From Akkermansia muciniphila (GTDB lineage Bacteria > Verrucomicrobiota > Verrucomicrobiia > Limisphaerales > BJHT01), in contig CAMAUZ010000025.1 in the NCBI GenBank assembly GCA_945861535.1, forward strand, positions 23,396 to 87,395: DNA of 64,000 nt. The letters are read 5' to 3'. Position numbers and translations under genes: made by a program. Under the pieces are notes generated by a model. That model was not told the origin of the DNA. It worked only from the letters and a program-made list of their open reading frames with translations, and made no database searches. Of this stretch, positions 1-64,000 are shown piece after piece (within the stretch, counting starts at the first letter, position 1; each line of letters begins with the position of its first letter).

Positions 1-2
1 TG

Positions 3-293
3 ACGACGCTGCGCGCGCTGGGCCTGGACTGGCACGAGATGGCGCGTGCGACAGCGTGGGAAGGCTCGCTGGTCGCGCTGTGCGGCGTCGGCGGCGGGTT
101 GGTCGTGAGCGTCGCGCTGGGGTGGCTGCTGATTTTTGTGATCAACCAGCAGACCTTCGGCTGGACGCTGAGTTTTCGATTGCCGTGGGCGCAGCTCGGA
201 GCCCTCGCGGCGCTGGTCGTCGGGGCGGCGGCGGGCGTGTCGTACGCCGTGGGTTGGTGGGGCGCGGCGCTGCCGGCGGACAGGGAGGAATGA
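3..293 (+). CDS. ABC transporter permease, FtsX-like, C-terminal fragment (5' end outside window)
   Basis: Frame open from the window edge; TTLRALGLDWHEMARATAWEG followed by hydrophobic helices; followed by an AttH-like gene, matching the known att-type arrangement. Confidence 0.6.
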   Translation, partial: TTLRALGLDWHEMARATAWEGSLVALCGVGGGLVVSVALGWLLIFVINQQTFGWTLSFRLPWAQLGALAALVVGAAAGVSYAVGWWGAALPADREE

Positions 294-428
294 GATGCGC
301 GAAACCTTTGGAGGGATGAGAGCGGCGGAGGCGGGAGAAGCTCAAAGCTTAAAGCTCAAAGCTCAAGGGAAGGGACAAGGGGCAAGGGGCAAGAGCGCGA
401 CGCCGCGAGGCGTGGGATGCGTTTCCCT

Positions 429-536
429 GTTCGGAGTCCCGCCTTTAGGCGGCGGGGCGTCGGAATTTTCGCAAGGGATCAAATGGCAGGGATCGGTGCT
501 GAGCACGCCTCGCCGCCTGAAGGCGGAACTCCGAAC
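429..536. repeat. Inverted-repeat element, family E
   Basis: GTTCGGAGTCCCGCCTTTAGGCGGC (429-453) is the reverse complement of GCCGCCTGAAGGCGGAACTCCGAAC (512-536) with 2 mismatches; each arm is itself a hairpin. Confidence 0.85.
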
Positions 537-540
537 GGGG

Positions 541-1707
541 ATGGTGGCGGCGGTGCTCTTGTGGCTGGCCTGCGGGGTGTGCGGCGTGACGAATGCCGCT
601 GAATTTCGTCCGCCGCTGACGACGGCGGAGGGCTTCGCGGTGCCGCAGCCGGGGCGGCGCTTCGAGTTTCCGCGCGATCATGGCGCACATCCGGAGTTCA
701 AACTCGAGTGGTGGTACGTGACGGGACATTTGTTCGCCGCGGACGAGCGGCGGTTCGGATTTCAGGCGACGTTCTTTCGACGTGCGGGGCCGGGGGGATC
801 CGCCGGAACGAACACGGTGGACACGGGGCCGGGTGGGAACTCGCCGTGGTTCCGCAGCGATGAGGTTCACCTCGCGCACATCGCCGTGCTGGACGTGCGT
901 ACGGGAAAATTCGTGTTCCAGGAACGGCTCAACCGCCGTGGCTGGGACGCGGACGTGACGACGAACGGGCTGCACGCGTGGAATGGCAACTGGTCGCTGC
1001 GCATGACCAACGCGGCGTCGGGGGCGATGGAACTGATCGGGAGCGTCCGTGCCGAGGCGGCGTTTCGTCTCGCGCTCACGCCGGAGAAACCGCTGGTGGT
1101 GTTTGGTGAAAACGGAGTGTCGCGCAAAGGCGCGTCGCCCACGGCGGCGAGTCATTACCTCACTTTCACACGACTCAAGACCGTGGGGACGCTGCGGCTG
1201 GGCGCGGAGACGTTCGCGGTCCATGGCCGCTCGTGGATGGACCACGAGATCAGCAGCAGCCAGCTTGATCCCGGGCAGGCGGGCTGGGATTGGGCGTGCC
1301 TGCAATTGCACGACGGCCGCGACCTCATGGCGTATCGGATGCGTCGGAAGGATGGTGGCCCCGACCCGTTCTCGACGCTGGCGTGGGTCGATGTCGGCGG
1401 GCGGGTGACGCAGGTCGGGGCCGCGCAATTCTCATGGCAGACAGTCGGCACGGCGCGGCATCCGCGTTCGGGGGTGTCGTATCCGAATCGCGTGAAGCTC
1501 ACGGCGAGCGATCCTGCAGGCGGCCCGGATGCGGTGGTCGAACTGCAGCTCGAACCGCTCGCGCCGCATCAGGAACTCGACGGCGGCTTGAGCGGGATTC
1601 CGTATTGGGAGGGCGCGTGCCGCGTGCTCGATGCGCAGCGCCGCGAGATCGGCGCGGCGTTTCTCGAACTGACCGGCTACGCGGGCGCACTGGGCGGGAG
1701 ATTTTGA
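541..1707 (+). CDS. AttH/CrtC-like lipocalin-fold secreted protein
   Basis: Signal peptide MVAAVLLWLACGVCG; hallmark motifs LEWWYVTGHL and RSWMDHEISSSQLDPGQAGWDWACLQLHDGRDLMAYRMR; the upstream extension to 295 is repeat-derived. Confidence 0.8.
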   Translation: MVAAVLLWLACGVCGVTNAAEFRPPLTTAEGFAVPQPGRRFEFPRDHGAHPEFKLEWWYVTGHLFAADERRFGFQATFFRRAGPGGSAGTNTVDTGPGGNSPWFRSDEVHLAHIAVLDVRTGKFVFQERLNRRGWDADVTTNGLHAWNGNWSLRMTNAASGAMELIGSVRAEAAFRLALTPEKPLVVFGENGVSRKGASPTAASHYLTFTRLKTVGTLRLGAETFAVHGRSWMDHEISSSQLDPGQAGWDWACLQLHDGRDLMAYRMRRKDGGPDPFSTLAWVDVGGRVTQVGAAQFSWQTVGTARHPRSGVSYPNRVKLTASDPAGGPDAVVELQLEPLAPHQELDGGLSGIPYWEGACRVLDAQRREIGAAFLELTGYAGALGGRF

Positions 1708-1710
1708 GTG

Positions 1711-1943
1711 CGCCCCGGAGCGCGCCCGCCCCGGGCGTAGCGGCGTGGGGCTTGGTAAGGCGGTGGAATATTCCGACGCGGTTGTGCGTGCGGACGTTGC
1801 TGCGGCCGGGGACGGCCGCACTCCGCGCACGCCCCGGAGCGCGCCCGTCTTGGGCGCAGCGGCGTGGAGCGCGGTTAGGCGGTGGAATTTTCCGACGCGG
1901 TCATGCGTGCGGACGTTGCTGCGGCCGGGGACGGCCGCACTCC
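1711..1943. repeat. Two tandem ~115-bp units, 119-bp period (family F)
   Basis: CGCCCCGGAGCGCGCCCG...CGGTGGAAT.TTCCGACGCGGT...GCGGACGTTGCTGCGGCCGGGGACGGCCGCACTCC occurs at 1711 and again at 1830. Confidence 0.9.
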
Positions 1944-2002
1944 AAAGAAAGAGCGGCACCAGCCACCGGGCCGGCGCCGCTCCCCCAAACCAACCCGCAA
2001 AC

Positions 2003-2458
2003 TCAGGCAACCTTGACTTCGATCGACTTCGGCAGGGCCTTGGCGTGTTTGGTCAGTCGCACCTTCAGCATGCCGTCCTTGTACTCGGCGTTTACCTTGC
2101 TGTCATCCGCGTCTTCCGGGATCGTGAAGCTGCGCAGGAAGGTGCCGTAGGACCGTTCGATCCGGTGGAAGCGCTGGTCCTTCTCTTCCTTCTCCGAGGC
2201 GCGTTCGCCGGAAATGTTGAGCACGCCGCGCTCGACGGTGACCCTCACGTCTTCCTTTTTCACCTCGGGCAACTCGACCTTGATCAGGTACTCTTTGTCG
2301 TCCTCGATGATGTCCACCAGCGGGGTCCAGTCGGCCACCCGCATGACTTCGTCTTTCGCGTCGGACTGGCGGATTGCGGGTCGGGAAAACAGCGACGACA
2401 GCCGGTTTTGCATCTCGGCCAGTTCCTTGACGGGATCCCAATGAGTCAGTGAGTTCAT
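2003..2458 (-). CDS. Hsp20/alpha-crystallin small heat-shock protein
   Basis: MNSLTHWDPVKELAEMQNRLSSLF; WTPLVDIIEDDKEYLIKVELPEVKKEDVRVTVERGVLNISGER; RSYGTFLRSFTIPEDAD. Confidence 0.93.
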   Translation of the reverse strand: MNSLTHWDPVKELAEMQNRLSSLFSRPAIRQSDAKDEVMRVADWTPLVDIIEDDKEYLIKVELPEVKKEDVRVTVERGVLNISGERASEKEEKDQRFHRIERSYGTFLRSFTIPEDADDSKVNAEYKDGMLKVRLTKHAKALPKSIEVKVA

Positions 2459-2912
2459 AATATTCTCGTTCCTGCGACGGTGATTTGGTTTGGAGCCATC
2501 GCCCGATGCCCCGCCGCGTGGCACTGGTGACTGGAGGCTTCGCAGCGCACCCTGCGCTCGCTCGCACTCGTTACACACCCTATCTCAATCAAGTCCCGTG
2601 CCACCCGAGGCGACGGAGGGAATCCGCATCGGAAGCAATAAAATCAGGGTTTTTTGGACTTCCGCCCGGCCAGGCAACGGGCCGGGCGTTGCGGGTGGGA
2701 AAAACCAACTCACCGTCCGGGACAAACTGTCGCAGCGTGGCGCACTGGCTTGCTCCTGAGTCGTGATGTGCGAGTGCGCCACGGGTGCCCGCCGCCCTCG
2801 CTGCGGGATGGCCGCGGCAATTCTGCGTGGTTCAATGGCCGGGGGGGGGGTGGTCGGCGTTTCGATTTGTTTTGTCACCCGACCGATCCTCGTGACTAAA
2901 CTCTGACCACCT

Positions 2913-3785
2913 ATGAAACACCTGTTCCTCACCATACTGGCGGGCGTGAGCCTGCTTGCCACCTCGCTCAGCCACGCCGCCCAGATGAAGGCGCTCGTGA
3001 TCGACGGCCAGAACAACCACAACTGGAAAGGCACCACGCCGCTCCTCGTTAAGGCGCTCGAAAGCTCCGGCCTCTTCAAAGTCACGGTTGCCACGTCACC
3101 GGCCAAGGGCGGCGACATGGCGTCGTTCAAGCCGAAGTTCAGCGATTTCGAGGTGGTCATCTCCAATTACAACGGCGAGCCGTGGTCGGCGGAGACGAAG
3201 GCGGCGTTTGAGGCGTATGTGAAGAACGGCGGCGGCTTCGTCTCCGTTCACGCGGCCGACAACAGCTTTCCCGAGTGGAAGGAGTACAATAAAATCATCG
3301 GCGTGGGTGGCTGGGGCGGCCGCACGGAAAAGGACGGACCGTATGTGCGCTTCATCGACGGCAAGGCCACCAAGGTGATGGATGCCGGCCGCGGCGGGAG
3401 CCACGGGCAGCAGCACGATTTCGTCGTCGAGGTCCGTGACGCGAGCCATCCGATCACCGCCGGTCTGCCGGCGAAGTGGCTGCATGTGAAGGATGAACTC
3501 TATGACCGCCTGCGCGGGCCGGCGGAGAACCTCACGGTGCTTGCCACGGCGTTCGCCAATCCCGCCAAAGGTGGCTCCGGCCATCACGAGCCGATGCTCA
3601 TGGCGATTGAGTACGGCAAGGGCCGATCCTTCCACACCGCGCTCGGCCACAGCCCCGAGTGCATGAAATGCGTCGGCTTCATCGTCACGCTCCAGCGCGG
3701 CGCCGAGTGGGCCGCCACCGGCAAGGTCACGCAGAAGGTGCCCGCCGATTTCCCCGGCGCCGACAAGCTGAGCATCCGCGACTGA
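2913..3785 (+). CDS. Secreted ThuA-like domain protein
   Basis: Signal peptide; KALVIDGQNNHNWKGTTPLLVKALESSGLFKV; GGGFVSVHAADNSFPEWKEYN. Confidence 0.8.
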   Translation: MKHLFLTILAGVSLLATSLSHAAQMKALVIDGQNNHNWKGTTPLLVKALESSGLFKVTVATSPAKGGDMASFKPKFSDFEVVISNYNGEPWSAETKAAFEAYVKNGGGFVSVHAADNSFPEWKEYNKIIGVGGWGGRTEKDGPYVRFIDGKATKVMDAGRGGSHGQQHDFVVEVRDASHPITAGLPAKWLHVKDELYDRLRGPAENLTVLATAFANPAKGGSGHHEPMLMAIEYGKGRSFHTALGHSPECMKCVGFIVTLQRGAEWAATGKVTQKVPADFPGADKLSIRD

Positions 3786-3862
3786 CGCGCCGCCCCCGCG
3801 TGCAAACACGTTTCGAAGTACGTTTCCAAAATAATCCCAACCCCTCACCGTTGAACGCCACC

Positions 3863-5101
3863 ATGCAAATGAAACCCGCCCGATTCACCGGCCTCTTGGC
3901 CCTCACCCTCAGCCTCCACACCGCGACCGCCGCCGACTGGCCGCAGTTTCGCGGCCCGCAGCGCGACAACATTTCCCGCGAGACCGGCCTGCTCGCCGAA
4001 TGGCCCAAGGCCGGGCCGACGCTGGCGTGGAAGGCTGACGGTCTGGGCAAGGGTTACTCGAGCGTCGCCGTCGTCGGTGACCGCATCTACACCGCCGGCG
4101 ACGACGCCGACTCGAGTTACATCCGCGCCCTCAACACCGCGGGCAAACACGTCTGGCGGGCGCCCTTGGGCAGACCCGGCGCGCCCGGCGGTTACGACGG
4201 CACCCGCGCGACCCCCACGGTCGATGGTGAACGGGTTTTCATGCTGGGCCAGGCCGGCGATCTCGTCTGTGTGAACGCCGCGACGGGCAAGGAAATCTGG
4301 CGCAAAGATTTGCGGAAAGACTTCGGCGGCCAGGTTGGTGGCTGGGGTTACTCCGAGTCGCCGCTGGTCGATGGCGAGCGCCTGATCATTTCCCCCGGCG
4401 GCAAAGGCGGCACTCTCGCGGCGCTAAACAAGACCACCGGTGCCGTGCTCTGGCGCACGAAGGATTTCACCGACGGCGCGGACTACGTGTCGCCCATTCT
4501 CACCACGATTGGCGGCGTTCCTCAATACGTGCAGCTCACGCAGAAAACCCTTGCTGGTATTGATCCCAAGACTGGGGCCGTCCTCTGGCAGGCCCCGCGC
4601 CGCGGCTCCACGGCGGTCATCCCCACGCCCGTGCAGGCCGATGATTTGATCTTCGTCACCTCGGGTTACGGGGTCGGCTGCAACGCGTTCAAGGTCACGA
4701 AAAGCCCCGGCGGTTTCACGGCGGAAGAGACCTACAACAACAAGAACCTGGCCAATCATCACGGCGGCGTGATCCTGCTCGACGGCTACATCTACGGGCA
4801 TTCGGACTCGAAGGGCTGGGTTTGCATGGACCACAAAACGGGCGACGTGAAATGGTCGAACCCAAGCGTTGGCAAAGGATCCGTTACCTTTGCCGATGGC
4901 CATCTCTATCTGCGCAGCGAAGGCGGGCGCGGCACCGTCGCTCTCGTCGAACCCTCGCCCGCCGCCTACAAGGAAACCGGTCGCTTCGAGCAACCCGACC
5001 GTAGCACCAAGAACAGTTGGGCGCATCCGGTGGTCGCCAACGGGAAGCTCTATCTCCGCGATCAGGGCATTCTGCTCTGCTACGACATCAAGGCCAAATA
5101 G
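3863..5101 (+). CDS. PQQ-binding-like beta-propeller secreted protein
   Basis: Signal peptide; DWPQFRGPQRDNISRETGLLAEWP; repeated W/propeller motifs (AATGKEIWRKDL, KTTGAVLWRT, PKTGAVLWQA). Confidence 0.85.
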   Translation: MQMKPARFTGLLALTLSLHTATAADWPQFRGPQRDNISRETGLLAEWPKAGPTLAWKADGLGKGYSSVAVVGDRIYTAGDDADSSYIRALNTAGKHVWRAPLGRPGAPGGYDGTRATPTVDGERVFMLGQAGDLVCVNAATGKEIWRKDLRKDFGGQVGGWGYSESPLVDGERLIISPGGKGGTLAALNKTTGAVLWRTKDFTDGADYVSPILTTIGGVPQYVQLTQKTLAGIDPKTGAVLWQAPRRGSTAVIPTPVQADDLIFVTSGYGVGCNAFKVTKSPGGFTAEETYNNKNLANHHGGVILLDGYIYGHSDSKGWVCMDHKTGDVKWSNPSVGKGSVTFADGHLYLRSEGGRGTVALVEPSPAAYKETGRFEQPDRSTKNSWAHPVVANGKLYLRDQGILLCYDIKAK

Positions 5102-5243
5102 CGGACGCGGGATGGCCCGCAGACACACCTGTTATTTCGGCTCGCAGCCGCGCCCGGACTTGTGCCGGACGCGGTTTTCTTTTGCCGAGGAGCCCTTTGC
5201 ACATAGCTGCCGACCTAAGGAGAACCCGCGCCCCAAGAGAAGG

Positions 5244-5417
5244 CGCAGCATGGGGCCATCGCACCTGCGGTGGGCACGGCAAGCGGGCGGGCCGAGGTCG
5301 CGGTGCCGCAGGCGTCTGCCTGCGAGTTTGGGCGGCGTCTCGCCGCCCGTTTTGACTCGGAGCAAGACGCCCCGCGAACTCCCAGGCGAGACGCCTGCGG
5401 TACCGTACGTTGGCAGA
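5244..5417. repeat. Palindromic hairpin element, family B copy 1
   Basis: GCAGGCGtctGCCTGC, GGGCGGCGtctCGCCGCCC, GGCGagaCGCC and CCGCAGGCGTctcGCCTG-type hairpins; ends resemble copy 2 at 51843. Confidence 0.75.
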
Positions 5418-5550
5418 ACCTGAGCGCCGGGACGCAGCAGCATGGGACCAGCGTACGCAAAAGGCGGAGCGGGAAAGTTGGCCCTGCCCTTTTCCCGGGC
5501 ACTGCGGAAGGGGACCGAGGCCGCGGGGAAAACCCGCGCCAGTTCGTCCG

Positions 5551-5582
5551 CAAAACTTTGTCGCATATGCGACAAAGTTTTG
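5551..5582. promoter_or_regulatory. Perfect 32-bp palindrome (function unknown; possible operator or recombination site)
   Basis: CAAAACTTTGTCGCATATGCGACAAAGTTTTG is identical to its reverse complement. Confidence 0.6.
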
Positions 5583-5730
5583 TCAGGTCGCGTGCTGGCT
5601 GGGCGTTAGTGACTTTGGATTTGCACGCCGAAAACGGGAAACGGACGGCGCGGGGGGGCTTTGGTGGAAGGCTCAGCGGGCTGTGGCGGGTCTCTTGCCC
5701 GACCGAGGCGCAGCGCTCCTCGGTTCGGTC

Positions 5731-5789
5731 CTTCCGGTGGTTCCGCAGCGCTTCACCACCGGCTAATTTCTTGCGTGCCTCCGGCACGA
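5731..5789. repeat. Family C half element (one terminal arm)
   Basis: CCGGTGGTTCCGCAGCGCTTCACCACCGGCTAATTTCTTGCGTGCCTCCGGCACGA matches the 55-bp arm at 48717-48771 with very few changes. Confidence 0.85.
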
Positions 5790-5933
5790 AGCGGTGAGCA
5801 CGCGGGCTGAACACCGGCTTTGCAGATTCCCCGTTCCGATCCGTGTCCATCCGTGTCCATCCGTGGTAGAAAGTCGGTATTACGGATAATCCCGGTTCGA
5901 CTTTTCCCCGCTGCGTCCGCAATCTCCGCGCGT

Positions 5934-6449
5934 ATGGCCAAGCCAACCAAACCAACCAAGTCCGCCACGCCGCTCGTCGGCATCATCATGGGCAGCCAGT
6001 CCGACTGGGAGACCATGCAACACGCCGCGGCGCAACTGACCGAGTTGGGAGTGCCATTTGAGACCCGCGTCGTCTCGGCACATCGCACGCCCGACCTGCT
6101 GTTCGAATACGCCGCGACCGCGGCGGCGCGCGGACTCGAGGTCATCATCGCCGGAGCGGGCGGGGCGGCGCATCTTCCCGGCATGACGGCCGCGAAAACC
6201 GCGCTGCCCGTGCTGGGCGTGCCCGTCGAGTCCAAAGCCCTCCACGGCCTCGACTCATTGCTCGCGATCGTGCAGATGCCCGGCGGCGTGCCCGTCGGAA
6301 CGCTCGCCATCGGCAAGCCCGGGGCCATCAATGCCGCCCTGCTTGCCAGCACGATCCTTGGCGCAAAATATCCGCAGTTTCGGCGCGCCTATGAAACCTT
6401 CCGCCGTCGGCAGACCGACGCCGTCCTCGCGAACGGCAATCCGGCTTAG
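5934..6449 (+). CDS. purE: N5-carboxyaminoimidazole ribonucleotide mutase
   Basis: [50 protein letters not shown]. Confidence 0.95.
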
Positions 6450-6886
6450 CACGGGGAACTTTTCGCTGAGTTGGGTAACGACAGTCTCGGCCGGCCCCAA
6501 GCGGAACTGAACGGGTTAGTGCGGGCAGTGAAAATTGCCTGTCGCTGGGTCGAGAGTCTCCCGGGCGGCCGCGATTGGCTGACTGACTGGGGTGCCGCAC
6601 GGGGTGGCCCGCCGACTTTATCTGGCGCTGATCGCAGCGCTGCTCCTGCAAATATTTTTCCGGCGCCGCGCCGGACCAGCGGCTGATGGAGGCGATCCGC
6701 TGGCATTTGGGCGGCGTGACCGGGCAGCGGTTAGCTTCCCGCTCGGGCACACCGATTCCCCCACGGCACAAACCATGCCGAACCGAATTGGTGCTGCGCC
6801 CCAACTCTGTAATAGTAGGAATAAAAGCTTGTAACACCAAGTTCGGTTGTTACGGTCCGCGCTCCTAAACTGAACTTAGAATTGTT

Positions 6887-7177
6887 ATGTCACGTATTTG
6901 CGAACTCACCGGCGTAGGCTCCATCAAGGGCAATCACATTTGGCGCAGTGGTAAGGCCAAGAAAAAGGGCGGTATCGGCACCCATGTCACCGCCATCACC
7001 AAGCGCCGCTTCCAACCCAATCTCCAGAAAGTCAAGGTGCTCATCGGTGGCGAAGTGCGCTTCATCCGCGTTTCGGCCAAGGCCATCAAACGCGGCCTGA
7101 TCGTCAAGGCCCCGCGCCGCACCTGGAAGAAGCCCGAAGCTGTGGCCGCCGCACCCGCCGCCGCCGCCAAGAAGTAA
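6887..7177 (+). CDS. rpmB: 50S ribosomal protein L28
   Basis: MSRICELTGVGSIKGNHIWRSGKAKKKGGIGTHVTAITKRRFQPNLQKVKVLIGG. Confidence 0.95.
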   Translation: MSRICELTGVGSIKGNHIWRSGKAKKKGGIGTHVTAITKRRFQPNLQKVKVLIGGEVRFIRVSAKAIKRGLIVKAPRRTWKKPEAVAAAPAAAAKK

Positions 7178-7199
7178 CGAGCGTTTTTTGTTTTTCACG

Positions 7200-7230
7200 G
7201 GCGAGACTGGCCACAGTCTCGCCTTTTTTT
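7200..7230 (+). terminator. Rho-independent terminator after rpmB
   Basis: GGCGAGACTG-GCCA-CAGTCTCGCC followed by TTTTTTT. Confidence 0.92.
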
Positions 7231-7634
7231 GTCCTCGGGCGCGCGGCGGAAAAGCACCAAGGACAAAGCTCAAAGCTCAAGAAAAGTACCAGCCGGCAAG
7301 CTGGAAAGTCACCGGGATCGGCGATGCGATTTCCAGATCGGGAGCGACGGAGATCCTGAGTCACAGGCCCCGGATCACCGTCTGTGCCTGCCAGTCGGCG
7401 GCCCGGCGCGAGCCAGCGTCGGATGCTGTGAGCTGCGCTGGGGCGCGCGCACCAACGGGGGGCAGTTCCGACTGGCGGAGGGGCGTCCCTGCTGGCGTGG
7501 ATTCATGCGGTCGGGGCGTTGGAAGAGTCTGCGCCGCGCGCCGCGAACATGCGCCGTGATTCCATGCTTTCTTTCCCGCTGCGTTTGCTGTTTACACTTC
7601 ACGCCAGCCGTTTTGGCGGCATTTTCTTTTCACC

Positions 7635-9068
7635 ATGATGCAATCGAATTTCAGGATCGTGCGGCTCGCGATGGCGGGCTGCCTCGCCGCGGTGGCGGGG
7701 GCTGGCGGGTTTGCGCCGCGGGCATTTTCGCAGGCTGCCGGGGCGAAGCCGGCGCTCACGATCGAGGCGCTGCGGCAGCGTGCCGAGGCGGGCGACGCCC
7801 AAGCGCAGATGACGATGGGCTGGCGGTACGACACCGGCACGGGTGTGCCGCGCGATGCGTCCGAAGCGCTCGGCTGGTACCGTCAGGCGGCCGCGCAGGG
7901 CGATGCGACAGCGCAATCGAACATCGGGTTGGCGTATCATCAGGGCCGCGGCGTGGCGGTGGATTTGGTCGAGGCCAAGCGCTGGTATCTCATGGCGGCG
8001 GAGCAGAAATTTCCCCAGGCCCTCCACAACCTCGGCCTCATCTGCGCCAAGGGCGCTCGACCGCAGGATCAGGACGAGGCGATGTCGTGGTTCATCAGCG
8101 CGGCGGAGCTGGGTTACGAACCGTCGAAGGCCGAGATCGCCAAGATTGAAAATGCGATCCTCGCGCGGGCCAGCGGCGGCAACACGGCGGGGGCGGTCGC
8201 TCGGGCGACTACGCCCGTGTACGCGCCCGTAGTGAAGGTGGATGCCTCGCCTGCGCCCGCAGTGACCCCCGCGCCGGTACCGACGCCGGTCCCGGCAGTG
8301 CAACCGAATCAGGTGACGCCGGCGAATCCGATCACGCAGGGCAAGCCGGTGTCGGTCCAAGCGCCGAAGCCGGTTGTGCTCGCGAAGGTCGAACCGGTGG
8401 ATCCCTCGCTGCGCCCGCCCGTGCGCCCGGGACCGGGCGAAGCCCCGACCCGCGAAGCCGCGGAGCCGCTCAAATGGTACCAAATGGCCGCGGCCCAAAG
8501 CGGCGGCGCGATACGCACGGTGCCCGACCCGCGTCCGGGCGCGACGCCGGAGCCGGTCACGATCCCGCGCGACAAGGTGCGCGACGCGGGCGATGTACCT
8601 CCGGTGCGGGCCTTTTACAGCAAGGCGTCGCCGCAGCCCGTGCGTTACGACGGGGATGAAAACGACCGCCGCTCCTTCGAGGTCTATTTGAATTCCAGCC
8701 AGGACATTGAGCGCGACGAAGACGGCCGTCCGCTGCGGATGAAACAGTTCCTGCCGCAGGCGATTCTTGACGGCATTCACACTGCCGGCACCGCGCGGTC
8801 GATCAAGGTTCACGACCTGGTGGTGAAGTGGAAAAAGGACCGGCCGACCGGCAACTTCGAGGACATCATCGAGTACTCGGCGCGCCTGACGCTTTTCTGG
8901 CGCTCGCCGCAAAACCCGGACGGCTTCACGAAACTCAACATCGTCTATGATGCCGAGATCGAGCGCTACACGCGCGGCGAACTGCTCGTGACCAACGGCG
9001 CGCTGAAACGCACGCCGATTTTCCAAGTAGGTCAGGGGAGCGGTGTGCCGCTCGTGATTCCTGAATAG
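7635..9068 (+). CDS. Sel1-like (TPR-type) repeat secreted protein
   Basis: Signal peptide; AEAGDAQAQMTMGWRYDTGTGVPRDASEALGWYRQAAAQGDATAQSNIGLAYHQGRGVAVDLVEAKRWYLMAA. Confidence 0.85.
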   Translation: MMQSNFRIVRLAMAGCLAAVAGAGGFAPRAFSQAAGAKPALTIEALRQRAEAGDAQAQMTMGWRYDTGTGVPRDASEALGWYRQAAAQGDATAQSNIGLAYHQGRGVAVDLVEAKRWYLMAAEQKFPQALHNLGLICAKGARPQDQDEAMSWFISAAELGYEPSKAEIAKIENAILARASGGNTAGAVARATTPVYAPVVKVDASPAPAVTPAPVPTPVPAVQPNQVTPANPITQGKPVSVQAPKPVVLAKVEPVDPSLRPPVRPGPGEAPTREAAEPLKWYQMAAAQSGGAIRTVPDPRPGATPEPVTIPRDKVRDAGDVPPVRAFYSKASPQPVRYDGDENDRRSFEVYLNSSQDIERDEDGRPLRMKQFLPQAILDGIHTAGTARSIKVHDLVVKWKKDRPTGNFEDIIEYSARLTLFWRSPQNPDGFTKLNIVYDAEIERYTRGELLVTNGALKRTPIFQVGQGSGVPLVIPE

Positions 9069-9200
9069 GGCAGGCTTGTGACCGGCCCGGCGATGCGGCG
9101 GAGCGGGTGGGCGAAGGGGCAGCAGGAGTTGCCGCAGTCGGCAGGGAGCGTAGGTGAAGGAGCGCGGTCTTCAGCCCGCAGAAGCGTCCGCGTGCAACCG

Positions 9201-9450
9201 GAGCGCCGAGCATTGCTCGGCCTTGACCCAAACGCCGCCGTGGATTTCGCGGTTCGGCGAGGCGCGCGGGCTTCACGCTGCCAAAACGTACATCTGCCAG
9301 GGGAGTTTCGAGCGCGCAGTTTCGACCGGGGCTTTCTGCGGCATAAACCGCGCGCGCTGCCCGCAGACAGCGCCTCCTTGAGACTCTCCGCTCCGGAGTT
9401 GGGTATCAATCGTCCGCGTCCCATCTTGCCGAGCAATGCTCGGCGCTCCG
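9201..9450. repeat. Family G inverted-repeat element, long copy
   Basis: GGAGCGCCGAGCATTGCTCGGC (9201) versus GCCGAGCAATGCTCGGCGCTCCG (ends 9450), inverted. Confidence 0.8.
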
Positions 9451-9491
9451 CTAAGGTGTCGGGGTTCCCGGTGCGAGGTTGGATTACGGAG

Positions 9492-11447
9492 GTGGTCCTC
9501 GCGACTCGCGCCTGGCTTTGCCTCGCGTACCTGATCTCGCTCGTTCCGATTTTTAGCACTGCCCTCGCCGCACCGCCCGCCGCCGTCGTCCTCGAAAACC
9601 CCGCCTCCACCATCGAAGCCAAAGCGCGCGCCCTCGCGCGCCGTGCGGCGGACTCCGCGGATGCTGGCCAGGCGGCTCCCGAACTGCCCGAGCAGGCCGC
9701 GGAACTGGGCGTCGCCGCCGCGCTGGCCTGCCTCGAATTCCTGGATGACGCGCACCCGCTGCGCCGCAGGCCGCTCCACGCTGTGATCGCCGCCGCGACC
9801 GTGGGCCGCGCGTGGCCGGCGGAGATTCTGCGACATTACGATCCGGCGGCGTGGCATTTGTTTTATCACGCCGACGGGCGGCGCGAGCAGGAACGGTTGG
9901 GGGCGTGTCTGCAATGGAGCGTGTGGGAACCTGCGACGACGGAGGTGCTGGTGCGGGCCGCGCCGGTGCCCGCGCTGGCGTGGCTCGAACAGCAGGCGCG
10001 TGCGCCCGAGCCGGCGTTCGATCACCTGCTGGCGCTGTGGAAAACATGGGGTCTCTGGGTGCGGAGCGGACGCGAGTTGCAGCATCTGGACGCGCTGGGC
10101 CACGGCATCGCGAAGCTTGCGACCAATGCTGCCGTGCTGCGACACCCGGCGGCGCGGGCGGCGCTCGCGAAGTTTGCCGGCGAGTGCGAGGCCGGCGCGG
10201 CGGTGCCGTTTTTGAGCGCGAGTTTGCGCACGGGCGAGACGGCGGAGATTCGCGGTCATGCGGCCATCGCGCTGGGCCGTTGCGGCGGCGCTGACGCGCT
10301 CGCGGCACTGACGCGGCACGCGGCCCTCGAGGGCGACGCCGCCGTGTTGGTGAAGCTCGCGGCGGCGCTCGAGACGTGGCCCGAGGACGCGACCGCGGGC
10401 GCGACGCTGCTGGCGATGTTCGAGCGCGTGCCCGAGCCGGCGGTGCGGCGTTCGGTGCTGTTCGCGGCGATTTCGGGCCGCTGGCCGCAGCGGTCCGCAC
10501 TGGTGTTGCGCGCGCTGCGCGAGGACGCGGGCGGCGTGGCGGGCGTGGCCTTGCTGGCGGCTGCTGCGCGGGCGGAACCCGCCGCGCGCGAATCCGTGCT
10601 GGCGTTTGCGGCCGCGGCGCGCACGGCGCAGCCGAACCTGATCGACGCACTCGGGGCGCTGCGCGAGCCGCGGGCGGGCGAGATTTTGTCCCGCTGGGCG
10701 TTGGTGGAACGCAACGTCTCGTTGCAACTCAAGCTCGTGCAGGCGCTGCGCGCGGTCGGCGGTGCGGATGTGCGCGCGACGCTCGTGAAGCTGTTGCAAA
10801 CCGGCACGGACGGCCTTGTCGTCGAGCACATCATCCTCGCGCTCGAGGAACTGGCGGTGGCGGACGCGGTGCCCATGTTGCTCACGCTCGCGGCGGATGG
10901 CACTGCGCCCGTCGGCGTCCGCCTGCAGGCAATTCGTGCGCTGGGTGTTTTTCCGCGGCCGGAAGTGCGCGCGCTGCTGGCGGGGCTGACGACGCGGGTC
11001 GAGGCGGAGTTCGGCGTCGCGGAGGAAGGCGCGAGCCGTGGTGCGCGCGAGGATCGGATCGAGCAGGCGCGGGTTTATCTCGCCATCGCGCGGTTGCGGT
11101 TGGGTGCGCCGGCGGCTGCCGACGAAATCGGACGCACGTTTGCGCGCGGCACGGCGAGCGTGCGGTTCATCACTCTTCAGCTTCTCGGTGCGTTGAAACA
11201 GGATCACGCCGTCATTCGTGACGGCTTGAATGCCGGTGATTTCGCCGTGCTGCTGGCGGCCGTGACGGCGGCGCGACGGACGCAGCCCGCGAGCTATCGC
11301 GCGGAACTCGAACGGCTGGCGGCGGGACCGTTTATCCGGGGGCTCGGGCAGTCAGGCGTGGACGCGCTGAATTTCGAGGACCTGCTTGGCGATGCGCTCG
11401 AGGCGGCTGGCGGGCGGCGGACGAAGCCCGCGGGAGGGCATCGATGA
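9492..11447 (+). CDS. HEAT-repeat secreted protein (start uncertain; ORF track start at 9078 runs through repeat DNA)
   Basis: Signal-like VVLATRAWLCLAYLISLVPIFSTALAA; HEAT-type units such as SLRTGETAEIRGHAAIALGRCGGADALAALTRHAA. Confidence 0.7.
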   Translation: MVLATRAWLCLAYLISLVPIFSTALAAPPAAVVLENPASTIEAKARALARRAADSADAGQAAPELPEQAAELGVAAALACLEFLDDAHPLRRRPLHAVIAAATVGRAWPAEILRHYDPAAWHLFYHADGRREQERLGACLQWSVWEPATTEVLVRAAPVPALAWLEQQARAPEPAFDHLLALWKTWGLWVRSGRELQHLDALGHGIAKLATNAAVLRHPAARAALAKFAGECEAGAAVPFLSASLRTGETAEIRGHAAIALGRCGGADALAALTRHAALEGDAAVLVKLAAALETWPEDATAGATLLAMFERVPEPAVRRSVLFAAISGRWPQRSALVLRALREDAGGVAGVALLAAAARAEPAARESVLAFAAAARTAQPNLIDALGALREPRAGEILSRWALVERNVSLQLKLVQALRAVGGADVRATLVKLLQTGTDGLVVEHIILALEELAVADAVPMLLTLAADGTAPVGVRLQAIRALGVFPRPEVRALLAGLTTRVEAEFGVAEEGASRGAREDRIEQARVYLAIARLRLGAPAAADEIGRTFARGTASVRFITLQLLGALKQDHAVIRDGLNAGDFAVLLAAVTAARRTQPASYRAELERLAAGPFIRGLGQSGVDALNFEDLLGDALEAAGGRRTKPAGGHR

Positions 11448-12115
11448 ACCGCGGATGGGATCTTCAACCACGGACGGACACGGATGGACACGGATGGGGC
11501 CGGAATTCGAGCCGCACGCCAAAGCCGGCAGCCCTCGGGGCGCGGTTCACCCGGCGCTGGCTCCTGTTCGTCTGGCTCGCTGTGCTCTCCGCCGCACACG
11601 CCCACGAATCGCCCGTGGATCACGTGGACCGCACGCTGACGCTGTGGGCGCGGGACGGTCGCCTGTTCGTGGCCTGTCGCCTGCAGCTCACGCTGCGCAT
11701 GGCGCTGCTCCAGTTTCACGAGGCCGATGCGGATCGCGACGGAGCGGTGAGCGCACCCGAACTCGCGAAGTTTTTGGAGGCATCGGCAGTGCGGTTGCGC
11801 GGTCTGTTGCGCGCCGAGATCGGCGGTCGTCCGCTCGCGTGGGACGCTGCGGTCCGCACGTCGCTGGAGCCGGGATTGGCGCAGCGCTTCATCTTCTCCG
11901 CGCCGCTCGGGGATGTTGGCAAAGAGCGTTGGGAAGGGCGCCTGAGCGACGGCTTTTCGGTGCATTATCCCGGCCACTACCGTTTTCTGAACACCGGCGA
12001 AATCCCCGCCGACGCGCAACGTCTCCTCGCCGAATTCGCCCCCGAGACCGAGCGCCTGCCCGGCGGACACCCCGCGCGCGTCGTCGTGAAGTTCACGCCC
12101 GCCACTGCGCCGTGA
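11444..12115 (+). CDS. Secreted protein with an EF-hand-like motif, overlapping the HEAT gene by ATGA
   Basis: 4-bp ATGA overlap; hydrophobic segment RWLLFVWLAVLSAAHAHES; EADADRDGAVSAPELAKF resembles an EF-hand loop. Confidence 0.65.
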   Translation: MNRGWDLQPRTDTDGHGWGRNSSRTPKPAALGARFTRRWLLFVWLAVLSAAHAHESPVDHVDRTLTLWARDGRLFVACRLQLTLRMALLQFHEADADRDGAVSAPELAKFLEASAVRLRGLLRAEIGGRPLAWDAAVRTSLEPGLAQRFIFSAPLGDVGKERWEGRLSDGFSVHYPGHYRFLNTGEIPADAQRLLAEFAPETERLPGGHPARVVVKFTPATAP

Positions 12116-12219
12116 CAGATTGAATGCCTTGGAAAACGCCGAACGCGCGTTTGTTCCGACGGAAAATGGATTTCCCCTTGCAACCGTCCGGCTTTTCCCG
12201 ACACAGTCTCGTGCTGGTT

Positions 12220-12296
12220 GCACTCGTAGCTCAATTGGATAGAGCATCTGACTACGAATCAGAAGGTTCAAGGTTCGATTCCTTGCGGGTGCACCA
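12220..12296 (+). tRNA. tRNA-Arg (ACG), CCA encoded
   Basis: GCACTCG...CGGGTGC acceptor stem, loop ctACGaa between TCTGA/TCAGA, GGTTCGATTCC T-arm, terminal CCA. Confidence 0.95.
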
Positions 12297-12675
12297 CTTC
12301 CAATCACCAGTGTTTACAGGAGTTTTTCCGTTTCCGCATCCGGCGATCAAATCGCTTCACCGCCCGATTTTTGTCCGGTGCTCTTGGTTCACAAAACTCC
12401 CGCCCCCGCCGGCTGATACGGAAGAGTGTTTCGCCCGGGCGGTGTGTGGGGCGGACAAATTGGAAATGATTTCAGCGGGCCGGATGGGCTGCGGTCGCTG
12501 ACGCAACGGCGGGAAGGCTCCGCCAGCCGGAGTTCGCTCCGGTTCCGATCCCAACTGCGGGACTCCAGTTTGGTTTGCGGGGTGCCGGTGCCAGTGATTT
12601 TCGTGTCACAGGGCGAACTGCTTGCGAGCACGGGCCAGAATCGGTGGCGGCTGGCGGTTGAAACACTCCCGGAAT

Positions 12676-12909
12676 TCAGGTGCGACGGAGGAATTCATCC
12701 AGCGATGTGCAGCATCCGGCTTCCAAGTTCTGCAATGCCCGCGCGGCCAGGGCGTCGAATTTTCCGCCGAGGACGGGTCCTTCCAGATCGGCATTGCCCC
12801 GGCGGGCGCGGGCTTCTTCGAAGCAGGCGGCGCGGCTCGCGAAATTGTGGGGCGGCAGGTGTTGGATCGCTGCTTCGATTTCCGATCCCGATCTCGTGGG
12901 GGATCGGAA
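12676..12909 (-). pseudogene. Antitoxin-like remnant lacking a start codon
   Basis: Open frame reads SEIEAAIQHLPPHNFASRAACFEEARARRGNADLEGPVLGGKFDALAARALQNLEAGCCTSLDEFLRRT*; an in-frame TAA lies upstream and there is no ATG/GTG/TTG between. Confidence 0.4.
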
Positions 12910-13054
12910 TTAACTCTTCCGCCTTGCCGCCAGACGATGACGGTCCGCACGCGCCGCAGTCTGGCGGCGACGAACTGGCGGCGAACGATGAACAAGGCTG
13001 GTGTTATTACCGGGTTTATCGGACCGCCTTCCCGCCGGCAGAGCGCAGTCTCAA

Positions 13055-13804
13055 TCACGGCCGCGCGGCTTCCGCATTCCAAACCTTGAGGTCATCGAAG
13101 AAGCCGTCTTTGCCGGCGACGCCAAGTTCGACCTTGGACTTGGTGGCGTGGGCGATGCCGGAGGATTTGAGGTAGCCGGCGGGCTGGCCGTCGAGGGTGA
13201 CGCGCATTTCGTCGCCGACGGTCTCGACGACGAGGGTGTACCATTTGCCGGCTTCGAGTTTGGCGGGATAGGTGGCGCTGCGACCGACGAGGAGTTTGGC
13301 GACTTCGGCTTTCTTCGCGGGGTCTTTCTTCATTGCGTAGATGTCATTGCGCATCCCGCCGTCGCGCTCGTCGATGATGGTGACGCCGGTGAGGCGGACC
13401 TGGGCGCGGCAGATGTGGCCGTAGTGGCAGCCGGTGTATTTGCGGTCATCGAACTCGACATCGATCATCGTGGCACCGGCGAACTTGATCTTCACCTCGA
13501 CCACGCTGTCTTTGGTGGGGATTTCGAGGCCATGCACGGCGGCGTGGGCGGTGATGGCGGGTTTGCCGTCGGCGGCGGGAATGTTTTTGTCGCGAGTCTG
13601 CGTGCCCTTGAGGGTGCCGTTCTCGACGGCAAAGGTGGCGACGACCTTGTGCCAGCGCTTGTCGGGCACCGCGACCGCGAAATCGTCGGCGAAGAGCAAC
13701 TCCTTTTTTGCGGCGAGGGATTTGGCGGGAATGGCGGGGAGGTCGGCGGCGAGGGCACCCGTGGCGAGGCAGGCGCTGAGAATGAGAGCGAGCTGAGATT
13801 TCAT
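13055..13804 (-). CDS. DUF1080-like / concanavalin-like secreted protein
   Basis: Signal peptide MKSQLALILSACLATGALA; KELLFADDFAVAVPDKRWHKVVATFAVENGTLKG; LEAGKWYTLVVETVGDEMRVTLDGQPAGYLKSSGIAH. Confidence 0.7.
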   Translation of the reverse strand: MKSQLALILSACLATGALAADLPAIPAKSLAAKKELLFADDFAVAVPDKRWHKVVATFAVENGTLKGTQTRDKNIPAADGKPAITAHAAVHGLEIPTKDSVVEVKIKFAGATMIDVEFDDRKYTGCHYGHICRAQVRLTGVTIIDERDGGMRNDIYAMKKDPAKKAEVAKLLVGRSATYPAKLEAGKWYTLVVETVGDEMRVTLDGQPAGYLKSSGIAHATKSKVELGVAGKDGFFDDLKVWNAEAARP

Positions 13805-13932
13805 GGGGCGGAGAGGGCGAAGTAAATTGTGGTGGTTAAACGGCGGCGCGGAAACTGCCACTGCATCGGAAGGAGGGAAGCTATTTCGCCGGATGAAGGG
13901 CGCGCGGGGGGGGCGGCGGCGCAGGCTTGGTG

Positions 13933-14036
13933 GGGCGCGGCGTTCACGCCGCTTCAACGTCCGCATGTCACGATGGGTTCGCCCGATCCCGGCGCGTCCC
14001 GCATTGAAGCGGCATCAATGCCGCGCTCCTCGAGGG
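13933..14036. repeat. Inverted-repeat element, family K
   Basis: GCGGCGTTCACGCCGCTTCAA versus TTGAAGCGGCATCAATGCCGC, inverted. Confidence 0.65.
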
Positions 14037-14133
14037 ACGCGATCTGCGGGCCGTTCGCGCCGCCTTTTCCGAGGTTCACCTTGAAGTTTGGGGCCAGGTC
14101 TGGTTCTCTCTGCGGGGTCGCCCCGGGAATTGC

Positions 14134-16611
14134 ATGATGAAGATTTGTCGTGTCCGAATGCAGGCAGCCATTTTTGTGGCCGTCGCGGTGGTCGTGTCTG
14201 ATGCGCTGTTGTTCCTCGCCCCGTCTTCCGCTCGCGCCGCGACCGAGGAGAAGTTCCAAAAGGCCGCCACTGCCATCCGCGAGGTGCTCGATGTGCCGCC
14301 GACGCCGGTCGTCTCGCTCAGCCCGAAACGCGACCGGCTGGTGCTGGTGCAAGGCTCGTTGTATCCCCCCATTTCCGAACTGGCCCAGCCGATGGTTGCG
14401 CTCGCGGGCTATCGCATCAACCCGCAGAGCAACGGCCCGCATCGGCCGCCGCGCTACGTCGGCCTGACGCTCAAAGACATCGCCACCGGCGTGGAGAAAA
14501 TCCTGCCCGTGCCTTCGGGTTCGTACCTCGGGTTTCCCCAATGGTCGCCGGACGGACGGCTCTTCGCCGTGGCCAGCTATCATCCGGACAGCGTGGAGTT
14601 GTGGGTCGGCGACGCGACGACGGGGCTGTTTTACCGGCTGCGGAATGTGGCGCTGAACACGGTGTTCGGCCCCGGGTTTCAGTGGATGCCCGATTCGACC
14701 AACCTGCTCTGCCAGACGCTCGTCGCCGGGCGCGGCAAGGCCCCGGAGCGACCGCGCGTGCCCGGCGGACCCGGCGTGCAGGAGACCGCGGGCAAGGTCG
14801 CGCCGACGAGGACGTTTCAGGATTTGCTCACGGATGCGTTCGACGAGGAGCTGTTCGACTTCTACGCGACGGCGCAACTTGCGCTGGTGAACGCGAGCAC
14901 GGCCGAGGCGAAGCTGATCGGCAAGCCCGGCCTGTTCCGCTCCTGCGATTCATCCCCCGACGGCCAGCATCTGCTCGTGGAACGGATCATCCGTCCTTAT
15001 TCGCTCAATGTTCCGGCATCATTTTTTCCGCGTGAAATCGAGGCGCTCGATCTGCACGGCCGCCTCGAATTCAAAGTCGGCAAACTCCCGCTCGCCGAGG
15101 ATGTCCCCATCGGCGGCGTGGTCGTCGGCCCGCGCAACACCCACTGGCGTCCCACCGCGCCCGCGACACTGGTCTGGGTCGAAGCCCTCGACGGCGGTGA
15201 CCCAAAAAAACGCGTTCCCTACCGCGACCGCGTGATGACCTACAAGCTGGGCGGCGAAGAAGTCCCCGGCGAACTCGCGCGCACCGAGTATCGTTTCTCG
15301 GGCCTGATCTGGGGTGAAAAGAGCTGGGTGGCGCTGCTCAAAGAGTTTCAAGGCTCGCGTCGCTGGACGCGCACCTACCTGATCAATCCCGACGATTCCG
15401 CGGTGGAGAAACGCCTGCTGTGGGAAGTCTCCGCGCAGGACCGCTACAACGATCCGGGGACGCCGATGAGCCGTACCATGGCCAATGGCTTTCGGGCGAT
15501 GCGGGTGTTTAACAACGCCATTTATCTCAGCGGCAACGGCGCGTCGGCGGAGGGCGACCGGCCCTTTCTGAGCCGCCTGAATCTGGGCAGTCTCGAGACG
15601 GAGCGGCTGTTCCAAGCCGGCGAACAAACCTACGAATCCGTCGTTGCTCTCGTGGCCGACGACGCCTCGCAAATCGTCACGCGGCAGGAAGCGCCCGGCT
15701 CGCCGCCGAACTATTTCCTGCGCACGCTCGCCGACCGCACCAGCAAGCCGATCACTGATTTCGGCGATCCGTATCCGCAGTTGCGCGGCATCAAGAAGCA
15801 GCTCGTCAGCTACGAGCGCGAGGACGGTGTGCCGCTGTCGTTCACCTTGTATCTGCCCGCCGATTACAAACCCGGCACGCGCCTGCCCACGCTGCTGTGG
15901 GCGTATCCGCGGGAGTTCATCGACAACGATACGGCCGGGCAGGTGGCCGGCTCGCCGTTTCGCTACACGGCGTTTCAAGGCGCATCGCACCTCTTTCTCC
16001 TCACGCAGGGCTACGCGGTCCTCGACGGCGCGACGATGCCCGTGGTCGGCGAGGGCAAGACGGCGAACAACACCTACATCGAACAGATCGTCGCCAGCGC
16101 GAAGGCCGCGATCGACAAGGCGGTGGAAATGGGCGTGACCGACCGCGACCGCGTGGCCGTGGGCGGGCACAGCTATGGCGCGTTCATGGCGGCGAATCTC
16201 GCGGCGCATTCCGACCTCTTCCGCGCGTGCATCGCCCGCAGCGGCGCTTACAACCGCACGCTCACGCCCTTCGGTTTCCAAAATGAAAAGCGCACGCTGT
16301 GGGAAGTGCCCGAACTCTATTCGCGCCTCTCGCCCATCATGCACGCGGACAAAATCAAGGAGCCGATGCTCCTGATCCACGGCGAGGCCGACAACAACGC
16401 CGGCACCCATTCCGTGCAGACCGAGCGCTTTTTCCAGGCCATCAAAGGCACCGGTGGCACCGCGCGGCTCGTCCTGCTCCCGCACGAAGCCCATAACTAT
16501 GAAGCGAGAGAGAGTGTCGAGACCGTGCTCAGCGAGATGACCTCGTGGCTCGACCGGCATGTGAAGAACGCCGCCGCCGCCGAATCGACCAACGCGGTGC
16601 CGCAGAACTAG
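14134..16611 (+). CDS. S9 family prolyl-oligopeptidase-like secreted serine peptidase
   Basis: Signal peptide; C-terminal hydrolase with VAVGGHSYGAFMAANLAAHSDLF, LLIHGEADNNAG and LPHEAHNYEARES. Confidence 0.88.
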   Translation: MMKICRVRMQAAIFVAVAVVVSDALLFLAPSSARAATEEKFQKAATAIREVLDVPPTPVVSLSPKRDRLVLVQGSLYPPISELAQPMVALAGYRINPQSNGPHRPPRYVGLTLKDIATGVEKILPVPSGSYLGFPQWSPDGRLFAVASYHPDSVELWVGDATTGLFYRLRNVALNTVFGPGFQWMPDSTNLLCQTLVAGRGKAPERPRVPGGPGVQETAGKVAPTRTFQDLLTDAFDEELFDFYATAQLALVNASTAEAKLIGKPGLFRSCDSSPDGQHLLVERIIRPYSLNVPASFFPREIEALDLHGRLEFKVGKLPLAEDVPIGGVVVGPRNTHWRPTAPATLVWVEALDGGDPKKRVPYRDRVMTYKLGGEEVPGELARTEYRFSGLIWGEKSWVALLKEFQGSRRWTRTYLINPDDSAVEKRLLWEVSAQDRYNDPGTPMSRTMANGFRAMRVFNNAIYLSGNGASAEGDRPFLSRLNLGSLETERLFQAGEQTYESVVALVADDASQIVTRQEAPGSPPNYFLRTLADRTSKPITDFGDPYPQLRGIKKQLVSYEREDGVPLSFTLYLPADYKPGTRLPTLLWAYPREFIDNDTAGQVAGSPFRYTAFQGASHLFLLTQGYAVLDGATMPVVGEGKTANNTYIEQIVASAKAAIDKAVEMGVTDRDRVAVGGHSYGAFMAANLAAHSDLFRACIARSGAYNRTLTPFGFQNEKRTLWEVPELYSRLSPIMHADKIKEPMLLIHGEADNNAGTHSVQTERFFQAIKGTGGTARLVLLPHEAHNYEARESVETVLSEMTSWLDRHVKNAAAAESTNAVPQN

Positions 16612-16664
16612 CGCTGGCTGATGCCATGCGCCTTGGCCGCGGCGCGATTCGGGAGTGAACTCGT

Positions 16665-17378
16665 ATGACCCCTTTGCGGAAATGTCTGGCCGTGCTCGCT
16701 CTGCTGTTTGCGATTGGCCAGTGTGGCAGTCACGGTGCGGCGACAAACCGCGAATTGACTGTGCAGGTTCTGAACGTGGACAAGAAAAGGGACGGCCCCG
16801 TTGATTTGAAAGTCGAGCTACGAGTTGCTCGCGATGCGACGACCAGCATCAAGGTGGAATGCCTCCATCTGACTCTCGGAACCGGCGACTGGCTCATGCG
16901 AGTCCTCGGGGTTGAGTCCACGACTCGGGAACCTGGCACCGTCGTCAAGCAGGTCACCCAGTTGGTTGCAGATTCGGTGCCGTTGGTGGAGGCAACCCTG
17001 CGAAGAGATTTCGGGCCACATTCTCTCCGCTCTATCCACTTGGTCGATACAAACATGCCAGTGGCTTTTATGGCACCCATCTACGGTGCGGTTGCCGCGC
17101 AGATGAACCGGTTGAGTTCCGGGCCGGAAACATTCATTGATCGACGCATTGGACGGATGATCCAAGCAGCGTTCGACGACAACGATTTAGTTCGATCGAT
17201 CAGGAAGCGGCTGGAGGAGCAGGGGTTTGTGGTTGAGGTAACACATACAGAACTGACTGTAATTCGGCGAAACTTGGCCGGAAAGACTTGGAAGAATATC
17301 GCTGCCGAGCCTGCCGCTGGTCTTGAACCGGGAGCCGCTTCAGTTTGGTTTTTAATCCGCCGCAAGCAGGAAAAGTAG
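16665..17378 (+). CDS. Hypothetical secreted protein
   Basis: Signal-like MTPLRKCLAVLALLFAIGQCGSHGA; no family recognised; lower GC than its neighbours by eye. Confidence 0.6.
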   Translation: MTPLRKCLAVLALLFAIGQCGSHGAATNRELTVQVLNVDKKRDGPVDLKVELRVARDATTSIKVECLHLTLGTGDWLMRVLGVESTTREPGTVVKQVTQLVADSVPLVEATLRRDFGPHSLRSIHLVDTNMPVAFMAPIYGAVAAQMNRLSSGPETFIDRRIGRMIQAAFDDNDLVRSIRKRLEEQGFVVEVTHTELTVIRRNLAGKTWKNIAAEPAAGLEPGAASVWFLIRRKQEK

Positions 17379-17504
17379 GCCGCGCGCGCGCGCGTTCAGC
17401 GAGAGAGAAAAAGCTCCGGGAAATCACTCCCGGCACCGCCCGAAATCCACGTCGCACGGCGATGGGTTTTGACAGCCCAACCGCCGCTCCCTAAAAGCGA
17501 CGCC

Positions 17505-19676
17505 ATGTGCTCCCCGATCCTCAGCCGGTTCCTCCTGTTCTGCGCACTCGTCTTCCTCGCGGTCCGGCCCGGCGGCGCGGCGGACGCACCGTCCACCCTC
17601 GACCGCGGCTGGCCGGTTTATGGCGGCGATTTCGGCGCGACGAAATTCTCCCCGTTGCAGCAGATCAATCGTGACAACGTGCGGCAGCTCCAGCCCGCGT
17701 GGATTTTTCACACCGGCGACCAGTCGGGCCGCTCGACCATCCAGTGCAATCCGCTCGTGATCGACGGCGTGGTTTATCTCACCACGGTGACGCTCAAGGC
17801 CGTCGCGCTCGACGCCGCGACCGGGCGCAAGCTGTGGGAGTTCGATCCCCAATCCGCCACCGGCGAACCCATGCGCGGCGTCAATCGCGGCCTGTCGTTT
17901 TGGACCGATGGCCAGGCCCGCCGCATCCTCTATCCCGCCGCGCGCCATCTCTTCTGCCTCGATGCCGCGACCGGAAAACCCGTGCCTGGCTTTGGGAAGA
18001 ACGGCTTCATCGACCTGCGCGAAGGCTTCGACCAGGACATCTTTTTCCTCTCCGTCGGCGCGACGACTCCGGGCGTGATCTACCGCGATCTGATCATCAT
18101 GGGTTCCATCGTCGGCGAAGGTCCGAGCCCCGCCGCGCCCGGCCACATCCGCGCGTTCGATGTCCGCACCGGCCAGCGCCGCTGGATTTTTCACACCATC
18201 CCGCATCCCGGCGAATTTGGTTACGAGACGTGGCCGCCGGACGCTTGGAAAACCATCGGCGGCGCGAACGCGTGGGGCGGCCTCACGCTCGATGTCGAGC
18301 GTGGCCTCGTTTTTTGCGGCACCGGTTCGGCTTCCTACGATCACTGGGGCGGCAATCGCATCGGGGCGAATCTGTTCGCCAACTGCGTGCTCGCGCTCGA
18401 CGCCGCGACGGGCAAACGCCGCTGGCATTTTCAAACCGTCCATCACGACCTCTGGGACTACGACCTCCCGTGCCCGCCCACGCTCGTCACCGTGCAGCGC
18501 GACGGTCGCCGCATCGACGCCGTCGCGCAGCCGAGCAAGATGGGCCATCTCTTTGTGCTGAATCGCGAGACCGGCGAGCCGCTCTTTCCGGTCGAGGAAA
18601 TCCCCGTCCCGCAGTCCGACGTGCCCGGCGAAAAAAGCTGGCCGACGCAGCCCTTCCCGCCGCGCAGCCTGCGGTACGCGCAGCAACGCCTCACGCCCGA
18701 CGACGCCACCGACCTCTCGCCGCAGGCCAACGCCTTCGCCCGCGAGCGCCTCGGGAAAATGCGCACCGGCGACATTTTCATCCCGCCCGGCTTCGAGCCG
18801 AGCCTCGTGCTGCCCGAGTTCAACGGCGGTTCGGAATGGGGCGGCGCGGCCTACGATCCCGCCACGCGCACGCTCTACGTGAACGCGAGCAACCATCCGA
18901 AATGGATCAAGATGGTTCCCGCCAAACCGCAGACGGAAATGTCGCTGCACGAGCTGGGACAGCACCTCTACCGCGTCATCTGCTCGCACTGCCACGGCCT
19001 CGACAACCCGCGCAATCCGACGTCGCCCGCGCTGGCCACGCTCAAGACCGTGAAGCAGCGCCTGACCGCTGCGCAACTCCGCGAGCTGATCGAGAAGGGC
19101 AGGGGACAGATGCCGTCCTTCGCCACCTTTACCGAACTCGAGAAGCGCGCCGTGCTCGCGTTTCTGTTCGAGGACGGCAAGACCGAGATCATCAAGACCG
19201 CCGACCTCAAGCTGAGCTGGGCCAACGAAATCCCCTACGTCGCCACGGGCCATCACGCGATGACCGATCCTGAGGGCTATCCGCTGAATCGCCGGCCGTG
19301 GGGCACGCTCAACGCGATTGATCTCGATGCGGGTCGCATCAAATGGCAGGTGCCGCTCGGGACGTTTCCCGCGCTCGAGGCGCGCGGACTGCCGCCGACG
19401 GGGACGTTCAACATTGGCGGGCCGATTGTCACCGCGGCGGGCCTCGTGTTCATCGGCGCGGCGATGGATGAGCGCCTGCACGCGTATGACAAGGACACGG
19501 GAAAACTGTTGTGGGAATTTCAGATGGCTGCGGGCGGGTATGCGACGCCGGCGACGTTTGCCGTCGGCGGCCGGCAATTTGTTTTGATCGCCGCAGGTGG
19601 CGGCGGGAAGCCGGGGACGAAGTCGGGCGATTCGTATTACTGCTTTGCGCTGCCGGACCGGGCGACGGGAAAGTGA
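17505..19676 (+). CDS. PQQ-dependent (quinohaemoprotein-type) dehydrogenase with an internal cytochrome c motif
   Basis: Signal peptide; WPVYGGDFGATKFSPLQQINRDNVRQLQPAWIFHTGD; ALDAATGRKLWEFDP; haem motif CSHCH. Confidence 0.88.
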   Translation: MCSPILSRFLLFCALVFLAVRPGGAADAPSTLDRGWPVYGGDFGATKFSPLQQINRDNVRQLQPAWIFHTGDQSGRSTIQCNPLVIDGVVYLTTVTLKAVALDAATGRKLWEFDPQSATGEPMRGVNRGLSFWTDGQARRILYPAARHLFCLDAATGKPVPGFGKNGFIDLREGFDQDIFFLSVGATTPGVIYRDLIIMGSIVGEGPSPAAPGHIRAFDVRTGQRRWIFHTIPHPGEFGYETWPPDAWKTIGGANAWGGLTLDVERGLVFCGTGSASYDHWGGNRIGANLFANCVLALDAATGKRRWHFQTVHHDLWDYDLPCPPTLVTVQRDGRRIDAVAQPSKMGHLFVLNRETGEPLFPVEEIPVPQSDVPGEKSWPTQPFPPRSLRYAQQRLTPDDATDLSPQANAFARERLGKMRTGDIFIPPGFEPSLVLPEFNGGSEWGGAAYDPATRTLYVNASNHPKWIKMVPAKPQTEMSLHELGQHLYRVICSHCHGLDNPRNPTSPALATLKTVKQRLTAAQLRELIEKGRGQMPSFATFTELEKRAVLAFLFEDGKTEIIKTADLKLSWANEIPYVATGHHAMTDPEGYPLNRRPWGTLNAIDLDAGRIKWQVPLGTFPALEARGLPPTGTFNIGGPIVTAAGLVFIGAAMDERLHAYDKDTGKLLWEFQMAAGGYATPATFAVGGRQFVLIAAGGGGKPGTKSGDSYYCFALPDRATGK

Positions 19677-19756
19677 CGGGTGACGGGTGACGAATGACAA
19701 AGCGGACGCGCTGTGAATGCGCGGCAGGAGTGCGGACGGGCCGAGGCCGCGACCGC

Positions 19757-19900
19757 TCCTGTGGGGCAGGCATCCTTGCCTGCCGGTTCACGGGGCATCC
19801 CTGCCCCGTGTTCCCAGTTCCGCCGTGCCGCACATCCACCGCGTGGAACGGGCGGCAGGATGCCGCCCGAACCGGCAGGCTGGAAGCCTGCCCCACAGGA
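19757..19900. repeat. Four-hairpin element, family A copy 1
   Basis: TCCTGTGGGGCAGGCatccttGCCTGCC ... CGGGGCatccctGCCCCG ... GGGCGGCAggaTGCCGCCC ... GGCAGGCtggaaGCCTGCCCCACAGGA. Confidence 0.9.
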
Positions 19901-20090
19901 CCGGCGCACCCGCACCTCGGCGAGTTCAGAAGCACTCGCGAGAGGACCGCCCGCGTTTCGGTATCTGCGCGTTGACCGGGGGGGCGGCGCTCTCCTAACG
20001 TCGCGGCGAGATGATTCTGGAATCTGAATTCGGAAGGAGCGGGCGTGCCGCCCGACCTGCGGTTTGTCTCACGGGCTTTTGATTTCCTCC

Positions 20091-21059
20091 ATGCACCCGC
20101 GCCTGAAACCCATCATTCAAGCCCTCGCCCCATTCTTCGGACTGGCGTTGGTCATCGGCCTCTTCTGCCTGAAGGCCGACGTGCGCGAGGTGTTTCTCAC
20201 GGGCGGCAATTTCAAGACCATCTTCACGCAGACGGTCATCGTCGGCACGGCGGCGTTGGGGATGACGATGATCATCGTCAGCGGCGGGATTGATCTCAGC
20301 GTCGGGTCGGTCGTGGCGTTCACCAGCGTGGCGGGGGCGCGGCTGTTGCAAGGCGACGCGCCATGCTCGGTCGCGACCGTGGTGATCGTCACCGTGCTCA
20401 CGGGTGGCTTGGTTGGCTGTCTCAATGGCGCGATCATCGCGGGCTGCCGCCTCCTGCCGTTCATCGTCACGCTCGGCATGATGGGCGTGGCGCGCGGCGC
20501 GGCGAAATGGCTGGCGGGAAACCAGACCGTGAACTTCAAGGAAAACCCCGCGATCACGCAGATCATGGCGTTGAAAAATCCGCTCGAGTTTTTCCCGCTG
20601 CCGCTGGGCGTGTGGCTTCTCCTCGGGCTGGCGGCGGTGATGGTGGTGGTGATGCGCCAGACCGTTTTCGGCCGGCGCATTTTCGCCATCGGCTCGAACG
20701 AGGCGACGGCGCGGCTGTGCGGCATCCGGGTGCGCTGGAACAAACTCGCGATCTACACGCTGGCGGGAATGCTCTTCGGCACCGCAGGACTGATGCAGCT
20801 CTCGCGCCTGAGCCAGGGCGATCCGAGCACCGGTTTCGGACTGGAGCTGGACGTCGTCGCAGCGGTCGTGATCGGCGGCGCGAGCCTGAGCGGCGGCACG
20901 GGCAGCGTGCTCGGGGCGATGATCGGCGCGCTCATCATCGTGACCCTGCGCAACGGCTCCAACCAGATGGGCTGGCCGAATTACATGCAGGAAATCATCA
21001 TCGGCGTGGTGATCATCCTCGCGGTGGGTTTGGACAAACTGCGGCAGGCGCGGGCGTGA
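20091..21059 (+). CDS. Sugar ABC transporter permease, RbsC-like
   Basis: TVIVGTAALGMTMIIVSGGIDLSVGSVVAFTSV; LPFIVTLGMMGVARGAA; GGASLSGGTGSVLGAMIGALIIVTLRNG. Confidence 0.9.
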   Translation: MHPRLKPIIQALAPFFGLALVIGLFCLKADVREVFLTGGNFKTIFTQTVIVGTAALGMTMIIVSGGIDLSVGSVVAFTSVAGARLLQGDAPCSVATVVIVTVLTGGLVGCLNGAIIAGCRLLPFIVTLGMMGVARGAAKWLAGNQTVNFKENPAITQIMALKNPLEFFPLPLGVWLLLGLAAVMVVVMRQTVFGRRIFAIGSNEATARLCGIRVRWNKLAIYTLAGMLFGTAGLMQLSRLSQGDPSTGFGLELDVVAAVVIGGASLSGGTGSVLGAMIGALIIVTLRNGSNQMGWPNYMQEIIIGVVIILAVGLDKLRQARA

Positions 21060-21497
21060 GCGGCGGGGAAGCTCCAAGGTTAGAGTTCACGGCTCAAGGG
21101 AAGCACCGGAACCGGCGCAACGGCGAACTTTTCTCCTTCGGCGGCCGAGCGGGGCCGGCGGGCGCCCTGTTCCCGGTCGTCGCCAACGCTGGCGAAAGGT
21201 TTTCGCGCCCGCGCCGGCCATTTGGCCGACGGCCGCCAGCAGTTCGGACACGGTTCGCAGGTTCACCACTCGCGGCCGATGGTACGCCGTCGCGCTCTCG
21301 CTGAACTCGCCGCGCACTTTCGCCTGAGATGCAGTTGGAATCACGAGAGACACGAAAGACACGAATAGAGACCGCGTTTCAGCAAGCTCATGATGCACCC
21401 GGCTGGTGAGGTTCAGCGGTGTCGGAGAAACTCACTCTCAGCCTTTTTCTCATGGGTTTCGTTAGGTCGTGGTTCATCGCAACTGCGGTTTTTGGGT

Positions 21498-24400
21498 TCA
21501 CTTCATCTCCATCGCCTTGCGCCGGTGCTCGCGGAGGAGATTCTGAATCGCGGCGCGATCCGCATCGGGGACGGGTGGCGAATGGGACCAAGGACGAATC
21601 ATGCCGGGTGGCGTCCCGTGACGCGGCGGTCCCAGGCCGAAGGACGGCTGGCGAGGAAAGTAGCGGGCGGCCAGATCACGCGACGACAGACCCATTCCAT
21701 CCGCCAATTCCGTATCCGCCCCGCGTTCGAGCAGCCACCGCACCAAGTCCACCCGACCGCGACCGACCGCGATGTGCAGCGCCGTGCGGACCGGCACCAT
21801 CGCGGGCGCTGTCATCCAGGGCCGCTGCGCGAGCCGGGTTGGGAGGAAGTTCACCTGCGCCTTGCGGCTCACCAGCAGTTCGGCGAACGCCCGGTGCCCC
21901 TGATCGACCGCGTAGTGCAACGGAGTCGCGCCGATCACCGTCACCGCGTCCACCTCCGCGCCGTGGTCGAGCAGGAGCCGGCCGATTTCCAACGCGTTGG
22001 TCCACGCCGCCCAGTGCAGCGGCAGATTGTCCGCCGGCGACGGCGGGTTTCTCGAACTGCCGCGGGAGAGCAACGGCAGATTTGCTGGGGTGTTCGTCGG
22101 ACTGCTGGGAACGGGAAAGAAGGGATTAAAACTCGAGCGTTGGTTCGGGTCCGCCTTCGCCGCGAGCAGCAGTTTCACGAGCGGGAGGTCATTCGCCATG
22201 GTCGCGAGGAACAGCGGCGGCTCGGTGAATCCGTTGGGCTGATTCACGCTCGCGGGCGTGCGGGCGAGAACCTGCTGCGCCAACGCGGCGTCGCGCAGTT
22301 CGATGGCATCGAAGAGCGTGAATGTGTCGCCGTGCGCCTTGAGCAGATCGAGCAACTCCAGATGGCCATTGGTCCGCGCGTGATAACGTGCGCTCAGTCC
22401 GTAGTGGTCCGCCGCAAGCGGTGGCTGGAGTCGCGCCAGGATGAGTCGTGCGGTGGCGGGCTGTCCGTGCTGCACGGCCCAGTGCAGCAAGGGATACGTG
22501 CCCGTGACCTCGGCGGCGCGCGCGGGTTGTTCGGCGAGCAGACTCGCCACCATGTTCGTCCAGCCCAGCAGCGCCGCCGTTACGAGATCTCTCGCGCCGG
22601 CCGCGCGAAGGCGCTCGACCACGATGGTCTGGCCGGCCAGCGCGGCGGCGCGCAACGGCACGAACCCTTGATTGGTGACCGTGGCCAGCGTCGGATTCTC
22701 GCGGAGCCATTCATCGACTCGCTCCCATTGCCCGGCCTGCACGAACGCCAGAAAATTGGTGCGCATCGCGTTGGCCACCGGCTCGGGCCACACGACGCTC
22801 GTGCCGGGGGTGCCCGAGGCCGCGGGCGGGGACTCAGTGTTTCGCGCCTCCGGTTTGATTCCAGCCTTCAGGAACAGCAGCGCGACGCTCGACGGCCGCC
22901 CTTCCGAATGGCTGGCGGTGGCGATGGCGAACGGCGTTTCGCTCTTGCGATTGCGCGTGTGGACATCCGCATCGGCGCCCCGGTCCAGCAGCAGCCGGGC
23001 GAGTTCGCCGTGATTGTGCCGCGCCGCGACGTGCAACGGCGTGTCGCCGACGGTATCGGTGCCACGCACCAGCAGGCGGTTCGCGGCGAGTTTTTCCAAC
23101 AGCTCGGGCCACTCCTTCGCGAGATCTCCCGGCAGCCCGCCCGGCGGGAAAAACGTGGGCCGGGGAACCTCGAATCGCCCGCCCGTCGGTGGCCACAGAT
23201 GCGGCGCGACAGCGGCCAGATGGAGCAAATTGCGGCCCTGCGCATCGCCGACGGCAAGGTCGATGACCGGCAGCGCGAGGCGGATGGCGAGGCGGGTGTG
23301 CTCGACGGACGCCGCGCCCGCCAGGTTCGCAAAGGCCAGATGCGCCGGAAGGGAGTTGCTGTAGTCGAGCGTGCGGACGAGGGCCGCGCCGTGCTGGTTG
23401 GTCAGCAGCAGATTGGCGAAATAGACCGACTCGACGGGGCGCTCGACGAGCAGCGTATGCAACGGCGTTCGTCCCTGCGCATCCGCGCGCCGCATATCGG
23501 CCCCGTTGGCGACGACAAACGAGAGGATGGGACCGATGTTTTTCTCGCGGGCGGTGCCGACATACTGAACCACGTCCGGCCGGGCAATCTCGCGCGCATA
23601 GCCGAGGCCCGCGATGGCGTGATGAATCGCCGTGCGCCCCCGCCGGTCCGCCGCCTCCAGATTCGCCCCGGCCTCCAGCAACGCAAAGGCGCGCACCAGG
23701 TCGCCATCGAACAGCGCCCGGTGCAGCGGCGTTCGCCCCGCGACATCGCGGGCGTCGGGATTCGCCCCGCGCTGCACCAGGAAACGCGCCAGCACCGTGG
23801 TCTGGCGCAGTTGATCGGACGCCCCGCGAAAGTGGTAGTCCAGTTCCACCGGCGGCAGGTAGAACAGTGCGGTCTGGCCCTGAAGATTCGTGCGCGCGAG
23901 GTCCGCCCCGTTGGCGAGCAGCCACAGTAGCGGGTCGGCGGCGGGCGTGAGCGCAGGCGTGCGCAATCGCTCGGGCAGGGTGGCTTCGCGTTGCGACAAT
24001 GCCGGAGCCGCCGTGGTCAGCAGCCGTTCATCCAGCGCGCTGCGACGGCTGGCGACGCTGCTCATCATGGCCGTGACGCCGTTGGTGTCGGCCAGGTTGA
24101 GATCGGCCCCGGCCTGTAGCAGCACGGGGAGCAGGCCCACATGGCCGGCATCCACGGCGAGCCGGAGCGCGGTGAACCCGCGGGGATCGCGCACATTCAC
24201 AGCGATGCCTTGCGCCAGCCAGTTGGTGAGCGATGACAAATTTCCGCGCGCGGCGGCGGACAGGAACGCGGCGGCGGAGAGCTCGCGCGCCTGGGCGCTG
24301 CCCTTCGGCGCGGCGTCGGACAAGCGCCGGATGTTCTCCATGAGGTTCGCGTCCGCCGCCACGTCCAGCGGCGTCTTGCCCGCGCGATCGCGTGCGTCGG

Positions 24401-25892
24401 GTTTTGCCCCCGCGCGCAGCAGTGCTTGCAACGGCTCAGAGGTGGCCAGCCGGGCAGCGTGATGCAGCGCGGTTTGGCCGGTGGCATCGGCCGCGTGAAC
24501 GTCGGCCCCGGCGGCCAGCAAGCGCGTGAGGAGTGGAAGATCGGCCGCGCCAGTCGCGAAGTGCAACGCGGTGGCCCCGCGGCTGTCGGCGGCATTCACC
24601 GTCGCGTGATTTGTCAGCAGGATTTCCACCGCGCTGGTGGCACGCGCCAGCACCGCCCAATGCAGCGGGGTGCGCCCGCGCGCGTCGGGGATCGCGGCGG
24701 CACCGGGCGTGCGCGCGAGCAATTGCCGCAGTTCGGCGGCGCGGTCCAGGCCGGCGGCGGAGAACACGTCCAGCTCCGCGCCCGCCGCCAGGAGCAGCTC
24801 GGCGCACGCGAGGCGATTCCCTTCCGGCGTGCGGAAGGGCGAGTTCGGATAGCCGGTGTAAAAGGGCTGCACGGCCGTGTTGAACGGGTCGGACAAACTG
24901 CCCGCCGTTAATTGCAGCGGCGTGAGACCGGCGGCGTTGGTACGCGCGAGATCCGGGCGCGGACGCTGGGCCAGCAAGGCCGCGAGCGCATTCGTCCGGC
25001 CCGTGCGGGTGGCGGTGTGCAGCAGGGTTTCGCGCGGGGCGTTCCGATTGGTAACCGTCAGGGCCGGGGGCAGGCTGTTCGACAGCAGCAGGTCGAACAA
25101 CTCGGCCTTGCCGGAGTTCGCAACGATGCTCAACGGGTCGGAGCCATAGCTGGAGTTCGGCGAGAGCAGCACCTGGGCGCGATGCCGCAGCAGCACGCGG
25201 ACGACCTGAAGCTGGAGTTCATAGCCCGCCGGATCGAGCGGCGGCGTGCTTGGCCGCGGAAAACCCGGCGGGATCACCATGCGCCCCAGGCAGCCGGAGA
25301 GGGCCGTTTGTCCGCTCGTATCGCGCACATCGACCGTCGCACCGCCGACGAGCAAACGCTCGACCACCGCCACCCGCCCCGCGCGCGCCGCCGCGTGCAA
25401 CGGCGTGTTCCGCTGGGGAACGCAACCGGGCGGCCCGCCCCGCCAGGGAATAGGCGACCCGGCAAATGGCCAACTGGACTCCGCTGACACCGCGTCGGGG
25501 TGGGCCTTGCGTCGCAGCAAAAAATCCACCATCGGCAGATCCCCGCGCTCGGCGGCAATCGTCAGCGGGGCTTTTCCATGGACGGTCGGGTTGTCGAGAG
25601 TGCGGCTGTCCATCAGGTCTGGGAACTCGCGGAAAAGTTGCAGCAGCGCGTTCGTATTCCCCGCCTGCACGGCCGCGGCGAACTTCGGTGAATAGTACGC
25701 GCGCTCAGCAGTGGCCCGCACCGACTGCTCGAAATTGACCGGGCGGTTGGTGCCGACCCGCGCTTCGAGCTGTCGTCGCGCGCTCTCGATTTGCTCGGCG
25801 AGCGTGGCGGCCGGGAGGTTGGTTTGCGCGCGCGTGGCGGGCGGCAGGCACGCGGTCGCGGCGATGACGAGCAGGAGTCGCAGGGTATCCAT
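21498..25892 (-). CDS. Very large secreted ankyrin-repeat protein (~1460 aa)
   Basis: Signal peptide MDTLRLLLVIAATACLPPATRA; many ankyrin units (GRTPLHWAVLARATSAVEILLTNHATVNAADSRGATALHFATGAADLPLLTRLLAAGADVHAAD). Confidence 0.92.
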   Translation of the reverse strand: MDTLRLLLVIAATACLPPATRAQTNLPAATLAEQIESARRQLEARVGTNRPVNFEQSVRATAERAYYSPKFAAAVQAGNTNALLQLFREFPDLMDSRTLDNPTVHGKAPLTIAAERGDLPMVDFLLRRKAHPDAVSAESSWPFAGSPIPWRGGPPGCVPQRNTPLHAAARAGRVAVVERLLVGGATVDVRDTSGQTALSGCLGRMVIPPGFPRPSTPPLDPAGYELQLQVVRVLLRHRAQVLLSPNSSYGSDPLSIVANSGKAELFDLLLSNSLPPALTVTNRNAPRETLLHTATRTGRTNALAALLAQRPRPDLARTNAAGLTPLQLTAGSLSDPFNTAVQPFYTGYPNSPFRTPEGNRLACAELLLAAGAELDVFSAAGLDRAAELRQLLARTPGAAAIPDARGRTPLHWAVLARATSAVEILLTNHATVNAADSRGATALHFATGAADLPLLTRLLAAGADVHAADATGQTALHHAARLATSEPLQALLRAGAKPDARDRAGKTPLDVAADANLMENIRRLSDAAPKGSAQARELSAAAFLSAAARGNLSSLTNWLAQGIAVNVRDPRGFTALRLAVDAGHVGLLPVLLQAGADLNLADTNGVTAMMSSVASRRSALDERLLTTAAPALSQREATLPERLRTPALTPAADPLLWLLANGADLARTNLQGQTALFYLPPVELDYHFRGASDQLRQTTVLARFLVQRGANPDARDVAGRTPLHRALFDGDLVRAFALLEAGANLEAADRRGRTAIHHAIAGLGYAREIARPDVVQYVGTAREKNIGPILSFVVANGADMRRADAQGRTPLHTLLVERPVESVYFANLLLTNQHGAALVRTLDYSNSLPAHLAFANLAGAASVEHTRLAIRLALPVIDLAVGDAQGRNLLHLAAVAPHLWPPTGGRFEVPRPTFFPPGGLPGDLAKEWPELLEKLAANRLLVRGTDTVGDTPLHVAARHNHGELARLLLDRGADADVHTRNRKSETPFAIATASHSEGRPSSVALLFLKAGIKPEARNTESPPAASGTPGTSVVWPEPVANAMRTNFLAFVQAGQWERVDEWLRENPTLATVTNQGFVPLRAAALAGQTIVVERLRAAGARDLVTAALLGWTNMVASLLAEQPARAAEVTGTYPLLHWAVQHGQPATARLILARLQPPLAADHYGLSARYHARTNGHLELLDLLKAHGDTFTLFDAIELRDAALAQQVLARTPASVNQPNGFTEPPLFLATMANDLPLVKLLLAAKADPNQRSSFNPFFPVPSSPTNTPANLPLLSRGSSRNPPSPADNLPLHWAAWTNALEIGRLLLDHGAEVDAVTVIGATPLHYAVDQGHRAFAELLVSRKAQVNFLPTRLAQRPWMTAPAMVPVRTALHIAVGRGRVDLVRWLLERGADTELADGMGLSSRDLAARYFPRQPSFGLGPPRHGTPPGMIRPWSHSPPVPDADRAAIQNLLREHRRKAMEMK

Positions 25893-25970
25893 GGCAGTGT
25901 GTGGGTTCGGCGGAGGATGCCCGAACCGGTCCGCGGGACAAGGCCCGATTGGCGGGAATGCAATCGCGCG

Positions 25971-26013
25971 CCGGAGTGCGGCCGTCCCCGGCCGCAGCGA
26001 CGTCCGCCCGCAC
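25971..26013. repeat. Family F element, inverted relative to 1711-1943
   Basis: GGAGTGCGGCCGTCCCCGGCCGCAGCGACGTCCGCCCGCAC is the reverse complement of the 3' end of the 119-bp unit. Confidence 0.8.
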
Positions 26014-26026
26014 GAGGCCCGCGGCG

Positions 26027-26181
26027 GTGGGGCAGGCATCCTTGCCTGCCGGTTCGCGGGGCATCCCTGCCCCGTGTTCCCAGTTCCGCCACGCCGCACA
26101 TCTACCGCGGCGCACGTCCGGCATCGGAACGGGCGGCAGGGATGCCGCCCGAACCGTCAGGCTGGAAGCCTGCCCCACAGG
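26027..26181. repeat. Four-hairpin element, family A copy 2
   Basis: GTGGGGCAGGCATCCTTGCCTGCCGGTTCGCGGGGCATCCCTGCCCCG ... GGCAGGGATGCCGCC ... CAGGCTGGAAGCCTGCCCCACAG. Confidence 0.9.
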
Positions 26182-26276
26182 ACCGGCCCGCCGCCGCCCC
26201 TTTTTCCGCGGCAATTGCGCTTTGCTTCCCCCGGCGCGTCGGGTAGATACCCCGCTCCGCAGCGGGCGGAAACCCT

Positions 26277-27839
26277 ATGAAAACAGACGTTGAAATCTAT
26301 GACACGACCCTGCGCGATGGCTCGCAGGGTGAAGGCGTGAACTTCTCGGTCGCGGACAAACTGCGCATCGCCGACAAGCTCGATCTCTTCGGCGTCCACT
26401 ACATCGAGGGCGGCTGGCCGGGGAGCAATCCCAAGGACATCGAGTTCTTCGCGCAGGCCAAGCGGAAGAAATTCAAGCACGCCAAACTCGCCGCGTTCGG
26501 CTCGACCCGGAAGAAGGGCGTGCCCGTCGAGCAGGACGATCAGGTGCGCCTGCTGATCGAGGCCGCCACGCCCGTGGTGACGATCTACGGCAAGACCTCG
26601 ATGCTGCATGTGAAAGAAGTCCTGCGCTGCACGCCGGACGAGAATCTCGGCATGATCGGCGACACCGTGCGCTACTTGAAGGACCACGGGAAATTCGTGA
26701 TCTACGACGCCGAGCATTGCTTCGACGGCCACAAGCTCGATCCCGAATACGCCCTCGCCACCTGGCAGGCGGCCGAGCAGGCGGGAGCGGATTACATCGT
26801 GCTGTGCGACACCAACGGCGGGTGTCTGCCTGCGGAAGTCGCCGCGGTCACCGCCTTGGCGAAGGGCCATCTCAATTGCAAGATCGGCATCCATACCCAC
26901 GACGACATTGGCCTCGGCGTGGCCAATGCGCTCGCTGCTCTCGCGGCCGGCGCGACGCATGTGCAAGGCACGGTCAACGGCTACGGCGAGCGCACGGGCA
27001 ACTGCAATCTCATCAGCGCCATCCCGTGCATCGCGTTGAAATTGAAGAAAACCTGCGTGCCCGCGGGGTCGTTGCGGAAGCTCAAGGAGCTGTCGCAGTT
27101 CGTGGATGAAATCGCCAACATCCGCCACAACCCGCGCCAGCCGTGGGTCGGTTCGTCGGCCTTCGCGCACAAGGGCGGCACGCACGTCAACGCCATCCAA
27201 AAGCTTGCCGCCAGCTACGAGCACATCGATCCCGAACTCGTCGGCAACGCGCGCAACATTCTCATCAGCGACCTCGCGGGCCGCAGCAACATCGTGATGA
27301 AGGCGCAGGGCCTCGGGCTGCGGCTCACCAACGATTCGCCCGAGCTGAAGGAAATCCTCGAGACCATCAAGCAGCGCGAACACGCCGGCTACGAATACGA
27401 GGCCGCCGAGGCTTCGCTCGCGCTCATCATTCGCGGCATCCTCGCGCACCAGCAGGAGCCGCGTTTCACCGTCGAGGCGTACCACGTCTCGATGCGGCAC
27501 GACGCCTGCGAGTCGGTGTGCGAAGCCACCATCAAAGTCCGCGTCGGCGACGAAATCTCCCACACCGTGGCCGAGGGCGACGGCCCGGTGAACGCCCTCG
27601 ACGGCGCGCTGCGCCGCGCGCTCGCGGGCTTCTTCCCGAAGCTCAAGGACGTGACCCTCACCGACTACAAGGTGCGCATCCTCGACAGCACCACCGGCAC
27701 CGCCGCCAAGACCCGCGTGCTCATCACCTCGACCGATGGCAAACGCGAATGGGGCACTGTCGGCGTCAGCGAAAACATCATCGAAGCGAGCCTGCACGCG
27801 CTGGTGGACGCGATGGAATTTGCGCTGCTGCGGAAATGA
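26277..27839 (+). CDS. cimA: (R)-citramalate synthase (alpha-IPM synthase family)
   Basis: VEIYDTTLRDGSQGEGVNFSVADKLRIADKLDLFGVHYIEGGWPGSNPKD; DTNGGCLP; IHTHDDIGLGVANALAAL. Confidence 0.92.
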   Translation: MKTDVEIYDTTLRDGSQGEGVNFSVADKLRIADKLDLFGVHYIEGGWPGSNPKDIEFFAQAKRKKFKHAKLAAFGSTRKKGVPVEQDDQVRLLIEAATPVVTIYGKTSMLHVKEVLRCTPDENLGMIGDTVRYLKDHGKFVIYDAEHCFDGHKLDPEYALATWQAAEQAGADYIVLCDTNGGCLPAEVAAVTALAKGHLNCKIGIHTHDDIGLGVANALAALAAGATHVQGTVNGYGERTGNCNLISAIPCIALKLKKTCVPAGSLRKLKELSQFVDEIANIRHNPRQPWVGSSAFAHKGGTHVNAIQKLAASYEHIDPELVGNARNILISDLAGRSNIVMKAQGLGLRLTNDSPELKEILETIKQREHAGYEYEAAEASLALIIRGILAHQQEPRFTVEAYHVSMRHDACESVCEATIKVRVGDEISHTVAEGDGPVNALDGALRRALAGFFPKLKDVTLTDYKVRILDSTTGTAAKTRVLITSTDGKREWGTVGVSENIIEASLHALVDAMEFALLRK

Positions 27840-28003
27840 GCGGCACGCCGCCCTTCGTTGTAGGAGTCGAGGTAACGAGACTCTAACCTCCTCCCTTCCG
27901 CGGGCGGCGACACCTCACGACGGCCCGGATAAACGCGGCGGAACCTTCACCGCACCACGGAACCCGACCGGCCTGCCCGCCGACGTGACTCGCGCCCGCC
28001 GGG

Positions 28004-28274
28004 GATGCCGGAGGCATCAAAGAAATTAGCCGGTGGTGCAAGGAGCGCAGCGACTGGAACCACCGGTATCGCGCCGCCAGAAACTTCAGCGCCCCTGCGG
28101 GGCGCGAGACGACCGGCCAGTCCAGCAAACGATGCTGCACCGCGCTGGCTCGGCGTATCGGGACAGGCGCACAGCTCTCGCGCCCCGCAGGGGCGCAGCG
28201 CTCGGGAAGGTGGTGGTTCCGGTGGTTCCGCTGCGCTTCACCACCGGCTAATTTCTTGCGTGCCTCCGGCACGA
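28004..28274. repeat. Family C palindromic element, divergent copy
   Basis: GATGCCGGAGGCATCAAAGAAATTAGCCGGTGGTG ... CCGGTGGTTCCGCTGCGCTTCACCACCGGCTAATTTCTTGCGTGCCTCCGGCACGA; inner CCCCTGCGGGGCGCGAGA / TCTCGCGCCCCGCAGGGG arms. Confidence 0.88.
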
Positions 28275-28376
28275 TGAAGCCGCGGCGAGCATGGCCGCAC
28301 TCCGTGATCCTTTGCGCGAATCCAGATTGGCGTTGCGCCCGTGTCAACGCCTCGGGAATACTCCCGGACGCTTGAT

Positions 28377-28453
28377 CGGAGCGTAGCTCAGTTTGGTAGA
28401 GCACTTGGTTTGGGGCCAAGACGTCGCAGGTTCAAATCCTGTCGCTCCGACCA
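28377..28453 (+). tRNA. tRNA-Pro (TGG), CCA encoded
   Basis: CGGAGCG...CGCTCCG acceptor stem, anticodon loop ttTGGgg between CTTGG/CCAAG, GGTTCAAATCC T-arm, CCA. Confidence 0.95.
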
Positions 28454-28501
28454 ACTCCCTCCCCAACCGGCGAATCGAGAGCCTTTTCCGCCTTTGCCGA
28501 A

Positions 28502-28701
28502 CAATGCAGTGAGGGCGACAGGAGCGCGGCCTTCAGGCCGCAGAAACGCCCGCTCGCAGCGACCGCGCCATACCCTCCGAACGCGTCCGTCCACTCACCA
28601 TTTGGTGACTTTAATACGGTGGTTCAGCAATTCGCTCGGCCTCTTCCGGTCCCACGTTTCTGCGGCCTAAAGGCCGCGCTCCCGTTGCCCTCACTGCATG
28701 G
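28502..28701. repeat. Family H terminal-inverted-repeat element, ~200 bp
   Basis: 47-bp arms 28502-28548 and 28655-28701 are inverted with ~4 mismatches: C(A/C)ATGCAGTGAGGGC(G/A)AC(A/G)GGAGCGCGGCCTT(C/T)AGGCCGCAGAAACG. Confidence 0.92.
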
Positions 28702-28746
28702 TTACGGCCCAGTTCAGTTGGCTACCTCGGCTCCACCCCCGCCCGC

Positions 28747-30075
28747 CTACTTCGACTTCAGCCCGGCCGTGTTCACCGCGATGACGCGATATTGATGGGT
28801 CTTGCCCGGTTCGGCCTTGGTGTCGGTGAAGCGCATCGGGACCAGCGGCTGCGTGGGAGTGTCGCTGTACTGGAGGTTTTGAAAGACCGGGCGGCCGAAG
28901 GGGTTTTTGCCCTGCTCGGGGACGTTGGCGAGGAACTGGCCGTCGCGCTCGATGATGAAACGGGCGAGGCCGCTTTCGACATCGGCCTCGGCTTCCCAGG
29001 TGAGTTCGTTGCCTTTCACGCGGACGTTGGTGGGCGCCGGTGGCGGCGTGACATCGGCCACGGCGCTGTCTTTGACATACTGCACCCAGGCCTTCGCGAC
29101 CGCCTCGTTGGGCAGCCACACCGTCCGCTCCGTCGCTCCGGCAAACTTCGCGGCCGGCACGGGGGCGATGACATTGGTCTCGCCCGCGTGCAGCGGGGCA
29201 ATCCAAGCTTCCGCGGTGGGCATCAGCTTCAGCGGGCTGCCGCCCTTGGCCGGCAGCCGCGCGCTGAGGCAGGCGTCGAGCCACGGCATCGCGAGGTAGC
29301 GTTGGTTGCCGCACTCGTGACTGGTCAAGGGATCGGCGGAGACGCAGATCAGCGCGCCTTTGGCCCGCATCGCGGTGAAGAAAGTCTCCACGCCCGGCCA
29401 CACCCCGGCGAAGCGGTTGGTCTTGTCGGTGACGCCTTCCTTGGTGCCGAGATTACACATCACCGGGACGAGACACGCGGCGTTGGAAATGGTGTAAGGC
29501 GCGGGCTTGCCCTCCACAGCTTTCACCGGCGGCACGCCCGAGCGCAGCCAGGCGGCCGCGACGCGTTCCGGGTGCAGCAACACCATGCCCCCGGCCCAAT
29601 GCCCGCCGCCGCTATGGCCCCACAGCGCCCACGGAACCGTCGCCAGCTCCGGGTGGCCGCTCTGCGCGCCCAGCTCGGTCAACGCCTTTTGGAACGCGGC
29701 ATCCGAGCCGTTGCGCGGGTCGCACCAGAGCTGGCAGTTGGCCTTGTCCGGCTGCTCATACGCGGGGGAAATCAAAGCGCAGTTGTGCTTTCGCGCGAGC
29801 GCCTGCCAGTGCAGGTCGTAGGCTCCGGTGAGCCCGGATTTGCACGAACCTTCGCCGCAGCCGTGCTGGTGAACGATGACGCCGCGCAGCGCGGTCACGC
29901 CCGGCGGCAGCCACACGGTGAAGTTCGCGGCATAGACCAGTTCGCCCGGTTTCGTCCCCGCCGCATGGCGGACGCGATAATAGGGCGGTGTGGCCGGTGG
30001 AAAGACGTCATACGGCGGCTGCTGAGCGGACACCGAACTGGCGAGGGCGAGGAACAGAACAAGTAGATGGCGCAT
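28747..30075 (-). CDS. Alpha/beta-hydrolase-like secreted protein
   Basis: Signal peptide [55 protein letters not shown]. Confidence 0.75.
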
Positions 30076-30154
30076 GGTGCGGAGCAAACTGCGGATGGGA
30101 TCGGAAAGTTGCAAGCGAGGGAAAGGGCTGTGTGCTGCGGACCGCCCCCGCTCT

Positions 30155-30345
30155 GGAGCGCGGCTGTGTCCCCGCACCAGCCGCAGCACGCCGCCCGGCC
30201 GGACGGCGTCGGATTCATTTCAACACGTCGGGAGAAAGTAGCTGCTGCGGCTGCTCTGCGACACCGCCGCGCTCCGGGGCAACGTGCGGCTGCGCCAGCG
30301 CTCCAGCCGCGCACCGATCCACCATGCTTGCCTGCCCCCGTCGCG
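30155..30345. repeat. Family J element, copy 1
   Basis: GGAGCGCGGCTGTGTC ... GACACCGCCGCGCTCC inverted ends; internal CCAGCCGCAGC. Confidence 0.6.
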
Positions 30346-30365
30346 CTCGGGATAGTCCGCCCCTC

Positions 30366-33300
30366 ATGCCGCAAAAGACCTTTTCGCGCGCGCCAAATTG
30401 GCGGCCACAACTCCCCAATCTCCGCTGGCTGATTTTCTGCGGCGCGTGGCTGGCGCTGACCGGCGGCGGCGGCGCACAGGACGGCAGTGCTCCCCGGCTA
30501 GCTCCGCGGGCGGGTGATCTCGATGCGGCGAACTGCGTCGCCTACGAGTCAGGCCGTCCGCTCGCGGACGCGCCGACGGTCGCGGTGCTCGAAGGGTTGC
30601 TCGGACTTCGCCGCGTTGCGGCCACGAACGCGTGGAGCACGCCGCTGCTGGCCGGGGAGATTCGCCGCTTTCGCCTCGCGTTCCGCCAGCCCGTCGCGGC
30701 GGGCACGCTGTGTACGGAATTCGAGGACGAGGGCGCGGTCGCCGTGCTCAAGCCGGACGCGCCATTTCCCGGCGATGTGAATGACGACGCGCAGTGGCTC
30801 GCGCTGCCGTTCGGCTCGGTGAAGCTGCTGCCGGAAAACACGCCCGTCCGCGCGCTGCGCTTCACGCACCGCGTGCATAACCAGGCGTGGGAAGATGGCC
30901 GCCACGCCTCGACGTTGCGCTGCGCGTTGCTGCTCGTGGGGCGTTACTGGAATCCCGCGCAGCTCGGCGGCAGTGAGTGGCGGCGTGACGCGAAGACCGA
31001 CGAAGTGTGGTTCGGCTTCTGGCCGACGGCGCTGCCGATTGCGGGCGTCGTGCTCGCGTCCCAACCCGGCGGCGAGGCCCGCCTCGCGGTGGCCCCGGCA
31101 GACAACGATACGCATCCCGCCGGGCTCGCGGCGGCGTTGTGGCGGACGAATCTCGCGGGGCGCATTCCCTCTGGCGGTGCGGCGGTGCTGGCATTTTCGG
31201 CGCTCGCGGGCGAGACGCCCGCGCTCCTCACGCGCGGGCTGCGGCTCGTGGTCAGCGACTGGCAGCGCAATGCGCGGAACGCCTTTCCCGTGATGCCGCT
31301 CGTCGCGCTCGCGCCGGGCGAGGCTGCGCCGCGCAGCTTCGTCCCGCCACCGCCGTTCGCTGTGCCCTACGAAATGCCGCTGGGTGGTTTTCCGGCGATT
31401 CGCATCGCGGCGGAGGACGGCACGGACGTGCGCCGTTTGGTCGCCGAAGTGCCGCGCGGCGCGGGTGCCGTGCGCGAGGGCTGGGATTTGCGCGATGATG
31501 CGGGTGCTTATGTGAAGCCCGGAAAATATGTGTGGCGTGGCATTGCGCGACCGCCGCTGAAGCTGACGTACGAGACCACGGTGTACACCGCGGGCCAGCC
31601 GCCGTGGCGCGCGCCCGTGCCCGGCGGCGGTTGGTGGATGGCGGACCATTCGCCGCCGTGTTCGGTGACGACGGTGAAGGATTTGGTTTTCCTCGGCGCA
31701 TTGGGCGCGGAGTTTGGCGTGCCGCTGATCGCCACCGATCTCGAGGGCCGCAAGGTCTGGCACGCCGATCACGGCGGCGCGACGCGGCTCACCAGCGACG
31801 GGCGCTTCGCCTACATCGTAAACAACGACCAGCTTCTCCGCATTGATCCGGAAAACAAATTCGCGACCAAGTCCCTGCTGCGCTTCGCGTATTCGCCCGA
31901 AATCCCCGGCCACGCCGACGGCTACATCGCCACCGACCGCAGCGGCGTGGCGTGCCGCGACGGGCTGCTCGTGGTGAGCTACAACGGCCGCGAGCCGGCG
32001 TGGATTACCTCGACGGTGAAGCCCGGCGACATTGATCTTCCTCGCTGCTATCCGCCGCCGGGAAATCAGAAAGTTCACGAGACCGCCTACACGCCCGGCG
32101 AGGCCGTGTTGGGCGCGTTGCTCGCGATCACGAGTTCGCAGCAGGCCGGCTGGGGACCGACCGCCGCCAAAGGTCCGCTGGCGAACACGCTCATCCTGAA
32201 ACTGCGCCACGACGTGCCGGTGGGTAGCGTTCTGCTACCGCGCGGCGACACGAAGGTCTTCGCGCTGCGCCCCGGCAAAACCCTGCCCGTGCTGTTCGAC
32301 ACCGGCGCGCGCGGGCCGAATCCCGAGGCGGGCGCGAACGATCCGCTGGCCGAGCTGGACCAGATCGGCGACATGGATTTGCGCTTTGATCCGAGCCTCT
32401 GGATTGAACTCAAAAGCGACGGGGCGAAACGTTCCGCGCTCGCCGTGCCCGCGCAGGGCTTGACCACGCGCGTGCTCGCCTTCACCGCGCCGCATCTGAA
32501 GAAGCTCGACTACAGCCTCGTGCTCAACCGCCGTTATCGCGACGCCGCGCGCGATGCCGAACTGGTGCTGCTCGAAGGCCAGTCCAAGCCCGGTGGTGGT
32601 TGGCAGACCTCGCGCGGCGCGCAGTCGCCGATTTCCTACGGCAACCCGCCGACCGCTGGTCTTGTGTGGAAAACGCCCACGCCCGTGCGGGGTTTCGCGA
32701 TCCTCGATCCAATGATCCGGGCCGGCGTCGCGGTGGATGTGTGGACCGGGGCCGACGACGCGACGATCACGCCCGCGGCGTTCAGGGACGACGCGAACTG
32801 GCGGCAGGTCCACCTCCACCAGCAGATCAAGAATCACATCAAGATGAACTGGCACCATCACCGCGTGATCCACGGCGACTTCGGTGAAACGCTCTCCGTG
32901 CGCGCCCTGCGCGTGCGCATCGTCGAGCCGCCGAACATGGATGCGGCGGCGAGCGGCGGGTTCAGTTCGCTCATTGCGTTTCAGCCCATCGGCAGTGGCG
33001 ATCCCGAGCTGCCCGCGACCTTCGCGCGACGGCTCACGTTGATCCAACTGCCCGGCGCGGAGGAGCCAAAACCCGAGGCGAAAGTGCTGCGGCATTTGTC
33101 TTTTGATCAACCGGGCGCGCTCGGTTTCGCCCCGGACGGCGCGCTCTTCGTCGCGTGTCAGCGCGGCGTCGTGCGCATCGCGGACATCGCGAATCAGCCG
33201 GCGTCGGTGAAGAGCGAGCTCGTCATTCCGCGCGCCGAACTCAAGCAGCCGCGCAGTCTCGTCTTCGATTCCGCCGGCTTGCTCTACGCGCTCGACCGCG

Positions 33301-35516
33301 CCACCGCGGCGATCCAGGTCTTCGATCCCAAGACCGGTGCGCGGGTCCGCACCGTGGGCACGCCGGGCGGCTCGCAGCTTGGTCCGTTTGATCCGACGCG
33401 CTTCAGCGAACCGACCGCGATGGCGCTGGATGCCGCGGGGAAATTGTGGGTCGTCGAGCAGACCTTTCAGCCCAAGCGCATCAGCCGCTGGAGCACGGAC
33501 GGGCGGTTTGAAAAAGAGTTCCTCGGCCCGACCCACTACGGCGGCGGCGGCATCATGGACTCGGGCGACCGCTCGGTGGTGAACCATCTGGGGATGAAGT
33601 TCCGCATCAACTGGAGCGACCGCTCGTGGAAGCTCGAAAGCCGCCTCTACAACTACAGCTCGCGCGGCATGTTCGCGCCCGACCGCGCGGTCTATGTGCG
33701 CGGCCATCGCTACCTCGTCGGCGACCGCTCGATGGTCACGCCGTTCGGCGATCCGGGTCCGACGCCGACGATTTGTGTCGAGCAGGATGGCATCGCGCAG
33801 CCCGTGGTGGCGGCGGGTTTGCTCTCGGGTTGGCGCGCGTTTGGCGGCAATGCGGAGGCGCTGAAGGCTCTCGGCAAACTCGATGCCGACACGACGAGCT
33901 TCGTGTGGATGGACCTGAACCGCGACCACCTCGCGCAGGCCGAGGAGGTGCAGGTGAAGGCGGGCAGGCTCTTCGCCTCGTGCGCCGCGATTGGGGACGA
34001 TCTCTCGCTGAATTTCCAAGGCAGCGCGCCCGGCGGCGGCTGGCGTTTGCGCGTGAAGGAAATCCGCGCGGACGGTCTGCCGCTCTACGATTTCGCCGCG
34101 CTGGAAAACGTGAAGGAACTCACGGCGTCCGCGTGGGTCACGGCGGCGGGCGAGACGTTCGTGATGGGTCACAAGCTCCTCGATGCCGCGGGCAAGGTGC
34201 TGTGGCATTACCCGGATAATTATCTGAGCGTGCAGCGCTCGTATCAGACGCCGTGGGGTTTCTACAATCGGCCGCCGGGCGTGCTCGCGGGCGGGTTGCT
34301 GCCGATTGGCAGTTTCAAAGTCGGTCGCGAGGAACTGTTCTGCGTACTCGGCAACAACGGCGACCAGTATGCGTTCACGCACGACGGCCTGCTCGCCGCC
34401 GCCGTGCTGGGCGGCCCCGAGGGCTACGGGCGGCGCTTCTTCTCGATGCCCGAAGCCGAGCCGGGCCGCACCGACATGTCCGACCTGCGCAACACCGTCG
34501 AGACGTTCCACGGCCATCTCTGCGCGGCCGAGGACGGCCGGGTTTACTCCATCGCCGGCAAGAACCACATTTCGATCCTGCGCGTGGACGGTCTTGAGAA
34601 AATGCAGCGCCTCAGCGGCTCGGTGGAAGTCACGGCCGACGACATCCGCCAGACGATGGCGTGGGCCGCCGACAAGGCGCGCATCGAACGCGCGCTGCGC
34701 CGCCCCGTGATCGCGACCATTCCGTTCATGGCGACGAAGCCGGTCATCGATGGCGACATCACCACCGACTGGCCGGGCGGCGCGGGCCTCGACATCCGCA
34801 CCGTGCGCGACCAGCAAAACCGCGTGCGCGAATCGTGGACCGCGCATCTCGCCTTCGATGAGCAGCGCCTCTACGTCGCCGCGCGTGGCTACGGCACCAC
34901 GCCGATGGTCAACCGCGCCACCGACAAAGAACTGCTCTTCCAAGGCGGCGACGCCTTCGACCTGAATCTCGGTCTTGATCCAAAAGCCGACCCGAAACGC
35001 ACCGAGGCCGCGCCCGGCGACATCCGCCTCGTCATGGCGCTTGTGAACGATCAGCCCGTCGCGATGTTGTACCGCCCGCGCGTTGCCGGCACGACCACGG
35101 GCGGCCGCACCTTCACCTCGCCCGTCGGACAGGAGCGCGTGGATGAACTCCGCGACATCACCGCCGAGATTCAACTGCGCATCGTGCGCCAAGGCGGCGA
35201 GAACACCGCCAACGGTTCCTGGACCCTCGAAGCCGCCGTGCCTTGGAAAACCCTCGGGACCCGCGACCTCCGCGAAAGCCTTGTGCTGCGCGGCGACGTC
35301 GGCGCGCTCGTGGCCGACCCGCACGGCACCGCCACCGCGATGCGCTATTACTGGGCCAACAAATCCCACGTCGTCCTGAGCGATCTCCCCTCCGAAGCCC
35401 GCCTCCTGCCCGCGCTCTGGGGCGAACTGCGCTTCGCCATTCCCGACCTGATCGACCGCGTCCCCAGCACCAAGTCCGCCCCCGGCGACGACGACCCGCT
35501 CAAGGCGCTGAAGTAG
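30366..35516 (+). CDS. Very large secreted beta-propeller protein with a C-terminal CBM9-like domain (~1716 aa)
   Basis: N-terminal hydrophobic segment; NHL/propeller-like LGFAPDGALFVACQRGVVRIADIA and PRSLVFDSAGLLYALDRATAAIQVFDPKTG; C-terminal KPVIDGDITTDWPGG...LAFDEQRLYVAARGYG...WTLEAAVPWKTLG. Confidence 0.75.
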   Translation: MPQKTFSRAPNWRPQLPNLRWLIFCGAWLALTGGGGAQDGSAPRLAPRAGDLDAANCVAYESGRPLADAPTVAVLEGLLGLRRVAATNAWSTPLLAGEIRRFRLAFRQPVAAGTLCTEFEDEGAVAVLKPDAPFPGDVNDDAQWLALPFGSVKLLPENTPVRALRFTHRVHNQAWEDGRHASTLRCALLLVGRYWNPAQLGGSEWRRDAKTDEVWFGFWPTALPIAGVVLASQPGGEARLAVAPADNDTHPAGLAAALWRTNLAGRIPSGGAAVLAFSALAGETPALLTRGLRLVVSDWQRNARNAFPVMPLVALAPGEAAPRSFVPPPPFAVPYEMPLGGFPAIRIAAEDGTDVRRLVAEVPRGAGAVREGWDLRDDAGAYVKPGKYVWRGIARPPLKLTYETTVYTAGQPPWRAPVPGGGWWMADHSPPCSVTTVKDLVFLGALGAEFGVPLIATDLEGRKVWHADHGGATRLTSDGRFAYIVNNDQLLRIDPENKFATKSLLRFAYSPEIPGHADGYIATDRSGVACRDGLLVVSYNGREPAWITSTVKPGDIDLPRCYPPPGNQKVHETAYTPGEAVLGALLAITSSQQAGWGPTAAKGPLANTLILKLRHDVPVGSVLLPRGDTKVFALRPGKTLPVLFDTGARGPNPEAGANDPLAELDQIGDMDLRFDPSLWIELKSDGAKRSALAVPAQGLTTRVLAFTAPHLKKLDYSLVLNRRYRDAARDAELVLLEGQSKPGGGWQTSRGAQSPISYGNPPTAGLVWKTPTPVRGFAILDPMIRAGVAVDVWTGADDATITPAAFRDDANWRQVHLHQQIKNHIKMNWHHHRVIHGDFGETLSVRALRVRIVEPPNMDAAASGGFSSLIAFQPIGSGDPELPATFARRLTLIQLPGAEEPKPEAKVLRHLSFDQPGALGFAPDGALFVACQRGVVRIADIANQPASVKSELVIPRAELKQPRSLVFDSAGLLYALDRATAAIQVFDPKTGARVRTVGTPGGSQLGPFDPTRFSEPTAMALDAAGKLWVVEQTFQPKRISRWSTDGRFEKEFLGPTHYGGGGIMDSGDRSVVNHLGMKFRINWSDRSWKLESRLYNYSSRGMFAPDRAVYVRGHRYLVGDRSMVTPFGDPGPTPTICVEQDGIAQPVVAAGLLSGWRAFGGNAEALKALGKLDADTTSFVWMDLNRDHLAQAEEVQVKAGRLFASCAAIGDDLSLNFQGSAPGGGWRLRVKEIRADGLPLYDFAALENVKELTASAWVTAAGETFVMGHKLLDAAGKVLWHYPDNYLSVQRSYQTPWGFYNRPPGVLAGGLLPIGSFKVGREELFCVLGNNGDQYAFTHDGLLAAAVLGGPEGYGRRFFSMPEAEPGRTDMSDLRNTVETFHGHLCAAEDGRVYSIAGKNHISILRVDGLEKMQRLSGSVEVTADDIRQTMAWAADKARIERALRRPVIATIPFMATKPVIDGDITTDWPGGAGLDIRTVRDQQNRVRESWTAHLAFDEQRLYVAARGYGTTPMVNRATDKELLFQGGDAFDLNLGLDPKADPKRTEAAPGDIRLVMALVNDQPVAMLYRPRVAGTTTGGRTFTSPVGQERVDELRDITAEIQLRIVRQGGENTANGSWTLEAAVPWKTLGTRDLRESLVLRGDVGALVADPHGTATAMRYYWANKSHVVLSDLPSEARLLPALWGELRFAIPDLIDRVPSTKSAPGDDDPLKALK

Positions 35517-35671
35517 AGTCGGCGCACCGGATTTGGAGTGCGGTGACTCGTCACCGCTTTCCCGAGGCGACTCGTCGCCGTCGGACGGTCAGGCGCGCGA
35601 ATACGCGACCGGGGTGTTCACCGCTCGCGCCAGCGCCGATCGTGGCCAGCACAAGCGGAACCCGCCCGCGC

Positions 35672-36097
35672 CTACACTTCCGGTAGCTCCTTGAACGGGT
35701 TGAACACCTGCAAGCCCGGCCGGCGGAAATCCCGGTCGTTGCCCGTCACGATGGTCAGACCGTGGCGTCGCGCCGTCGCGGCGATGAAACTGTCCTCCGC
35801 GGGCAGCCGCTGCCCGGCCTCCTCGAACAGGAATTTCTGATCGGCCCAGACGTGTGCCGTGCTCACATTGAAGGACAGGATTCTGCCCTCCAACGAGTCG
35901 ATCAGTTCACGCAGCCAGCTTTGCAGCAGAACCCGCTGCCTGACCTCCTTGCTCCGCACCCAGTAAGCCAACTGTGCAATGACGACGGCGCTCGTGTAGG
36001 TGCGTGCTGCCTCCCGCTCGAGTCAGGCGATCACTTTCACGTTCCTGTTGCGCTTGGCCGGCTGGCTCAATACATCCGCATCCAGCAGCCAGCTCAT
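35672..36097 (-). pseudogene. vapC: VapC-like PIN-domain toxin with an in-frame TGA at codon 25
   Basis: MSWLLDADVLSQPAKRNRNVKVIA*LEREAARTYTSAVVIAQLAYWVRSKE...EDSFIAATARRHGLTIVTGNDRDFRRPGLQVFNPF; stop = TCA on + strand at 36023-36025. Confidence 0.85.
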
Positions 36098-36321
36098 AGC
36101 TTGAGCTTCTTGGGCATCTCCCGGCTGCGCGGTGGCAGGTCATCCATCGGCACCGGGCACGCTTTCATCACCTCCAGCCAGTTCCGCTTCGGCGGGACGC
36201 GGCGGAGGATGATCGAGTCATCCTCGGACTCGAAGGTGGCCTCGAACTGGTCTCCCGGATTGGCCGGTGCGAGGGCTGCCGGAATGCTGACCCGGCGTTT
36301 GGCATCAAGCGTGATAATCAT
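36094..36321 (-). CDS. vapB: AbrB/SpoVT-fold (VapB-like) antitoxin
   Basis: MIITLDAKRRVSIPAALAPANPGDQFEATFESEDDSIILRRV; ATGA overlap with vapC. Confidence 0.88.
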   Translation of the reverse strand: MIITLDAKRRVSIPAALAPANPGDQFEATFESEDDSIILRRVPPKRNWLEVMKACPVPMDDLPPRSREMPKKLKL

Positions 36322-36383
36322 GGTGGGATATTCCCACCGGGGCCGGGCACCGTCAAACTCGACGCCCCGCCCCCACGCGGCCG

Positions 36384-36648
36384 GAGCGCATTTGAGTTTC
36401 CTGCAACCTTCGGCGGGCACGGGTGGTGTGCTCGCGGAAACCCGCGGCGGCACGCGCGCGGGCGCGGTGGGGCAGGCATCCTTGCCTGCCGGCTCGGGCG
36501 GCATCCCTGCCGCCCGTTTCCATGGCCGAGCACGCCCGCGGAACTGGGAACACGGGGCAGGGATGCCCCGGCAACTGGCAGGCAAGGATGCCTGCCCCAC
36601 CCGGCTGGCGCGGAGGCCAAGCCGCGTCCCAGAAACTGAGGTGCGCCC
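36384..36648. repeat. T1 terminal-inverted-repeat element enclosing family A hairpins
   Basis: Left AGCGCATTTGAGTTTCCTGCAACCTTCGG; right AGAAACTGAGGTGCGCCC; hairpins GGGGCAGGCATCCTTGCCTGCC...GGCAGGCAAGGATGCCTGCCCCAC at 36468-36600. Confidence 0.8.
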
Positions 36649-36649
36649 A

Positions 36650-36755
36650 AGCGGCTGGAGCGCGGCGGTGTCGCAGATCAGCGGCAGGACGCCCGTCCGG
36701 TGGGAAGGCGGGAAACATTCCGAGACTGTCCAGCAGGTTCAGCGTGCCGCGGCTG
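36650..36755. repeat. Family J element, copy 2
   Basis: GCGGCTGGAGCGCGGCGGTGTCGC ... GCCGCGGCTGGTGCTCCGC. Confidence 0.5.
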
Positions 36756-37053
36756 GTGCTCCGCAAGTGGCCGTCTGGAGCTGGCCCATTTTGCGCCGGT
36801 GGACATTGGTCGCCTTGACCTTGGCGAAGGTCGCCGGAGCCGCGTCGCTGGAACGTCCGACGAGCGTATCGCCGGAGCGATATTCGACCCCAACCGCGCC
36901 GTCCTTCGCCACCACTGGTGCGCGAAGCGGAACGGTCTTCGCGACTGCCCCAGGCCGCGTGAAGGGCAGGGCGAACCGGCCAACGATAAACAAGGAACGC
37001 AGCGTCGAGCGCGCAGTCTGGATTGCAAGCGGTCTGGAGCTGGGGGTGCTGGT

Positions 37054-38232
37054 CTAGCGCTGGGGAGCGAGGGGTTGCCAGTGAGCGTGCATCGCGGCGT
37101 GGCCGGCGGGGACGGCGGTCAGCGGGTGCTCTTTGCGGTCGGACAGACGCATCACATACAAGTTCCGCACCCCGTTTCGTTTCGAGCCATAGACGAGCGA
37201 TTGGCCGTCGGGCGAGGGCTTGGGGTGATAGTGCGAGGTGCCGTCGGACGAGGTGGTGAGCCGCTCGGATGGGCCGTCGAGGGGGACGCGAAAGAGCTCG
37301 ATGTTGTTGCCGACCTTCGCCGTGTAGAAGACGGACTGGCCGTCGGCGGACCATACCGGCACGTCGCTGCTGCCGCCGTGGTAGTCGGGGACATCAAGGA
37401 AGTCCGTGACGCCGCGATAGCCGCCGCGGTCGGCGAGCTTCCGCAGGCCGGTGCCGTCGGCGCGCACGAGGTGCGGATGGCAGTTGTAGTGCTCGCCGGA
37501 AACGAACAGCAGCCACCTGCCATCGGGCGACCACGCGGGGACGAAGACAAACGGATGACCGGTCTTCACGTGCTGGCGACCCGAGCCGTCGGCGTTGGCG
37601 AGATAGACCTGATAGTTCTCGTGATAGGAAATCCGGGAGCCGTCCGGCGAACTGCTGAAGCCATACGCGAAGCCTTTCGAGTTCTTCGTCAGGTCCGTCT
37701 TGTTGCGACCGTCGCGGTCCATGCGGAAGGGCTTGGACGCCCCGCCAATCAGCGCCGTGAAGCCGAGCTTGGCCGGGTCGTTGGGCCAGAAGAACAGGCC
37801 GGTGTTGTAGAAGCTGACGCGCTCGACGGCGGTGACGTTCTCCGCCTTGCCCGTCGCCACCTCGAGGAGAAACGCATCAATGAGCCAGCCTTCCGGCGTG
37901 AAGCGAAAAGACTTGTGCTGCTCCTCCCACCGGGCGTTCTCCACGCTTTCCCAGGCGCGCAGCACGACCGCCTGCTTGCCATCGGGCGACCAGCCGGCGA
38001 ACTGGGTCCACACGCCCGGCTCATTGACGAACTCGCCCGCCACGGCCCGCCGCCCGGTGCCGTCCGCGCGGACCAGCATCGCGCGGGTGGTGCTGACATT
38101 GGCCTGCCGTCCGCCGGGCAGATTGGTGCGGTGCTCGTTGTAGCCGATGAGAAGGTCGGGCGTCTCGGCGGCGGGGGCTTGGCCGCTGGGAACGCTGAGC
38201 AGCACGAGTAGGAGGGAGAGGAGAGGATTCAT
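37054..38232 (-). CDS. TolB-like WD40/beta-propeller secreted protein
   Basis: Signal peptide; repeated WSPDGKQ, WSPDGRWLLFVS, WSADGQSVFYT and PSPDGQSLVYGS motifs. Confidence 0.82.
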   Translation of the reverse strand: MNPLLSLLLVLLSVPSGQAPAAETPDLLIGYNEHRTNLPGGRQANVSTTRAMLVRADGTGRRAVAGEFVNEPGVWTQFAGWSPDGKQAVVLRAWESVENARWEEQHKSFRFTPEGWLIDAFLLEVATGKAENVTAVERVSFYNTGLFFWPNDPAKLGFTALIGGASKPFRMDRDGRNKTDLTKNSKGFAYGFSSSPDGSRISYHENYQVYLANADGSGRQHVKTGHPFVFVPAWSPDGRWLLFVSGEHYNCHPHLVRADGTGLRKLADRGGYRGVTDFLDVPDYHGGSSDVPVWSADGQSVFYTAKVGNNIELFRVPLDGPSERLTTSSDGTSHYHPKPSPDGQSLVYGSKRNGVRNLYVMRLSDRKEHPLTAVPAGHAAMHAHWQPLAPQR

Positions 38233-38250
38233 GGGGCGGACGAGATTCAG

Positions 38251-40983
38251 CTACCGCATCGACGCAGCGATTTCCTCCGCCGGCAGCACGCGATGCAGCA
38301 CCAGCGTCCGCCCAATCAACCCGCGGTAGTAAGCATCGTGTAAGTAGAAGATTTCCGCGCCGAGGATGAGCGAGGGGACGATGGGGGATTCGGCGGGAAA
38401 CTTCTTGGTCATGCCTTCACCGACAGGCTGGCCGTCGAGGTAGAGGCGCACGAGCCATTGGCCGTCCTTCGGCTCGGCGGTCATAGCCACGTGCTGCCAG
38501 CGGTCGGCGTCGAGCTTCGCGGTGGAGGTGATGCTGTCGTTCACGTTGATGCGAGCGGCGAGTTGGTAGGGGGCCTTCTGACCGTGAAGGCCGAGCACGA
38601 AGCGCCTTGCGCCGTAGCCGATAATGTCGCCGCGTCCGCCGTGGTGCGAGGTTCCCATCGCGGCTGCCGGTTTCACCCACGCCGCCAGAGTGAGACCGGG
38701 AATCGGGCCGCCGCCGCCGTGATGCCCGGTGAGTGCGAGCGGGAGCGTGTCCTTGCCGGCGTAGCTTGGGTGGCTGAGGTAGTGGCGGTTCAAACCGCTG
38801 TCGAGGCGGTAGCTCTTGCGGCCGGTCGTGTTGTCCGCAAACCGCAGCGCAGGCCGGCCTTCGTCCGTGACCCAATCCAAGTTCGCGAGGTCAAGGTGCC
38901 CGAGGCCGCCGCCGCTGCCGTGGTTCAGCACAACCAGTCCATTGCCCTCCAACATCCGGTAGTCCGCGACGGCTCCAAGTGGCGCGGCGGGGATGGTCGC
39001 GGGCTGGTCGTTTGCCTTCGCGAGCAGGCCGGTGGGCAAAGCCTCGCCGTCCGCGAGTCGGCGGAACTCCACGTCGGTAACGAGGAACTCGCCGGTGCCG
39101 GCGTTGCCGAAGGCCAGTTCCAGCGCGCCCGCCTCCTCGGGCACGTCGAACACGAAGCCCTGCTTGCGCAAGTCGAACGTGCCATTGCCGATGAAGTGGC
39201 GGGCCTCGGCGAGTTTCTTGTTGGTCTTGGACTGCGTCGCGGTCAGCTCGATGCGGCCGCCGGGGCCGTGGATGTTTGCGGCTTTCACCAGCGCGGCGAC
39301 GGCGTAGCGGCCTTTCGCGAGCGGCGCGGCGTTGGCGAGGTTCGCTTTGCCGAAGGACGCGGGGCCGAGCTTCATCGCGAAGCCGCTGCCCGCGCCGCAG
39401 TTCTTCTCCAGCTCGTAGGTGGGGCGCTGGTTGTGGCCGGTCATGAAGGGCGTGCGGCCGAGAATCCACGTCTCGCTCATCGGCACGAACTGCGAGAAGG
39501 TCAGCTTCGGCCATTCGTCGGCGAAGATGTAGTGGTGCTTCGGGTCGAGCGTGGCTGAGTCGTAGATTTTCGATTCGTCGAAGAGCGACTTCGCCTCCGC
39601 AGCGGGGACGCCGGTGTAGCGATACTTCACTTCGAGCCGCGTGCCGGGCTTGGCGGTCTCAGGCGCGAAGCTCACGCCGGTATCGTAAAACGCGGCGCAG
39701 ACGGCGGTGTTCAGCTTGCGGCCGGTGCTGGTCGCGCTGCTGATGTCGTATTCCACTGCCGGCGCGACGTGGAGCTGCTCCAAGTGCCGACCGAACCAAA
39801 CCCGCGCGCCGCCCGCTGTCTCCAAGTCATACTGCGGCCCAGGGTCAATCGGGTAAACGGGCCGATGGTAAGTGCCCGCGCCGCCCGCGCGCTTGGCGAT
39901 GAGATACTGCCAGCGGAACGGGTCGAGCGGCGTGTGATGCTCGAAGTCGAAGCCGTAGCGGAAGTGAAACGGCTCGCCCGGCAGCACCTCCAGCGCGCTC
40001 TCGATGTCGTAGGTGTAGGTGCCGCGCCTGGCGTCGTAGCCCACGGTGAGCGTGCTTTGCGTGGTGAAGCGGTCCTTCACGCTGCGCGCGGACCACGTGG
40101 CCTTGAGCGACTTGCCGCCGCCGCTGGTGACGGGTGCGGTCCACTTGCTGTCGGCGTCCTTGAACGCGCCCTGGTTCGCGAGGTCCCAGTGTGAATCGAA
40201 CGTGAGCTGCGGCTTGTAGCCGGGGCGGAGTTTCGCGAAGACGCTGGGGTCCTTTTCGTAGTGGAGCTGAAGCACTGGCTCGTCGCCGTCGAACACAAAC
40301 TGTCTTCCTCCGAGGAACGGCCGGACGGAGAAGTTCGGTGTGTGCGGGCCGGGAGGTGGGCGGCTGATGGCCGGGGGCTGCTCCACGAGCACGCCGGTGA
40401 AGGTGGCTTTCGCGCCGTCCTGCACCGCGATGCCGACCGCGCCCGAGGTCAACGGCAGAAAGATGTCGTCCCACGTGAGCATGTCCGCGCCGTCCACACG
40501 CACGAAGATGCGGGAGCCTTGCGCGCTGACGGCGAGCTGGTGCGGCGTGTTGAGCTTCACCGCGCACGGCACGACGCGCACGTAGCCGCCCTCCGGCCAC
40601 TTCACGAGCGCGACGACCTGATATTTGTGCGAGAGCTGCACGCGATAGCCGCTGTTCGTGCCGGAGCGGAGGAGCAGGCCCGCGTCGAAGCCGCCGTCGC
40701 TGAAGGTCGCATCCGGCCATGCGCTCCAGCCCTGGCCGAAGAAGCGTGTGGTCTTGGCTGGTTCGGCGATCGTGACGGTGGCGTGGACCGCCACGTCGCC
40801 GAAGTCCTTGGGCGCGCGCAGGTGGCTCCACTTGTCGCCGGTGAGCGTGGCGGCCGTATCGGAGAGAGTCGCGCCGTTCCAATCGGCAGGATGGCGACTC
40901 CAACTGGAAAGCGACTCGGCGGCATGGAGCGCGGCTGTCGGTGCGAGGAGCAGGACGGCCAAGCTGGTGGTGAGGTAGTTCAT
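38251..40983 (-). CDS. Large secreted protein with LamG/concanavalin-like domains
   Basis: Signal peptide MNYLTTSLAVLLLAPTAALHA; C-terminal GLTLAAWVKPAA...DADRWQHVAMTAEPKDGQWLVRLYLDGQPVGEG is LamG-like. Confidence 0.72.
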   Translation of the reverse strand: MNYLTTSLAVLLLAPTAALHAAESLSSWSRHPADWNGATLSDTAATLTGDKWSHLRAPKDFGDVAVHATVTIAEPAKTTRFFGQGWSAWPDATFSDGGFDAGLLLRSGTNSGYRVQLSHKYQVVALVKWPEGGYVRVVPCAVKLNTPHQLAVSAQGSRIFVRVDGADMLTWDDIFLPLTSGAVGIAVQDGAKATFTGVLVEQPPAISRPPPGPHTPNFSVRPFLGGRQFVFDGDEPVLQLHYEKDPSVFAKLRPGYKPQLTFDSHWDLANQGAFKDADSKWTAPVTSGGGKSLKATWSARSVKDRFTTQSTLTVGYDARRGTYTYDIESALEVLPGEPFHFRYGFDFEHHTPLDPFRWQYLIAKRAGGAGTYHRPVYPIDPGPQYDLETAGGARVWFGRHLEQLHVAPAVEYDISSATSTGRKLNTAVCAAFYDTGVSFAPETAKPGTRLEVKYRYTGVPAAEAKSLFDESKIYDSATLDPKHHYIFADEWPKLTFSQFVPMSETWILGRTPFMTGHNQRPTYELEKNCGAGSGFAMKLGPASFGKANLANAAPLAKGRYAVAALVKAANIHGPGGRIELTATQSKTNKKLAEARHFIGNGTFDLRKQGFVFDVPEEAGALELAFGNAGTGEFLVTDVEFRRLADGEALPTGLLAKANDQPATIPAAPLGAVADYRMLEGNGLVVLNHGSGGGLGHLDLANLDWVTDEGRPALRFADNTTGRKSYRLDSGLNRHYLSHPSYAGKDTLPLALTGHHGGGGPIPGLTLAAWVKPAAAMGTSHHGGRGDIIGYGARRFVLGLHGQKAPYQLAARINVNDSITSTAKLDADRWQHVAMTAEPKDGQWLVRLYLDGQPVGEGMTKKFPAESPIVPSLILGAEIFYLHDAYYRGLIGRTLVLHRVLPAEEIAASMR

Positions 40984-41171
40984 GGACTGGAAGATTCTGC
41001 TTCTGGCATTGGTTTCGTTGCCGCTGGAATAGTGTGCCTTCGCGAGCGTGATGAAAGTTCTATCATGGATGGTTGTCGTGTCGAAGCCGATGACGAACCG
41101 CCGTTGCGGCAAAGGTCTGCCCCGGCTGTCACGGTCGTGCCGAGACTTCCACCGGGCGGCGTAGCCGCAAC

Positions 41172-41310
41172 CGGAGGAGCGCGGCTGGGTTCGCCGAGGA
41201 CCAGCCGCAGCCGCCCCGAAACGGCGTGGGCGCCCGGAGAAATCAGCCGCTTCCCGTGCGGTCAAGCCGCTGCGGCTGGTGCTCCGTGCACACAGGCGCA
41301 CGCGGGGAAA
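41172..41310. repeat. Family J element, copy 3
   Basis: GGAGCGCGGCTGGGTTCGCCGAGGACCAGCCGCAGC ... GCTGCGGCTGGTGCTCCGTG. Confidence 0.6.
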
Positions 41311-41384
41311 AACCCTCGCGGCGCGCGAGGATTTCGCCGGGTTGTAGTTCAGCCGACGAGCCAATCTTTACCCAATCCGTTTCG

Positions 41385-42845
41385 CTACGCGCGAAATTGC
41401 AGCGCGAACAGGTCCGATTCCTGCATCACGAAACGCAGGCGCACGGGTTTGCCGGCCAGCGCGGCGACGTCGCTGCCGGCGGACCAGCGGACGGTTTGGG
41501 CGAGGGCGTCGCCCACGAGGGGGCGGCTGTCCGCGAGCTTGAAGCCGGGGAGCGGCTGGCCGGACTCGGATTGCAGTTCCACGCGGACGCTGCCGCCGGC
41601 GCTGGTCGCGTAGTTGAGGACGAGTTCTTTGCCGGTGAAACGCAGCGGGCGGGTCACCAACTCGCCCGTATCGGCACCGGTGTGAATCGCCGCGAAGCCA
41701 TCGGTCCGCAGCACGTAGCGGTCGCCGCTGCCGACGTGGTAAATCGACATCTCGCCCGGCGCGGTGGGCACGACGTTGAGCGCGGCGTAGTTGGAGCGGT
41801 TGCCCCAGCGGGCGGAGTCGAGGCCGGGGCGGATGAAAGCTTCGCGAAAGGTGCGGTCATACGGCGCGTTGCCGCGGGCGGTCATTAACAGAATGTCCGT
41901 GCTGTCGCCGCGACCGGGATGAAACCGCGTGGGCAGCGCGACGTAGAGATGCGGCGCGCGGAAGTAGGGATGCGTCTGGCTGGTGTAAAGGTGTTCGCCG
42001 GGAAGGTTCGGGGCGAGCGCCGCGGGCGGGGACCAGGTGAGAAAATCTGGTGACGTTGCGCGGCTGATGGAGCGCAGACCGTTTTTCCACGAGCGGAAAT
42101 AGCAGACATACAGGTTCTCGACGGGCGACCAGAGCGACACGTTTTGCGAATCGAATCCGAACTCCGTCAGGGTGATGACCGGTGCGGGCGAGAGCGGGCG
42201 CCAGTGGATGCAGTCGGGGGAGACGAAGGTGTAGAGACCGCCTTTGAGGCCGGCGGCTTCGCCCGGTTGCGTGCGTTGGACTTCCTTCACCGCGCTGTCC
42301 GCGAGACCGGCGGTGGCTTTGAAACGCTGGTCCGCCGGGACGCCGGGACGCGAGTCGAGGAACGGGGAGAAGTTGGTGGAGAACGGCGCGGCGCGCAGGA
42401 TGACATTGTTGTCGCGGCTGCCGTTGATCTCGACGAGACCGAGCTTGGGCTGGGTCCACTCGTGGCCGTCCACGCTCTCGGCGTAGCAGGTCATCTCGCC
42501 GGGATTGCCGTCGTATTGCTTGCCCTGGTAGGTCGGGTTGTAGCTGCGATAGACGGCGTGGAAACGGTCGCCGTCCTTGATGACCGTCGTGTAAGCCCCG
42601 ATGAGGGGGCTGCGCGGGCGGGGCAGCTTGGCGGGCGTTTGCAGTTGCAGCGTTGCGCCCGCGAGCCGGTCGATCAGATGCCGGTCGATAAACAGTTCGA
42701 GCCGCGAACCGATGTCGAGCACGGGCGTGACTGCGGGTTCCGCCGCGCGCAAGCAGGGCGCGAATTGCGAAACACCGGCGGCGGTGGTGACAAGGGTGGC
42801 GGTGGACTTCAGCCAATGGCGGCGGGTGAGGGGAGCGTGATTCAT
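41385..42845 (-). CDS. Five-bladed-propeller glycoside-hydrolase-like (GH32/43-type) protein with Tat-like signal
   Basis: RRHWLKSTATLVTTAAGVSQ; LELFIDRHLIDRLAGATLQLQTPAK; YAESVDGHEWTQPKLGLVEINGSRDNNVILR. Confidence 0.65.
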   Translation of the reverse strand: MNHAPLTRRHWLKSTATLVTTAAGVSQFAPCLRAAEPAVTPVLDIGSRLELFIDRHLIDRLAGATLQLQTPAKLPRPRSPLIGAYTTVIKDGDRFHAVYRSYNPTYQGKQYDGNPGEMTCYAESVDGHEWTQPKLGLVEINGSRDNNVILRAAPFSTNFSPFLDSRPGVPADQRFKATAGLADSAVKEVQRTQPGEAAGLKGGLYTFVSPDCIHWRPLSPAPVITLTEFGFDSQNVSLWSPVENLYVCYFRSWKNGLRSISRATSPDFLTWSPPAALAPNLPGEHLYTSQTHPYFRAPHLYVALPTRFHPGRGDSTDILLMTARGNAPYDRTFREAFIRPGLDSARWGNRSNYAALNVVPTAPGEMSIYHVGSGDRYVLRTDGFAAIHTGADTGELVTRPLRFTGKELVLNYATSAGGSVRVELQSESGQPLPGFKLADSRPLVGDALAQTVRWSAGSDVAALAGKPVRLRFVMQESDLFALQFRA

Positions 42846-42971
42846 GGGAATGTGTGGGTTGGGTGCGGCGCGATGACGGACGGCTGGGGTGACGGGTGAC
42901 TTCACACACCGGGTGGGTGGCGGGGTTGGCTCAACTTCAATCCGGCAGTGGCTGATCCGCGAACGAGTTGG

Positions 42972-43136
42972 AACCACTGACTGGCACTAACTGGCACTAA
43001 CTGGCACTAATAAAAACTGGAAAAGAGAGTTGGAACCACGAAAGACACGAAGAGCACGAAAGAAGGAGGACGCAACTTTCAAGGTGCGGTTTAGCTTGGT
43101 TCCCATTAGTGCCGGTTAGTGCCGGTTAGTGGTTTT
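42972..43136. repeat. Family D element: inverted arrays of a 10-bp iteron, copy 1
   Basis: AACCACTGACTGGCACTAACTGGCACTAACTGGCACTAAT ... ATTAGTGCCGGTTAGTGCCGGTTAGTGGTTTTC; contains nested ACCACGAAAGACACGAAGAGCACGAAAG. Confidence 0.9.
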
Positions 43137-43276
43137 CTGAGGTGAGTGCATGCCACCGTACGTCCCCACACGCCCAGCGCGGCGTCCGTTCCGCGCGGCG
43201 AAGGGGCGCGCGGCAGGGCCGGGAACACGGGGCAGGGATGCCTGCCCCACACGCCCAGCGCGGGGTTCGGACCGGG

Positions 43277-43495
43277 TGGGGCAGGCATCCTTGCCTGCCA
43301 GTTGGCGGGGCATCCCTGCGCCGTGTTCCGCCGTGGGGACCATCCCTCCGCCGACCGCTGGGAACGGGCGGCAGGATGCCGCCCGAACTGGCAGGCTGGA
43401 AGCCTGCCCCACAGTCCCGGCGCATCCGCGCTCCCGGTCATGCTTGCGCGATGACACCTACCCGCACCGATCGTTGCAAGAAACTGAGCTGCGCC
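43277..43495. repeat. Family A hairpins (43277-43414) followed by a T1 right end (43476-43495)
   Basis: GGGGCAGGCATCCTTGCCTGCC ... GGCAGGCTGGAAGCCTGCCCCACAG; then CACCGATCGTTGCAAGAAACTGAGCTGCGCCCC. Confidence 0.82.
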
Positions 43496-43566
43496 CCGAA
43501 GCGGCGCACTGGCCGCATCCCGCGTGACAAGCCCTGAGGTTCGTGGCTTTATCGCGGCCCATCAAA

Positions 43567-44403
43567 ATGCTTATGCCAGCCAATCTTTCCTCCCGTCTCG
43601 CGGTTTGTTCGTGGTCGTTGCAACCAACTTCGCCGCAGCAGTTGCTCAATTATGTTCGCGAGATCGGCATTCCGCGCGTGCAGCTCGCGCTCGATCCGTT
43701 GCGCGAGAACCCGGAGGTGTGGGGTGCGCTGCCGGAACTGTTCGCGGCGGCGGGGGTGGGGCTGGCGGGTGGGATGTTCGGCACGGTGGGCGAGGATTAT
43801 ACGACACCCGAGACGATCAAGCGCACGGGAGGCGTGGTGCCCGACGGGACGTGGGAACAGAACTGGCGGAACATCCAGACGGTCGCGGGGATCGCGGCGC
43901 GACTGGGGCTGAAGCTGGTGACGTTTCATGCGGGGTTTCTGCCGCATGAGGAGAGCGATCCGGATTTCCAGAAGCTGCTGGAGCGCATCGGGCGCATCGC
44001 GGGGGTGTTCGGCGAGCGGGGCATCGCGCTCGGCTTCGAGACGGGGCAGGAGACGGCGGGGACGTTGCGGAGTTTTCTGGAGCAACTGGGCTGCGCGAAC
44101 GTGGGCGTGAACTTCGATCCGGCGAACATGATTCTGTACGAGAAGGGTGATCCCATCGCGGCGCTGCGGGTGCTCGCGCCGTTCCTGCGCTCATGTCATC
44201 TCAAGGACGCCATCGCGACGAAGGTGCCGGGGACGTGGGGCGAGGAGGTGCCGGTGGGTGCGGGGCAGGTGGATTGGCGGGCGTTCTTCCGCACGCTGGC
44301 GGAGGTCGGGTTCACCGGCGATCTGGCCATCGAGCGCGAGGCGGGGACGACGCGCGTGGCGGATATAAAGCGCGGAAGGGAGTATGTGCTGAGGTTGGCG
44401 TGA
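43567..44403 (+). CDS. Sugar-phosphate isomerase/epimerase (xylose-isomerase-like TIM barrel)
   Basis: SRLAVCSWSLQPTSPQQLLNYVREIGIPRVQLAL; VTFHAGFLP; NVGVNFDPANMILYEKGDPIAALR; SCHLKDA. Confidence 0.85.
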   Translation: MLMPANLSSRLAVCSWSLQPTSPQQLLNYVREIGIPRVQLALDPLRENPEVWGALPELFAAAGVGLAGGMFGTVGEDYTTPETIKRTGGVVPDGTWEQNWRNIQTVAGIAARLGLKLVTFHAGFLPHEESDPDFQKLLERIGRIAGVFGERGIALGFETGQETAGTLRSFLEQLGCANVGVNFDPANMILYEKGDPIAALRVLAPFLRSCHLKDAIATKVPGTWGEEVPVGAGQVDWRAFFRTLAEVGFTGDLAIEREAGTTRVADIKRGREYVLRLA

Positions 44404-44439
44404 TTGCTTTGGCCCCGTGGCCAGCGTAAGAAGGAAGCC

Positions 44440-44628
44440 ATGAATCTGCTCGACCGTATCACTTTCAACCCACGCCAATGCGGCGGACGTCCGTGTGTGC
44501 GCGGAATGCGCATCCGCGTGACGGATGTGCTGGATTTGCTGGAGGCGGGCTTGTCGTCGGCTGAGGTGTTACAAGAGCTGCCGGACTTGGAGGCTGATGA
44601 CATTCGAGCGTGCATGGGTTTCCCGTAG
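44440..44628 (+). CDS. DUF433-type putative antitoxin, no partner in window
   Basis: RITFNPRQCGGRPCVRGMRIRVTDVLDLLEAGLSSAEVLQELPDLEADDIRACMGFP. Confidence 0.85.
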   Translation: MNLLDRITFNPRQCGGRPCVRGMRIRVTDVLDLLEAGLSSAEVLQELPDLEADDIRACMGFP

Positions 44629-44634
44629 ATTGGA

Positions 44635-44690
44635 ACTGGCGGCGAGACGCCGCCGGAACTCGCAGGCGGGGACGCCTGCGGTACCGAGAA
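44635..44690. repeat. Family B half element
   Basis: GGCGGCGagaCGCCGCCGGAACTCGCAGGCGgggaCGCCTGCGGTACCG. Confidence 0.8.
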
Positions 44691-44714
44691 AACTTCGCCA
44701 CGGCGCTTCTTTTG

Positions 44715-44775
44715 ATTCTGTCTCCTGACTCCTGATTCCTAACTTCTGTCTCCTGAATTCTGACTCCTGACATCC
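44715..44775. repeat. Iterated short motif (TCTCCTGAcTCCTGATTCC...)
   Basis: ATTCTGTCTCCTGACTCCTGATTCCTAACTTCTGTCTCCTGAATTCTGACTCCTGACATCC. Confidence 0.8.
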
Positions 44776-44777
44776 TT

Positions 44778-45800
44778 ATGTTAAACGTTGGCATCATCGG
44801 TCTCGGCTTCATGGCGGCGACGCATATCAAGGCGTGGCGGCAAATCCCGGAGGCGCGCGTGGCGGCGCTGTGCAATCCCAGCGGGCGGCATCTGGATGGC
44901 GACTTCTCGGGCGTGGCGGGAAACGTGGGGGACAATGCGCCGGTGAAACTGGAGGCGGGGTCGTTTACGGCGTTCCGCAGTTTTGAGGCGATGCTGGCGG
45001 ACCCGACGGTGGACATTGTGGACATCTGCGCGCCGACGCATGCGCATCCGGCGCTGGCCATCGCGGCGTTGCGCGCGGGGAAGCATGTCTTGTGTGAGAA
45101 GCCGCTGGCGCGCACGGCGGCGCTGGCGCGGGAGATCGCGGCGGCGGCGGCGGTGGCGCGGGGCGTCTTCATGCCGGCGATGTGTCTGCGGTTCTGGCCC
45201 GAATGGGCGTGGCTGAAGGAGACGCTGGACGCGGGGACTTACGGGCGGGTGCTGGCGGCGCGGTTGCGGCGCGTGGCGGAGCCGCCGGGTTGGGGTCACA
45301 CGCATTTCGGCGACGGGGAGAAATCGGGGGGCGCGCTGCTGGATCTGCACATTCACGACGTGGACTTCGTGCAGTTTTGCTTTGGGCGTCCGCGGGCGGT
45401 GTTCGCCACGGGCTACACCAAATTCAGCGGGGCCATCGATCATGTGGTGGCGCAATACGAGGTGGCGGGCGGGGCGATGGTTCACGCGGAGGGAAGCTGG
45501 GCGATGACGCCGGGCTTTGGTTTCAGCATGGCCTACACGGTGAACTGCGAGCGGGCGACGCTGGACTATGACCTGGCGCGCGGCGCGGACGGCTTGCGCG
45601 TGTGTGAGGCGGGCCAACCGGCGCGCGTGCTGAAGCTGGAGGGGCCGGATGGCTACGTGCGGGAGCTGCGGCATTTCGTGGAAGCGATCAATGAGGGACG
45701 GCAACCGACGGTGGTGACGGCGGCAGACGCGGCGAGCGCGGTGGAGATTTGCGAGGCGGAGGAGCGGTCAATACGGAGCGGGGGGAAGGTGATCGTGTAA
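44778..45800 (+). CDS. Gfo/Idh/MocA family oxidoreductase
   Basis: LNVGIIGLGFMAATHIKAWRQIPEARVAALCNPS; VDIVDICAPTHAHPALAIAALRAGKHVLCEKPLA. Confidence 0.93.
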   Translation: MLNVGIIGLGFMAATHIKAWRQIPEARVAALCNPSGRHLDGDFSGVAGNVGDNAPVKLEAGSFTAFRSFEAMLADPTVDIVDICAPTHAHPALAIAALRAGKHVLCEKPLARTAALAREIAAAAAVARGVFMPAMCLRFWPEWAWLKETLDAGTYGRVLAARLRRVAEPPGWGHTHFGDGEKSGGALLDLHIHDVDFVQFCFGRPRAVFATGYTKFSGAIDHVVAQYEVAGGAMVHAEGSWAMTPGFGFSMAYTVNCERATLDYDLARGADGLRVCEAGQPARVLKLEGPDGYVRELRHFVEAINEGRQPTVVTAADAASAVEICEAEERSIRSGGKVIV

Positions 45801-46080
45801 GCGGTGCCGGAAACCGGGCGGAAAAATGGGGCAGGGGAGGGACTGGCGAGGGACCGCCGAGTGGTGAGGCGCAACGACAATCTGGTGTCGCATGCGGATG
45901 AAGGTACGGAGGTCAGCAGCCTGTGGAACTGCGGGAGCGGTGATTCACTTCGCGACGATGTTGCCGCCGATGTCCGCGTGAAACCGGAGCGGTCGGTGAG
46001 GCGGACGCTGACTCTGCTTTCCACGCTGCGGCGGAGCAAATGCCGCGCTCCGGGCGTCGCGCGCGGATCCCCACCCTCGC

Positions 46081-46358
46081 GGGCGCATCTCAGTTTCCGG
46101 CAACGATCGGTGCGCGTTGGCGCAGTCCCGCAGGGACGACCGAAAATAGCCCAGCACTTCAGTGCTGGGCGTACGGTCGGGAAACCGGAAAGTCCCGTCA
46201 GGGACGAAAGAGGCGGGATGGCACACGGTTTCTTTCGTCCCTGCCGGGACTGGGTTCGCTACCGACACGGACCCAGCACTGAAGTGCTGGGCTATGGTCT
46301 TTCGCCCGCTGGGCTGGGGATGGGAACCAAAGGGCGTGCGATAAACTGAGATGCGCCC
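46081..46358. repeat. T1 terminal-inverted-repeat element with different hairpin cargo
   Basis: GGGCGCATCTCAGTTTCCGGCAACGATCGGTGCGCG ... ATAAACTGAGATGCGCCCC; inside CCCAGCACTtcAGTGCTGGG, CCCAGCACTgaAGTGCTGGG and GTCCC/GGGAC hairpins. Confidence 0.88.
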
Positions 46359-46423
46359 CCCCCTCGCTTCGGTCGCACTTCTCATTGTCTTTTTCCGGCG
46401 GGGTCGTAACTCTCCGCGCGAAC

Positions 46424-47485
46424 ATGTTCACCAAAACTATGAAATATTTCGCATCACTTCTGGTCGCCCTCGGGCTGCTCTCCACCGCGCGGGCGGCGGA
46501 CAAACAATGGGTCGTTTACGAAGGCAAGGACGGACCCGGCAAGGGCAAGCACATCGTTTTCATCTCCGGCGACGAGGAGTATCGCTCCGAGGAAGGGCTG
46601 CCGCAGTTGGCCAAGATTCTGTCGCAACGACACGGCTTCAAATGCACCGTGCTCTTCGCGATTGACCCGGCGACGGGCGAGATCAATCCCAATCACACCA
46701 AGAACATTCCCGGCACCGAAGCGCTCAACGGCGCCGATCTCATGATCATCCTCACGCGCTTCCGCAACCTGCCCGACGAGCAGATGAAGCCCATCGACGA
46801 CTATCTCAAGGCGGGCAAGCCCGTCCTCGGCCTGCGCACCTCGACGCACGCGTTCAACGGCATCAAGGGCGCCTATGACCGCTACAACAACGGTTACAAA
46901 GGTCCGGCCAAGGAATGGGCGGACGGCTTCGGCCGGCTCGTGCTCGGCGAGATGTGGATCAGCCATCACGGCGGCCACAAGACCGAGGCCACGCGCGGCG
47001 TGTTCCCGGCGGACGCCAAAGGCAATGCGCTCCTCAACGGCATCAAGGACGGTGAAATCTTCGCGGTGAGCGATGTCTATGGCGTGCGCCTGCCGCTGCC
47101 GGGTGATTCCAAGCCCGTCGTGCTCGGCCAGGTGCTCAAGCGCAAAGGCCCGGCCGACATGAAGGATCCCTTCTTCGGTCTCAAGCCCGATGACGAACCG
47201 GTGGAAGGCAAGAAGAACGACCCGATGATGCCCGTCGCCTGGACCAAGAGCTATCAACTGCCCGACGGCAAGAAAGGCCAGGCGTTCTGCACCACGATGG
47301 GTTCCTCGACCGACCTCGCGAACGAAGGTCTCCGCCGCCTGGTCGTGAACGCCGCCTATCAGCTCGTCGGCCTGCCCGTACCGGAAAAGGCCAACGCGGA
47401 AGTCGTGGGCGAATTCAAACCGACGGCCTACGGCTTCGGCGGCCACACCAAGGGCCTGAAGCCTGCGGCGCATGAGTTGAAATAG
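46424..47485 (+). CDS. Secreted ThuA-like domain protein (second paralogue)
   Basis: Signal peptide; GKGKHIVFISGDEEYRSEEGLPQLAKILSQRHGFKCTVLFAID; LPDEQMKPIDDYLKAGKPVLGLRTSTHAF. Confidence 0.82.
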   Translation: MFTKTMKYFASLLVALGLLSTARAADKQWVVYEGKDGPGKGKHIVFISGDEEYRSEEGLPQLAKILSQRHGFKCTVLFAIDPATGEINPNHTKNIPGTEALNGADLMIILTRFRNLPDEQMKPIDDYLKAGKPVLGLRTSTHAFNGIKGAYDRYNNGYKGPAKEWADGFGRLVLGEMWISHHGGHKTEATRGVFPADAKGNALLNGIKDGEIFAVSDVYGVRLPLPGDSKPVVLGQVLKRKGPADMKDPFFGLKPDDEPVEGKKNDPMMPVAWTKSYQLPDGKKGQAFCTTMGSSTDLANEGLRRLVVNAAYQLVGLPVPEKANAEVVGEFKPTAYGFGGHTKGLKPAAHELK

Positions 47486-47594
47486 GGGCGAGCGAAGTTC
47501 GCGGCCCACGCGTTTTCCCCGCCGAGATGCAGAGGCGTCCGGCGGGGAAATTTTTGTGAAGGTGTGATTTCGTCGCGGGCCGGATTCGTAAATA

Positions 47595-47891
47595 ATGAGC
47601 GCTTGGAGACGCAAAGCCCTCGAGTCGTTTCCCGATTTGCGGCACGAGTTCGCGCAGTCGGACGTCACGATCTATCAGGTGTTCTTCGAGTTGTTGCCGC
47701 GAGTTCAGGCCGCTCACGCTCGCAGCGACACCCTGGAGTTGCAGCGCATTTACGACTTTGCGCGATGGTGCTTTCAGCAGAAGTCCGAAGATATCTGGAA
47801 CGCTGCTGGCGTAGCGTTCTACGAACACTTGGTGGACGAGCCGACGACCCTAAGTCAGATACCGCGCCTGGTTGCAGCCGGATGTATTTGA
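47595..47891 (+). CDS. Conserved hypothetical protein
   Basis: Compact ORF FFELLPRVQAAHARSDTLELQRIYDFARWCFQQKSEDIWNAAGVAFYEHLVDEP; lower GC than neighbours. Confidence 0.65.
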   Translation: MSAWRRKALESFPDLRHEFAQSDVTIYQVFFELLPRVQAAHARSDTLELQRIYDFARWCFQQKSEDIWNAAGVAFYEHLVDEPTTLSQIPRLVAAGCI

Positions 47892-48111
47892 GGGTTGCAA
47901 GGGGTTGTTCGAGGCGAGGCTGGAGCCAGCGCAGTTCCGAGAGCTTTGTGAGAGCTACTCCAGACGACATGAAACCCACGGTGTCTGACATCGCCTTGGA
48001 GCGACCAGTCGCTCCAATTCTCCGACTCTATGTTGCGGAAGTTGTGTCGAGATGCGCCCTTGGCCTTTCTGCACGCTTGCCCTGAAGTATGCCGAGACCT
48101 AATTTGCCGTC

Positions 48112-48474
48112 ATGCCTCCTGTAGCCCTGCAAGCGCATTTCGATGGTGAACGGATCGTCCTCGACGAACCGTTTGACCTGCCCCCGCACGCTCCGTTGAT
48201 CGTGACGGTGTTTCCCCTAACTGCGGAACGAGAGACCGACAGCGAAGAGGCGTGGCTTCACACGGCCGCTGGCAGTGACGCGTTTGCATTCCTCGCCGAC
48301 CCGGCCGAGGACATCTACACGGTCCAAGACGGAGAAGCTTTTCGTGATGCTGTGGAGGCTGCAATACTCCGGCCGTTAGGAGTCCGCACCCTCGCCATCC
48401 CATTGCTGCCGGCTGCGCTTGCTTCCTCGCCTCCCCTTCGTGCCGGAGGCACGCAAGAAATTAGCCGGTGGTGA
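48112..48474 (+). CDS. Antitoxin-like protein; C-terminus and stop supplied by an adjacent repeat arm
   Basis: ALQAHFDGERIVLDEPFDLPPHAPLIVTVFPL...FAFLADPAEDIYTVQDGEAFRD; terminal [12 protein letters not shown] is encoded by the family C arm. Confidence 0.6.
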   Translation: MPPVALQAHFDGERIVLDEPFDLPPHAPLIVTVFPLTAERETDSEEAWLHTAAGSDAFAFLADPAEDIYTVQDGEAFRDAVEAAILRPLGVRTLAIPLLPAALASSPPLRAGGTQEISRW

Positions 48475-48771
48475 AGCGCAGCGGAACCACCGGGATAACC
48501 GTGTCGAAGAGCGCTGCGCCCCGGCGGGGCGCGAGAGCCGTGAATCCCGCCGACACGCGTCGCCATGGCGATGCCGCGTCATGGGCGGACCTCCCGGTCG
48601 CCTGGCAATTTGGTGGACGCGGGCCGACCGAGAGACCGCGCGACGGAGCAAACGTCGCTGAGGTTCCCCGACTCTCGCGCCCCGCCGGGGCGAAGGGTTC
48701 GGTGGGGGTGGGAAGTCCGGTGGTTCCGCTGCGCTTCACCACCGGCTAATTTCTTGCGTGCCTCCGGCACG
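48439..48771. repeat. Family C palindromic element with perfect 55-bp terminal inverted repeats
   Basis: 48439-48493 CGTGCCGGAGGCACGCAAGAAATTAGCCGGTGGTGAAGCGCAGCGGAACCACCGG is the exact reverse complement of 48717-48771; inner CCCCGGCGGGGCGCGAGAG / CTCTCGCGCCCCGCCGGGG. Confidence 0.96.
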
Positions 48772-48917
48772 ACGCTGCGCTGAGACCCGGCGCGCGGGTT
48801 GAGCAGAACGAAACCGCCCAAACTCCAGACCCGGCCGAGGCCGGCGCGAATGAGAAACTGAGGCGGAGAATGGAAAAGTTTGTGAAACCTCCGGGCGCTG
48901 GTTCAAGCTCCGTCCAC

Positions 48918-49679
48918 ATGAGCACAGTGATCAATCTCTCCGGCAAAGTCGCCCTCATCACGGGCGCGTCCCAGGGCATTGGCGCGCAGATGGCGCGGAC
49001 GTTTCATGCGGCGGGGGCCGGCGTGATTTTGAATCATCCCGACGTGGGTTCCACGGCGGCGGATGCGGGGGCGGTGGTGGCGGAGTTGAACGGCCTGCGT
49101 CCGGACAGCGCGGCCGTCGCGGCGGCGAACGTCGCCGATCCCGAGGCCGTGCAGCGCATGATGCGCGCGGCGAAGGAGCGGTGGGGCGGGATTGATTTTC
49201 TCATCAACAACGCGGCGATCCTGCGCGACCGGACGATTGCGAAGATGTCCGCCGACGAGTGGCAGTCGGTGATCGATGTGAATCTCTCGGGCGTTTTTCA
49301 CTGCTGCAAATTCGGCCTCGAAGTGATGCGCGAGGGCGGCGCAATTGTGAGCATGGGGAGCATCGCGGCGATTCAGGGGTTTTACGGCCAGGCCAATTAC
49401 GCGGCGGCCAAGGCGGGCGTGCAGGCGATGATGCGCGTGCTCAGTCGCGAGGGCGCGCGGCGCGGCATTCGCGCCAATGCCATTGCGCCCGGCGTGATCG
49501 ACACGGCGATGGCGGCGACGATCCCCGAGAATGTCCGCGCCGAGATGCTGAAGAACATTCCGCTCGGGCGCTTGGGCGCGCCGGTGGAGGTCGCGAACGT
49601 GGCGTTGTTCCTGTGCTCACCGCTGGCGTCGTATGTGAGCGGGCAGACGATCGAGGTGAACGGAGGCTGGCGCGGATGA
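48918..49679 (+). CDS. SDR-family 3-oxoacyl / acetoacetyl-CoA reductase-like protein (FabG/PhaB type)
   Basis: [71 protein letters not shown]. Confidence 0.88.
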
Positions 49680-49733
49680 GGTGCGCGGCCATTGGCGGAA
49701 GCAGCGGAGGCAGCGTGGATTTGTCTGGGAACC

Positions 49734-49800
49734 GGAGCGCCGAGCATTGCTCGGCTCGCACGATCCCCATTCGCCAAGGCCGCGCAATGCTCGGCGCTCC
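49734..49800. repeat. Family G element, short 67-bp copy
   Basis: GGAGCGCCGAGCATTGCTCGGC ... GCAATGCTCGGCGCTCC. Confidence 0.85.
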
Positions 49801-49906
49801 GCCGCGCTTCCCGGCCCTCCTGCGCGTCTGGAATCGGCGGCGGGAAGTATCCGCAAGCCCTGCTTGCAGCCGACGACGTGAGGAGGCGAATCGGGCTTGG
49901 AAAATC

Positions 49907-50010
49907 GTACCGCAGGCGTCCTCGCCTGCGAGTTCGCGGGGCGTCTCGCCCCGAGTTGCTTCTGGCGGCGAGACGCCGCCGGAACTCGCAGGCGGGGACG
50001 CCTGCGGTAC
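49907..50010. repeat. Family B palindromic element, copy 3
   Basis: GTACCGCAGGCGTCCTCGCCTGCGAGTTC versus GAACTCGCAGGCGGGGACGCCTGCGGTAC: 28 of 29 inverted positions match. Confidence 0.92.
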
Positions 50011-50107
50011 GCGGAGCGCGGGCATCCCGCCCGCAGCGGCAACTGCGCTCCGGGGCCGTAATGGGTTTACCAACGCCCACGCACGCACGGGGCCGCGCTC
50101 CGCAGGG

Positions 50108-50186
50108 GGTAGGGCGCGTCTGTCTTCAGCGCGCCGGTTGCGCGTCCGCACGTCCCGCGGCGCGCTGGGGACAGACGCGCCCTACC
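50108..50186. repeat. Family L long hairpin (17-bp perfect outer stem, 10-bp inner stem)
   Basis: GGTAGGGCGCGTCTGTC 50108-50124 / GACAGACGCGCCCTACC 50170-50186; CAGCGCGCCG 50127-50136 / CGGCGCGCTG 50158-50167. Confidence 0.93.
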
Positions 50187-50271
50187 TCTCGCGGAGCCGT
50201 ACCATGCCATTGTTCGGTCGCGTTGAGCCGAGTGGAAGCCGGCGCTCCGGCGGCATTGTCGCCGCAATAAT

Positions 50272-51801
50272 ATGAGAGGTGCCGCCCGCATTGTTTCCGC
50301 CGCCGAGGCCGTTGCCGCGATTCCCGAGGGCGCGACGGTTGCGATCAGCGGCTTTGTCGGCGCGGGGCATCCGGAGGCGCTGACGGTGGCGCTGGAGGAA
50401 CGCTTTCTCGCCACGCAAACGCCGCGCGGACTCACGCTCGTTTACGCGGCGGGGCAGGGCGATCGCGCGGAGCGCGGTCTGAATCATCTCGCGCACGCGG
50501 GCATGGTGAAGCGCGTCGTGGGCGGACATTGGAACCTTGCGCCGAAGCTCGGGCGGCTCGCCTTGGAGAATCAGATTGAGGCTTACAACATTCCGCAGGG
50601 CGTCGTGTGCGTGCTGTTCCGCGAGATCGCCGCGAAGCGCTCGGGCGTGATCACCAAGGTGGGGTTGCACACGTTTGTCGATCCCGAGAATGGCGGCGGC
50701 CGCCTGAACGCGCGCACGACCGAGCCGCTGGTCGAACGCCTCACGCTGGATGGCGAGACGTGGCTGCGGTTCCGCGCGTTTCCCATTCACGTCGCGTTGA
50801 TCCGCGCCACCAGCGCCGATCTGCGGGGCAATCTCAGCATGGAACGCGAGAGCCTGATCGGCGAGGTGCTGCCCATCGCGCAGGCGGCGCGCAATCACGG
50901 CGGCATCGTCATCGCGCAGGTCGAGCGGTTGGTGGAGCGCAACGCCGATCCGAAGGCGATCCGCGTGCCGGGGACGCTGGTGGATTTCGTGGTGGTGGGC
51001 AGCGCGGCGCAGCATTCGCAGACGTTCGGCGAGCCGTTCAACGCGGCGTACGTCACGAGCCGCGCGGAGCGTCCGGCGGTGGCGCGCATGGCGTTTTCGG
51101 AACGGAAAATCATCGGCCGCAGGGCGCTGCGCGAAATCCATGCTGGCAACATCGTGAATCTCGGCATCGGCGTTCCCGAGGCGGTCGCGGCGGTGGCGGC
51201 CGAGACCGGGCGGCTGGAGGAATTCACGCTTACGCTGGAGAGCGGGCCGACGGGAGGATTGCCCGCGGGCGGGCTTAGTTTCGGCAGCAGCCATTTTCCC
51301 GAGGCGGTGATCGATCAGCCGTCGCAGTTTGATTTTTACGATGGCGGCGGGCTGGACGTGGCGGCGCTCGGCGCACTCGAGGTGGATGCCGAGGGGAGCG
51401 TGAATGTGAGCACCTGCGCGGGTCGATTCGCGGGCGTGGGCGGGTTTGTGAACATTTCGCAGAATGCGAAGCGCGTGGTGTTCTGCTGCACGTTTCGCGC
51501 GGGTGACATGGCGGTGGCGGTGGCGGACGGGCGCCTGCGGATCGTGCGCGAGGGCGGGGCGATCAAGTTCGTGGAGCGCGTGCAGCAGGTGTGTTTCCAC
51601 GGGCCGTCGGCGGTCGCGCGCGGGCAGCGGGTGCTCTACGTGACCGAGCGCGCGGTGTTCGAGTTGACCGCGCGGGGGCTGGCGCTGATCGAGGTCGCGC
51701 CGGGCATCGACCTGGCGCGGGAAATTCTGCCGGGGATGGCGTTTCGACCGGTGATTGGCGCGCCGGGGATCATGGCGGCGGGGTGTTTTGAGAGCTTGTG
51801 A
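50272..51801 (+). CDS. Acetate/propionate CoA-transferase-like (fused alpha-beta, YdiF/Pct type)
   Basis: GATVAISGFVGAGHPEALTVALEERF; GGHWNLAPKLGRLALENQIEAYNIPQGVVCVLFREIAAKRSGVITKVGLHTFVDPENGG; NLGIGVPEAVAAVA; ESGPTGG. Confidence 0.9.
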   Translation: MRGAARIVSAAEAVAAIPEGATVAISGFVGAGHPEALTVALEERFLATQTPRGLTLVYAAGQGDRAERGLNHLAHAGMVKRVVGGHWNLAPKLGRLALENQIEAYNIPQGVVCVLFREIAAKRSGVITKVGLHTFVDPENGGGRLNARTTEPLVERLTLDGETWLRFRAFPIHVALIRATSADLRGNLSMERESLIGEVLPIAQAARNHGGIVIAQVERLVERNADPKAIRVPGTLVDFVVVGSAAQHSQTFGEPFNAAYVTSRAERPAVARMAFSERKIIGRRALREIHAGNIVNLGIGVPEAVAAVAAETGRLEEFTLTLESGPTGGLPAGGLSFGSSHFPEAVIDQPSQFDFYDGGGLDVAALGALEVDAEGSVNVSTCAGRFAGVGGFVNISQNAKRVVFCCTFRAGDMAVAVADGRLRIVREGGAIKFVERVQQVCFHGPSAVARGQRVLYVTERAVFELTARGLALIEVAPGIDLAREILPGMAFRPVIGAPGIMAAGCFESL

Positions 51802-51842
51802 TGCGCGTAGCCGCTGTGACTGGAACCCGGGCACCGAAACAG

Positions 51843-52027
51843 CGCAGCACGGGGCCAACGTACCTGCGCGGTGCTCGGAGCGGGGGCGGTCGAGGTCGGG
51901 GTACCGCAGGCGTCCTCGCCTGCGAGTTCGGGCGGCGTCTCGCCGCCCGTACCGACTCGGGGCGAGACGCCCCGCGAACCCGCAGGCGAGACGCCTGCGG
52001 TACCCTGACGCAACCGTACGTTGCCAG
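51843..52027. repeat. Palindromic hairpin element, family B copy 2
   Basis: GGGGCCAACGTACCTGCG ... GTACCGCAGGCGtcctCGCCTGCGAGTTCGGGCGGCGtctCGCCGCCC ... GGGGCGagaCGCCCCGCGAACCCGCAGGCGagACGCCTGCGGTAC ... CCGTACGTTGCCAG. Confidence 0.88.
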
Positions 52028-52125
52028 GCGGGGGCGGAGGCGTCCGGTCAGCGCCCGATCCGCCTCCTCACGTCGGCGGCTACGCGTCCGGCGGCACCAT
52101 TAGTTTTGAAAGAATTATTTGCACC

Positions 52126-53292
52126 ATGAAATACCCACACCCCGTTCATCTCGTCGCCGCGCGGCGTTCGCCCATCGGGCGTTTCGGCGGCGGTCTCAAA
52201 TCTCTCGCCGCCACCGAGCTGGCACTGGCGGTCGCGGAGGCGATCGTGGCCGAGCCGCTGCGAGCCGCGGTCGAGGGGGTGATCCTCGGGCAGGTGCTGC
52301 CGGCAGGCACGGGAATGAATGTCGCGCGGCAGGTGGGCTTGCGGCTCGGGCTGCCGCAGGCGTCGCCGGCCTTCACGGTCAACATGGCGTGCGCGTCCGG
52401 CTTGAAGGCCATCGCGCTCGGGGCGGCGGCGGTTACGGAAGGCGAGGCGCAGCTCGTCCTCGCGGGCGGGGTCGAGTCCATGAGCCGCGCGCCGCACTAC
52501 GCGCCGGACTTGCGGTGGGGCCGCAAATTTGGCGATGGCGCGCTCGTGGACGCCCTCAACGCCGACGGTTTGTTCGATCCCGTCGTGAAACTTGGCATGG
52601 GCGAAACCGCCGAGCGCATCGCCGACGCCTTCCAGATCAACCGCGCCGCGCAGGACACCTTCGCGGCGCGCAGCCAGGCGCTGGCCGCTGCGAGCCGGGC
52701 GGACTTCGCCCGCGAGATCATCGCGGTCCGCGGGTCCGAGGGCGTGATCGAGCACGACGAACATCCGCGCGCGGACGCGACCCTCGAGAAGCTCGCGAAG
52801 CTCAAGCCGGCCTTCCGTTCCACCGGCACCGTGACGCCCGGCAACTCCTCGGGGATCAATGATGGCTCGGCTCTTGTGCTCGTCGCGGGTACGGCGGCGC
52901 TGCGGCGGCACGGCTTGGTCTCGCGCGCGCGCATTGTCGCCACGACGGCGGTGGGCTGTGATCCGGCGCTGATGGGCCTCGGTCCCGTCGGCGCAATCCG
53001 GCGGCTGTGCGAAGAGACGGGCTGGCAGTTGGACACGGTGGACGCGGTCGAGATCAACGAAGCCTTCGCCGTGCAAACCCTCGCTTGCGCGCAGGAACTC
53101 GGCCTCGATCCCGAGCAACTCAATCAGCGCGGCGGTGCGATTGCACTCGGCCATCCGCTCGGCGCGAGCGGCGCGCGGGTGCTCGTAACACTGCTCCACA
53201 TTTTGGAAGACAAAGATTTCAAACGCGGCATCGCCGCCCTGTGCGTCGGCGGCGGCATGGGCATCGCCATGGCCATCGAGCGCGGGGAGTAG
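52126..53292 (+). CDS. Acetyl-CoA C-acetyltransferase (thiolase)
   Basis: [68 protein letters not shown]. Confidence 0.94.
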
Positions 53293-53430
53293 CCCCAATT
53301 CCTTTCGGCAATTCCGCGCCGACGAGCGCCCACCCGCCAGGCTCGCGTTCAGCGCCTCGCGGCAACACCGATGGGGTTGTGTCCTCCAGCCCAAGGTAGC
53401 TCGGCCCTCGCAATCCGGGGACGGAGGCCG

Positions 53431-53450
53431 GAATCCCGCTGGGATTCTTT
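53431..53450 (+). terminator. Possible terminator hairpin downstream of thiolase
   Basis: GAATCCC-GCT-GGGATTC followed by TTT. Confidence 0.4.
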
Positions 53451-53524
53451 GTGGAAAATATCGAAAGGTATTTTGGCCAGCCGTCGTTTTTCACACTCGC
53501 CACCCGGCCATCCACCCACACCGC

Positions 53525-54334
53525 TCACACTGCGATTTTCCCCTCGAACACAAAATCCGCCGGCCCGTTCAGCCGTACGTCCGTGAACCCGCCCGCCTGC
53601 TCCGCGAAGCTCACCTCCAACCGGTCGCCGCCCTGGACCTGCACCCTCACCGGCGAGCGGAACCCATGCACCCGCGCCGCGATGAGCGCCGACGCCGTCA
53701 CGCCCGTGCCGCAGGCCAGCGTCTCGCCCTCGACTCCGCGCTCGTAAGTGCGCACGCGAATGTGATCCGGGCCCAACAACTGCGCGAAGTTCACATTCGT
53801 CCCCTTCGGCGCGAAATGCGGATGGAACCGAATCTCATGCCCCAGCTTCAGCACCATCGCCTGATCCGCGTCCGCCACGAACACGACCGCGTGCGGCACG
53901 CCCGTGTTGCACGAATGAATCGTCTCGCTCCCCGTGGACAGCGGCACCAACTCGCCCACCCGCAATTCCTTCGGCTGCGTCAGATTGATCGTCACGCGCT
54001 CGCCGAGAATCTCCGCCGCGATCACCCCCGCGACCGTCTCGAACGTCAACCGCCCCGTTGCGCCCGTGAGCCGCGCGATGTAGCGCGCAAAGCAGCGCGC
54101 GCCATTGCCGCACATCTCCGCATCGCTGCCGTCGCTGTTGTAGAACTGCCATGCCCAGTCCGCCCGTCCCGAGTCACACGGCACCAGCAGCATGATTCCG
54201 TCCGCACCGATCCCCCGATGCCGGTCACACAACCGCACCACCTGCTCGCGGCTGAGTTGAATCTGGCGCGCGCGGTTATCCAGCAGGATGAAGTCATTCC
54301 CCGCCCCGTTCATTTTCGTAAATTCCAATGTCAT
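53525..54334 (-). CDS. dapF: Diaminopimelate epimerase
   Basis: FTKMNGAGNDFILLDN; YNSDGSDAEMCGNGARCFARY; TNVNFAQ; YERGVEGETLACGTGVTASAL. Confidence 0.96.
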   Translation of the reverse strand: MTLEFTKMNGAGNDFILLDNRARQIQLSREQVVRLCDRHRGIGADGIMLLVPCDSGRADWAWQFYNSDGSDAEMCGNGARCFARYIARLTGATGRLTFETVAGVIAAEILGERVTINLTQPKELRVGELVPLSTGSETIHSCNTGVPHAVVFVADADQAMVLKLGHEIRFHPHFAPKGTNVNFAQLLGPDHIRVRTYERGVEGETLACGTGVTASALIAARVHGFRSPVRVQVQGGDRLEVSFAEQAGGFTDVRLNGPADFVFEGKIAV

Positions 54335-54522
54335 GCGGCGGCAGCGTAGCAAACCAACGCAGCGGGCGACAAGGGGGTTGCTGCATTTCGGTCTCAATCC
54401 CGACCGCATGCGCCGCGACGATGGCACTCCCGCCACCACCGCCCCCAAACGCTTCCTCCGCGTCCGCATTCCGGGGCTGTAGTGAAAACTGGAATAGGGG
54501 GCTGTTTCTCACCGATCCGATC

Positions 54523-54632
54523 AAAACCACTAACCGGCACTAACTGGCACTAATAAGACCAGGCAGAATAAACACCGGGTGTGGCATGGACTAGTTTCGA
54601 TTAGTGCCCGTTAGCGCCGGTTAGTGGTTTTC
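54523..54632. repeat. Family D element, copy 2
   Basis: AAAACCACTAACCGGCACTAACTGGCACTAATAA ... GATTAGTGCCCGTTAGCGCCGGTTAGTGGTTTT. Confidence 0.9.
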
Positions 54633-54686
54633 AAGCCCCACCCCCTACGGTCCGGCCTGATAACCGGTAGTTCGGCCCGCGCCGCC

Positions 54687-56885
54687 TCAGCCACCGAAGA
54701 GCATGGTAGGATAGTCGCGGTCAGCGTTGAGCTTCATCCGCGAGACGGCCTTGAGGGAGAAGGTGAAGCCGATGGTGAAGTCCTCGCGCCCGTTGCGGTT
54801 GTCCCGGAAGCGGCAGGTCAACGCGCCGGTCCAACTGCGGAAGTCGCGATAGACGGAGTAGAAATGCTCCTCGATGGTGCCATCGCGGGCCTCGAGCTGT
54901 TGTGACATGCGGAAGCCCCAGTTTTCGTTCAGGCGGAAAAACACGCTGGAGGTGATGAGGTTGTTGTTGACCGCGTTGGTGCCGAAGCTCGGGTCGGCCA
55001 GGAAATACCGGTGGCCCAGCGACACACTCCAGAAATCATCCGGCTGAATCGTCATCCGATGATCTGCCAGCCGCCACTCGTGGCGGTTGACATCGTAGCG
55101 GGTCTCCGAGCTGAAGGTCAGCCAGGAACGCGGCTTGAAATCCAGCTCCGAGAAGAGGTCACTGAACGCGTGGTTGGTGGCGTGGGGTTGGAGCCGCCAG
55201 TCGGAGAACAGCGACCAGTTGACGACATTGTCGATCTGTCCGGCGCGCTTGGTCTGGATGCGGTTGCGCAGGCCGAGTCGCAGGACATTCTGACTGTCGA
55301 TGGAGTCGATCGAGTTATTGTCGGGAAAGTCGATGGGCGGGAGGCGGAAGTTGACCTGATCGCTGTCAAACTGGGGCAGGCGGTCGGGAGTTACATTGGG
55401 CCGCGGCACATAGACATAGTTGACCGACGGCTCGAAGATATGCCGCAGCCCATCCATTTCAAAGGTCTGGTTCTTCAGTCCCGGCCACACGCGGGAGGCT
55501 TTGAAGGAAGTCTCGACTCCGGTGTTAAAGACCGCGCGCTCCTGCTCGACGGTGGCGGCCCCGGGACCGTGGGCCTGGCCATAATGCGTGAAGCGCCCAC
55601 CCACCCGCGGCGTGACGTTCAACCAGCCAAAGAGGGTCTTGGGGAGGACCACCTGATGAAAGGTATTACCCCGCATGGCCGCATAGGATGGCATGACGTT
55701 GCCCGAGAAGCGGCGCTGAAAATAGCCAATGGACGTATCACTCTCGTAGAACAGCGGCGTCTGCCCCAACTGCATTCGCAGCGCGGAAAGCTTCACGTCT
55801 GGCAGGCGTTCCACGGTTTCAAAGAAATCCATCAGCCGCGGCTGGGCCAGCACGTTGAGACTTAGGTTCGGCCAGAGCTGGTTGATCTCGATGAAGCTGG
55901 AGGGCTGGACATTCCGGCGATACTCGCCGTCGAAGAAATCCCGCAAGAGATAGGGATCGTTCTGATAGCGGATCAAGGCCCGGGCCGTGAGGTTGGTCGT
56001 GACTGCCACCTCATGGTAGAACTTCACCTGGTGGCGATGCTCGCTGATCGGGGCGCCAAAGAAGTTCGTTCCCGCCTGGGTGTCATTGGCGTAATAATAT
56101 TTCAATTCGCCTCGACCAAGGACACCCAGATCGTACCCGAAGTCCGGTCCGCCGGCGAAGCCGCGCCGTTGCCGGTAATCGAGATGCACCGCGCCGAAGA
56201 AATTGGTGGTGGCGGCCCAGTCGAATCTGGTCAGGAGAAACGGCCCAAGTGTACTGCGATAACCCGGCACATAGGTGAAGTTACTGGGGGACCGTTCGAG
56301 CGAACGCGTGTATTTGGGCAGGTAAAACACCGGGACTTTCCCCAGATACACCGTCGCCTGTTCCGCCTCGATCCGGCTGCCGGGATAAATCCGCAGCGCG
56401 CGGGCCACCACGCGGTAGCCCGGCTCGGAGACGTCGTCGGCCGTGATCACCGCGTTCTCCGCATACTGAACCTTGTTTGTGGTATCCGCCCCCAGTTTCA
56501 GGCCGCTCACGAAAAACGGTGGCGAACCCAACCGGAACTCGCTCCCTTTCAGCGCGTGAGTCTTGAAGTTGTACTCGAGCTTCTCCCCGCGCCAGAGCAC
56601 CCCGCCATGCTTGAGCGACACACGACCCTCGGCATCCACCGCGCCCGTCTCTTGGTTCAGTTCGATCGTTCCCGCCGACAGCTCCACCAGGCCACGCTGG
56701 GGATGCTGGTACTGCACCGTGATGCCATTGGTCCCGCGCACCAGATGCCGGGTAAAATCATATTGGAGCTGCGAACGCTTCGAGTGCCCCTCGATGACCC
56801 AAGGCGAATCCTGCGTCCGCCCGGGCGATGGCAGTAACAACAGCAACAGCGCGAGCAATCGGAAAGGGTTGGGCGAGAGATTCAT
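54687..56885 (-). CDS. LptD/OstA-like outer-membrane LPS-assembly protein
   Basis: Signal peptide MNLSPNPFRLLALLLLLLPSPGRTQ; OstA-like N-terminus (VDAEGRVSLKHGGVLWRGEKLEYNFKTHALKG; VVARALRIYPGSRIEAEQATVYLGKVPVFYLPKYTRSL) and long beta-rich C-terminus. Confidence 0.82.
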   Translation of the reverse strand: MNLSPNPFRLLALLLLLLPSPGRTQDSPWVIEGHSKRSQLQYDFTRHLVRGTNGITVQYQHPQRGLVELSAGTIELNQETGAVDAEGRVSLKHGGVLWRGEKLEYNFKTHALKGSEFRLGSPPFFVSGLKLGADTTNKVQYAENAVITADDVSEPGYRVVARALRIYPGSRIEAEQATVYLGKVPVFYLPKYTRSLERSPSNFTYVPGYRSTLGPFLLTRFDWAATTNFFGAVHLDYRQRRGFAGGPDFGYDLGVLGRGELKYYYANDTQAGTNFFGAPISEHRHQVKFYHEVAVTTNLTARALIRYQNDPYLLRDFFDGEYRRNVQPSSFIEINQLWPNLSLNVLAQPRLMDFFETVERLPDVKLSALRMQLGQTPLFYESDTSIGYFQRRFSGNVMPSYAAMRGNTFHQVVLPKTLFGWLNVTPRVGGRFTHYGQAHGPGAATVEQERAVFNTGVETSFKASRVWPGLKNQTFEMDGLRHIFEPSVNYVYVPRPNVTPDRLPQFDSDQVNFRLPPIDFPDNNSIDSIDSQNVLRLGLRNRIQTKRAGQIDNVVNWSLFSDWRLQPHATNHAFSDLFSELDFKPRSWLTFSSETRYDVNRHEWRLADHRMTIQPDDFWSVSLGHRYFLADPSFGTNAVNNNLITSSVFFRLNENWGFRMSQQLEARDGTIEEHFYSVYRDFRSWTGALTCRFRDNRNGREDFTIGFTFSLKAVSRMKLNADRDYPTMLFGG

Positions 56886-57257
56886 TGAGCGGCCGGAGCT
56901 AACCAAAGCCCGCGGTTGCTGCCAAGCGGCTTTTCCGTCGGCGGGGCGGCGAATCATTCCGGATCCAAGATCGTGCGGTGAGTGAGGCGCGGGGTGCCGC
57001 CGGCAGGCTGGCGAGGCCAGCGGCGCATGGGCTTCTGCCCAGACCCCGTTTTCCGTCCTGTTACGACGACGCTTCACCGTGCTGCGGCGCACGGGCCGTC
57101 GCGGGTCGCCACCGGCAGGTCTGGCGGCACGCGTCATGGCGGCAGGCAGCGTTTGACCAGGCGTTCGAGCAGCGGTGTGGGCCGTTGGCGCGGGTGCTCC
57201 GACCACACTGGCTAGGTTTCGTCGCGCACCGGCCCTGGGCGCGCCCACGCCGGTGCG

Positions 57258-57629
57258 CGGGGTTATGACGCGGCCAGGAAGATCACGGGTCGCAAGCGGC
57301 ATCTGCTGGCGGACACTTTGGAACTGCTGCTGTGGGGCTGGGTCACCCCGGCCGACATGGCCGAGCGTGCGGGCGCGGGCGCGCGCCTGCCGCTGGCCCC
57401 CGCGCGGCGCTGGTTCGGCTGGCGGCGCACCGCAAAACCGGCACCCCTCGCCTGGAAGTGGTGCCGCGGCTCCAAGACCAGCGCGGCTTTGTTGTGCGGC
57501 TTTGTTGTGCTGGCGCACCGCTGGATCGTAGGGCGCACCTTCGGCTGGTTTATAAATACGTTGCGTCTCATTTCGGCCAATTCGACCACAGCCGATTTTC
57601 GCAATTGCTCACCGGCCCTCAGAGCGTAG
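57258..57629 (+). pseudogene. Decayed IS5-family DDE transposase fragment
   Basis: RGYDAARKITGRKRHLLADTLELLLWGWVTPADMAERAGAG and FVVLAHRWIVGRTFGWFINTLRLISAN resemble IS5-group motifs; middle block LEVVPRLQDQRGFVV is in another frame; 13-bp duplication at 57484-57509. Confidence 0.75.
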
Positions 57630-57668
57630 CCTTCGCCCGAGTTTCATTGCCGCCCCAATCCCAATTCC

Positions 57669-58418
57669 ATGCTCGCCTCCTCCGCCCGCCACCGCCGCCA
57701 CGCCTTCACTCTCATCGAGCTGCTCGTGGTGATCGCCATCATCGGCATCTTGGCCAGCATGCTGCTCCCGGCCCTGAGCCGAACCAAGCAGCGGGCCAAC
57801 CAAGCCAAGTGCCTCAGCAATCTCCGCCAGTTTGGTCTGGCCTCCCGGCTCTACTCCGATGACTTCAACGAACTCTATCCCCCGACGACCGGGACCGGCT
57901 CGCTCGGGGTAGCCGTCGTCAGTCAGTTTTGGTGGTGGGGCAAGACCGGTAATGCAACCATTTATGTCAACATGCCCGGCGACCGTCGCTACATAAATCC
58001 GTATGTCGCCAGAATTTCCGCCAGCGACGAGTTTCCCCTCGCGCAGTGCCCCTCCGACCGCAAGACGTCCGTGGGCGGAGTGGCGGTGGACTCGGGCTAC
58101 AACCGTGCCGGGTCATCCTATTCCCCCAATGCCGCCACCACACCGGTAGAGAACAATCTCACCAAGGACGCGTTCTACAATTCCGTGCGCTTCAGTGAAA
58201 TTCGCGAACCAGTGCGGATGCTCGTCAACGGCGACCACGGTATTTGGTTTCCGATCTGGTCCACGCTCTCCAGCAACCCGCCATCCGATTTATACTGGCA
58301 CACGCCATTGAACGACAACCGCTTCAATGCTGTCTTCGCCGATGGTCACGCCGAATTCGTCCGCGTTTACGTCGGTGTCCGCGCGACCAATTCCTACACG
58401 AGCAACCGGGATTTGTAA
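57669..58418 (+). CDS. Type II secretion/pseudopilin-like protein (prepilin N-terminus, H-X9-DG C-terminus)
   Basis: [64 protein letters not shown]. Confidence 0.92.
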
Positions 58419-58619
58419 GCGCCCGCAGTCCGGCCGTTCCCGGTCCCGTCCGGCAGGAGGCGGCATCAAAAGCGTCAGTTCCGCATGCCCCTTGGCCAGA
58501 GCGACGCCATTGGCGGGGGACCTCACCTGTCCCGCATGCCGTCGCGCCCGTCCCGGACACGACTTCGTCCCCCCAGTTTTGAAAACTCGGCCGGCGAAGG
58601 GCCGTTCCGCACCGCGCTC

Positions 58620-61600
58620 TTACGCCTGGCCGGTCGGATGGTTGGGCACCACCCGCTGCAACACGGCCTCCAGATTGCCGATGGCGTATGGTTTGGGCAC
58701 GAAACCGGCCAGGCCCTTGCCCGCGAAACGCGCGACCACATCCTGTTCGCTGTAGCCGCTGGAGAGGACCACGCACACGTCCGGGCGCAGGCGCCGCAGT
58801 TCGCGGAAAGCCTCCTCGCCGTCCATGTGCGGCATGGTCAGGTCGAGCACCACCACGGTCACCTCCGCGCCGCGTTGCTGGAACAGCGACACCGCCTCGC
58901 GGCCATCCGCAGCGGTGATGACCTCGAACCCGAGCTTTTCCAACATGTGCTGGCCGATGGCGCGGATGCTTTCCTCGTCATCAACGAGCAGCGCCAGGCC
59001 GTGCCCGCGCCAGGCGGGGCCCTTCTCGCCGACCGCCGCAGCCGGGAGAAGTTCGGCCGCCTCCGCGATGGCAGGGAGCAGGATTTTGAACGTCGTGCCG
59101 CGGTTAATCTCGCTGTAAACCTTGATCGCTCCCTTGTGGCCGCGAACGATGCCCAGAACGGCCGCCAGGCCGAGGCCGCGCCCGGTGAACTTGGTGGTGA
59201 AGAACGGGTCGAAAATCCGCGGCAGTTGGTCGCGCGGAATGCCACACCCGGAGTCGGCGACCTCGATGTAGGAATACAGCCCCTCGGCCAGCGGTGTTTG
59301 CAGCCAGGTGCTGTCCAGATACGAACGGTCACAGCGCATCACGCCGGTGGAAATGGCAATGACCCCGCTGCGGTCGCCAATGGCGTCGGAGGCGTTGATG
59401 ACGAGGTTGAGGATGATCTGCCGGACTTGCGTGACGTCGGCTTCGACGGCGGGAACCTGGGTGGCGAAGTTGAAACGCAGGACCGCCTTTTTGGAGATCG
59501 AAACCTGGAGCATCTGGAGCATCTCCTCGACGATTTCGTGAAGATTCACGCGCTGCACCACGAAGCGGCCCTTGCCCGAGTAGGCGAGCATCTGGCGGGC
59601 GAGGTCGGCGGCGCGTTGGGTGGCGCGTTCGGCCCCGAGCAGATGCTGGCGGATCGGGCTGGCGGGCGGCAGCTCCATCATGGCGAGGCTGACGTTGCCC
59701 ATGACGGCGGTGAGGAGGTTGTTGAAATCGTGGGCGATGCCGCCGGCCAAGACACCGAGACTCTCCAGTTTCTGGGTTTGCTGAATCTGGCGCTCCAAAG
59801 TGATCCGCTCCTCCTCGGCGGCGCGGATGGCCGTGATGTCGGCGGCGATGCCGTCGATGCGCAGCGGTTGGCCCGCGGCGTCCCGCACCAGTTGGGCGCT
59901 GTCACGCACCCAGCGGACCTGTCCATCAGGTCGGACCACGCGGTATTCGACGGCGAAGGATTCGCCCCGCACGAGCGCCGCCGCGACGATCTCGGCTTTC
60001 GATCGGTCTTCGGGATAAACGATTTCCAGCCAAAGCTGCGGCCGGGCAAAGAAGTCCGCCGCCGGCCGGCCGTAGATCGCGGCAGCGCCCGGGTTGAGGT
60101 AGAGGAGGCGCGAGGCGTCGGCCGTGGTTGACCAGACTGCGGCCGCCACGGTGCCGAGAATGCTGTCCAGCCGCTCGCGACTCTCCCGCGCCGCCAGTTC
60201 GGCTTCCTTGCGTTCAGTGACATCCATCACCAGCACGAAGAAGCCCAGCACCCGGCCATCTTCGGCGCGCCGAGGAATGTAGCGGCAGTCGAACCAATGA
60301 TGTTGGCCCGCAGGCGAGCGGATCTCGGACTCGTAGCGGACGAGTTCCCCGGCGAGGGCGGATTCCACCTTGCCCCGCATGGCTGCGTAAACTTCCGGGG
60401 GATGCATCTCGTCGAGCCGGCGGCCGACAATCTGGTCGCGCGGGCGGCCGAACCATTCCTCGTAGCCGGGGTTGACCAGTTCGTAACGCTGCTCGGCGTT
60501 GACGAATGAAACGTAGCCGGGCACGGAGTCGATAAAGAGTTGCAGGGTGCGGAGGATGCGGCGGCGCTCCTCCTCGGCGGCCTTGACATGCGTGATGTCC
60601 ACCATGACGCCGCGGAGCCAGCGCGGGCGGCCATTCTCCTGCACCACAGTGACGAAATCCCGCAGCCAGACCGACCGCCCATCGGCGGCGACAAAGCGGT
60701 ATTCGAAGTCATGGTTCTGGCCTTGTTCGGTGGACCGTCGGCAGAAGTCGGGCACCCAAGCCTGATCGTCGGGATGGAGTTGTCGGACCCAGAACCCAGT
60801 CTCAGTCCACTGGGCGACCGGAAACCCAAGCAACCGTTCGGCCTGTTGGCTGACGAAGGTGAATTGCAAGGTCCGGGCGTCCGCCTCCCATACGATGCCG
60901 TCGATCGAAGACACCAGCGCCTCGTGGCGCAACCGGGACTCGCGCTCGCCAGCTTCGGCGCGCCGTCGTTCGGTGATGTCGGAGACAAACCCCTCGATGC
61001 AGAGCAATTCCCCGGTATCCCCATAGACACCCTGCGCCTGGTCCCAGACCCACTTCTCCCCGCCGCCGGCGGTCCGAATTCGGTACTCGTTGCTGCACGC
61101 CTTGTGTGCGGCCAGGTTGCGCTGGCATTTATCCCACAACACCGGCGCGTCGTCGGGATGAATGAGCGCCCCCAGCGAGATGCTCCGGTTGTTGATCAAC
61201 TCGGCGGTCGAATATCCGGTCAGCGCAAGGCACCCATCGCTGACATAGGTCGTGGTCCAATCCGCGTCGTTGCGGCACCGATAGACCATTCCCGTCAGGT
61301 TCTTGAGCAAGGTGGCGTAGGCGCGTTCCCGCTCGTGCAGGGCAGCCTCGGCCTGGGCCCGCAACGTGATGTCGTGGACGATGCCGCGCAGACGCAGGTC
61401 GGTCCTGCCCGGCTCTTGGGGAAGAAACTCCGCATATTCGCGCACGACTCGCACCGTGCCGTCCGGGCGCACGATCCGGTGTTCGGTTTCGTACGGCTGC
61501 CGCCGCTGCACGGCATTGGCCATGGCCCGCCGGACCTGCTCGCGGTCGTCCGGGTGGACCAATTGGAAAAACTCGGCCGAGCTGAACGTGGGGGCGCCCG

Positions 61601-62831
61601 GTTCCAGGCCGAAAATGCGAAACACTTCCGCGGACCAGTTCATGGCGCGCGGGGCGGACAGATCATCACCGGCAATCGCCATTTCCCAGTTGCCCATTTG
61701 CGCAATGCGCTGGGCGGCGGCCAGCTTCGCCTCGCTGCCCCGCAGTTCCTCCAGTGCGGCGCGGCGCGCGGTGACATCGCGGGTGATTCCCAGCAATCCC
61801 GTGATCTGGCCGCGATCGTCCCGCAGCGGCACGGCGTGAGTTTCCAGCCAGCGCCGGGCGCCCCGCAGTCCGATGATCTCAAATTCGAGCGTCCCCGTGC
61901 CACCCGCCATCACCTGGCGATGCAGGGCGATGAACGCCGGCCGATGCTCGGGCGCAACCAGTTCGGCGACGGCCTGTCGCTCCACCTGCGCCAGCGAATC
62001 CGCTTCAATCATCCGCAGCCCGGCGGCATTCATCTCCCGCAATTCCCCCGTCGGCCCCACCACCTTGACACACTCCGGCTCGGCCTCGATGAGCGTGCGG
62101 CGGTAGCGTTCGCTGGCCCGCAGTTCGGCCTCCGCCCGGAGCCGCTCGGTAACGTCGTGCGCGAGCACCAACTCCGCCCGCCGACCGGCAAACTCGAGCG
62201 TATGCGAAGTGATTTCGACCGCGATGATGGACCCGTCCTTTTTGCAATGTCGCCAGACCCCGGCACGGTCCAGGCCATCGGTCACTTGCGCGATATTCTT
62301 CTCCAGCAAGGACACATCTTCGCGGGGCCGGATGTCCTTGATCGTCAGGCGTGAAAATTCCTCGCGGGAGTAGCCATACCGTTCCGTCGCCGCGCAATTC
62401 ACCGCCAGAAACGCCAGCGTCTCCAGATCGTACACCCACATCGGTTGGGGGTTGGCCTCGAAGAGTGTCCGATAGACTTTCTCCTGTTCGAGTTCGCGCT
62501 TCAGCTTTTCCCGCAACAACTCCTGCTGCCGCCGCAATTCCCGCCGCATCCGGGTAACCAGCACCAAGGTCATGCCCATGAACACCACCAGGATTGTTGC
62601 CAGCAGCGCGGCCTGCTCCGAGGTCAGTCCGCCCCGTGCGACCACCGGCGGCCCGGCCGGCGACGATTCCGTTCGCGCCGCCCCGGCCGCGCGGGAAACC
62701 GACGCCGCTCCGGCGAGACCGGAAACCACGGCCATGCCCGCATCGGCGCGAACCCGGAATGCGTCCATCCGCGAGCACCCCGGGGGCAGGTGTGCGGGAG
62801 TCGCCTGAGCAGTCAATGGTGAGAGTCTCAT
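58620..62831 (-). CDS. Hybrid sensor histidine kinase: TM segment, seven PAS-like domains, HisKA/HATPase, C-terminal receiver
   Basis: TM ALLATILVVFMGMTLVLV; repeated PAS starts; GGIAHDFNNLLTAVMGNVSLAMME; DSGCGIPRDQLPRIFDPFFTTKFTGRGLGLA; ALLVDDEESIRAIGQHMLEKLGFEV...VVVLDLTMPHMDG. Confidence 0.94.
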   Translation of the reverse strand: MRLSPLTAQATPAHLPPGCSRMDAFRVRADAGMAVVSGLAGAASVSRAAGAARTESSPAGPPVVARGGLTSEQAALLATILVVFMGMTLVLVTRMRRELRRQQELLREKLKRELEQEKVYRTLFEANPQPMWVYDLETLAFLAVNCAATERYGYSREEFSRLTIKDIRPREDVSLLEKNIAQVTDGLDRAGVWRHCKKDGSIIAVEITSHTLEFAGRRAELVLAHDVTERLRAEAELRASERYRRTLIEAEPECVKVVGPTGELREMNAAGLRMIEADSLAQVERQAVAELVAPEHRPAFIALHRQVMAGGTGTLEFEIIGLRGARRWLETHAVPLRDDRGQITGLLGITRDVTARRAALEELRGSEAKLAAAQRIAQMGNWEMAIAGDDLSAPRAMNWSAEVFRIFGLEPGAPTFSSAEFFQLVHPDDREQVRRAMANAVQRRQPYETEHRIVRPDGTVRVVREYAEFLPQEPGRTDLRLRGIVHDITLRAQAEAALHERERAYATLLKNLTGMVYRCRNDADWTTTYVSDGCLALTGYSTAELINNRSISLGALIHPDDAPVLWDKCQRNLAAHKACSNEYRIRTAGGGEKWVWDQAQGVYGDTGELLCIEGFVSDITERRRAEAGERESRLRHEALVSSIDGIVWEADARTLQFTFVSQQAERLLGFPVAQWTETGFWVRQLHPDDQAWVPDFCRRSTEQGQNHDFEYRFVAADGRSVWLRDFVTVVQENGRPRWLRGVMVDITHVKAAEEERRRILRTLQLFIDSVPGYVSFVNAEQRYELVNPGYEEWFGRPRDQIVGRRLDEMHPPEVYAAMRGKVESALAGELVRYESEIRSPAGQHHWFDCRYIPRRAEDGRVLGFFVLVMDVTERKEAELAARESRERLDSILGTVAAAVWSTTADASRLLYLNPGAAAIYGRPAADFFARPQLWLEIVYPEDRSKAEIVAAALVRGESFAVEYRVVRPDGQVRWVRDSAQLVRDAAGQPLRIDGIAADITAIRAAEEERITLERQIQQTQKLESLGVLAGGIAHDFNNLLTAVMGNVSLAMMELPPASPIRQHLLGAERATQRAADLARQMLAYSGKGRFVVQRVNLHEIVEEMLQMLQVSISKKAVLRFNFATQVPAVEADVTQVRQIILNLVINASDAIGDRSGVIAISTGVMRCDRSYLDSTWLQTPLAEGLYSYIEVADSGCGIPRDQLPRIFDPFFTTKFTGRGLGLAAVLGIVRGHKGAIKVYSEINRGTTFKILLPAIAEAAELLPAAAVGEKGPAWRGHGLALLVDDEESIRAIGQHMLEKLGFEVITAADGREAVSLFQQRGAEVTVVVLDLTMPHMDGEEAFRELRRLRPDVCVVLSSGYSEQDVVARFAGKGLAGFVPKPYAIGNLEAVLQRVVPNHPTGQA

Positions 62832-63041
62832 CGCGTGAGAGTTGGAGCGTAGGAACGACCGGAGCGCGGTCCGGCGTCGCAACTTGCAAGTCGCACGCCT
62901 CCCGCCGCCGACCGCGAGCAGTAAGGCCCGAAACTTTTTCCACTCGATGAAATCATGCTTGGTTTTGAAATTCCCTGCTGGGTGCTGCCGCGCGGTTCCG
63001 CTGGAACAAACCCAACCTCCGCCCGTCTCCGAAGCGGGTGC

Positions 63042-63437
63042 CTACTTGACCCAGTAATCGATGACAAACACATCCTCGACCAGCGGCCCAACGAGCGCGA
63101 CGAACTCCTTGTGCGCCGGGTGCGGCAGGTAGATGTCGCGGTCCTTTTCCGAATGGAACGTGAGCGTGAAACAGTGGGTGCAACCCTTGTTGTGCCCCTC
63201 CGGACTGTTGTTGGTTCCCCATTCGAACCGGGCGATTTCGCGGATCTTCCCCGGCAACGCGGCAAACGCTTTGACCACGCTGTCGATCCTCTCCTGTTTG
63301 GCGTCCGCCTTGAATTTGAAGGCGACCACATGACGCAGCGCCGGCTTGTCCCGCCGCACCTCCGGGTCCGCCGCGCGCCCGTTTCCCGCCATGCCAAGGA
63401 AGAGAGCAGCCACCGCGGTAAACAGGAGAATTTTCAT
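63042..63437 (-). CDS. Dabb (stress-responsive A/B barrel) domain secreted protein
   Basis: Signal peptide MKILLFTAVAALFLGMAGNGRA; LRHVVAFKFKADAKQERIDSVVKAFAALPGKIREIARFEWGTN...HCFTLTFHSEKDRDIYLPHPAHKEFVALVGPLVEDVFVIDYWVK. Confidence 0.9.
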   Translation of the reverse strand: MKILLFTAVAALFLGMAGNGRAADPEVRRDKPALRHVVAFKFKADAKQERIDSVVKAFAALPGKIREIARFEWGTNNSPEGHNKGCTHCFTLTFHSEKDRDIYLPHPAHKEFVALVGPLVEDVFVIDYWVK

Positions 63438-63512
63438 AGTTTCTGGTGGGGCGGGACACTGCGCATCCGCCTGGCCCATGACAAGCCTGCATGCCACGAA
63501 AAACTGGTTCAG

Positions 63513-63780
63513 GGCGCATCTCAGTTTCCGGCAGACGGTCTGGCTCCCGCGCCGCGCGGGTGGGGCCAGGCATCCTTGCCTGCCAGTTCACGGGGCATCC
63601 CTGCCCCGTGCTCCCACCCGGTGACCCGCCCCGCCGTCGGCCGTTGGGAACGGGCGGCAGGATGCCGCCCGAACTGGCAGGCTGGAAGCCTGCCCCACAG
63701 CCCCGGAACCTCCGCACGCCATGGCCTCCTTCCGGGACGGCTCCAGCGCGCACCGATCGTTGCAAGAAACTGAGATGCGG
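63513..63780. repeat. T1 terminal-inverted-repeat element enclosing family A hairpins
   Basis: GGCGCATCTCAGTTTCCGGCAG ... GCGCACCGATCGTTGCAAGAAACTGAGATGCGG; hairpins at 63561-63700. Confidence 0.88.
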
Positions 63781-63852
63781 CCGCTGGTTCACCCTTCCGC
63801 CCGCAGTGACTCTTTGAAAAGGACCCCGAAGGCGGAGCGACCGGGGAGTTTA

Positions 63853-64000
63853 GCCGTAACCATGCAATGAGGGTGTCAGGAGCGCGGCCTTCAGGCCGCA
63901 GAAACGTGCGTCCTGTAGGGGGGCGGCAGAATTTTCCGAACCGTTTTATTGAACTCACCAAAAGGTTGAGTGGGAGCACGCGTTTGGAGTGGGTGACGCG
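63853..64000. repeat. Family H element, truncated by window end
   Basis: GCCGTAACCATGCAATGAGGGTGTCAGGAGCGCGGCCTTCAGGCCGCAGAAACG matches the H1 arm; inner CTCACCAAAAGG region resembles H1 interior in the opposite orientation. Confidence 0.8.

What the first reader, a model, noticed from the sequence alone, without database searches (positions are those of the whole stretch)
46081..46358. Same terminal inverted repeat, different hairpin cargo: modular T1 cassettes
The end (G)GCGCATCTCAGTTTC..GCAACGATCGGTGCG recurs at 46081, 63748-63780 (inverted), 43466-43495 (inverted) and, diverged, at 36384 and 36632. Three of these sites carry GGCAGGC/CGGGGCA hairpins; the 46 kb copy instead carries CCCAGCACTtcAGTGCTGGG and GTCCC/GGGAC hairpins. 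Constant ends with swappable interiors suggest modular assembly rather than simple copying.
Basis: partly seen in the sequence, partly recalled or inferred. Interest (0 to 1): 0.78.

Follow-up and report, generated by a model that had tools for sequence, protein, structure and literature searches.

The report
ISKra4 miniature transposons carrying REP palindromes
The repeat is a short, gene-less jumping element of a Verrucomicrobia genome whose constant ends belong to one transposon family (ISKra4), while its changeable, hairpin-rich middle has in several cases been taken from a different kind of mobile repeat; such composites are known in outline, but this mix and a traceable swap of middles are not documented in the papers I could search.

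Summary
"T1" is the terminal inverted repeat (GGGCGCATCTCAGTTTC-TGCA) of an abundant family of about 220-280 bp non-autonomous elements: 234 ends in this 7.9-Mb genome against 3 for a reversed control. A sample of 51 complete copies shows 9-bp target duplications and at least three unrelated interiors (34 GGCAGGC type, 14 Acido-Lenti-1 type, 2 CACCCGGCT type, 1 other). The 46-kb copy is an Acido-Lenti-1 one. The ends are those of ISKra4-family insertion sequences: about 1.5-kb elements in related genomes have the same ends, 9-bp duplications and an ISKra4 transposase. The host has only a weak remnant of that gene. Several interiors match the paired palindromes that flank RAYT (Y1/HUH) transposase genes. 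The Rfam "sRNA" Acido-Lenti-1 (RF01687) sits around RAYTs in 7 of 20 tested loci (14 hits, 0.2 expected) and in 0 of 20 ISKra4 loci. A real core swap is visible: the 63.5-kb type keeps one T1 end plus the first Acido-Lenti-1 hairpin, then changes into the GGCAGGC core. So these are ISKra4-type MITEs that carry, and have exchanged, REP-like cores. Within a class, copies arose by ordinary transposition, so "modular assembly rather than copying" is only partly right.

The parts
46081..46358 (+). T1 element, Acido-Lenti-1 (class C) interior; non-autonomous ISKra4-type MITE, 278 bp
   Evidence: perfect 16-bp TIR, 86 similar matches genome-wide, closest 95% identical over 283 bp
46072..46080 (.). 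left target-site duplication CACCCTCGC (8/9 with the right one)
46359..46367 (.). right target-site duplication CCCCCTCGC
46081..46102 (+). left TIR/end, same as ISKra4-family IS end GGGCGCATCTCAGTTTC-TGCA
   Evidence: matching ends on 1.47-1.5 kb ISs in related genomes
46337..46358 (-). right TIR/end
46123..46320 (.). interior core with hairpins GTCCC/GGGAC and CCCAGCACT/AGTGCTGGG in inverted arrangement; similar cores occur without T1 ends with the same left boundary
46124..46169 (-). RF01687 Acido-Lenti-1 match, 60 bits
46272..46315 (+). RF01687 Acido-Lenti-1 match, 42.7 bits
63512..63782 (+). T1 element, GGCAGGC (class B) interior, 271 bp; TSDs 63503-63511 ACTGGTTCA and 63783-63791 GCTGGTTCA
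63727..63782 (-). stretch of the class B copy shared with the left end of the 46-kb copy (T1 end plus outer Acido-Lenti-1 hairpin remnant, read on the - strand); breakpoint to the GGCAGGC core follows
   Evidence: 86% over 56 bp; class consensus 80-100% identical over this stretch, then 0-45%
36384..36648 (+). T1 element, GGCAGGC (class A) interior, diverged ends; TSDs 36375-36383 ACGCGGCCG and 36649-36657 AAGCGGCTG
43270..43496 (+). truncated T1 copy: GGCAGGC core and right end only (43463-43496)
   Evidence: no left end within 5 mismatches

Best explanation
T1 elements are miniature, non-autonomous derivatives (MITEs) of an ISKra4-family insertion sequence. Shown by sequence: the ends match those of about 1.5-kb ISKra4-type ISs in related genomes, and insertion makes 9-bp duplications. 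Inferred: an ISKra4 transposase, supplied in trans now or in the past, cut at these ends and pasted the elements; since it needs only the ends, the interior is free to change. Several of the interiors are inverted pairs of REP-like hairpins of the kind that flank RAYT (REP-associated Y1/HUH) transposase genes; Acido-Lenti-1 (RF01687) is one such repeat family, the CACCCGGCT type another. Inferred: REP units entered T1 MITEs, or replaced interiors by recombination at shared palindromes, more than once, and the composites were then spread as units by the ISKra4 machinery. In class B one such replacement is directly readable.
For: ENDS: 27 of 51 complete copies have >=7/9 matching TSDs against 0.4% in shuffled pairings, and exact matches peak at 9 bp. 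The transposase fragment next to a T1 end (L202) hits ISKra4. Full ISs carry the same ends: L226 1500 bp, TSD AACCTGATC 9/9; L399 1474 bp, TSD TGCGGCACA 9/9; L238, L236 and L234 with 9-bp TSDs and more or less diverged ends. The transposases of L226 and L230 pass the curated NF033572 cut-off (208.5 and 209.7 against 205 bits). CORES: RF01687 found in 7 of 20 RAYT loci (14 hits, 0.20 expected, P about 2e-9), as inverted pairs flanking the RAYT in L261, L262 and L266; 0 of 20 ISKra4 control loci. The D-type core matches both sides of the RAYTs in L281, L295 (same genus) and L297; L198, L359/L383, L353/L377 and L397 interiors also match RAYT loci at E 5e-6 or better, while the best control match is 7e-4. 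SWAP: classes B and C share one T1 end plus the GTCCC hairpin at 80-100% over about 55 bp and then diverge to 0-45%, while A and B share the GGCAGGC core. Acido-Lenti-1 cores without T1 ends can start at the same base, 46123.
Against: No intact ISKra4 transposase in this genome assembly (only a weak remnant, 29.6 bits), so current mobility is not shown. The GGCAGGC core, the commonest one, is not convincingly tied to RAYTs: one locus (L177), one side, about what chance gives. A second set of 20 RAYT loci had no RF01687 hit, so that link holds for some RAYTs only. The host's own Acido-Lenti-1 pairs lie 600-1000 bp from a RAYT that has other flanking repeats. RAYT units carry no T1 ends, so how cores entered T1 elements is not observed; no clean empty site was found.
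Confidence: 0.8

Rival explanations
1. T1 is simply a set of independent MITE families, each an internal-deletion derivative of a different ISKra4 IS, and the interiors are old IS or host DNA that became palindromic; no REP acquisition.
For: MITEs sharing only TIRs are common (established knowledge); L231 (1059 bp) is a real internal-deletion derivative; L402/L426 interiors weakly match ISKra4 loci.
Against: The Acido-Lenti-1, D and L198/L359/L353 interiors match RAYT-flanking palindromes and not ISKra4 loci; Acido-Lenti-1 and GGCAGGC cores also exist without T1 ends; the class B junction runs just past a hairpin of the other core.
Confidence: 0.1
2. The interiors are functional RNA or bidirectional terminators selected for in place (as the Rfam label sRNA suggests), and T1 ends only spread them.
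For: RF01687 is catalogued as an sRNA; the elements are strongly self-complementary (z -13.4 and -8.6); the 46-kb copy lies between two long ORFs.
Against: Very high copy number with TSDs; presence as inverted pairs at transposase genes; many unrelated interiors between the same ends. Does not explain the RAYT link.
Confidence: 0.06
3. Programmed modular assembly: an active mechanism that exchanges cassettes between constant ends.
For: About 20 interior clusters between the same ends; one clear swap.
Against: Interiors form a few multi-copy classes, each with its own subterminal sequence; no recombinase or recombination site was identified; ordinary recombination at shared palindromes plus transposition suffices.
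Confidence: 0.04

Closest known systems
ISKra4-family insertion sequences (p-MULT 4 group, PMC3942029) and MITEs derived from them
   Same: Same ends and 9-bp duplications on the full-length ISs found here; transposase passes NF033572
   Different: T1 elements carry no transposase, and several interiors derive from another type of mobile repeat; the preference for sites just upstream of sigma-A promoters reported for some ISKra4 members was not seen
REP/REPIN and RAYT units, including TIRYTs (PMC2817692, PMC3116915, PMC3733652)
   Same: Several interiors are inverted pairs of hairpins like those flanking RAYT genes in the same order
   Different: Here they are enclosed in DDE-type TIRs with target duplications; IS200/IS605-type enzymes are described as making neither (PMC2817692)
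Acido-Lenti-1 RNA, RF01687 (PMC2864571)
   Same: Two gathering-level hits in the 46-kb element
   Different: Catalogued as an RNA of unknown function; here it behaves as a REP-like DNA repeat of RAYT loci
REP dimers inside larger palindromes in A. variabilis, T. roseum and H. neapolitanus (PMC3733652)
   Same: REP pairs nested inside another palindromic repeat
   Different: There one REP type per host palindrome and no enclosing transposon named; here the enclosing ends are tied to a transposase family and hold several core types
Tn3-derived miniature elements, TIMEs (PMC4133298)
   Same: By title and abstract only: non-autonomous elements that generate mosaic transposons
   Different: Tn3-type ends; paper not read in detail here

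Membership tests
MITE (non-autonomous IS derivative) | Short, no transposase gene, TIRs, TSDs, multi-copy | tested here: met
   51 complete copies examined, most 264-278 bp long; TSD statistics; 234 ends
ISKra4-derived | TIR shared with an IS encoding an ISKra4 transposase | tested here: met
ISKra4-derived | Same TSD length as the parent IS | tested here: met
   9 bp in both
ISKra4-derived | Mobilised in trans by the ISKra4 transposase | not testable with these tools
   needs an assay; host has only a remnant gene
REP/RAYT repeats (interiors) | Inverted pairs flank RAYT genes: Acido-Lenti-1 and CACCCGGCT types | tested here: met
   control
REP/RAYT repeats (interiors) | Inverted pairs flank RAYT genes: GGCAGGC type | tested here: inconclusive
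   one one-sided case, L177
REP/RAYT repeats (interiors) | GTAG or CGTC foot, and cleavage by the cognate RAYT | not tested
   foot sequences not analysed; cleavage needs biochemistry
Acido-Lenti-1 (RF01687) | Score above the curated gathering threshold | tested here: met
   60.0 and 42.7 bits against 37

The most novel reading that the evidence does not exclude
The palindromic interior is not passive: ISKra4-type MITEs need or profit from a fold-back core and repeatedly recruit REP units for it, giving composites that two unrelated transposases (DDE and HUH/Y1) can act on. In the sampled set most interior clusters are more self-complementary than shuffled versions.
Probability: 0.15. Interest if true: 0.75.

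Novelty: new variant of a known kind. Interest (0 to 1): 0.55.

Why it matters
It ties an abundant unexplained repeat of Verrucomicrobiota to a named transposase family and gives a readable example of two mobile-element systems fusing and trading parts. It also suggests that Rfam RF01687, listed as an sRNA and used to annotate genomes, is at least in part a REP-like DNA repeat of RAYT transposases, which changes how those annotations should be read.

Tried and rejected
RAYT units as the T1 parents: no T1 end with 2 or fewer mismatches in 38 RAYT loci. An autonomous element in the host: none found. GGCAGGC-RAYT association: not significant. Empty site in G001 for the 43- and 46-kb copies: downstream genes align (88-95%) and lack T1 there, but the other flank does not align, so not a clean empty site. 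Insertion just upstream of promoters, reported for some ISKra4 members (PMC3942029): no signal in 102 flanks with a simple sigma-70 score. RAYT loci from the order of an acidobacterial hit: the tool did not accept that centre. RF01687 in a second set of 20 RAYT loci: none. No paper on ISKra4 MITEs with REP cores or on Acido-Lenti-1 as a RAYT repeat was found in the library.

Full report
OBSERVATION. The sequence at all five places is as described. The 46-kb element is 46081-46358 with a perfect 16-bp TIR; the 63.5-kb one is complete, 63512-63782; the 36-kb one is 36384-36648; the 43-kb one keeps only its right end. The window lies in a 7.94-Mb, 169-contig genome. The 15-base end with up to 2 mismatches occurs 234 times there against 3 for the reversed control, so chance is excluded.

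ANATOMY. In a 2.02-Mb sample of the genome plus shorter loci, 51 complete pairs were extracted. Most are 264-278 bp long. With the end written GGGCGCATC, the flanking 9 bases match in >=7 of 9 positions for 27 of 51, against 0.4% for shuffled pairings, and exact matches peak at 9. Interiors: 34 GGCAGGC type, 14 Acido-Lenti-1 type, 2 CACCCGGCT type, 1 other. The 46-kb interior contains two gathering-level RF01687 matches. The window copies tested are fold-back structures made of several small hairpins.

WHO MOVES IT. T1 ends occur in many genomes of the order. One, in G045, abuts the end of a decayed ORF that matches ISKra4 transposases. Searching the order with that fragment brought full-length elements with the same ends: L226, 1500 bp, TSD AACCTGATC on both sides, 485-codon open frame; L230, 1473 bp; L238, L236 and L234 with more or less diverged ends and 9-bp TSDs; L231 an internal deletion of 1059 bp. 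A scan of named genomes gave L399, 1474 bp with a perfect TSD, and L401, 1485 bp, in an acidobacterial MAG; most other hits are MAGs labelled Verrucomicrobia. The transposases of L226 and L230 pass the curated ISKra4 cut-off. The host itself has only a weak fragment. Trans-mobilisation is therefore inferred from ends and duplications, not shown.

WHAT THE INTERIORS ARE. Y1 transposase genes (PF01797) are present in 49 of 58 genomes tested in the order. Of 20 loci around their best matches, 7 carry RF01687, 14 hits in all, where 0.20 would be expected from each genome's own density (the density is a lower bound for a few genomes because only 86 candidates per genome were scored). In L261, L262 and L266 the hits flank the gene as an inverted pair. 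Twenty ISKra4 loci have none. A second set of 20 RAYT loci also has none, so only some RAYT lineages are involved. The CACCCGGCT interiors match both flanks of the RAYTs in L281 (G045), L295 (G001, same genus) and L297 (G018). Interiors of T1 elements from other genomes (L198, L359/L383, L353/L377, L397) also match RAYT loci at E between 1e-25 and 5e-6, while the best match to ISKra4 control loci is 7e-4. The control set is smaller (81 against 168 kb). The GGCAGGC core has a single one-sided RAYT neighbour and stays unassigned.

THE SWAP. Class C (Acido-Lenti-1) and class B (63.5-kb type) share one side: T1 end, subterminal GCAACGATCGGTGCGCGTTGGCGC and the outer GTCCC hairpin, 80-100% identical in 20-column windows over about 55 positions, after which identity falls to 0-45%. 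Classes A and B share the GGCAGGC core and differ on that side. So one end type occurs with two cores and one core with two end types. A B-like copy is also in the sister species G001 (G001:C106, 84% over 221 bp), so the exchange is probably older than the species split or was transferred. Some cores of the Acido-Lenti-1 type without T1 ends begin at the same base as inside T1, though several such copies keep decayed T1 traces nearby.

GENERALITY. Among 54 elements from this and other genomes, the interiors fall into 21 similarity clusters, most of them more self-complementary than shuffled sequence. The clusters were defined by simple BLAST linkage, so the number is approximate.

COMPARISON. 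MITEs sharing only TIRs are ordinary, and REP pairs nested in other palindromes were noted in PMC3733652, which also describes RAYT relatives with TIRs, including acidobacterial ones. What is added here is the identification of the enclosing ends as ISKra4-type, the RAYT link of RF01687 and a readable core exchange. I found no paper stating these, within a library that lacks most subscription journals.

VERDICT. A real feature, explained as a new variant of a known kind.

Noticed in passing
G000 C18:15326-15627, C16:98005-98289; L410 5815-6133: Tandem T1 insertions: a second T1 end starts directly after the target duplication of the first element (e.g. AACAGCGAT in L410).
   Followed up: partly
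L176 (G000 C15:34054-37398): RAYT gene flanked by an array of CAACCCC/GGGGTTG and CCAGGGG hairpins, with Acido-Lenti-1 pairs 600-1000 bp downstream, one of them next to a degraded T1 end.
   Followed up: partly
L184 (G000 C118:17374-20607): Y1_Tnp gene surrounded by at least six copies of the hairpin CTCGACATT/AATGTCGAG.
   Followed up: no
L199 (G045 C16), locus about 1499-1569: T1 element of about 70 bp with no hairpin core; could be an empty precursor or a deletion product.
   Followed up: no
L401 (QIAW01000344.1): A full-length ISKra4-type element with T1 ends in a MAG labelled Acidobacteria; horizontal transfer or misbinning.
   Followed up: no
PMC13298647: Acido-Lenti-1 hits are reported next to KLIKK protease genes in Tannerella and discussed as possible regulators; a REP-like origin could be considered there.
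   Followed up: no
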